From the IMG/VR virus record IMGVR_UViG_3300035670_000925, positions 1 through 30,868 of that record: a DNA stretch of 30,868 bases; one strand, given 5' to 3'. How positions within the stretch are numbered: position 1 is the stretch's first letter; each line of letters opens with the position of its first letter. Both the position numbers and the translations under genes were made by a program. The notes under the pieces are model-generated. The model saw nothing but the letters and a program-made list of their open reading frames with translations, made no database searches and was not told where the DNA came from. Source of the stretch: a virus. Below, one piece after another: positions 1 to 30,868 of the stretch.

Positions 1-108
1 TCATGTCGGTCATGTCACCGGGGGTGGGGGGCGGGGAGGGTTCTTTACTTATAGAGAGAGAGTGATCTATTTCCCCCCTTATGGCGACATGACCGACATG
101 ACCGACAA
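1..108. repeat. Inverted iteron-like repeats, candidate replication origin inside the primase gene
   Basis: Positions 1-16 are the exact reverse complement of 86-101 (16 bp, 69-nt spacer). Each arm is built from a 9-bp unit, GACATGACC: on the right two full copies plus a partial third (86-108), on the left almost two copies reaching the window edge. The spacer holds a G-run block (20-40) and a purine/AT-rich stretch (41-72). Read in the primase frame the arms encode different peptides (VGHVGHV and GDMTDM), so the conservation is at DNA level. Lambda offers a precedent for iterons inside a replication gene. Calling it an origin is inference. Confidence 0.55.
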
Positions 109-2542
109 CTTCACACTGTTTAGCAAGTTTTTGGGCAGTTTGTGGATGAACTTCCAACAGCGGTGATGGTTTGCCTCGGGTGGGCGTGAAGCTGATCGGG
201 AAGTTATCCACAGGCCGAACCCATCCGTTTTCCACAAGTACGGTCAGTGGGCCTCGGATGGCGTCGAGGTCTGGGAAGCGCCTTCGGTTAGCTCGCATGG
301 CGTCTCGGATGGTGAATTGGGTGTGGTTGGTGCGGATCGCCCAATCAAGGATTTGGCGGGCCTGGACGATGTTCTCGTCGATTCCCCATTGGTCTGAGAT
401 GGCGATCATGTGGGCGAGATAGTAGTTGCCGAGGCTGATGGCGTCTCGGATGGTGTGGGCGCCGACTTCGTCGCCGGGTTGGTGGTTGGAGAGGTGGAGG
501 AGGCCGGCGATGCGGATAATGTTGGCTCGGAGTTTGCCGACCCATTCGTTCAAGTGTTCGAGGTCGTGGCCGGGCCCGCAGCGGTTCTCAAGTTCCTGGT
601 CCCAGTGGGCGAAGGTTTCGTCGGCTTCGGGATGAAGGGTGAGGTTGCGGGTTTTTCCGTGGTGGTTGTCGGCGATGTCGGTGAGGTGGGCTTCGTAGCT
701 GGTTTGGGCGTGGGGGTCGGTGTTGGAGTGTCGGAGGCGGTCTCTGGTGCCGACGTTGCTGGCGGGTTGGCAGAGGAGGAATCGGGCGGTGAGGCCACGT
801 CCGGCGAAGGCTTTGCGGGCGCCGATTTCGTTGAGTGTGTGGGGTTGGATGGTGGTGATGACGACGAGATTGGCGCTGGGGATGTTGATGGGGTCTCGTT
901 TGATGCGGTCGACGACGTATCTGCCGCCTGACCAGGCTTCGAGGTATAGGTCAAGGTTGATTTGGCCTTCGCTGTAGAGGCCGGCCATGCGGTCGAAGAT
1001 GCCGCCTTCTGAGCTGATGACGGCGATGTTGCCTCCTGCTTCGGCGAGGGCAACGCCGAGGGCTTCGGTGGTGGCGTCGTCGGCGAGGAGGCGTCCTGAG
1101 GGTGTGTGGGCGTGTTCGGCGAGGTCGTTGATGGTGTCGTTGAGGAGGTGTTGGGTGACGAGGGCTTCGTCGCTGCCGGGTGGGATTTTGGCGAGTTTTT
1201 CTTCGAGGTCTCGGAGGCGTTTGTCGAGGATGCGGCGGGTTGATTCGTTGTGGTGTTTGTTTTGTTGGGCTTGTTGGAGGCGTCGGATTTCGAGTTGTTC
1301 GAGGGGTGCGAACATGGCGGCTTTGGCGGGTGATTTACCTGCGGAGGGTGGGAGGGCGACGGAGGCGTAGATGTTGAGTGGTTGTGTCCAGTTGTTGCGT
1401 CGGTAGTGGATGCGGGTGTTTCCGAGGGCGCAGACGGAGAGGGCGCCGAGGGCGAGGGTGTTGGGGAGGTCGTTGGCGACTTGGAGGTTGTCGGCAATTT
1501 GTTGGGTGTAGTTGGTGATCCAGGTTGGGAGGGTGTGGGTGGGGAATTCGGGGATGCTGGTGGGGGTGTTGAGTGGGGTGGGTTCGGGCCAGTCGTCGTG
1601 AGCGTTTTCGCTAACTGGCGGTGGGGTGATGGTGTTGCGGGTTTCGTTGCGGATGGCTCGAGCGGCTTCGCTGCGGTCGCCGTTGTGGTGTCGGCAGGCG
1701 TAATAGCCGAAACGTGAATAGGTGCCTTCTGGGAGCCATGGGAGGCTGGATGTGAAGACGGTGAGGGCGTCTCGGCCTTGGTGGCCGATGGTGGCGCTGG
1801 TGCCGGTGTTTTTGCCGGGTCGTGTCCAGTGTTGTTCGCCGGTGCGGTCGGTGTGGTCGTGTTGCCAGCCGTCGGCGGTGAGCAGTTCGGGCCAGGTGTG
1901 GGTGTTGTTGTAGTTGGCGGCTGGCGAGTCGTCGAGCTCGTCCCAGAAATCATTTCGTCGTGGTGTGGGGCTGGGTGTGGTGGCGGGTTGTGCGGTGAGG
2001 AGATCAAGGAGCCATTGGGGGGCGTCGGCGAGGGGGAGGTCGTCGGGGTGGTGGTCGATGATCCAGGTATAGGGATGGCCGTTGGGGTGGAGTGTGGGTG
2101 GGGCCAATACTTGGCCGCCGGTGCCTCGGATGTCTATGCCGGGGCCGAGTCTGCGGCCGGCGTCGTTGCTGATCGGGTGTGGGGCTCGGTAGTAGAGGTG
2201 GGTGCCGCCGGAGCCGGTGGCGACTTGCCAGGTGTCGGGGAGTGGGCCGTGTTGGGCGGTAAGTTGGGCGAGGGTGTCGTTGCCGGAGGCTTCGGGGTGG
2301 TGTTCGTCGATGTCGATGACGAAGAGGCCGTTGTGGCCGGTGGCGATGCCGATGCCGTGGTCTCGGTAGAGGCCGGTGTACCAGTTGGTGATGGTGTCGG
2401 GGTTGGTGGTGGCGTGGGTTTGCCAGGCGGTCATGGGTGGCCGTTTATGGCCGGGTTTGATCGGGAGGATGTGGAGGCCATGGGCGGCGAGTTGTAATGC
2501 TTCGTTGAGTGTGGGGTCAGGGTTGTGGGCGGTTTCGGTCAC
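1..2542 (-). CDS. Bifunctional primase-polymerase / DUF3987-like helicase, C-terminus cut by window edge
   Basis: The frame is open from GTG at 2542 to the left edge (at least 847 residues). GGAGGTG lies just upstream of the GTG. Residues 10-190 look like a prim-pol domain: the catalytic-type DID is at 77-79, SGGTHLYYR at 111-119 and GIDIRGTGGQV at 135-145. Near residue 400 a P-loop-like PPSAGKSPA, and near 510 SSEGG, match the DUF3987 type of phage helicase/primase. The family synthesises primers and unwinds DNA at the phage fork. Codons end in C unusually often (ACC, GCC, CTC, AAC), more so than in the tail genes. The last visible residues are low complexity and are encoded by the iteron/G-quadruplex region at 1-108, so the true C-terminus is unknown. 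The role is well supported; the exact helicase class is less sure. Confidence 0.88.
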   Translation of the reverse strand, partial: MTETAHNPDPTLNEALQLAAHGLHILPIKPGHKRPPMTAWQTHATTNPDTITNWYTGLYRDHGIGIATGHNGLFVIDIDEHHPEASGNDTLAQLTAQHGPLPDTWQVATGSGGTHLYYRAPHPISNDAGRRLGPGIDIRGTGGQVLAPPTLHPNGHPYTWIIDHHPDDLPLADAPQWLLDLLTAQPATTPSPTPRRNDFWDELDDSPAANYNNTHTWPELLTADGWQHDHTDRTGEQHWTRPGKNTGTSATIGHQGRDALTVFTSSLPWLPEGTYSRFGYYACRHHNGDRSEAARAIRNETRNTITPPPVSENAHDDWPEPTPLNTPTSIPEFPTHTLPTWITNYTQQIADNLQVANDLPNTLALGALSVCALGNTRIHYRRNNWTQPLNIYASVALPPSAGKSPAKAAMFAPLEQLEIRRLQQAQQNKHHNESTRRILDKRLRDLEEKLAKIPPGSDEALVTQHLLNDTINDLAEHAHTPSGRLLADDATTEALGVALAEAGGNIAVISSEGGIFDRMAGLYSEGQINLDLYLEAWSGGRYVVDRIKRDPINIPSANLVVITTIQPHTLNEIGARKAFAGRGLTARFLLCQPASNVGTRDRLRHSNTDPHAQTSYEAHLTDIADNHHGKTRNLTLHPEADETFAHWDQELENRCGPGHDLEHLNEWVGKLRANIIRIAGLLHLSNHQPGDEVGAHTIRDAISLGNYYLAHMIAISDQWGIDENIVQARQILDWAIRTNHTQFTIRDAMRANRRRFPDLDAIRGPLTVLVENGWVRPVDNFPISFTPTRGKPSPLLEVHPQTAQKLAKQCEVVGHVGHVAIRGEIDHSLSISKEPSPPPTPGDMTDM
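20..40 (+). other. G-quadruplex motif
   Basis: Four consecutive G-runs of 5, 6, 4 and 3 bases are separated by single T, C and A bases. This fits the canonical intramolecular G-quadruplex pattern with one-base loops. It lies between the two iteron arms and next to an AT-rich tract. It is visible directly; formation and function are not shown. Confidence 0.6.
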
Positions 2543-2618
2543 TGGTGGCACCTCCGAGTGCGGCGATAAGGATGAGACTGTAGACCACGCAGACGGCGGT
2601 CAGGATGAGGTCAATCAA
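2517..2618 (-). CDS. Putative 33-aa single-TM peptide
   Basis: A TTG start at 2618 overlaps the stop of the resolvase-like gene, with AGGGAAACC before it. The frame reads a short acidic start, then a hydrophobic stretch (LILTAVCVVYSLILIAAL), then GGATSDRNRPQP. It ends inside the first codons of the primase gene, overlapping it by 26 nt. One membrane helix is likely. It fills the otherwise unexplained 68-bp gap between its neighbours and would couple their translation. The TTG start and small size make it a modest call. No family is recognised. Confidence 0.4.
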   Translation of the reverse strand: MIDLILTAVCVVYSLILIAALGGATSDRNRPQP

Positions 2619-2946
2619 AGGTTTCCCTAAACATTGTTGACCAGGCTTCTAAAGATTGGACGGCGATCCATTCGCCGCCCCTTCGACGGATGAACAGAAC
2701 GCTGTGAGTTGTTCCGGCGTTATTCCTCTGAACCTCCACGGCGGGAAGTCCTTCACGGATCGCTCGGAGAACGTCGGCATAGTTTTTGGCTTGAGCAGTG
2801 CAGTTGGGAAGTCCGTCCAGGTCGCCGGTGTCGTCGGTGCGTCCTGCTCCGAGTTTGCGCCGGACTGGCAAGCCCAGAAGGTTGTGGAGTTTATGTGCGA
2901 GTTCACGTTCTGCTGCATCCCCTTTACGTTTCTGCGGATTCACCAT
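2611..2946 (-). CDS. Holliday-junction-resolvase-like PD-(D/E)xK nuclease
   Basis: This 111-aa protein matches the small Hjc-like nuclease pattern: basic N-terminus, an early acidic residue in AERE (12-15), RRKLGAGRTDDTGDLDG (29-45) supplying Asp, then QAK (52-54) as the (D/E/Q)xK element. Such enzymes cut branched recombination or replication intermediates before packaging. ATG at 2946 is preferred over the TTG one codon upstream; a GTG follows at once. The Shine-Dalgarno sequence is weak, so translation may depend on the WhiB gene 9 bp upstream. Its place beside the primase fits DNA metabolism. Specificity (Holliday junction or another branch) cannot be told from sequence. Confidence 0.65.
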   Translation of the reverse strand: MVNPQKRKGDAAERELAHKLHNLLGLPVRRKLGAGRTDDTGDLDGLPNCTAQAKNYADVLRAIREGLPAVEVQRNNAGTTHSVLFIRRRGGEWIAVQSLEAWSTMFRETFD

Positions 2947-2955
2947 CAACCCAGA

Positions 2956-3393
2956 TTAGGCGACCTGTCGGGCTCGTGACTTCCGAGGATGCCGTTTGCG
3001 GTAATCCCACTGCCAGAGGGCGTGAGCTTGTTTGCAGGCCGGGCAGGGTGTTTCGTTGTTGCGAAGGTGGCGGGCGTAGGCGGCGGTGGTTCCGCAGGGT
3101 TTCATGTCGACGGGTCGAAATTTGATGTCTTTCATCGGTGATTGCCGGCGTCGAGGCAGATTCTCCTTTCGGAGGATACGCAGGCGTTCAATTTTGGTGA
3201 GGCCACCGAAGATGCCGTCGAGGTCAATGAATCGGTGGATGTTGAGCCCGTATTCTCGGCAGTCGTTTTTGACGGGGCAGGTCTCACAAATCTTTTTGGC
3301 TTCTTTGGTGGTTTTCACGTCGTAGCGTTCGGGCACGAAGAAGTTGGGGTCAAGACCTCGGCAGGCGGCTTGTTTGATCCATTCGTTTTTCAT
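2956..3393 (-). CDS. WhiB-family regulator with C-terminal Cys-rich extension
   Basis: The 145-aa product has the four WhiB cysteines (C11, C36, C39, C45; CETCPVKNDC) and the G-[IV]-W/F-GG turn as GIFGG (60-64), followed by a basic RLRILRKE helix. WhiB proteins bind a 4Fe-4S cluster and act on the main sigma factor; phage versions can alter host transcription or superinfection. Unusually, residues 99-135 add a second module, CGTTAAYARHLRNNETPCPAC, with C100, C117 and C120. A free-standing version of this module is encoded at 7764-7910. The start at 3393 has a strong GAGGAGG and the ACCGCCAC-ATG leader shared with other genes here. WhiB assignment is firm; the extension's role is unknown. Confidence 0.9.
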   Translation of the reverse strand: MKNEWIKQAACRGLDPNFFVPERYDVKTTKEAKKICETCPVKNDCREYGLNIHRFIDLDGIFGGLTKIERLRILRKENLPRRRQSPMKDIKFRPVDMKPCGTTAAYARHLRNNETPCPACKQAHALWQWDYRKRHPRKSRARQVA

Positions 3394-3407
3394 GTGGCGG
3401 TTCCTCC

Positions 3408-3899
3408 TCAGGCTTTCGTGAGATTGGCGTAGACGTACGGGATGTGGTGTTGACGATGCCACGCTGACGGGTATGCCTCATAAACATGACCGTTGAATCG
3501 GGCGGTAATCCCTGGCACGAATCGGGCTTGTTGTTCTTTCATGTAATACCAAAATGAGTTGGCGTTCCAAAACGAGCAGTGGGTGGGGTCTTGGAATGCT
3601 CCTCGGCCGGCCGTCGATGGGGTCATTGAGTAGAAATACCCGCCGGGGATCAATACTCGGTGAATGTCGTTCATCAGGCCAACGGTGCAGGCGCAGGGTT
3701 GGTGGCTGCACATTGAGTTTCGGCAGTGCGGGATGTGCTCGAGGAAGTCGAACGCTCGGACCGCAGCAACACTTTCGGTGTCGAACGGAAGTCCTTGTGT
3801 GATGTCGCAGACGATGTCGGCGGTGGGGAGGATGTCAACGGAGAGCCAGCCTTCGGGGGTGCTGTCGTTGCCTCCTAAGTCAATTTTGGGGTGGGTCAT
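3408..3899 (-). CDS. Class I SAM-dependent methyltransferase
   Basis: The 163-aa product begins with IDLGG (6-10), a clipped motif I, then GWLSVDI (acidic post-I, D22), CDITQGLPF, and DFLEHIP (51-57) as motif IV. LMNDIHRVLIPGGYF (75-89) is typical of type-11 methyltransferases. Substrate is unknown: DNA, protein or small-molecule modification are all possible, and no target-recognition domain is seen. A Cys/His patch at 59-71 (CRNSMCSHQPCAC) is unusual and could bind metal. The start at 3899 carries AAGGAACCGCCAC-ATG, nearly identical to the WhiB leader. It overlaps the previous gene by 20 nt. Confidence 0.75.
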   Translation of the reverse strand: MTHPKIDLGGNDSTPEGWLSVDILPTADIVCDITQGLPFDTESVAAVRAFDFLEHIPHCRNSMCSHQPCACTVGLMNDIHRVLIPGGYFYSMTPSTAGRGAFQDPTHCSFWNANSFWYYMKEQQARFVPGITARFNGHVYEAYPSAWHRQHHIPYVYANLTKA

Positions 3900-4164
3900 G
3901 TGGCGGTTCCTTGATGGTTGGTTCCGACAGACGCCAAATGTGGTTGATGACATCTTCGGCGGTGTGTGGCTCGTAGGTCAATGTCTCGAGCCGTGTGGGC
4001 TGGTTGGGGTCGCCGAAGCCGTCTTCAATGTCTTCGGGGGTGTTGACGCCGATGGTGACGGTCATGGAGAACCCGTCGAGCTGTATCGGCACGATTTTGC
4101 CGTCCAGCGGCCCACCGTACAGGTGAACGAATTTGTATCCTGAGGCGTCTTTGCCGAAGAACAT
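3880..4164 (-). CDS. Hypothetical protein, 94 aa
   Basis: ATG at 4164 overlaps the stop of the preceding micro-gene (TAATG), which fixes the start. The N-terminal region (SGYKFVHLYGGPLDGKIVPI) resembles small phage proteins with a YGGP-DG turn, and the rest is acidic and soluble-looking. The C-terminus is Pro-rich. No catalytic motif or family I can name. Its neighbours suggest an accessory role in the regulatory operon. Confidence 0.7.
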   Translation of the reverse strand: MFFGKDASGYKFVHLYGGPLDGKIVPIQLDGFSMTVTIGVNTPEDIEDGFGDPNQPTRLETLTYEPHTAEDVINHIWRLSEPTIKEPPHDPPQN

Positions 4165-4289
4165 TATCGGCGGTGGCCGTTGAGTTCTGCGTCGGCGATT
4201 TCTTTGCGAAGGTGGGCGACGGTGGCGCCGAGCGATCCAAGGAGGAACCCGACGGTGAGGCCGCCGAACAGGGCGAGGATGAGGCTCAT
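4164..4289 (-). CDS. Small membrane protein, 41 aa
   Basis: The frame from ATG 4289 has one hydrophobic helix (LILALFGGLTVGFLLGSL, residues 3-20) and a basic/acidic cytoplasmic-type tail ending GHRR. Its start overlaps the previous stop (AATGA) and its TAA overlaps the next ATG (TAATG), so it fits exactly into the coupled chain. It is the second of two tandem single-TM micro-proteins. Function unknown; possibilities include a membrane-acting host-takeover peptide or an accessory lysis factor. Confidence 0.6.
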   Translation of the reverse strand: MSLILALFGGLTVGFLLGSLGATVAHLRKEIADAELNGHRR

Positions 4290-4423
4290 TGGTTCGCTCG
4301 GGTTTCGGGGAAACGGGTGATGCGGAACATTCGTCGCATTCGGGCAACCTCTTCACGTTGTCGGTGGTAGAGCCCGATGGCGATCAGGTTGGAGAGGCCG
4401 AGGATGACGATGATAAGCATCAT
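4286..4423 (-). CDS. Small membrane protein, 45 aa
   Basis: The start ATG at 4423 makes an ATGA overlap with the 78-aa gene upstream, and the stop overlaps the next small gene. The N-terminal helix (MLIIVILGLSNLIAIGLY) is followed by a strongly basic amphipathic tail with several Arg and Met. This is typical of a single-pass N-out/C-in protein, inferred from the positive-inside rule. No family recognised. With its neighbour it forms an overlapping TM pair. Confidence 0.6.
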   Translation of the reverse strand: MMLIIVILGLSNLIAIGLYHRQREEVARMRRMFRITRFPETRANQ

Positions 4424-4656
4424 GGTGTTTTGCTCTCCAAATATTCGTTGATCAGGCGTTTCGCTTCGACGAAGGTGTCGTGCATTCGGATGTCGTTTTC
4501 TTTGATTTGTTGGATGTGGAGGGCGACAACGGCGACGATGTGTCGGAGTTGTGCTAGTTCGGTGCGGGCTTCGGCAAGCGCTTCACTGGTGCGTTCGTTA
4601 GCGACCCGCTGGTCGTCGACGACGGCTTGCCAATAGCCGATTTCACTGTCACTCAT
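4420..4656 (-). CDS. Small coiled-coil protein, 78 aa
   Basis: Start ATG at 4656 follows AAGGAG at about 12 nt. The sequence is highly helical and charged (residues 12-50, ANERTSEALAEARTELAQL), with heptad-like Ala/Leu spacing, then a second helix ending in EYLESKTP. No enzymatic motif. It overlaps the 47-aa gene upstream by 8 nt and the TM gene downstream by 4 nt. It may be an oligomeric adaptor; function unknown. Confidence 0.65.
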   Translation of the reverse strand: MSDSEIGYWQAVVDDQRVANERTSEALAEARTELAQLRHIVAVVALHIQQIKENDIRMHDTFVEAKRLINEYLESKTP

Positions 4657-4792
4657 GGGTTTTTTTCTCCTTGGGTTGTAGTTGGGCGGCGAGGAGAGCG
4701 TCAAGCCGAAGCACCTCAGCCTGAATGGCGGGGTCGGCGGTGGAGACGTAACGGAATACGTTTCGGATGGCTTGGAGGTCTGCTTTTTTCAT
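4649..4792 (-). CDS. Small protein, 47 aa
   Basis: The product begins MKKADLQAIRNVFRYVS, continues with an Ala/Leu-rich helix and ends KEKKTHE. Its ATG shares its A with the final A of the CCA end of the tRNA-like element at 4792-4862, and there is no clear Shine-Dalgarno sequence because that space is the acceptor stem. The stop overlaps the start of the 78-aa gene. Likely helical, no family recognised. The arrangement implies leaderless-like initiation if the tRNA-like 3' end is processed. Confidence 0.55.
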   Translation of the reverse strand: MKKADLQAIRNVFRYVSTADPAIQAEVLRLDALLAAQLQPKEKKTHE

Positions 4793-4862
4793 GGTGTCCG
4801 GCCGACGATTCGAACGTCGCCACCCAGGGTTGGTGTGGAGGGTGTGCTACCAGGCGCCGGAC
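4792..4862 (-). ncRNA. tRNA-like element with encoded CCA, non-canonical anticodon region
   Basis: On the minus strand GTCCGGC (4862-4856) pairs perfectly with GCCGGAC (4802-4796), followed by A and CCA. A perfect T-arm sits directly before the 3' acceptor strand: CGACG, loop TTCGAAT, CGTCG (4819-4803). A D-loop-like TGGTAGC occurs at 4852-4846. Only 36 nt lie between the acceptor and T-arm, about five fewer than normal, and no 5-bp stem/7-nt loop with U33 can be formed. The best middle hairpin is CACCC/GGGTG with a 14-nt loop. It may be a degenerate tRNA, a tRNA mimic for processing enzymes, or an att-like remnant. Confidence 0.5.
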
Positions 4863-4872
4863 GATGCCGACT

Positions 4873-5214
4873 TTAGAAGTCGTCGGCAGACTTCGGGGCA
4901 CCCTTCTTCACCTCGACGGAGAAGTGCTTGAGGGTTTTGCCTCCTGCTCGCTTTTCGGAGCGGGTGTAGGTGATGTCGACGATGTCGCCAACTTCGGGTC
5001 GGGCCTCAGCGAGCTTGGATGCCAACTGGACTTGGCCGGCGGTGAGGGTCATTTCTCCGTCGGTGGTGCTGATGACGAGTTTGGCGGCTCGTTTGCCATC
5101 TTCGAAGGTGTGGATTCCGACGTATGTGACGGTTCCGTTGACGTTGTCGCCGGGGTTTTCAAATCGGACGTAGTCGCCGCCGGTTCGGATTGATGGGTCG
5201 TCCCAGATGGACAT
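4873..5214 (-). CDS. Probable single-stranded-DNA-binding protein (OB-fold-like)
   Basis: The 113-aa protein alternates beta-like segments (NGTVTYVGI, RAAKLVIST, GDIVDITYT, TLKHFSVEV) with a helix, compatible with an OB fold. It ends GAPKSADDF. A basic region followed by an acidic tail with terminal Phe is the hallmark of SSB and T7 gp2.5-type tails, which recruit partner enzymes. It lies 17 bp downstream of the RecB/Cas4-like exonuclease, a common pairing in phage recombination/replication. GGAGG precedes ATG 5214. DNA binding is inferred, not shown by a diagnostic motif. Confidence 0.6.
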   Translation of the reverse strand: MSIWDDPSIRTGGDYVRFENPGDNVNGTVTYVGIHTFEDGKRAAKLVISTTDGEMTLTAGQVQLASKLAEARPEVGDIVDITYTRSEKRAGGKTLKHFSVEVKKGAPKSADDF

Positions 5215-5231
5215 TTCTGGCCTCCTTCAGG

Positions 5232-6785
5232 TCAGGTTGGGTTGGGTAGGTAGCGGTCGACCGGCCCGGTGAGGATCGGTGTCCCGTCGTCGTCGTAGCC
5301 GAAGGTGATGTCTCCGGCGTTGATGGCGAGTGTGAGTGCTGCGGCTCGAGCTGCAAGATCGGCAGTTGGCATAGTTCCGAGAACGTACCCGATTGCCTTG
5401 GCTGTGTCTAGGGGCTGAGTCGTGAAATGGCTGAGCACGGCACGCAGGATGTCGTCGTCTCCGAATTCGGAGGCGGCGACGAGGAATTGGGCGATGTGAT
5501 AGCGGCGCAGGCTTGGGAGGGCTTTCAAGCTGATGCTGTGCCCGGCCGAGTTCGCACGCTTCGTTTGCGCCTGAATCCAAGACTTCCGCTCCTCAGGAAG
5601 TTCGGCGAGGATTCGGCGCAGGTCACTGATGTTGGTGGCGTCGGCTTCCGGGCCTTCGTCAATCAACGGCTTCGCCGATGTTTCCTTGACTTCCGGCTCA
5701 GGCTGCTTTACTTCGGCTTTCGGCTCAGGCTCACCGAAGGGGAGACCGAACAGGGCTTCGATGTTGTCGAGGAGCCGGCTGATGGTTTCGTATTCGATTT
5801 CGGTGTGGGTGTCGGATTGTTTGAAGGTGGCGATGTCGGCCGGCCAGAGGGTGCGGAGCGATTCGAAGGCTTGTTCGTGGTTGCGAATGATGTTGATTCG
5901 CATTTCCAGCCATTCACGCTGTGTGGGTGCCGGATCAGTCTTCAAGGGGGAGTGAGAGACTGATCCGGCGACCTGAGCCACAGGTGTGCCGTCCATCGGC
6001 TCAACCGGGGACACTAACCCACGACGCTTCTGCATTGTTCTTACATTTGACGCCAAACGAGCAATCTCCAAACCTTCCCTGAGGTCGACTTGATAGAGGG
6101 TGCATTCGGCTCGGCCTGACGGCAGATGGACGAGGAGCCCGTAGTCAAGATCAACCGGGCCGACGGTTTCTCTCACACCTGTTTCGATGTGGTAGCGCAT
6201 GGAGTTGGCGTAGGCGGCCAATTGGACGATATAGGCGAGCGGGTTGTTGCCGATCTGTTTGCCGGTTTTGATGTCGGCGCAGACGAGGGTGCCGTCTTCT
6301 CGTTCGTAGAACCTGTCGGCGGTGCCGGCAAGCATGAGGTCGTCGTTGACGAGCGCTACTTCAATGAGCTCGTGGTCGACGGTGAGGCCGTGTTGTTCGA
6401 GGGTTTTGGCGTAGATTTCTACGTCATAGCGCCACGGTTCGGGGATGTTGTCGAGAGTGGAGATTCCCAGGTCGTAGTTTTGGGTGAATTCGTGGAGGGC
6501 GGTGCCGAGTCCGGCTCCGACCGACGACCCGCCGGCCTCGAGGGCGGCCTCCATGAGGGAGTCAAGGCGGCGGGAATCGTCGGGCGGGCACGCAGCAACC
6601 TGAGCGTACAGGTCGCTTCGTAGGGATAAGCCTTTGCCGGCTGTTCTGATCTTCCATTTTTCGAGGCCGAACCTGTCTTCGAGGCATTGGCCGTGGGAGG
6701 AGAATCGGGTGTAGGCGACGGGTTTGCCGCCGTCTAGGGGGAGGATGAGTGGGCGTCCCCAGCGGTCTCGGTTGAAGTCTGTCAT
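5232..6785 (-). CDS. RecB/Cas4-like PD-(D/E)xK exonuclease
   Basis: The 517-aa product contains the RecB-family nuclease signature in order: ALHEF (H98), AGTADRF (D157), ADIKTGK (D171, K173) and QLAAYA (Q188). These residues coordinate Mg2+ and cut DNA. Phage relatives act as recombination exonucleases working with an SSB-like or annealing protein, here the next gene. Residues about 365-405 are a charged Pro/Glu/Lys linker, and the C-terminal 110 residues form a separate helical domain (unknown, perhaps for partner binding). Start ATG 6785 has AAAGGAAA and the ACCGCCC-ATG leader. No Fe-S cysteine cluster typical of Cas4 was seen. Confidence 0.82.
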   Translation of the reverse strand: MTDFNRDRWGRPLILPLDGGKPVAYTRFSSHGQCLEDRFGLEKWKIRTAGKGLSLRSDLYAQVAACPPDDSRRLDSLMEAALEAGGSSVGAGLGTALHEFTQNYDLGISTLDNIPEPWRYDVEIYAKTLEQHGLTVDHELIEVALVNDDLMLAGTADRFYEREDGTLVCADIKTGKQIGNNPLAYIVQLAAYANSMRYHIETGVRETVGPVDLDYGLLVHLPSGRAECTLYQVDLREGLEIARLASNVRTMQKRRGLVSPVEPMDGTPVAQVAGSVSHSPLKTDPAPTQREWLEMRINIIRNHEQAFESLRTLWPADIATFKQSDTHTEIEYETISRLLDNIEALFGLPFGEPEPKAEVKQPEPEVKETSAKPLIDEGPEADATNISDLRRILAELPEERKSWIQAQTKRANSAGHSISLKALPSLRRYHIAQFLVAASEFGDDDILRAVLSHFTTQPLDTAKAIGYVLGTMPTADLAARAAALTLAINAGDITFGYDDDGTPILTGPVDRYLPNPT

Positions 6786-6837
6786 GGGCGGTTTCCTTTT
6801 CTGGTTGGGTTGGGTCAGAGTATGGCGAAGGGGTGTG

Positions 6838-7422
6838 TCACACCTTCCATTGCCACCAGCGCTTGTCGTAGCCGTGGCGATCAAGGCTGTAATCGTAAAG
6901 TGCTTTCGCTGCCTTGGCATTCAGGTTCCAATCGCACAGATCGAGGGTTTCGTTGACGATGCCGAGGGCGCCAAGGTAACCAGCCGGGTCGGGGTTCCAT
7001 CGGTTCCTGACCGTCCAACTCTGGTTGATTTGCCAGGCGCCCCAACTACCTTTGTATTTTCCGTGGCCTGGATCGTCGGCGTTGTGGGCGCATCGTGGCA
7101 GGCCGGTGCCATGGTCAATATCGCAGCGGCTCTCACGCCAGCCGAGATAGTCGAGGTGTTCAAGTTCGTGTTCCGGGAAGCCGGCGGCTCGGGCGGGGCC
7201 GATCAGGTTCGGGCACAACGGTTCAAAGGTGAGGGGCGGGAGGGTGGACGGCGGTGGCGGTGGGGCGGTCGTGGTGGTTGTGGTGCTGGTGGTGGTTGTG
7301 GTTCGGTCGGTGGCGTATCGGGTGATTGCGGGTCGGGTCGGATTGTTCTCGGGGGCTTTGGCACTGGCGACGAAGCCGGTGCTCAATGTGGCGAGGGCGA
7401 TGATGGTGACGAGTCGTTTCAT
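6838..7422 (-). CDS. Secreted lysozyme/transglycosylase-like protein
   Basis: A signal peptide (MKRLVTIIALATLSTGFVASAKA) is followed by a Thr/Pro-rich stalk (residues 40-62) and a globular domain from about 68. YLGWRESRC places a candidate catalytic Glu at E97, and GSWGAWQINQSW (125-136) is the second hallmark of SLT/resuscitation-factor-like lysozyme folds. C70, C100, C111 and C163 could form disulfides outside the cell. It should cut peptidoglycan glycan strands. It is a second muralytic enzyme, distant from the M15 endolysin and in the early-type operon. Start overlaps the previous stop (ATGA); GAGAAAGAGG gives a good ribosome site. Confidence 0.75.
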   Translation of the reverse strand: MKRLVTIIALATLSTGFVASAKAPENNPTRPAITRYATDRTTTTTSTTTTTTAPPPPPSTLPPLTFEPLCPNLIGPARAAGFPEHELEHLDYLGWRESRCDIDHGTGLPRCAHNADDPGHGKYKGSWGAWQINQSWTVRNRWNPDPAGYLGALGIVNETLDLCDWNLNAKAAKALYDYSLDRHGYDKRWWQWKV

Positions 7423-7568
7423 GGTTGCCTCTTTCTCTCGGCCTCCTCAACCTCCAATTGGATCGCCCGCCACAATTGACGGCAGAACCAAAGGATTCCC
7501 AAACTGAACATGAGCGTGGGTGCCTGTGAAATGACAGGCATCTCGACAAACCAGGTGGGTGCGTTCAT
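7419..7568 (-). CDS. Small membrane protein, 49 aa
   Basis: ATG at 7568 overlaps the stop of the 46-aa Cys-rich gene, and its own stop overlaps the lysozyme-like start. Residues 10-31 (MPVISQAPTLMFSLGILWF) form one hydrophobic segment, followed by a charged helix ending EEAERKRQP. Topology and position directly before a secreted muralytic enzyme could suit a small holin or regulator of that enzyme, but this is inference. No family recognised. Confidence 0.6.
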   Translation of the reverse strand: MNAPTWFVEMPVISQAPTLMFSLGILWFCRQLWRAIQLEVEEAERKRQP

Positions 7569-7705
7569 TTCGGCACCTGCTGGTTTCGGGCTGAGGGATG
7601 GCGACGGATGATGCACCGATGCGTTGCAGGATTCTGATAGTCCGTGAGCCTCAGAAATGTGAGGCCGCACGCAAGGCATCGGCAGGCGGTTTGATTGGAC
7701 GGCAT
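7565..7705 (-). CDS. Small Cys-rich protein, 46 aa
   Basis: Start ATG 7705 lies 11 nt after AGGAG. The sequence has CRCLACGLTFLRL, with C9, C11, C14 and a later C31 in HRC, consistent with a small zinc-binding turn, and ends in a basic tail. It overlaps the next gene by ATGA. I know similar short treble-clef-like phage proteins but cannot name the family. Possibly nucleic-acid binding. Confidence 0.6.
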   Translation of the reverse strand: MPSNQTACRCLACGLTFLRLTDYQNPATHRCIIRRHPSARNQQVPK

Positions 7706-7763
7706 GAGGTTATTGTCTCCTAGTTCGGGCGGTCACGTCAACGATTGTCGACGAACATGACGT

Positions 7764-7910
7764 TTATCCAGCGGTTTTCCGAGTGTGATAGCGCATCCGT
7801 TGGTAAGCAGCGAACACGGCTCGGCATTTGTCGCAGGGTGGTTCACCGTGACGTTGGTGGCGTTTGTGGGCGCTGAGGGTTCCGCATTCGGCGGTGACCG
7901 GCCGGCTCAC
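7764..7910 (-). CDS. Small Cys/His-rich protein, 48 aa, stand-alone version of the WhiB extension
   Basis: GTG at 7910 makes a GTGA overlap with the 64-aa gene. The product carries CGTLSAHKRHQRHGEPPCDKC (C9, C26, C29), closely matching the CGTxAAYxRHxRxxExPCxxC module at the end of the WhiB protein at 2956-3393. It ends in a basic helix (YQRMRYHTRKTAG). It probably binds zinc and perhaps nucleic acid. The same module appears widely in small actinophage proteins as I recall them; function is not known. Confidence 0.65.
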   Translation of the reverse strand: MSRPVTAECGTLSAHKRHQRHGEPPCDKCRAVFAAYQRMRYHTRKTAG

Positions 7911-8101
7911 GACTGCTCCTTCAAAAGCTCGTTGTAGAGCTCCTCGACGTGGCTGTCGCAGTTCCCTCGGCGAGTGCAGTGCTGTTGATGCTCGAGGAGG
8001 GCGACAGCGTGCCAGCGAGCCATGTTGTTCATCAGGTAGCGGCATCGGGGGCAGAAGCCGGGGTGGACGGCCTCACATCGGTCGCAGGCGACAGCGCTCA
8101 C
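7907..8101 (-). CDS. Small zinc-ribbon-like protein, 64 aa
   Basis: GTG at 8101 overlaps the stop of the 66-aa gene (GTGA). Residues 6-20 (CDRCEAVHPGFCPRC) form a CxxC-x7-CxxC knuckle, then a helix, a second Cys pair, and an acidic C-terminal helix. Likely zinc-binding, maybe protein- or nucleic-acid-interacting. It is the second gene after the regulated promoter at 8305-8333. Confidence 0.65.
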   Translation of the reverse strand: MSAVACDRCEAVHPGFCPRCRYLMNNMARWHAVALLEHQQHCTRRGNCDSHVEELYNELLKEQS

Positions 8102-8298
8102 GAGGCACCCCGCATCTTCGGCTTCGAGTGCACCCGCTTGACTTTGTCTGCTGGGAAGGTGCGGAATTTTTCGTGGCCTTGGCGACCACCCCAGCAGGTG
8201 AGGTGTTGGCCGGTCAGCCATTTGAACACGAACCGGCCTGGCTCTCCATGGATGGAGAGCTCGGTGCCGGGCTCGACGTGGCGGTTGTTGATTTTCAT
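8098..8298 (-). CDS. Small beta-rich protein, 66 aa, first gene of the regulatory operon
   Basis: The protein (MKINNRHVEPGTELSIHG..., a WGGRQGHEKFRTF core and a basic tail KVKRVHSKPKMRG) resembles short phage proteins of an uncharacterised SH3-like type. It is predicted beta-rich and basic. Its ATG is exactly at the predicted transcription start of the promoter upstream, with no room for a Shine-Dalgarno sequence, so it is probably translated from a leaderless mRNA. It is the promoter-proximal gene and may be expressed early. Confidence 0.7.
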   Translation of the reverse strand: MKINNRHVEPGTELSIHGEPGRFVFKWLTGQHLTCWGGRQGHEKFRTFPADKVKRVHSKPKMRGAS

Positions 8299-8304
8299 AC
8301 CCGT

Positions 8305-8333
8305 ACCTTAGGACATTATTAGAACAATGTCAA
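8305..8333 (-). promoter_or_regulatory. Sigma70/SigA-type promoter, probably leaderless
   Basis: On the minus strand TTGACA (8333-8328) and TAAGGT (8310-8305) are separated by exactly 17 bp. TAAGGT fits the actinobacterial TANNNT -10. The base seven positions after the -10 box is the A of the ATG at 8298, so the transcript should start at the start codon. It is the only convincing promoter I see in the window. Confidence 0.72.
8312..8331. promoter_or_regulatory. Imperfect palindromic operator overlapping the -35 box and spacer
   Basis: GACATT (8312-8317) and AATGTC (8326-8331) are perfect inverted half-sites. The full 20-bp element matches its reverse complement at 16 of 20 positions. It covers four bases of the -35 box and most of the spacer, a standard place for a dimeric repressor. 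No second copy was noticed in the window. The binding protein is not identified. Confidence 0.55.
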
Positions 8334-8335
8334 TA

Positions 8336-8355
8336 GCCGTTATCGGGTAAACGGC
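8336..8355. other. Small inverted repeat upstream of the promoter
   Basis: GCCGTT (8336-8341) and AACGGC (8350-8355) are perfect 6-bp arms around an 8-nt loop. They lie just upstream of the -35 box and just after the strong terminator-like stem. It could extend termination or be an accessory protein site. Confidence 0.35.
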
Positions 8356-8356
8356 G

Positions 8357-8390
8357 AGCGCCCCCCGCCGGAGGTGGAGCGGGGGGCGCT
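8357..8390 (-). terminator. Strong GC-rich terminator-like hairpin between late and early modules
   Basis: AGCGCCCCCCGC (8357-8368) pairs perfectly with GCGGGGGGCGCT (8379-8390), a 12-bp stem with a 10-nt loop. It follows the last structural-side gene and precedes the promoter at 8305-8333, as expected for a transcript end. No clear U-tract follows, as in many actinobacterial terminators. Confidence 0.65.
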
Positions 8391-8399
8391 ACAAGCCGT

Positions 8400-8442
8400 C
8401 ACCGGCGGCAGCGTGGCCGGTGAGATCAATCGCTGATCAGCG
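8400..8442. other. Two further inverted repeats in the intermodule gap
   Basis: CACCGGC (8400-8406) pairs with GCCGGTG (8416-8422), and CGCTGATCAGCG (8431-8442) is a perfect 12-bp palindrome beside the stop of the 92-aa gene. With the 8357-8390 stem they make a cluster of structures, possibly staged termination or 3'-end protection of late mRNA. The palindrome could also bind a protein. Confidence 0.4.
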
Positions 8443-8444
8443 TT

Positions 8445-8723
8445 CTATTCAGGCACAGGTTCCAAAGGCAACAACGGCCACGCCGACACCGACTCCAACC
8501 GTGTCACCATCTTCGACGGAATCGACAACACATGATCACACTCGTCATTCCCATCAATGATTGACTGCGCAATCGTGATGTGCCCCTTCTTCACGTCAGG
8601 GATGAGGAATCCGACCGACTCCACCACGCAGGGTTCGTCGTCGAGCTCTTCGATGGCTTCCCAACCGTTCGTGACGGCGTGGGCGTCGAGCCAGGTGACT
8701 TTGACGAGTTTGTAGTCACTCAT
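8445..8723 (-). CDS. Hypothetical protein, 92 aa
   Basis: From ATG 8723 the product (SDYKLVKVTWLDAH..., then WEAIEELDDEPCVVESVGFLIPD..., GHITIAQSI, IPSKMV) matches a small phage protein type I recognise by pattern (WxDA, VGxLxPD, I-P-x-x-M-V) but cannot name. It is likely a compact soluble beta-rich protein. Two in-frame ATGs lie up to 9 nt further upstream. It overlaps the gene before it by 8 nt and is the last gene before the terminator cluster. Confidence 0.7.
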   Translation of the reverse strand: MSDYKLVKVTWLDAHAVTNGWEAIEELDDEPCVVESVGFLIPDVKKGHITIAQSIIDGNDECDHVLSIPSKMVTRLESVSAWPLLPLEPVPE

Positions 8724-8991
8724 CGCCATCATCCTCGTAGTCATCTTCGTCGTCGACGACCCATGCCGCTTCGGCCCATTGGGCCTCCAAATCGGCTGTG
8801 ACAGCCCGCAACATCCCGATCAGCACCCAGGGGGCGGTGCCGTCGGACTGCATGGCGTGGAGGGCGTGTTTGCCGTCAGGTCGAATCGCATCAATCAGGG
8901 TGATGACGTGGACGGGGACGGATTCGGGCCATTGGGCAGCGACTTGGGGTGGGATCATGTCTTGAGCCGAAACAGGCGACTCGTTCACCAT
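8716..8991 (-). CDS. Hypothetical acidic protein, 91 aa
   Basis: A perfect AAAGGAG precedes ATG 8991. The product has a region with HVITLIDAIRPDGKHALH and a helix ending in a very acidic tail (EDDYEDDGDE). Such a tail suggests DNA mimicry or binding to a basic partner, but no family is recognised. It overlaps the phosphoesterase stop by 7 nt. Confidence 0.7.
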   Translation of the reverse strand: MVNESPVSAQDMIPPQVAAQWPESVPVHVITLIDAIRPDGKHALHAMQSDGTAPWVLIGMLRAVTADLEAQWAEAAWVVDDEDDYEDDGDE

Positions 8992-10049
8992 TTCTCCTTT
9001 TTACGATCCCCCACGAACACCGGGCATTGCCAGGTTACGTTGTGCTCCGGGGTCACAACCGCCAATGCCTGCTGAGGCGGCTCATGGCCGAAGTTCCCGA
9101 TGAAGGCGTACTCGTCGGTTCCCTTCAGGGAGCCGTTGACGACCAGGCCAGGAGTCATAATCAGCTGGTGCCAATGACCCATCCAGAGGGTGTCGAACGG
9201 TTGTCCGACCGCCATATGACGCTGAGCCTTCCGGGCCCGCAGGCGCATGATGGTGGGCCAGATACCGCCGATCCCACCCCCACCTCGAGCCTGATCACCA
9301 TGAGTGATCAAATGCCCGAAATCATAGATACGCACCAAAACGTCGGCACCCTCGGCGATCTGGAAGGTGAAACGCTTGTCTTGCCGGTAGTGGCGTTCGA
9401 TCATTTTCGCCAACAACCAATCCATGTTGGTTCGTGACCGCAGTTTCGCTCGTGGTTTGCGGGTGAGCCGGCCGTGGTTGCCAGGCACCGAGGCGACATG
9501 GACTTTGCCGAATTCTTCGGCGAGGAGGTCGAGGGCGGCCGCCAACTGCTCTGACCAATGCAACAGTGAGCCGAGGATGGTGTCTTCGTTGGTTTGTGCT
9601 AGTTCTTCGTGGATGTCGCCGGAGAAGATGTCTCCTCCGAGGATGACGACGATGCCGTCGTAGGTGACGCCGGCGAGATAGTGGCGGGCCATTTTGATCA
9701 CCGACTCGGCCCACGCTTTGAGTCTCAGTTCGGCGATCCGTCGGCTGTAGGCGTTGAGGTAGTCAACTTCGTGGGCTTCAACCACCTCATCGAAATGGGT
9801 GTCGGACAGCATGACCACCAGGGTCGCCTTTTTCGCTTTGGTGTTCCTCGTCGGTGCCAGCCATTTCGGCGGGTCGATCGCTGCACCTTCAGCCGATTCC
9901 ACCACATCCAACAGCCGTGACAGTTCAGCGACCGTGGCCTCGAGCTTGATGTTGTCGTTTCGGAGCTGGTTCAGTTCTCGGCGGGCCCGAACATCCTGAC
10001 CCCGACGCTCATCCTCAGCCTTCCGGGCGATGTCGTCAGCGAGGCTCAC
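8985..10049 (-). CDS. Calcineurin-like metallophosphoesterase
   Basis: The 354-aa product carries all metallophosphoesterase motifs: SDTHFD (82-87), GGD (138-140), PGNHGR (189-194), ITHGD (248-252) and GHWH (291-294). These bind two metals and hydrolyse phosphoesters, possibly nucleic acid ends as in SbcD/Mre11 relatives. Residues 5-55 form a coiled coil for oligomerisation or partner binding. I chose GTG 10049 because GGGGAG lies 5 nt before it; upstream GTG (10064) and TTG (10079) are possible but overlap more of the HTH-like gene. It follows that gene by a 14-nt overlap. Substrate is unknown. Confidence 0.85.
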   Translation of the reverse strand: MSLADDIARKAEDERRGQDVRARRELNQLRNDNIKLEATVAELSRLLDVVESAEGAAIDPPKWLAPTRNTKAKKATLVVMLSDTHFDEVVEAHEVDYLNAYSRRIAELRLKAWAESVIKMARHYLAGVTYDGIVVILGGDIFSGDIHEELAQTNEDTILGSLLHWSEQLAAALDLLAEEFGKVHVASVPGNHGRLTRKPRAKLRSRTNMDWLLAKMIERHYRQDKRFTFQIAEGADVLVRIYDFGHLITHGDQARGGGGIGGIWPTIMRLRARKAQRHMAVGQPFDTLWMGHWHQLIMTPGLVVNGSLKGTDEYAFIGNFGHEPPQQALAVVTPEHNVTWQCPVFVGDRKKEKW

Positions 10050-10284
10050 ACTTACACTCCCCACGACGATGCCGAACAATCACACTGATCCCCACCTGGA
10101 TGCCACGAGCGGCCAACACCTGCGAAATCGTTTTCGCAGTGATCGACGGGTCTTTCAACGCCATCGCCAGTTCGTCGGCTTCGGCTCCGAGGGTGTCGTA
10201 GGCTAAACCAACACCGCAATAGCGGGATTGTTTCGGTTTTTGTGTGGCCTGTATTTCGGCCAGTAACCCACGTTTCGCTGCCAT
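10036..10284 (-). CDS. Small helix-turn-helix-like protein, 82 aa
   Basis: A GGAGGGG site precedes ATG 10284. After a basic N-terminus the sequence has DELAMALKDPSITAKTISQVLAARGIQVG followed by IVRHRRGECKC, a pattern of small actinophage DNA-binding proteins in which a short HTH precedes a basic RHRRG-C stretch. It may bind DNA as a late regulator or in packaging. It overlaps the phosphoesterase gene and probably acts with it. The HTH call is by pattern only. Confidence 0.6.
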   Translation of the reverse strand: MAAKRGLLAEIQATQKPKQSRYCGVGLAYDTLGAEADELAMALKDPSITAKTISQVLAARGIQVGISVIVRHRRGECKCEPR

Positions 10285-10296
10285 ACCCCTCCAGGT

Positions 10297-10485
10297 TTAG
10301 TGGTGGTCTTTGACGTGATCGTATAAACGCTCGTCGACCTTGTCTACCTTTCCCTCAATCCTGTCGAGGGTGCGGGCGTTCTCGCCGTGCTGGTTGTCGT
10401 TTTTGCGGTCGAGCCGGACGATGAGTGCGACCACCGGGCCGCCTGCACCGACAACTGCCACGATGACAGGAATCCAATCGGCCAC
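10297..10485 (-). CDS. Small membrane protein with cytoplasmic coiled coil, 62 aa, holin-like
   Basis: GTG 10485 lies one base after the stop of the preceding gene, with GGTGAGG as the ribosome site. The product begins MADWIPVIVAVVGAGGPVVA, a TM helix, then a soluble helix rich in charged residues (RTLDRIEGKVDKVDERL) ending in His-rich HVKDHH. This one-TM plus coiled-coil design is common beside phage endolysins and often called holin or membrane protein. It pairs with the 68-aa protein. Confidence 0.6.
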   Translation of the reverse strand: MADWIPVIVAVVGAGGPVVALIVRLDRKNDNQHGENARTLDRIEGKVDKVDERLYDHVKDHH

Positions 10486-10486
10486 A

Positions 10487-10693
10487 TCACACCTCACCAG
10501 CAGACTCAAGAACCTGCTTGGATGCCTTCAAAAACGCCTGCGATTCCTTGACCGCCATCTCGACCACCGCAGCCACACCGGCGGTGATAGCGGCTTTCCA
10601 GACGGGCCAGCCACCGAGAACGGAGGCGGCGGGGAGGATTGCACCAGCGTTATAGACGAACGTGGCGACAGCACGAAGGGCAAGAGTTTTCAT
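10487..10693 (-). CDS. Small membrane protein, 68 aa, candidate holin
   Basis: ATG 10693 lies 3 nt after the endolysin stop. Two hydrophobic segments (LRAVATFVYNAGAILPAASVL and WKAAITAGVAAVVEMAV) are followed by a charged helix ending in a short tail. Size, topology and position right after the endolysin favour a holin that permits enzyme release or collapses membrane potential. The neighbouring 62-aa membrane protein may be partner or antiholin; which is which cannot be settled here. Confidence 0.65.
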   Translation of the reverse strand: MKTLALRAVATFVYNAGAILPAASVLGGWPVWKAAITAGVAAVVEMAVKESQAFLKASKQVLESAGEV

Positions 10694-10696
10694 GGT

Positions 10697-11275
10697 TCAG
10701 GCTTTCAGATCGGGGAAGGCTTGGAGGGCGAGTTCGATGGCGGCGGTTGGTTCGTCACCGCACACATAACGGATGTGCCACGATTCGGCGTTTCGGCCTG
10801 ACTCCACTTCCCAGGTGAATCCGTATTTGAGTACCGGGGACAGAAACGGGTTGGGACCCATCATCCAGGCCAACCGTTGGCCTGAGGCACCGGCGATGTC
10901 GATGGCAAGACCCCAACCATGGTTGCTGGTGCCCGGTGACGCCGAGGGTGCTGAGCCTCGCTTCAGGTACCATCGTTTTCCTTGCCAGGTGCGGGTCACG
11001 ACCGGGATACGGGCCGTCGGGCTCGAGCTGTACCGCTTGAGGAAAGTGTTTTCTTGGCGTTCGTAGGAACGATAGGTATCAGCCGACGAGGTTGATTGCA
11101 GGTCGACGCCTTCAAACCAGGCTTCGAGCTGAAGGCAGTTGAAGGCAGTGGCGGCCGCATGATGCAGGGCACCCTTCGTCCCCTTCAATGGACGCAGAAG
11201 GGCGGGGTCGAGACGACCGTTGAGTTGGTCTTGCAGGTCGGCCGGCATGATTACCGGGAGAACAGGGTATTTCAT
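10697..11275 (-). CDS. Endolysin, peptidase M15 (D-Ala-D-Ala carboxypeptidase-like)
   Basis: The 192-aa product shows the M15 zinc site: SNHGWGLAIDI (H119, D126) and ESWH (H167 with E164), plus a TYRSYERQ turn (68-75). It cleaves peptide cross-links in the host wall. ATG 11275 makes an ATGA overlap with the previous gene and gives the normal family length; there is no signal peptide, so export depends on a holin, and two candidates follow immediately. No separate wall-binding domain is seen; residues 1-60 may serve as a spacer or binding segment. Confidence 0.85.
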   Translation of the reverse strand: MKYPVLPVIMPADLQDQLNGRLDPALLRPLKGTKGALHHAAATAFNCLQLEAWFEGVDLQSTSSADTYRSYERQENTFLKRYSSSPTARIPVVTRTWQGKRWYLKRGSAPSASPGTSNHGWGLAIDIAGASGQRLAWMMGPNPFLSPVLKYGFTWEVESGRNAESWHIRYVCGDEPTAAIELALQAFPDLKA

Positions 11276-11580
11276 GCCGGATAGGGGAAACGGGCCCTGA
11301 TTTCGGCGACCTTGTCCAACCATTCCTGTTCGGTGTTCTCACCACGTTGAAAACCAAAATAGAGCGGATCGGCTTCAGCCTGATAAGCCTTTTGACGCTT
11401 CACTTTGGCAACAGCCTGATTTTTTTCGGCAATTGCCTCTGCCATGACCGCATCACATTCAGATTTGGTGGGCTGAGGACGCTCATCATGCCAAGTGAAA
11501 TTTTCATACTGATCAAATGAACCAGCACAAGACCATTTCGCACCAGGAACTAATTTTGAAAATGCAAGTTCATAACTCAT
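11272..11580 (-). CDS. Tail-fibre-associated protein, 102 aa
   Basis: The product has WSCAGSFDQYENFTWHDERPQPTKSECDAV, a charged helix, and a C-terminal DPLYFGFQRGE-TEQEWLDKV-EIRARFPYP. I recognise this C-terminal pattern from small proteins encoded next to tail fibres in aquatic phages. It may be a fibre-assembly factor or minor virion protein. ATGA overlaps join it to both neighbours. Its base composition is more AT-rich than the head genes. Confidence 0.6.
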   Translation of the reverse strand: MSYELAFSKLVPGAKWSCAGSFDQYENFTWHDERPQPTKSECDAVMAEAIAEKNQAVAKVKRQKAYQAEADPLYFGFQRGENTEQEWLDKVAEIRARFPYPA

Positions 11581-12248
11581 ACCGCATACTCCGTGACAGT
11601 CAAAAGAGTTCCCGACGCTTCTAACAAGATTGTATTATCTGTAATCGTTCTAAATGAACCTTTGTAGACTCTTGATGATGTTGTCGTATTGGAAATCAAT
11701 GCACGAACGACAACAGGAATGGTCAATGGTTCTCCGGCTGGGACAGCGGAATCGTTATATTCGCCGACCTCGACAAAACCGATCAAAGTATCTGAACCAT
11801 CAAGAATTGACACAAAACCGGCTCGATCATTCGGACTACCTGAAGATTGATAAACACTCGCAGTTGTGCTCATTTCAATCAGCAACGATGAATTAGTCGA
11901 CAAAGGAACAAACGTCAGCGAAACACCACTAATGTCAGTGTTTGTGGTGTTTGTTGTGCTTCTTGTTGCGGCGATTGAATCACTAGCAATTTGCAGTACT
12001 TTCCCCGACGCTGGCACCCATTCGACACCCTCTGTGGCACTCGAATTTGCTGACAAAAAATAACCGTTTGTTCCGGCTGTCAACACCCCTACGCTGTCGT
12101 TTGTGAGGCCGACGAGGAGGTCGCCTTTGGCGTTGAACGTGCCGACAGCAATCTTTAGATCGGTGTTGCTATTGACAGCGGTGGTGATGGCGTTGACATC
12201 GGCGGCGGTGAGAACGTCGCCGTCAATGTAGTCGGTGGGGAGGGTCAT
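11577..12248 (-). CDS. Minor tail / receptor-binding-type protein, 223 aa
   Basis: It begins TLPTDYIDGDVLTAADVNAITTAVN, the typical N-terminal attachment motif of many tail-fibre proteins, then KGDLLVGLTNDSVGVLTAGTNGYFL, a repeat-like fibre segment, and a Ser/Thr/Val-rich beta domain. It is probably a tail-tip appendage contacting the cell surface. The ribosome site TAGGAG includes the stop codon of the upstream gene. This stretch is AT-richer than its flanks, which is common for exchanged receptor-binding genes. Confidence 0.7.
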   Translation of the reverse strand: MTLPTDYIDGDVLTAADVNAITTAVNSNTDLKIAVGTFNAKGDLLVGLTNDSVGVLTAGTNGYFLSANSSATEGVEWVPASGKVLQIASDSIAATRSTTNTTNTDISGVSLTFVPLSTNSSLLIEMSTTASVYQSSGSPNDRAGFVSILDGSDTLIGFVEVGEYNDSAVPAGEPLTIPVVVRALISNTTTSSRVYKGSFRTITDNTILLEASGTLLTVTEYAV

Positions 12249-12258
12249 GGGGTTTCTC

Positions 12259-13497
12259 CTAGAGGGTGTTGGTTCCTAGAATACCGAACTCGGCGCTGCC
12301 GAGAATGAAAGCCGTCGACAACGGATAGGCGGTCGTATAGGTGGCGATCCAGCGGTCAGGGGTGATGTCGTTCGAGTGGCCTTGGATGGTCAGCCGGAGG
12401 GTCAGATCAGACCCGTTGGCCATGTTCTTCGTGACAACGACAGGATCGCCAATTTCCATTGTCAAACCAGGAATCACCCGGTTCGAGTCGGATGACAGAT
12501 CAAGTTTGAAACTGTCGATCCGCATCCGAGGCTGTTTCCGATAGTTCAGAATCTGGGTGGCTCGAGCCAATGCCAAAGCGTTCGTTTCCATCATCAGGCC
12601 AGATCGGTTGTAGGACCGCAGGAAATACTCGGCGATAGATGATGCGTCGGACGCTGTCTGTGGCTGGCCTGACAATCGGGTCAACGTGACCGAGTTGGCG
12701 AGCTCGGTTTCGTCGTAACTGACATCAATGTCCTGATATTGAATATTGACACCGTTGTCGTCGAATTCGTAGGCAGTGCCGGCCGCCTGCTGAGACAACG
12801 TCTGACGAGACACATAGACGGCTTTGCCGTCATGGTCAATGTAGAAGGCACCGAGGTCGGACTGCTCAATCAGCTGAATCGCTGAGAGTGCCGAACGGAA
12901 CCCGCCAGGATCATTCTCCAACTCGGTGTCACTATCATCAATGAGGCGTTGACCTGACGGCCAGTCAATCTCGTCAAGGATCAGGTTGATGCGCTCACCA
13001 GGTAAATCCTTGTTCCCGGCGCCGGTCACTGTGTTGATGTTTGCCAACTGCAACAGTCGGAAGGCGTCGGTGGCACGGATCGTCACGATGGCGAAATCGG
13101 TTGACTGGTCCGGCCACGAGTAATCCCACGAGGTGATGTAACCAGCAAAAATGTTGTAGTCGGTGCCGGAATAATTGGCGTTGACTCGCACCTGCCGCAT
13201 CGGCTTGACTTCGGGATAATACTGCGAGGAGGTGTTATTTGGGTTCCAGTCGCCGGTGAAGTCGTAGAACTCGATGACTGCTTCGCTGGGTAGGTATTCT
13301 TCGAAAGCCCGGTCACGGCCATGACGAGTCGAAATGCGGCGAACATTACTCGTAATGTTCACCTCTTGAATGGCGTTGGACGCCAGGACGTTTGTGCCGA
13401 GCACACCATTATCAGGGTCACCGAGGAGAAACGGGTTACCGAACGAGGGGCCGGTACCCAATCGGATTTTGACGGTCGGGGTGGCGGGCAGGCTCAT
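12259..13497 (-). CDS. Minor tail / tail-hub-like protein, 412 aa
   Basis: The first long gene after the tape measure, joined to it by ATGA, normally encodes distal tail or hub proteins. The sequence is beta-rich with segments such as EYLPSEAVIEFYDFTGDWNP, FAGYITSWDYSWPD and FAIVTIRATDAFRLLQL. The latter resembles baseplate/hub proteins of marine-type siphophages that build a ring at the tail tip. GVLGTNVL near the start and FGILGTNTL at the end are similar, perhaps paired strands of one ring domain. Assigned by position and pattern. Confidence 0.7.
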   Translation of the reverse strand: MSLPATPTVKIRLGTGPSFGNPFLLGDPDNGVLGTNVLASNAIQEVNITSNVRRISTRHGRDRAFEEYLPSEAVIEFYDFTGDWNPNNTSSQYYPEVKPMRQVRVNANYSGTDYNIFAGYITSWDYSWPDQSTDFAIVTIRATDAFRLLQLANINTVTGAGNKDLPGERINLILDEIDWPSGQRLIDDSDTELENDPGGFRSALSAIQLIEQSDLGAFYIDHDGKAVYVSRQTLSQQAAGTAYEFDDNGVNIQYQDIDVSYDETELANSVTLTRLSGQPQTASDASSIAEYFLRSYNRSGLMMETNALALARATQILNYRKQPRMRIDSFKLDLSSDSNRVIPGLTMEIGDPVVVTKNMANGSDLTLRLTIQGHSNDITPDRWIATYTTAYPLSTAFILGSAEFGILGTNTL

Positions 13498-15371
13498 AGG
13501 TTGCTGTAGACCAACTGTGAGCCGTTACGTTGAGCGTTCACCAAACCTCGACGAATGGTCTCAATCAAATCGTTTTCTGACACCACCGAACCCTGCACAT
13601 TCACGACAATAGTGCCACCGCCCATATCCATATCCCTAGATAGAGGCACAATGGCCTCGGGGCCGGCCTCACCCACAATGGCAAGTGTTGGCGCTGTCAC
13701 AATGCCACCATCAGCCATTTCAGGAATATGACCGATATCAGGAGGGTTCACCGTAAAACTGGCGCCGAAAGGAAGGGGCACAGTGAACTCTAGAAGGTCA
13801 TTGATGCCGTCAATAAGTTCGGTGTTGACGAACCGAATGATGGCATTGACAAAATCCTTGGCGACTTGCGTTCCTTTGCCCACCAGGGCTTTGATACCGT
13901 CGACAATGCCGTCAACAACAGCCCCGCCCACTTGACCACCAAGGTCAAGTGCGGTATTGATGAGATCGACAAACAAGCCTGGCAGTTCTTTGATCAAATC
14001 AAGAAGGAACGATCCGAGACCTGCTAGCGCTCGAGGTAGCAACTCAGCAATCCAACCGAGCAACGCACCAGCCAATTTGAGTGCTTCCGCAGCAATCTTA
14101 GGCACGGCTTCGGTAACAATCCAGGTTGTTATGGCGATGAGGAGCTCGCCGAGTGCCTGAATAGCTGGCACGATGCGTGGCTTGATCCAATCGACCAACG
14201 CATTACCCAACTGAATGAGCTTGTCGACCATAAGAGGAAGACCATCGTCAATCAGCCATTGAGCGAGAGCAGCGATCCATTCGCCGATTTGTCGAACGGC
14301 CGGCCCGATACGAGGTCCAATCCATTCCAACAGTGCAGACCCAAGTTCCTGCAATTTCTCCCACAACAATGGCAAACCAGTCTCAATCAGCCAATTGCCG
14401 ATCTTGCCAGCGAACTCGGCGATCTTCTCGAGAGCTGGACCGATCCGAGGGCCAATCCAATCAACAAGAGCCTGACCGAACTGCGCCAACTTTTCCTGAA
14501 TAATCGGCAAATAGTCGCCAACACGGTTGACGATCCCACCAATACCTTCCTCTTGGAAGATATTGACGAAACGCTCAACACCTGGGATCACCTTGTCGGT
14601 GATGAAACTTAGGAATGAGGCGAAAGCTGGGAGGAGTGCTTGGCCGAGGCGGGCTTTGACGTTTTCGAACTGTGCGGCCAAAATTCGCTGTTGGTTAGCG
14701 ACACCATCAGATGTTCGGGCAAAGTCACCTTGGGCGTCTGTGGTTTGCTCGAAAATGACAGCGTTGGCGGCAAGAATCTTCTGTTGAGCGTTGAGGGCGC
14801 CTTCGCCGTCATAGATGCCCATCTCCAACGCTTTCTGTTGGAGTGTGGCAGCGTCGAGGAGGACTCCATAGCGACGGAGAGGCTCGGATTCGCCCCTCAA
14901 TGCCGCTCCTAGGGCCTGTGCGGCTTCTTCGGGTGTGGTGTTGGCAAATGACGCCAAATCGGATGAGAGGCCGACCAATTCGGTTGAGAAATCGGACAGG
15001 TTTTCGCCGGTCAGGCCAGCCGCTTTACCGAACGTGCCGAAGTTGCTAGCGGCGTCGAGGGCGGCTCGTTCTGATTGTCCGAATGCTGATCCGGCTCCTT
15101 CAGCGAACTTGAAAACCGCATCGGCGGCATCACCAAAGATGACCTCGGTTTTAGAGGTGACTTCGTTGAGGTCGGAGGCGGCGTCAACGAGTTGTTTGCC
15201 GATGACGACACCGCCGGCGGCGAGACCGGCGAAGGCGACTGCGGCTTTTTTGCCGAAATCAACGAGTTTCCCGGCAATTTTGCCGGATTCATCTCCGATT
15301 TGGCCGAATGCTCTGAGTACGGATTTGGCGTCACCAAGAACTTCGACGGTCAGTTTGCGTGTTGCAGCCAT
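13494..15371 (-). CDS. Tape measure protein
   Basis: The 625-aa protein is the longest in the tail module and follows the tail assembly chaperones. Residues 1-60 contain an Ala/Gly-rich amphipathic start (KKAAVAFAGLAAGGVVIGKQLVDAASDLNE), common in tape measures. Residues 294-473 are four repeats of 45 residues, and hydrophobic helices follow to about 540. The C-terminal 70 residues (ADGGIVTAPTLAIVGEAGPEAIVPL) are the usual tape-measure tail. At roughly 0.15 nm per residue the tail would be near 90-95 nm, a short siphovirus tail. No peptidase motif is seen. Confidence 0.9.
   Translation of the reverse strand: MAATRKLTVEVLGDAKSVLRAFGQIGDESGKIAGKLVDFGKKAAVAFAGLAAGGVVIGKQLVDAASDLNEVTSKTEVIFGDAADAVFKFAEGAGSAFGQSERAALDAASNFGTFGKAAGLTGENLSDFSTELVGLSSDLASFANTTPEEAAQALGAALRGESEPLRRYGVLLDAATLQQKALEMGIYDGEGALNAQQKILAANAVIFEQTTDAQGDFARTSDGVANQQRILAAQFENVKARLGQALLPAFASFLSFITDKVIPGVERFVNIFQEEGIGGIVNRVGDYLPIIQEKLAQFGQALVDWIGPRIGPALEKIAEFAGKIGNWLIETGLPLLWEKLQELGSALLEWIGPRIGPAVRQIGEWIAALAQWLIDDGLPLMVDKLIQLGNALVDWIKPRIVPAIQALGELLIAITTWIVTEAVPKIAAEALKLAGALLGWIAELLPRALAGLGSFLLDLIKELPGLFVDLINTALDLGGQVGGAVVDGIVDGIKALVGKGTQVAKDFVNAIIRFVNTELIDGINDLLEFTVPLPFGASFTVNPPDIGHIPEMADGGIVTAPTLAIVGEAGPEAIVPLSRDMDMGGGTIVVNVQGSVVSENDLIETIRRGLVNAQRNGSQLVYSNL
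13953..14492 (-). repeat. Four 45-residue (135-bp) tandem repeats in the tape measure gene
   Basis: DWIGPRIGPA, EWIGPRIGPA, DWIKPRIVPA and the more divergent GWIAELLPRA begin at residues 304, 349, 394 and 439, an exact spacing of 45. LPLLWEKL/LPLMVDKL elements repeat with the same period. The first three copies are similar, the fourth is decayed. Confidence 0.8.
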
Positions 15372-15379
15372 CTCAGCTC

Positions 15380-15868
15380 CTAGTTGGGGAACGCCACGTC
15401 AACGATCTTGTCGAGCTCGTCGCCGTACATATCAATAATTTTGCGTGATTCTTCACGCATTGTGGGGAACAGGAAATATCCAGTGTTGCCGTTACCTGGC
15501 TTTTTCCAGCGTTTAAACTGGTTGAAACCGATGAATCGACGGTTGTTTCGGGTTCGTTGAACACCAGGATAGGCACCGAATTCTGCACCGAAGAAATAGG
15601 GCATTCGGGCCCCGCCGCCGATGATGGTGGCTCGAGCTTGCTGTTTGCCTGCTCGCATTGAGGCGGCCGCTTTGACCTGCATAGGGCCGACAGAAGCAGC
15701 CTTGGCTTGGGCTTTGGCGATGACGTAGTTCGCTACTCGATGGTTCGCTTCTTTCAGCAAGGCGATGCCGTCAGGGCCACCTTCTTGTTGAATTTTGCGT
15801 AGTTCTCGACGGAACTGATCTAACCCTTTGACGTTGACTGTCGCATCGGTTCGCCTGGCTCTTGCCAT
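15380..15868 (-). CDS. HK97 gp10-like protein
   Basis: The 162-aa product starts with a basic leader and VNVKGLDQFRRELRKI, then a long helix, RATIIGGGARMPYFFGAEFG and WKKPGNGNTGYFLFPTMREESRKII. The 'AEFG' plus 'GYFLFPTMRE' arrangement matches HK97-gp10/minor capsid-type connector proteins. These usually sit between adaptor and major tail protein; here the gene lies between the chaperones and the tape measure. The start abuts the TAA of the frameshifted chaperone. Confidence 0.7.
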   Translation of the reverse strand: MARARRTDATVNVKGLDQFRRELRKIQQEGGPDGIALLKEANHRVANYVIAKAQAKAASVGPMQVKAAASMRAGKQQARATIIGGGARMPYFFGAEFGAYPGVQRTRNNRRFIGFNQFKRWKKPGNGNTGYFLFPTMREESRKIIDMYGDELDKIVDVAFPN

Positions 15869-16284
15869 TTATTTCTTCCTGTTGGCCTTCCGTTGGGCTT
15901 CTGCCCGTCGGTGCATGAAATCCAACATGGATTCCAATATTTCGTTTGGCGTGTCCAACAGGTCTAATGGGGCGATCCCTGTTTCAACAGCCAGCGTACC
16001 GATGAGGTACGTCAGGCTGTCTCGCCTAAAGGGGCGGTGTCTAGGTCAATGTCGACCGTTTCCACTTCCTCGAGCCAACGGTCGAACAAGGGCACGACTT
16101 TGCCGGCCACTCGCTCAGCGTCCCATCCGAGCCAGTAAAGATGTTCCATCTTCTGTTCGTTTGCGAACGCTGAAGCGAGGCCGACTTTGAAATGCCGCTC
16201 GAACGCAACAATGGTTCGTGGCGTGACGTTGTAAGTCTCAGGATTTCCATCCTGCTTTTTGACCGTGATCCTCCAAGTTTTCAT
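15869..16284 (-). CDS. Tail assembly chaperone, -1 frameshift product (gpGT-like, 138 aa)
   Basis: Ribosomes slipping -1 at 16027-16033 leave the first chaperone frame after residue 86 and read on in an open frame to TAA at 15871-15869. The added 52 residues run through YLIGTLAVETGIAPLDLL and end DFMHRRAEAQRKANRKK. This matches the lambda G/GT arrangement, in which the longer form carries a tail needed to bring tape measure and tail protein together. The second frame has no credible start of its own near the junction. Confidence 0.85.
16012..16284 (-). CDS. Tail assembly chaperone, short form (gpG-like, 90 aa)
   Basis: The product (MKTWRITVKKQDGNPETYNV, TIVAFERHFKVGLASAF, HLYWLGWDAERVAGKVV, an acidic end ETVDIDLDTAPLGETA) matches gpG-type chaperones encoded just after the major tail protein. 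It coats the tape measure during tail assembly and is not in the virion. It lies 4 bp after the major tail gene stop. Most ribosomes should stop at TGA 16014-16012. Confidence 0.85.
   Translation of the reverse strand: MKTWRITVKKQDGNPETYNVTPRTIVAFERHFKVGLASAFANEQKMEHLYWLGWDAERVAGKVVPLFDRWLEEVETVDIDLDTAPLGETA
16027..16033 (-). promoter_or_regulatory. Programmed -1 frameshift slippery site CCCTTTA
   Basis: The heptamer reads C CCT TTA in the zero frame and CCC TTT after slippage, matching X XXY YYZ. It lies five codons before the short-form stop, and the -1 frame is open across and beyond it to the next gene. Confidence 0.85.
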
Positions 16285-16288
16285 CGGG

Positions 16289-16696
16289 TCAGCTCGTTGT
16301 CTTGTTCACGAGACCCGAGATGGGCCAGGTGACATCGGCGGTGAGGAGCTCTCCAACATTGCCGGAAACAGGTGTCCATTCGGTCACCAGGGCGTTGAAG
16401 GAGTACGACGGGTTGTCGGTGCTGGTGGTCGTGTTGACCGGCTTGACGATGACGGCCGTTGTGGTGCCGAGCAGCGGGTAGATGGTGGCTTCCACTTCGC
16501 CGGAGGCGAAGTCCTGGTGGAAGCTGAGTGACACCGAGTGGTCGCCGAGGCCGGCGACACGGGTGACGGCTGAATCGCCGAATGCGGTGGTCTCGACTTC
16601 GGCGAAGCTCATGTCAATTGACACCTGAGCGATGCGGTCAGTCAAATCCACCGAGTTGATTGTGATGGATGGGTTGGTGAAAACCAGGCGAGCCAT
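16289..16696 (-). CDS. Major tail protein
   Basis: The 135-aa product is beta-rich with SITINSVDLTDRIAQVSIDM, EVETTAFGDSAVTRVAGLGDHSVSLSF and TWPISGLV. The 'ETTAFGD...AGLGDHSVSLSF' pattern is typical of short major tail proteins, which stack as hexameric rings to form the tube. Its location just before the frameshifting chaperones fits lambda-type order. The length is short but normal for phages lacking an Ig decoration domain. Confidence 0.85.
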   Translation of the reverse strand: MARLVFTNPSITINSVDLTDRIAQVSIDMSFAEVETTAFGDSAVTRVAGLGDHSVSLSFHQDFASGEVEATIYPLLGTTTAVIVKPVNTTTSTDNPSYSFNALVTEWTPVSGNVGELLTADVTWPISGLVNKTTS

Positions 16697-16702
16697 TGGC
16701 TG

Positions 16703-16870
16703 TTACTCCTGTTCCTTGGTGACCTTGACGGTCTTGGTTGTTGTCGGGGACAGATGACCGCCCTGGACGAGCGCATCTATATTACATCCGGCGAGGTCAT
16801 CGTTGCTGATGTTCTCACCGGGGTTTTTGCCAGCAACTTTGCGGTTGCCGGAAATCTTGTATGTAGTCAC
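16703..16870 (-). CDS. Small protein, 55 aa, between tail terminator and major tail genes
   Basis: A GTG start at 16870 follows GGAGC. The product (TTYKISGNRKVAGKNPGENI, a DLAGCNIDALVQGGHL segment and a TKTVKVTKEQE tail) resembles very short phage proteins whose N-terminal strand plus 'IDALVxxGHI' turn I have seen in head-tail modules. It fills the gap between its neighbours. Possibly an accessory connector or tail-start protein; function unproved. Confidence 0.65.
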   Translation of the reverse strand: MTTYKISGNRKVAGKNPGENISNDDLAGCNIDALVQGGHLSPTTTKTVKVTKEQE

Positions 16871-16878
16871 TGGTGCTC

Positions 16879-17286
16879 CTATGCGTGGACTGTGACAGTG
16901 AAATCAACGGAAAGATAGGTGGTTTCCTGGATGGTGATCGGCTGGATGTTGCCACCTCGTTCAACAACGCAGGTTTGTACCCGGTCGCCGAGGGTCATAT
17001 CGGCTTCAATGGCTTGTCTGACGGAACGATCACCAGAGTAAGACAAGAAATCTTCCAGTTTGCGTTGAGCGGTTCGTTCTTCGCTGCGGCCGACGACGAT
17101 GGTGATGACGAAACGGTAGATGGGGTCGCCACCGGCGAAGGATCGGTGGAAAGTGACTTCGTCGATGGCGACAGCTGCCATTGGCACCGAGATTGTGTCG
17201 GGAATGTGATCGTAGACTCGGAGGCCGATGATGCTGGTGAGCTGTTCTCGGAGTCCTTCGGCGGCGCTGGTGATGCTTGCAGCCAT
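16879..17286 (-). CDS. Tail terminator / tail completion candidate, 135 aa
   Basis: ATG 17286 overlaps the adaptor stop (TGATG). The protein begins with an amphipathic helix (SAAEGLREQLTSI), then IPDTISVPMAAVAIDEVTFHRSF, YRFVITIVVGRSEERTAQRKLEDFLS and a beta-rich end. The 'VITIVVGR...AQRKLEDFL' section is characteristic of tail terminator/minor tail-completion proteins that cap the tube. Position between adaptor and major tail protein supports this. A separate head-closure (stopper) gene is not obvious. Confidence 0.7.
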   Translation of the reverse strand: MAASITSAAEGLREQLTSIIGLRVYDHIPDTISVPMAAVAIDEVTFHRSFAGGDPIYRFVITIVVGRSEERTAQRKLEDFLSYSGDRSVRQAIEADMTLGDRVQTCVVERGGNIQPITIQETTYLSVDFTVTVHA

Positions 17287-17888
17287 CAGATCACATGAAC
17301 CGGGTCGAGACGATAGTTCGTCAACAAGGCGGCGGCGGTGGGGTGGAGTGCGGAACGGAGCCGGAGAATGCCGGTGTCCTGAAATGGGGTGGCACCAAAC
17401 GGAGCGTCAGGCGACTTGAACACCGTGATCGTCTGAATGATTGCCGCCTGCTTGACCGCTGTGGGTACGGATGCCCAGCCCCAACGGGCCGTCACCCTGA
17501 TCAGTGCCTGACTGTAATCCTGCGGGAAGTAGAGGCTTCGGATGGCACGGATGGTGTGGTAGGGCCAGGTTTGGCCGTTGATGATGCCGTTCAGTGGTTC
17601 GAGCTGATAGTCGGCAGTCGTCCAAGTTTGGTCGAAAGTGCCGTCGGCACCAGGATCGGTTTCGAGGATGAGGCCGGAGGTGGTGGAGATGTCGTCGACC
17701 TGCACCAGGTAGGAGTTGGTGGCGACATAGACTCTGGCGCTGGCGACGGAATCTTGGGTGAATTGCCGGCCGCAATACTGTTCGATCATGGCGGTGGCAG
17801 CTTCGACCGCCACGTTGATTTCGAGGTCGTCGACGGTGTCTTCAATTCCTAGGGTTTGTTTGACATCGTCAACTGTGCACAGTGCCAT
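17286..17888 (-). CDS. Head-tail adaptor (gp6-like connector), 200 aa
   Basis: CTVDDVKQTLGIEDTVDDLEINVAVEAATAMIEQYCGRQF at the N-terminus is the usual start of phage head-tail connector proteins: two short helices and an Asp/Glu-rich loop before a 'YCGRxF' helix. Beta strands follow (VYVATNSYLVQVDDIST, IRVTARWGWASVPTAVKQAAI), where 'ARWGWxxVPxxVKQA' is another hallmark. It forms a ring below the portal. Its relation to portal and capsid is normal except for the intervening glycosyltransferase. Confidence 0.85.
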   Translation of the reverse strand: MALCTVDDVKQTLGIEDTVDDLEINVAVEAATAMIEQYCGRQFTQDSVASARVYVATNSYLVQVDDISTTSGLILETDPGADGTFDQTWTTADYQLEPLNGIINGQTWPYHTIRAIRSLYFPQDYSQALIRVTARWGWASVPTAVKQAAIIQTITVFKSPDAPFGATPFQDTGILRLRSALHPTAAALLTNYRLDPVHVI

Positions 17889-17897
17889 GATTCTCCG

Positions 17898-19025
17898 CTA
17901 CTTCATTGGGGCCTGCGCCACCTCGGAGGCTGGCGAGGCAAGAAACTGATTGTTTTTCTGAGCGGTTTTCACGATGTCAGCCACCGACATTAGATCATGT
18001 TCCTCGAGCCATGAGCGGGATACCAGCACTGACCTGGCATCTTCGCCACGACCGATTCGAGGTGTGACGCAGTCGTTGAGGCCGATGACGGGCCGGTCGT
18101 AGATGCGGGCGTTGTGGAGGGCGTGGTCGTACCAGGCGGGCCGGAAACGGGCGTCGGATTCGGTGATCAGAATCCAGGGGGCGTGACCGAGTCGGCTGGA
18201 GAGCATTGGGTTGTCGAAGATGTCGCCGCACCAGCCGGTTGTGGCTTTGAGGGTGTTTGCCCAATCGTCGCTGGGGTCGTCTTCGTCGACGAGGTAGACA
18301 TCGAATTCTTGTGTGGCGTGGGGTGGCAGGAACGAGTGTAGGAAGTCGGTTTCACCGAGCCACAGGTTTTTTTGGTGGGTGGTTCGGATGCCGGTGTGAA
18401 CGTGGCAGGGGATTCCGAGGGCTTGGGTGCGGGCGAAGAAACTGATGTCTTCACCCATGATGGCGCCGTCGGTGCCACGGATACGGTCAAACCAGCGATC
18501 CCCGTGGGCTTCCCTGATCTGCTCACACACCGTGCGATGAATCACCAGGAACGCACCGCCGGTAGCGGCACATCGGACGAGCGTGTTGGCGGGGTAGTGG
18601 GCTCGGCCAGTGAAGCGGTAGTGACCGTCGGCGTGCTCAAGCCAGTCGAAGATGGTGGCTCGAGGGATACAGCGGTATCCACTCATGCCGTCGTCGTTCG
18701 CTTCTCGTTGGGCGAAGGCGAGACCGCCGACGATGGGGCGGCTCTCTGGGTTGGCGACGGCGAGGAGTTGGTCGAGGGCGCAGGCTTCGAAACCCATGTC
18801 TGCGTCGACCATGAACAGCCAGTCGCAGTCGGAGGCGAGGAATTGGGCGACGAGCTGGTTTCGGCCTTCGGGAATACCGCCAGAGGCACATTTGACGGAT
18901 GCCCAGCCAGACAGCCGATGATCATGCCCCATGTCCCAGCCGACAAGGTTGATCAGGGATTTGTGGAATGATGCGCTGACATCGTGGGGATGCAGGTATC
19001 CGAAGAGGGTGTCACCAGGCTTCAC
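17898..19025 (-). CDS. Two-domain glycosyltransferase (GT-A-like), 375 aa, in head module
   Basis: Domain one (to about 230) has VDADMGFE with a DxD (74-76), PEGRNQLVAQFL upstream, GGAFLVIHR (156-163) and GEDISFFARTQALG (191-204), an ED base motif, as in GT2-type enzymes. Domain two (about 240-350) restarts with DVYLVDEDD, then ITESDARFRPAWYDHAL (287-303) and PVIGLND (312-318), a second GT-A-like unit. It probably transfers sugar from a nucleotide donor, perhaps to capsid or tail proteins. GTG 19025 overlaps the preceding gene by 14 nt, with AGGCGG upstream. Such genes between capsid and connector are known in actinophages; acceptor unknown. Confidence 0.8.
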   Translation of the reverse strand: MKPGDTLFGYLHPHDVSASFHKSLINLVGWDMGHDHRLSGWASVKCASGGIPEGRNQLVAQFLASDCDWLFMVDADMGFEACALDQLLAVANPESRPIVGGLAFAQREANDDGMSGYRCIPRATIFDWLEHADGHYRFTGRAHYPANTLVRCAATGGAFLVIHRTVCEQIREAHGDRWFDRIRGTDGAIMGEDISFFARTQALGIPCHVHTGIRTTHQKNLWLGETDFLHSFLPPHATQEFDVYLVDEDDPSDDWANTLKATTGWCGDIFDNPMLSSRLGHAPWILITESDARFRPAWYDHALHNARIYDRPVIGLNDCVTPRIGRGEDARSVLVSRSWLEEHDLMSVADIVKTAQKNNQFLASPASEVAQAPMK

Positions 19026-19248
19026 GCTTCACCGCCTTTTTGGCGCCAGGAGCCTTTGTGGCGGCTTCTACGGGCTTGGAGGCTGGTGCGGTGCGTCGAA
19101 CCTTCTGCGGCTCGTCAGAGAACATTTCAGGGCGTGATGCGACGAAAGGATCATCGGCGGCCCAAGGTTCTGCTTCCACCATTCGAACAATGAGCCCGGT
19201 GTTGGGGTCTGTGGTTGAGCAGGTGTTTTTGGCGTATACCAGTTTCAT
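19012..19248 (-). CDS. Small head-module protein, 78 aa
   Basis: The N-terminal half (KLVYAKNTCSTTDPNTGLIVRMVEAEPWAADDPFV) resembles short phage proteins directly after capsid genes. The second half is a disordered Lys/Ala/Pro tail ending AKKAVKREAW. GGAGG and the ACCGCCA-ATG leader precede the start. It might be a decoration or accessory head protein; no firm family. Confidence 0.65.
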   Translation of the reverse strand: MKLVYAKNTCSTTDPNTGLIVRMVEAEPWAADDPFVASRPEMFSDEPQKVRRTAPASKPVEAATKAPGAKKAVKREAW

Positions 19249-19289
19249 TGGCGGTTCCTCCTAGAGGTGGGCGGTTGTGCGGGCGGTGC

Positions 19290-19324
19290 CCCCACCAGCC
19301 GAACCGCCCGAACGGCTGGTGGGG
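19290..19324 (-). terminator. Hairpin after the major capsid gene
   Basis: CCCCACCAGCCG (19290-19301) and CGGCTGGTGGGG (19313-19324) form a perfect 12-bp stem with an 11-nt loop, about 20 bp past the capsid stop. No U-tract follows, so it may be a partial terminator or mRNA-stabilising structure raising capsid expression over downstream genes. Confidence 0.55.
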
Positions 19325-19342
19325 ACGAAATGCTCAGTCAGA

Positions 19343-20731
19343 TCAGGTGTTCTGCAGCAAGCGGAAACCGAGGTCGTTGACCGAGTCGAAGCCGTGGCGG
19401 GCGTAGGCGAACCATCCACGCTGACCCGTCGGGCGGGCGTTCGTGGTGCCGAACAGGTGCGAAACCAGTTCGACGGTCATGCCTGCACGCTGGGCGATCA
19501 CGAAGTTGGAGAAATCTCCAACGACGAGGATGTTGGCGGCGCCGGTGGTGCCGGTGAACTCGGGGGCGTAGTCCGTCGTGACGACCGGGCGTCCGAACAG
19601 GTTGCCGATGCCACCCTCGGCCAGGTTGACCGTGTAGTAGGCGCCGGTGTCGTTCGCCGAGAAGGAACGAATTTCGTTCTCCACGCTCGTCGACATGACC
19701 CACGATGCACGGGCCTTGTAACGCTCCGGCAGCGACTTCCACACCTTGAGGAGGTCAACAGCGCTGAACGTGCCGTCGGTCGTGACAACCACTTCGACGT
19801 TCGTGTTGGCGTCAAGGGCCGTGAAGATACCGACCGGGGTGGCTCCCGTCATCGACTGGCTGGCGACGAGGTCGACGTAACCCTGGTCGAGGAGACGGCG
19901 CATCTCGTCAGCAAAGCCGGGGTAGTCCTGGCCGACTTCGATCGAGTAGGGGATGAAGCCACGGGCCGTGTAGATGTCGATGGTGGGCTGGGCGAGCGTC
20001 GGAGCGTCGTCGGACACTTCGGCGGCTTCGCTGTCGTAGCTCCACGACACACCAGCGGATGAGACACCCTTCCAGTTGTCGGTGGTGACGGTGACGATGC
20101 GGGCAAGGTTCAGGATCGGAGCGTCAGCAGCACCCGAGGTAAGGATGATGGAAGGATCGATCAAAACGGGAACGCCGTATCCACCTGCATCGTCGGTTCC
20201 TTCGCTCATCGCACGGAATTCGTTGAGTGCCTGAGCCTCTTCAGCCGTGTAAGCGGGGTTGACCTGGGTGACACCCTTGACGAACGCCGAACGGTAGGCG
20301 TCATTCTCGGTGAGAACGAGACGCTTGGCGATCTTGCCGCCGTCGGTGTTGCCGTTGCGGGTGTTGATGAGACGGTCGACGTGGTCGAGCTGCTTGGGGG
20401 CGAGGTCTCGGCCTTCGGTCTCAATGATCTTGAGTGCGGCGTCACGAAGTTCGCCACGGCTGGCCGAACGAACGTCAACGCTCGTCTCGGTGCGCTTCAT
20501 CACCTGCGGGGAGTCGAAGCCGGCGGCACGCTCGGTGACGACAGCCTTCGCAGCCTCAATGCGGGCGAGGCGGGCCTCGGTGGCCTCGAGCTCAGCCTTG
20601 CGGGCCTCGAACTCGTCCAGGGCGGCCGACAAGCGGGCGTCCTGCTCTTCTGTGATTTCCTCGGCGGCGGCAAGAGTCTCGATTTCGGACTTGAGAGCCG
20701 CAACGGAGGAACGGAGCTCTTCGAGCTTCAT
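19343..20731 (-). CDS. Major capsid protein, HK97 fold, with N-terminal scaffold domain
   Basis: Residues 1-75 are a charged coiled coil (EELRSSVAALKSEIETL..., EFEARKAELEATEARLARIEAAK) equivalent to the HK97 delta/scaffold domain. It is probably removed by the protease encoded upstream. The rest shows HK97-capsid features: an ALNEFRAMSEGTDDAGGYGVP segment, SWSYDSEAAEVSDDAPTLAQPTI, and an end WFAYARHGFDSVNDLGFRLLQ. The 462-residue length includes the scaffold. AGAGGAAACA gives a strong ribosome site. A hairpin follows the gene. Confidence 0.92.
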   Translation of the reverse strand: MKLEELRSSVAALKSEIETLAAAEEITEEQDARLSAALDEFEARKAELEATEARLARIEAAKAVVTERAAGFDSPQVMKRTETSVDVRSASRGELRDAALKIIETEGRDLAPKQLDHVDRLINTRNGNTDGGKIAKRLVLTENDAYRSAFVKGVTQVNPAYTAEEAQALNEFRAMSEGTDDAGGYGVPVLIDPSIILTSGAADAPILNLARIVTVTTDNWKGVSSAGVSWSYDSEAAEVSDDAPTLAQPTIDIYTARGFIPYSIEVGQDYPGFADEMRRLLDQGYVDLVASQSMTGATPVGIFTALDANTNVEVVVTTDGTFSAVDLLKVWKSLPERYKARASWVMSTSVENEIRSFSANDTGAYYTVNLAEGGIGNLFGRPVVTTDYAPEFTGTTGAANILVVGDFSNFVIAQRAGMTVELVSHLFGTTNARPTGQRGWFAYARHGFDSVNDLGFRLLQNT

Positions 20732-20743
20732 TGTTTCCTCTTT

Positions 20744-21991
20744 CTAAAGGGTGCGGAGAGCCATGATGGCTCGTCGTTGTGCTTGGGTTCTCGTCGAGTG
20801 CGTCTGCGGCTCGTCCGGCTGGGCGGTTTCTTTTTCTGTGGCGGCCGACTCAACATCGGTGCCTGTGAGGAGACATCGGGCTAGCTCCACCCGAATCTCC
20901 GGGTCGTTGAGCGCAGTGAGAATCTCTCGGCTGCGAACACCAACCGTGGTCTGTTCGTAGGCGGGGAAGACCACAGGGCCCGCCTCATACAATGCTACCT
21001 CATTGATGGTGCGCTCTGCCATTTTGTCACGTCCCTTGCTCCACTGGTCACGAATCACCCGGAAACGGAAACTCATGCCGGTGATAGCGCCGTCTCGGAT
21101 GGCGTCACGGATCGGCTCCACAAGCCAGTTATCGGAAAGACGGGCTTTGACTCGAAGACCGTGATCGTCTTCCTTGATGGAAGTGAAGACGCCGAGCGGA
21201 AGCGACCCGATGAGCGGGTGGGTGCCGTGATCGAACTGGAGGATCGGGGTGCGTTCCGAGAGGGTCTTTTTGAAGGCACCGGGGGCGATCCGCTCACGAA
21301 ATGAGCCTTCCCACGAATCAATTTCCGTGTATTCGTTGAACACGGCCGCATATCCCTCGAGGGTGAGACCGTCGCTGGAAGGGTCGGCACGGAATTCAAC
21401 GTGACGCACCAGGTTGTCCTTCGGGGCGTCAAATCGGATGTCGTCGGTTTCTGTCATCGGTGTGTCACCTGCTTCTGTTGACCGTTCAGCCTTGATTTGT
21501 TCGGCTTTGCGGGCGAACCAGTTTCGAGCCGGTTCAGGGTTCAATGGGTTGATTCCCCACAAATAATGTGCGACGGCACCAGCACCGGGCCATCCGTCAG
21601 CATCCGAATCCGAATTCTGTGAGGCATCCAAATCGACTTCATGTCGGGCACCCCAAGCGTTCGCTCGGATTACTTTGTCTTCGCTGATTTCGCCGGCCGC
21701 CATTTGGCGGGCCTCACGAATGGTTTTCTCAACGAGCCCATCACCGCCGTAGCCTTCGGCACGCAGCTCAAGGCCACGAGCGGCGGCGGCCTGAATGTAA
21801 TCAGGCACATCCAATTCGACCTGCCGGGTGGAGCGTTCACCACCGGGCTCAATCCCCTCAGCCAGGCTCACAGCGACCATCTGATCAACAGCATCACCTT
21901 TGGTGGTGTGACAGCCGATCACTTCGCCATCGTCTTTGACGACGGCCCAGCCTGAGCATTCGGAGGATTCGTCGGTGATGAAATACGGCAT
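20744..21991 (-). CDS. Prohead protease (peptidase S78) with long N-terminal extension
   Basis: Residues about 185-350 form the S78 domain: VRHVEFRADPSSDGLTLEGYAAVFN, a catalytic His in LQFDHGTHPLIG (H255 or H258), Ser in ITGMSFRFRV (S307) and an acidic residue in EVALYEAGPVVFPAY. It cleaves scaffold and capsid delta domains. Residues 1-50 and 60-170 (RGLELRAEGYGGDGLVEKTI, WGARHEVDLDA, PGAGAVAHYLWG) are extra domains I have seen attached to phage portal/protease regions. An internal ATG at residue 179 with an AGGTGA site could start a protease-only form. The start overlaps the portal stop (TGATG). Confidence 0.88.
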   Translation of the reverse strand: MPYFITDESSECSGWAVVKDDGEVIGCHTTKGDAVDQMVAVSLAEGIEPGGERSTRQVELDVPDYIQAAAARGLELRAEGYGGDGLVEKTIREARQMAAGEISEDKVIRANAWGARHEVDLDASQNSDSDADGWPGAGAVAHYLWGINPLNPEPARNWFARKAEQIKAERSTEAGDTPMTETDDIRFDAPKDNLVRHVEFRADPSSDGLTLEGYAAVFNEYTEIDSWEGSFRERIAPGAFKKTLSERTPILQFDHGTHPLIGSLPLGVFTSIKEDDHGLRVKARLSDNWLVEPIRDAIRDGAITGMSFRFRVIRDQWSKGRDKMAERTINEVALYEAGPVVFPAYEQTTVGVRSREILTALNDPEIRVELARCLLTGTDVESAATEKETAQPDEPQTHSTRTQAQRRAIMALRTL

Positions 21992-23271
21992 CAGGCTTCT
22001 CCGTTCCCCGGGGGCTGCAACTGCACCGACAGGGTGCCGGTGTGAGTGAGGCGGCTCATGTCGCCGGTCGTGACTGCATCAATGACTGATGTGGGGTCGA
22101 AACCGCCGTCGACGAGGGTGCGCATGGTGGCGGCGTCTTTGCCACGGATTTCAGCGGCGTCAAGCACATCTTCCTGCAAGAACGACACATCCCGGTCGTC
22201 ATACCAAAGACGAGACCCACCATCGGGCGGTGGGACGAGAGTTTGCAGGGCTGCGGCGGCGGCCCGCCACAACGGCCGGATCGTCCCATCAGCGAACCGC
22301 CGGCGGGCGGCCGTGTAGTTTCCGGCGTTGAGTGCGGAGCCGGCCAGTCCTTCGCTGATGCCAACGATGGAGGCGGGGACTCCGGCGGCGGCAGCGATAC
22401 GGGTTTCGCCGGCGCCTTGAACGGCTTTGAAGTTGAGTTCGTTGAGGTTGGAGCCAACCATTTTCACGTCGGCGCCAGCACCCAAATACAAGGTTTTGAA
22501 CTGCTGGCGGGCCCCACGATGATTCGACTCCAAACGCTCCTTGAACTTCTTGAAAGCCTCCTCCGAGACGCCAGGCTCAAACTTGACCACCATGTTCGGG
22601 GTGGCCGAGTTGGACAGAAAGGCGTGCTTGTAGGTGGTCATCTCGTCATCGGCGATGGCGTCAGACAGAACCGAGGTGAGCCAGGTGGCGCCACGGAACG
22701 GATGCCGAGGATCAGCGAGCGGCTTATAGTGGCAGACCTCGTCGGGGGTGAAGAATGCGAGCTCTTCGTGACGGTCGTTGACGAGGCTGTATCCGACGAG
22801 CCGCCGACCATACGGCATATTGGTCTGGCTGTCGACTACGTCTGCGGAGGCGATGATCACTCGGGTTGGGTCCAATCGGACCAGCTCGTTGTTTTGGACG
22901 ACCCAATAGGAGTTGCCGTAGAGGCTGGCGTCGACTTCCATGCGGGCGAGGAGGTCGCCGGTGGTGGCGCCAGGCCAGGGTCGTTCGAGGAGGCTGAGTG
23001 TTGGGGTGCCGTAGTATTCGCCGGGTCGGCCGGCTGACCATCGTTGGTAGGTGAATCGGACTTCGGAGAAGACGAGGAGCCGGGTGTTGATGCAGGCGGC
23101 AACAATCGGGTTATTTGCACCCTGTAAAGCGGTTAGTTCGCTGAGGTTTCCGCTCGGTACGACGTAGGTCATGCCGTTGAAACCAAATTTTTCCCAAAGT
23201 CGCAGATAATCGGGCCAGGAGTATTGTGATTCTCGGGCTTCGAGGCGTCGGCGAGCCAATTTTGTGAGCAT
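21991..23271 (-). CDS. Portal protein, HK97 type
   Basis: The 426-aa product matches phage portals: NNPIVAACINTRLLVFSEVRF early, DLLARMEVDASLYGNSYWVVQ, LVRLDPTRVIIASADVV, and AAAGVPASIVGISEGLAGSALNAGNYTAARRRFADGTIRPL, which is a diagnostic 'GVPxxIVG...YTAARRRFxDGTIRPL' stretch. It forms the twelve-subunit ring through which DNA enters and leaves. It follows GT2 after a 44-bp gap and is coupled to the protease. AGGTGA precedes its ATG. The C-terminus is a short disordered tail. Confidence 0.92.
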   Translation of the reverse strand: MLTKLARRRLEARESQYSWPDYLRLWEKFGFNGMTYVVPSGNLSELTALQGANNPIVAACINTRLLVFSEVRFTYQRWSAGRPGEYYGTPTLSLLERPWPGATTGDLLARMEVDASLYGNSYWVVQNNELVRLDPTRVIIASADVVDSQTNMPYGRRLVGYSLVNDRHEELAFFTPDEVCHYKPLADPRHPFRGATWLTSVLSDAIADDEMTTYKHAFLSNSATPNMVVKFEPGVSEEAFKKFKERLESNHRGARQQFKTLYLGAGADVKMVGSNLNELNFKAVQGAGETRIAAAAGVPASIVGISEGLAGSALNAGNYTAARRRFADGTIRPLWRAAAAALQTLVPPPDGGSRLWYDDRDVSFLQEDVLDAAEIRGKDAATMRTLVDGGFDPTSVIDAVTTGDMSRLTHTGTLSVQLQPPGNGEA

Positions 23272-23315
23272 TTAGTGGTCACCTGCCTTGAAAAAGGTAA
23301 TCATCGGTCGTTTTC

Positions 23316-24116
23316 TCAGGTTTCTAACCCTAATTCAATGCATCGAGCATGAATTTGGGGTTGATATTGGGCCGAAATGTCGGCAACCAAGGTTTGTATC
23401 TGTCGATTTCGGGTTCTTTGTGCTGTCATCGGCCCAATATGTTGCCGATACAGCATTTTAGGTATCTGCGCCATCCGTGTAGTGAGGAAAGTGCGCACAC
23501 ACAGTTCGTAGTCGTCGGCGACGGGCAGATCGGGGTTGTGGCCGTTGAGTTGCCGGTAGATGTCAGCCCGCCACGCTCGCACATGGTTCGGTGCGGAAAC
23601 GATGTGGCTCATGGTTGTCTGGTTGATGGCGGGTGCTGCCATCACCCAACAACCGTACTGATCGGACCAATATTCGGAACCGTATCCGAATCCCCATCCT
23701 TTCGGGTAGCGGCCGGAAGTGCCGTCGGGGAGAATCTCGCACCAGTCGGAGTAGGCGAACCCGACTTCGGGATCGATGAACGCTTCCTCGAGTTCGGCGA
23801 GACAGTCGGCGGTTAGTTCGTCGTCGTGGTCTAGTTCGACGATGATGTTGCCGGTGGCGATCATGCTGGCGTTGCGTTTCACTTCGCCGATCCGGCCGGA
23901 GTGGGTGTGGCCTCTGATCGCACGAAGTTCATATCGCTCATCGGATGCCATTCCGTAGAGCTGCTGCCAAACCTGATCGGAGTTTGGTGTGTCGTCCCAG
24001 ACCACCCACTCCCAATTAGTCACCGTTTGGGCCTTGAGGCTTGCCCACGTTCTAGCCAACAAATGCGCCGGCGTTTTGTAGGTGGGCGTGATGATCGAAA
24101 ACTTGGGCGGTTGCAT
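23316..24116 (-). CDS. Glycosyltransferase family 2, 266 aa
   Basis: FSIITPTYKTPAHLLARTWASLKAQTVTNWEWVVWDD is a textbook GT2 start with the nucleotide-binding Asp pair at 41-42. LDHDDELTADCLAELE (95-110) gives the DxDD metal motif and ADDYELCVR the catalytic acidic motif. It should transfer a sugar from a nucleotide donor. Its place after the fibre genes suggests an acceptor on the collagen-like or glycine-rich fibre, or on host surface polysaccharide for exclusion; only context supports either. It has no TM segment. It starts 4 bp after the previous gene. Confidence 0.88.
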   Translation of the reverse strand: MQPPKFSIITPTYKTPAHLLARTWASLKAQTVTNWEWVVWDDTPNSDQVWQQLYGMASDERYELRAIRGHTHSGRIGEVKRNASMIATGNIIVELDHDDELTADCLAELEEAFIDPEVGFAYSDWCEILPDGTSGRYPKGWGFGYGSEYWSDQYGCWVMAAPAINQTTMSHIVSAPNHVRAWRADIYRQLNGHNPDLPVADDYELCVRTFLTTRMAQIPKMLYRQHIGPMTAQRTRNRQIQTLVADISAQYQPQIHARCIELGLET

Positions 24117-24120
24117 CAGG

Positions 24121-24489
24121 CTATTCAGTCACAAGCCAAGATTGGCTTTCCTCATCCCAAGAGTAGAAGTCGCCGTCAGTCGGGTGCGGGACGGGTGGGT
24201 CCCAGAGGCAGGTGTCTTCGTTCAGAATCCAGCTCGGGTAAGGCTTCGGTGGGATGAAGGCATCACGAGCCTCGTCGTAAGTGTAACCCAATCCGGCGTA
24301 GTTCTTCCGCAACGGAATGCCGCCGAGCAGATGCACGCCACCACGAGTGTTGTATGAGGTTTTTAGCCAAGTTCCACCAAGTTGGAGATCAATAGCAAGA
24401 AATTCCTCACCACGACTTTGCTGTTCATCTGAAATTGCAAGAACTTGAATCACAATATTGTTTTCATCTATTTGTGCAAAGTAGGCCAT
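24121..24489 (-). CDS. Virion-associated protein, 122 aa, aquatic-phage family
   Basis: The product (MAYFAQIDENNIVIQVLAIS, TWLKTSYNTRGGVHLLGG, PLRKNYAGLGYTYDEARDAFI, PPKPYPSWILNEDTCLWDPP) closely follows a small protein repeatedly encoded near tail-fibre genes of marine and freshwater phages. 'NYAGxGYTYDxxRDAFIPPKPxPSW' is its mark. I take it as a virion or fibre-accessory protein; its biochemical role is not known to me. TAATG joins it to the glycine-rich fibre gene. Confidence 0.75.
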   Translation of the reverse strand: MAYFAQIDENNIVIQVLAISDEQQSRGEEFLAIDLQLGGTWLKTSYNTRGGVHLLGGIPLRKNYAGLGYTYDEARDAFIPPKPYPSWILNEDTCLWDPPVPHPTDGDFYSWDEESQSWLVTE

Positions 24490-25385
24490 TATCCTAAATA
24501 CCTCACTATTACAAGACCTTTACCGCCTGCTCCTCCAGCTGCCGATGTCGGTTCTGCCGCTCCTCCACCGCCACCTCCGGTGTTTATTGTGCCACTAGTA
24601 GCGGATCGACCGGAACGTACACCGCCATCACCACCACCGGCTGTTCCATCACCTGCGGTTGTCGTAGAAATTCCTGCACTTCCTCCACCGCCACCAGCTC
24701 GGGCGATACTAGAACCAGTGACACTCGATGTGATGCCACTGCCTCCACTACCACCACTTACAGCGTTGACACCAGTACCGCCGATACTTCCCGATCCACC
24801 GCCACCACCACAAGCGAAGTCAGTGCCAGCAGTACCGCCTCCATCATAACCTTGATTTGTAGTTCCTGAACCGCCAGAACCACCGTTACGGCCAGCACCA
24901 CCGCCAGACCCTCCAGTGCCACCACTGGTTTGAGTATTAGCTGAACCTCCTCCTCCACCACCAGTTGATGTAATGCTCCCAAAACTTGTATTTGTGCCAA
25001 CTGAACCACGAACAGAGGGAGTTGTAGAACCTGATCCACCACCCCCAATCGTCACTGTTTGCGCTGTTGAAACAACAACTGTGCTTTCGGCACTTGCGCC
25101 ACCTCCAGAACTTTCGCCCACAATTGAGGATCGATATCCTCCTGCGCCACCACCGCCTCCAGTGCCATTGCCGCCACCACCACCCCCAGCAATCACGATG
25201 TATTCGCAGCTCAATGTCTCGAGTGGTGTGAAAGTACCTGAATTTTCAAAGACATGAACCCAATATCCGTTGATAAAGTCAATGCTGTCACCCCCTGTAG
25301 CTTTAGCAACAAATTCCAATGACTTTAAACTTCGTGACCCTCCATCGCTATTCAGAGTTGTTTTGATAACTGAAACAATTGCCAT
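24489..25385 (-). CDS. Glycine-rich tail fibre/adhesin, 298 aa
   Basis: After a short N-terminal beta domain (KTTLNSDGGSRSLKSLEFVA..., WVHVFENSGTFTPL) the sequence runs through CEYIVIAGGGGGGNGTGGGGG and GAGGYRSS into long Gly/Ser/Thr tracts. It ends in GGAGGKGLVIVRYLG. The pattern 'EYxVIAGGGGG...GGYR...GLVIVRY' is common in phage tail-fibre and adhesin proteins, where polyglycine helices bind receptors. Start at 25385 is one base after the previous stop. Glycine runs make it repetitive at DNA level and prone to recombination. Confidence 0.8.
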   Translation of the reverse strand: MAIVSVIKTTLNSDGGSRSLKSLEFVAKATGGDSIDFINGYWVHVFENSGTFTPLETLSCEYIVIAGGGGGGNGTGGGGGAGGYRSSIVGESSGGGASAESTVVVSTAQTVTIGGGGSGSTTPSVRGSVGTNTSFGSITSTGGGGGGSANTQTSGGTGGSGGGAGRNGGSGGSGTTNQGYDGGGTAGTDFACGGGGGSGSIGGTGVNAVSGGSGGSGITSSVTGSSIARAGGGGGSAGISTTTAGDGTAGGGDGGVRSGRSATSGTINTGGGGGGAAEPTSAAGGAGGKGLVIVRYLG

Positions 25386-25386
25386 G

Positions 25387-25716
25387 TCAGGAAATCTCCG
25401 AACCAAACAACTGGAACGTCATATCAGCGTTTGACGCATAAACCACTACGACATCAGTCGCCGCCAACGTCGCACCGAACGTCAATAGCAAAGTATCCTT
25501 CGAAGCGATAGGGGCATCATAAACCACAAACTGCTTATCATCGTCGGCGGCTCCGGCAACCTTGATCCGCACACGAAATGTGCCGGCGGCAGCGTTCTTG
25601 TTGCACACCGACAACGTCGAGCAGACAGCCTCGGTCGCTGAGGGCACGGTATAAAGCGTGGTGTCGGTTGTGGCTGACGGCTCGACCTGGCCGAGCACCT
25701 TGTAAACGGTTGCCAT
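25387..25716 (-). CDS. Small virion structural protein, 109 aa, aquatic-phage family
   Basis: ATVYKVLGQVEPSATTDTTLYTVPSATEAV, then VCNKNAAAGTFRVRI and SKDTLLLTFGATLAATDVVVVYASNADMTFQLFGSE, is a pattern seen in many aquatic phages, where the protein is a beta-sandwich structural or appendage component. It follows the collagen-like gene by 3 bp and precedes the glycine-rich fibre, so it may cap or link fibres. The exact role is unknown. Confidence 0.75.
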   Translation of the reverse strand: MATVYKVLGQVEPSATTDTTLYTVPSATEAVCSTLSVCNKNAAAGTFRVRIKVAGAADDDKQFVVYDAPIASKDTLLLTFGATLAATDVVVVYASNADMTFQLFGSEIS

Positions 25717-25719
25717 TAC

Positions 25720-27168
25720 TTATGCTCCCATGAGTAGGAATGGATTGAAAGCGCTGGCATCAAGGCCGTCAGCACCTTGCGGTCCCTGTGGACCCTGTGC
25801 ACCCGTTTCGCCTTGCGGGCCTTGCGCGCCAGTATCACCTTGGGCGCCGGTCGCACCCTGAGCGCCTTGCACTCCTGTATCACCTTGCGGGCCTTGTGCT
25901 CCAGCATCACCCTGAGCACCTTGAGCACCTTGAGCTCCAGTGTCACCCTGTGGTCCCTGTGCGCCAGTAGCGCCTTGAGCGCCAGTGTCGCCTTGCGGGC
26001 CTTGCGCGCCAGTGTCGCCTTGTGCGCCGGTTGCACCTTGAGCACCCTGAGCGCCAGTGTCGCCCTGTGGGCCTTGTGCCCCGGTAGCGCCTTGAGCGCC
26101 AGTATCGCCCTGTGCTCCTTGGGCGCCAGTGTCACCCTGTGCGCCCTGAGCGCCAGTGTCTCCCTGAGCGCCTTGCACTCCTGTATCACCTTGCGGGCCT
26201 TGAGCGCCAGTATCTCCCTGTGCGCCTTGAGCACCAGCGTCTCCTTGCGGGCCTTGGGCGCCGGTGTCACCTTGTGCGCCGATTGCACCTTGAGCGCCCT
26301 GCACACCTTGGGCGCCTTGGGCTCCTTGAGCACCTGTATCACCTTGAGGGCCCTGAGCGCCGGCGTCACCTTGTGGGCCTTGTGCCCCTGTGGCACCCTG
26401 GACACCTTGGGCGCCTTGGGCTCCTTGAGCGCCACTATCACCTTGTGCTCCTTGCGCACCCGTGTCTCCTTGTGCGCCCTGTGCACCGGTATCACCCTGA
26501 GCTCCTTGGGCACCAGTGTCGCCCTGAGCGCCTTGGGCCCCGGCGTCACCTTGTGGGCCTTGGGCGCCGGCATCACCTTGCGGGCCTTGAGCGCCTGTGT
26601 CGCCTTGGGCGCCGGTCGCACCCTGAGCTCCTTGGGCACCAGTGTCGCCCTGGGCTCCTTGTGCGCCGGCATCGCCTTGTGGGCCTTGGGCGCCGGTGTC
26701 TCCTTGAGCACCTTGTGGGCCGCTCGAGCCTTGTGGCCCCGTATCGCCTTGCGGGCCCTGAGCGCCAGTGTCGCCCTGAGCGCCAGTCGCACCTTGAGCG
26801 CCCTGAGCGCCAGTGTCACCCTGTGCGCCTTGCGGGCCGGTCGATCCTTGAGTTCCTTGCGGGCCCTGCGCACCAGTATCTCCTTGAGCACCCTGAGCGC
26901 CAGTTTCACCTTGTGCACCTTGCGGCCCGGTAGCGCCCTGTGCACCAGTGTCACCTTGCGGGCCTTGAGCGCCAGTGACACCCTCAGCACCCTGCGGGCC
27001 GGTCGATCCCTGCGGGCCCTGGGGACCAGGAACAGTCGAATCGGCACCCTGGGCACCCTGAGCACCCTGCGGTCCCTGCGGGCCCTGACCCGACAATGAG
27101 ATTGAAGCGGAGACGTTTTCTTCGGTGACCGTCACCTTCGGCGGCTGATCGTTCACCTGAAAACTCAT
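25720..27168 (-). CDS. Collagen-like fibre protein, 482 aa
   Basis: A short N-terminal domain ([22 protein letters not shown], about 28 residues) is followed by some 430 residues of uninterrupted Gly-X-Y triplets, chiefly [12 protein letters not shown] and GVQ. A C-terminal cap ([17 protein letters not shown]) ends the protein. Triple-helix fibres of this kind project from virions and aid trimerisation or receptor contact. Pro occurs at X and Thr at Y in GDT, which lacks mammalian-like hydroxylation sites but resembles the Thr-bearing triplets glycosylated in bacterial BclA. The start makes an ATGA overlap with the preceding gene. Confidence 0.9.
25770..27090 (-). repeat. Collagen-triplet coding repeats (9/18-bp units)
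   Basis: The DNA is made of degenerate 9-bp (Gly-X-Y) units, often in 18- or 27-bp higher-order blocks coding GPQGDTGAQ-type strings. Synonymous changes vary between copies, but the Gly codon is kept throughout. Repeat number is likely to change by recombination and to complicate assembly. Confidence 0.85.
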
Positions 27169-27515
27169 CGAGTCACCTCACCACGAACAATAAACGACCC
27201 CATTAACAAGCGTGTCACCGTCGACCCCGTCACCAACTCCAAATCATAAGCGTAAGTGCCAGCCTCAATGTCGTCGGTGACTGTCGCCGGAATCGTCAAC
27301 GTGATCGTCCCCAACGCACCACCAAGAGTGATCCTGCCATCTTCGGTTGTGAGCTCAACAGCGACAGTGTCCGAAGTGACGATGGAACGGACCTGCATTC
27401 GGGCCGTATAGCTCGTCAGATCGACAGGGTCACCGTTGGCGTCTTTCCAGGTGATCGTGCGGCCGAACGTGGCACCCTGATCGCAAATGATGTTGTAGGT
27501 GCCAGCAATCGTCAT
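27165..27515 (-). CDS. Ig-like/BppU-type structural protein, 116 aa
   Basis: [39 protein letters not shown], then [26 protein letters not shown] and [12 protein letters not shown], is the common '[31 protein letters not shown]' domain of appendage/baseplate proteins (BppU-N-like). It likely attaches fibres to the virion. ATG 27515 is chosen because of GGAGAAGG upstream and loss of match before it. It is coupled to the collagen-like gene by ATGA. Confidence 0.75.
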
Positions 27516-27516
27516 C

Positions 27517-27657
27517 TCAATCCTTCTCCAACGCCAAACCAAACAAAACCAAACCGGCCGCAGCAACAATCCCGCCCGCCGGCACATAAATCAAACCAAC
27601 ACTCAACGCAGCCACCGCCACACCAACAGCCTGCAACCAACTTGCCAAATCCTTCAC
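27517..27657 (-). CDS. Small membrane protein, 46 aa
   Basis: GTG 27657 has a perfect AGGAGG 5 nt upstream, which overlaps the stop codon (TAG) of the preceding membrane gene. The product starts KDLASWLQAVGVAVAALSVGLIYV, has a second hydrophobic stretch (AGGIVAAAGLVLFGLAL), and ends EKD: two short TM helices with a PAGG turn. It ends 1 nt before the ATG of the Ig-like gene. It resembles tiny actinophage membrane proteins of unknown role. It may assist the 272-aa membrane protein. Confidence 0.7.
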   Translation of the reverse strand: MKDLASWLQAVGVAVAALSVGLIYVPAGGIVAAAGLVLFGLALEKD

Positions 27658-27666
27658 AACAGCCTC

Positions 27667-28485
27667 CTAAATCAACTGTGGTTTACGCCACCACACAACA
27701 TGAACAACAACCGCCAACACCAACCACGACGACGGAATCACCGCCACCGCCGCCAACGCCAACGGCACACCCGCCGCCGTATGCAACAAACGCACCGTAT
27801 CCGTCGCCACAAGTAGCTGACAATAAGCCACCACGACAGCGACGATGACCGGCCAGGACGGCTCGAGCAACCCGACCAGACAGACACCCCACGGCGCCAC
27901 CATGATCCACGCATCACGCCACTGACCACGATGAGCTGTCAAAGCCGTTCGGATCGGGTGATCGTGCACCTCACGCAAATTCGCATTCGCCGTGACCTCA
28001 TCAATGACCGGCTTGCGCACCAGGCCGAGAACCAACGGCGCCACCAGCCCCACGAGCGGCCACAACGACCACGACCAGAGTGCCGCCCACACCGGCATCG
28101 ACTCCTTCGTCAACGCCGCAAACACAATCAACACAACACCCAACGGCCACCAGCCACACTCAAACGCCACCATGGCGCCGAGGGCGATCACCATGCCAGG
28201 AAGATCAACACCAACCGGCCGAACCACCGGCGGCCCCCACACACCCGGCAACGCCGCCACCAACACACCCGCCGCAACCGCTGGTCCCACCTCGAGACCC
28301 GACAACCAGCCGAACCACGCGGTCAAGCCGATCAGCAACGGCCACGACGCCAACCACACAAACCGCCAGCGTCCAACCTCAGCCTCACACAACCATGGCA
28401 ACAACACCCGCAAATGAAACGGCTTCGCCACCCGCACACCACGACCAGCAAGAAGATACCGAGCAGAATCCGGGCCCAACCTCAT
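27667..28485 (-). CDS. Polytopic membrane protein, 272 aa, GT-C-like
   Basis: ATG 28485 makes an ATGA overlap with the terminase stop. About eight hydrophobic helices are visible (for example WRFVWLASWPLLIGLTAWF, GMVIALGAMVAFECGWW, SSWLVLAVVVHVVWW). A loop motif FAALTKESMPVW resembles the 'LTKE' segment of membrane-embedded GT-C glycosyltransferases, and ATDTVRLLHTAAGVP resembles their C-terminal helix start. GT-C enzymes use lipid-linked sugars. The N-terminal HLRVLLPWLC is also seen in unstudied actinophage membrane proteins as I recall them. It lacks a visible metal motif, so function is tentative. Confidence 0.75.
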   Translation of the reverse strand: MRLGPDSARYLLAGRGVRVAKPFHLRVLLPWLCEAEVGRWRFVWLASWPLLIGLTAWFGWLSGLEVGPAVAAGVLVAALPGVWGPPVVRPVGVDLPGMVIALGAMVAFECGWWPLGVVLIVFAALTKESMPVWAALWSWSLWPLVGLVAPLVLGLVRKPVIDEVTANANLREVHDHPIRTALTAHRGQWRDAWIMVAPWGVCLVGLLEPSWPVIVAVVVAYCQLLVATDTVRLLHTAAGVPLALAAVAVIPSSWLVLAVVVHVVWWRKPQLI

Positions 28486-29894
28486 CCGAAATCCACCCAC
28501 AACTCAGGCTCAACCGTCGACCTCACATCCAACGCCAACGTCAAAGCAATCAACGGAGAAACATCACACTCCGCATCCTTACGAGCCCACACCCACGAAT
28601 CACCCGTCGACCTGCGTCGAGCACCCGCCGCCGCCTCATCCAACGCCACATGACGTCGAACCCGAACCTTCTGATCCATCAACCGATCAAAAAACGACCC
28701 GCACGCATACGACACCTCACGAGTCGCATACCGCTCCACCCGCACACCCCGACTAACGAGCTCATCCGCAAGCGACCCCGCCGGAGAATACGCATCCAAC
28801 CGCACCGAAGCCCCCCACTTCGACGACAACTCCACCACCCGATCAACAACCCAGCCGACACCAGACCGAAACTCCACCAACTCCCCACGACCCTCCGCAT
28901 CAGCCACCGCCACCGCCGCCGCCGACCGCTCAGGATTCACATCCAACGCAAACACCAAACGACCCTCAGGCGCCACATCCTCCCCACACACCTCACCCCA
29001 TACCTGAACAGGAATCACACGCTCATCAGAAATCGTTTTCTGATTCAACATCGAACGCCGAAAATCACCCTCCGACATCGTCCGACGAGCGTGCTCCACC
29101 GTCCCCAACGTGATCGTATGCCCCAACGCCGGCATACAAGAACGCCAAGTCTCAGGATCATCGATATCGGCGTCGGCCTCGGCGCTCCACTCGAAATAAG
29201 CGATCCCACTTGCCAACCCCTCGACGACGGCGCTCCTCCCGGTCTCCACCTTTCGGTTTAGATATGTTGACCCCTCCGTCCCCATCGTTGACACAACGAA
29301 CAATTGGGCATCCGGCCGAGTGGACATCGCCGGCAAAAGAGCCTGCTCACGGCGGTCATCCGCATCGGCGAAAACCTCATCAAGAATCGGCAAATCCAAG
29401 GTCCGACCGTGACCCGCCGACTCCGACGAAGCCAACACATCAATCCTCGACCCATTCCGAAAAACAATCGCCTCATTCCCCTGCGCCTTCTGCACCTTCT
29501 CAACCGCAGCCGACAAAGGCGACCCCAACAAAATCGGCGCCTGATCATCAATCAACTTCCGACGAGCATCAAACCCCGTCTGCGCCGTATACGCAATCCT
29601 CTGCGGTCGACCCCACATCAACGCACGATGCAACTCATACGCCAACACCATCGTCGTCTTCCCCGACTGGCGAGGAACCGTCACCACAACCTCACGATAA
29701 GCAGGCAAACCAGACTCAGAATCAACCTCCGACGCCACATCAGCCACCAACTGCTGCCACGGCATCAACGGCTGACCCAACTGCTTCGCAATCGCCGCCA
29801 CCTCACGACCCCGAGTCGCCCGCTCAGGACGACGAGGAGTTGCGAACCTCGGCAGACAATGAAGCAAGGAGTTCTTGGAAATCGTCTTGGTCAT
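28482..29894 (-). CDS. Terminase large subunit
   Basis: The 470-aa ATPase/nuclease has VPRQSGKTT (Walker A, 73-81), LDLPILDE (Walker B, 166-173) and FVVSTMG (coupling motif). The nuclease domain has FALDVNPERSAAAVA with its first Asp, RLDAYSPAGSLADEL and an acidic C-terminal segment with D in CDVSPL. It packages DNA into the prohead and cuts concatemers. ATG 29894 is preceded by GAGAG and the ACCGCCC-ATG leader; this start overlaps the small subunit by 71 nt, and a TTG at 29867 would reduce that. It is followed by an ATGA overlap. Confidence 0.9.
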   Translation of the reverse strand: MTKTISKNSLLHCLPRFATPRRPERATRGREVAAIAKQLGQPLMPWQQLVADVASEVDSESGLPAYREVVVTVPRQSGKTTMVLAYELHRALMWGRPQRIAYTAQTGFDARRKLIDDQAPILLGSPLSAAVEKVQKAQGNEAIVFRNGSRIDVLASSESAGHGRTLDLPILDEVFADADDRREQALLPAMSTRPDAQLFVVSTMGTEGSTYLNRKVETGRSAVVEGLASGIAYFEWSAEADADIDDPETWRSCMPALGHTITLGTVEHARRTMSEGDFRRSMLNQKTISDERVIPVQVWGEVCGEDVAPEGRLVFALDVNPERSAAAVAVADAEGRGELVEFRSGVGWVVDRVVELSSKWGASVRLDAYSPAGSLADELVSRGVRVERYATREVSYACGSFFDRLMDQKVRVRRHVALDEAAAGARRRSTGDSWVWARKDAECDVSPLIALTLALDVRSTVEPELWVDFG

Positions 29895-30126
29895 GGGCGG
29901 TGTTCTCTCTGATCGAAGATTCAGCAGCACGATACTCACGCCACAAAGAAGCGTTCGTCGGCTCCATATCAACAGCATCAGCCAACGTCTGCAACATCGT
30001 CACCCTCGCAGCGTCAATGTTCTCCAGCAGGCCGGCCGAACGCATGGCCTCGAGCATCTCCTCAACGGCAGTGCGGTTCCGGCCATAAACCGGCTTCGCC
30101 GGCGCAGGCTTCTTTTTAGCGGCCAT
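29824..30126 (-). CDS. Terminase small subunit candidate, 100 aa
   Basis: ATG 30126 overlaps the previous stop (TGATG). The N-terminus is Lys/Pro-rich, followed by helices NRTAVEEMLEAMRSAGLL, ARVTMLQTLADAVD and ASLWREYRAAESSIRE. Position just before the large subunit and the all-helical composition fit actinophage small terminases, which bind DNA as rings and start packaging. No clear HTH is seen, so I rely on context and pattern. Confidence 0.65.
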   Translation of the reverse strand: MAAKKKPAPAKPVYGRNRTAVEEMLEAMRSAGLLENIDAARVTMLQTLADAVDMEPTNASLWREYRAAESSIRENTAHDQDDFQELLASLSAEVRNSSSS

Positions 30127-30868
30127 CAAACACCACACATCCCGGTGCACTCAAACTCAAAATCCGAAAAAAGCGACGGCGGCTCCTCAGTAATCGCCTG
30201 ATCCAACGGCTGCAACGAAGAATGCAAAAACACTTCACCCCGATTGCGCCACTTATCCCGAACCTGCCGATCCACCTCAACAGCATCAGCAAAAACCTCA
30301 GGCATCCGAGTCTTCATCTCCCGCCACGAAGCCATTGACCGAAACGGACAACCAACACAACTAGACCTCGGCGGCTGACCAAACCCACGATCCACCAACC
30401 AGGCGTCACAATCCGACCTGGACATCCCGACCTCACACAACGGATACCGCCAAGCGGTCCGGGTCGGCGCATCGCCCCGAATGCGGCCAGTCTCATCGGT
30501 CGAAATTCCGAGCCACACCTCAAGAAACAGATCAGCCCGCAAAACGCCTCGCTCACCGGCACCCATCATCCGACGGGCTTCACGCATCACAGGCTTCATT
30601 TTCAACTGCCGAGAACACTGATGCTGCAACTGACCTCGCTTGCCATCCGGCCGGCGCACGAACAACGGCGCCATAATCCGCTTGCCATCTTCCTGAATCA
30701 AATCAGATCGGATGTCGGCCGGCTTCACGACCCGCAGCTCGAGCCCGGCCCGGTCGGCCTCCGGCATCAACACACCATTCAGCCATTCGTAGGTTGCTGG
30801 AAGCTCCCAACCGAGGTCAACGAAGATCGCAACGTCGGGTCGCTCGATTTCGTCACGACACGCCATGA
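30126..30868 (-). CDS. PAPS-reductase-like / adenine nucleotide alpha-hydrolase protein, N-terminus cut by window edge
   Basis: The frame is open from the right edge to the stop; the first in-frame ATG (30866) lies inside the expected domain, so the protein probably begins outside. PDVAIFVDLGWELPATYEWL follows the usual first strand, and QCSRQLKMKPVMREARRMMG and SCVGCPFRSMASWREMK match the phage PAPS-reductase-like family. The missing part would hold the nucleotide-binding SGGxxS loop. Members split ATP or PAPS bonds; in phages the reaction is mostly unknown, possibly sulfur or DNA/RNA modification. It overlaps the terminase small subunit start. Confidence 0.8.
   Translation of the reverse strand, partial: MACRDEIERPDVAIFVDLGWELPATYEWLNGVLMPEADRAGLELRVVKPADIRSDLIQEDGKRIMAPLFVRRPDGKRGQLQHQCSRQLKMKPVMREARRMMGAGERGVLRADLFLEVWLGISTDETGRIRGDAPTRTAWRYPLCEVGMSRSDCDAWLVDRGFGQPPRSSCVGCPFRSMASWREMKTRMPEVFADAVEVDRQVRDKWRNRGEVFLHSSLQPLDQAITEEPPSLFSDFEFECTGMCGV

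Follow-up and report, generated by a model that had tools for sequence, protein, structure and literature searches.

Inverted repeats within the 3′ end of a phage primase-helicase gene raise the question of whether the gene for an initiator also contains the site at which that initiator acts. The stretch of DNA analysed here (the window) is an entire virus record of 30,868 bases that encodes a terminase and a portal protein of its own. The gene in question joins a PrimPol domain to DUF3987, for which a helicase function has been predicted where it is fused to primases (PMC5862659), and its 3′ end is truncated by the left edge of the contig (Table 1). An earlier note on this DNA had proposed a candidate replication origin inside the primase gene, made of iterons and a G-quadruplex. 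Our analyses indicate that the element is very probably the phage's replication origin, placed inside the initiator gene at its 3′ end; the arms and the GC skew support an origin of the iteron type, while the G-quadruplex part of the proposal is unsupported. Elsewhere in the window, a WhiB-like regulator (PF02467, 2956-3462) suggests an actinobacterial host, and a long collagen-like ORF with GPQG/AQGD repeats (25716-27168, minus strand) has a counterpart in the closest relative, the viral locus L005.

Table 1. Positions of the putative origin, its parts and the initiator gene in the window
Feature	Position	Strand	Remarks
Initiator gene	2..2551	-	PrimPol (PF09250) at residues 18-180 and DUF3987 helicase (PF13148) at residues 357-719
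Codons for predicted disordered C-terminal tail	2..109	-	Residues 815-850; nearly coextensive with the putative origin segment
Codons for predicted C-terminal winged helix	140..376	-	Residues ~726-804; candidate iteron reader
Distal iteron arm	1..16	-	Full unit at 8-16, partial unit at the contig edge; orientation opposite to that of 86-103
G-runs GGGGGTGGGGGGCGGGGAGGG	20..40	+	C-runs on the coding strand; adjoin the distal arm
Phased pyrimidine tract CTCTCTCTCT	53..62	-	Coding strand; candidate melting or single-strand site
GGGGGG run	73..78	-	Coding strand; forms an inner stem with the C-run; adjoins the proximal arm
Proximal iteron arm	86..103	+	Two GACATGACC units, which read as GGTCATGTC twice on the coding strand
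Consensus DnaA box TTATCCACA	204..212	+	Sole box in the window; same place in relatives

The arms form a perfect 16-nt inverted repeat (1-16 and 86-101), as the earlier note had described, which lengthens to 19 nt at 95% identity (1-19/83-101); the facing repeats are separated by 70 bases. The 9-bp GACATGACC units from which the arms were said to be built are present at 8-16 (minus strand), 86-94 and 95-103 (both plus strand), and the only further copy counted in the window is a distant one at 19692. The two arms also encode different peptides in the one reading frame, GHVGHV and DMTDM, in agreement with the same note. Ungapped inverted-repeat scores of at least 16 at the window's spacing were obtained for 2/394 control gene ends and 0/71 dinucleotide shuffles, and the window's inverted repeat exceeds chance.

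Because the gene is cut by the contig edge, only part of the distal arm is present in the window, which is without most of that arm and all sequence past it. Counterparts of the window's two ends lie ~1.4 kb apart in L005, so the missing distal half of the element is most likely an assembly gap rather than a true absence. Contig ends fall inside the element or within ~120 nt of it at position 1 of the window and at the right ends of L093, L095 and L096; a possible cause is the interruption of assembly or sequencing by strong hairpins.

The protein of L005 is 84% identical to that of the window, and its gene has a 25-nt perfect inverted repeat in the same position, in which the unit GGTCATGTC is changed to GCATGTCAT in both arms. 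We compared the element across a wider set that started from 80 viral loci, found in a search with divergent relatives, and was extended by a second viral search and a genome search (117 loci used, 71 after dereplication at 80%). Inverted arms scoring at least 15 are found around the DUF3987 stop codon in 33/71 dereplicated loci, compared with 4/394 control gene ends and 0/71 shuffles, though the loci come from a protein search and are mutually related, so that these counts are not independent events. Ungapped arms scoring at least 12 are missing from 27/71 loci, in some of which the arms are gapped or the contig ends at that point. Two E. coli YfjI loci and one Pectobacterium phage show no element by eye.

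In the layout that recurs in many phages and some plasmids, inverted sets of 9-bp iterons flank a spacer of 60-120 nt at, or just past, the 3′ end of a DUF3987 gene. A period of 9 bp dominates the repeats in 30/43 loci. Nearly all arms of the fused PrimPol clade lie within the coding 3′ end, with L109, where they are just past the stop codon, as the exception. In an AT-rich clade that includes phages of Streptococcus and of the gut, arms with TTTTGTCCC or TGTCAC-type units are placed just past the stop codon. The same layout is present on one Streptomyces and one Bartonella plasmid, and inverted iterons also follow the PrimPol/helicase gene of an Arthrobacter phage. Arms are not a trait of all PrimPol replicons: where PrimPol is combined with a different C-terminal part, arms scoring at least 12 are found in 10/40 loci, several of these ten being near-duplicates or short hairpins. 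Two actinobacterial loci (L007, 4557-4670; L172, 6009-6137) differ from the phage clades in that iteron polarity is apparently reversed, with GACA facing left and TGTC facing right. The 3′ ends of the primase genes of L092 and L096 contain additional iteron clusters, in-gene and upstream of the left arm, that yield long SVSSVSRVS peptide repeats. No origin is annotated in the matching Javan191 record, and none of the annotated phages resembles the putative origin DNA of L005.

The earlier note had tied its proposal to conservation of the arms in close relatives, where we find them kept as arms with their sequence altered. Left arms have a median match of 18 to their own right arm and of 5 to the arms of other loci, and the own right arm is the best match in 30/42 loci (all selected for having arms). 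Iteron sequence differs among phages, yet both arms match within each phage, so that they change together.

A candidate for the protein domain that follows these changes is provided by an AlphaFold2 model covering residues 310-850 (pLDDT 89). In a fold search of the PDB, its ATPase fold was matched best by MCM helicases (E 4.8e-5). Superposed over its full length it fits MCM poorly (TM ~0.2-0.4), so that the label MCM-like refers to a local fold match. A sequence search of the PDB returned nothing useful. Elements in the order H-E-H-H-E-E at 417-492 of the modelled segment form a predicted winged helix, and pLDDT falls below 50 at model positions 506-531 and 534-541; the tail of the last ~36 codons, which the putative origin segment encodes, is presumably disordered. 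Similarity between iterons correlates with similarity between winged helices when the ATPase core is controlled for (partial r 0.29, Mantel p 0.001). This covariation, a correlation only, fits a reader domain and suggests that winged helices diverge in step with the iterons (replicon specificity).

The covariation also bears on the possibility of a stem-loop (cruciform) origin as proposed for pRN1, at which the initiator would read an extruded hairpin and not the 9-bp iteron sequence. The arms together with the G-run and C-run fold as a long hairpin (DNA z -5.1 in the window, -9.3 in L005 and -9.4 in L092), and in both pRN1 and phage BIP-1 a stem-loop is located just downstream of the gene for a primase-helicase-winged-helix protein (PMC4234260). 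We nonetheless consider such an origin improbable, as the arms consist of tandem 9-bp units whose sequence covaries with the winged helix, extra unpaired units are found on one side in L092, L094 and L096, and the arms of L097 are mismatched. An iteron-type origin remains our preferred reading.

Inspection of the spacer led to a revision of two further claims of the earlier note. The four G-runs reported there are present at 20-24, 26-31, 33-36 and 38-40. The canonical four-run G-quadruplex motif is missing from the 84%-identical relative and from the other clade members scanned, 13 in all, and as a feature of the window only (1/14) it was rejected as a conserved element. In several close relatives an inner stem is formed by a G-run that follows the left arm and a C-run that precedes the right arm. 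The spacer had also been described as AT-rich. Between the arms of the window it is only 43% AT, and values are 37-56% in the window's clade and ~60-80% in most loci of AT-rich genomes; an AT-rich spacer as a general rule was rejected, failing in the window's clade. A second property of the spacers is the presence of tracts with a 4-nt (sometimes 3-nt) period, such as ACTCACTCACTC, CTATCTATCTATCT and TTATTTATTTATT. Compared with real segments of the same loci, period-4 tracts reach a rank-p <= 0.05 in 26/40 cases; they exceed shuffles in 21/40, and periods 3 and 5 do so in 0-4 loci. Tracts of at least 10 nt are pyrimidine-rich on the coding strand in 21/25 loci. The window's own period-4 tract is confined to CTCTCTCTCT and is weak (p = 0.07).

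GC skew, a check that the earlier note had named, provides a line of evidence outside the element itself. The cumulative minimum lies near the element in 6/7 phage records, in which large ORFs are mostly on one strand; after detrending it falls 0.4-1.1 kb downstream in these six, an offset for which a minimum exactly at the element was rejected. The seventh record (G011) has weak skew and a minimum that does not fit. Across the ends of the window, skew flips from -0.33 (right) to +0.38 (left), and the minus strand is coding at both. Consensus DnaA boxes (TTATCCACA) are ~140-fold enriched near the element, with 11 in 42 kb compared with 1 in 551 kb elsewhere. When 19 clade records were scanned whole, 13 of their 17 boxes were located at the element and the other 4 in two records. 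About half of the near clade has DnaA boxes, and L005 and L101 have two that form an inverted pair outside the arms.

These observations also weigh on two explanations that do not involve initiation. One is an RNA element, either a terminator or a hairpin that regulates the initiator mRNA, for which the position at the gene 3′ end and a strong RNA fold (z -5.0 and -9.7) could speak. The loops are 60-120 nt long, the sequences read show no U-tract following the arms, and DnaA boxes and the skew minimum are left unexplained; we regard this reading as highly unlikely, and an RNA hairpin was rejected on the grounds that arm mismatches are not mainly G-U (13/49). The other is a packaging (cos/pac) or recombination site instead of an origin. 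Terminase genes are located within ~2.5 kb after the element in L005, and several contigs terminate near the element; against this, the element lies beside a DUF3987 gene in the plasmids L007 and L200, whose annotated stretch includes no terminase, and the DnaA boxes and the covariation of the units with the initiator point to initiation. The likelihood of such a site seems very small.

A comparison with known systems reveals precedents for parts of the layout. The lambda origin, like those of the window's clade, has iterons inside the initiator gene; lambda O is not a helicase, and its direct iterons lie on one side of an AT-rich region, unlike the element described here. Iterons combined with a G4 and an open AT tract inside a prim-pol/helicase gene had been viewed in the earlier note as what would be a different design. 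The design is not entirely unlike known ones, as the layout matches the PICI/SaPI origin (PMC6092414). That layout has been reported in "no other known bacterial replicon", and the C-terminal domain of the SaPI Rep helicase is reported to read the iterons (PMC6092414, PMC7581432). The origins of SaPI Rep and SCCmec Cch2 are found directly 3′ of the helicase gene (PMC7581432). As in PICIs and SaPIs, the putative origins overlap or directly follow the initiator helicase gene (in-gene in the window and L005, just past the stop codon in the AT-rich clade), and two iteron sets flank a melting region, here a candidate one. The present systems differ in that the initiator is a PrimPol-DUF3987 protein of phages and plasmids and not a Rep of the SaPI/PICI family on a satellite, in that the window's clade has iterons inside the coding sequence and a spacer that is not AT-rich, and in the addition of DnaA boxes and a period-4 tract.

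SCCmec Cch2, whose C-terminal domain has been tested for binding repeats, is similar in being a helicase that binds repeats directly downstream of its own operon, and differs in the helicase itself and in its short direct iterons (PMC7581432). The nearest primase-helicase case is pRN1, with its stem-loop (PMC4234260). It shares a protein with primase, helicase and winged helix, an inverted element of ~100 bp on the 3′ side of the gene and close to it, and similar stem and loop sizes (21-nt stem, 58-nt loop); by fold (z -5 to -9) a stem-loop of this type is present at the 3′ end of the primase-helicase gene in the window, L005 and L092. pRN1 differs in its SF3 helicase, in that no iterons are described and in that its element is downstream of the gene rather than inside it. 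PICMI satellites use a DUF3987 primase, and the text searched contains no description of iterons (PMC10803314). We found no description of a DUF3987 origin in the open-access literature searched.

We infer binding, melting, loading, priming and a role for DnaA, which could be arranged as follows. The PrimPol-DUF3987 protein would bind the 9-bp iterons through its C-terminal winged helix, and the oppositely oriented iteron sets would nucleate two MCM-like helicase rings, face to face. Host DnaA on the flanking TTATCCACA box or boxes might help opening. Melting of the spacer, which includes the short phased pyrimidine tract, would be followed by loading of the helicases onto the strands and by priming of both forks by the fused PrimPol.

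More tentatively, DUF3987 initiators could define a large class of self-contained replicons in which the origin has a tract for single-strand recognition phased at four (sometimes three) nucleotides. Such a tract would be like the DnaA-trio in role, its reader would be an MCM-like helicase, and some members would also recruit host DnaA; we see this as possible but less likely than not. Common among phages, DUF3987 (YfjI) genes are also present in plasmids and satellites, and an open-access search suggests that their origins are undescribed. Inspecting the helicase gene's 3′ end for inverted 9-bp repeats offers a rule for finding such origins, and the origin layout reported for PICIs would now extend to phages and plasmids. 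Odd repeated C-terminal peptides of these initiators (GHVGHV, GQKGQKGQK, SVSSVSRVS) would be explained as origin DNA that is translated, and DUF3987 loci would constitute testable minimal replicons.
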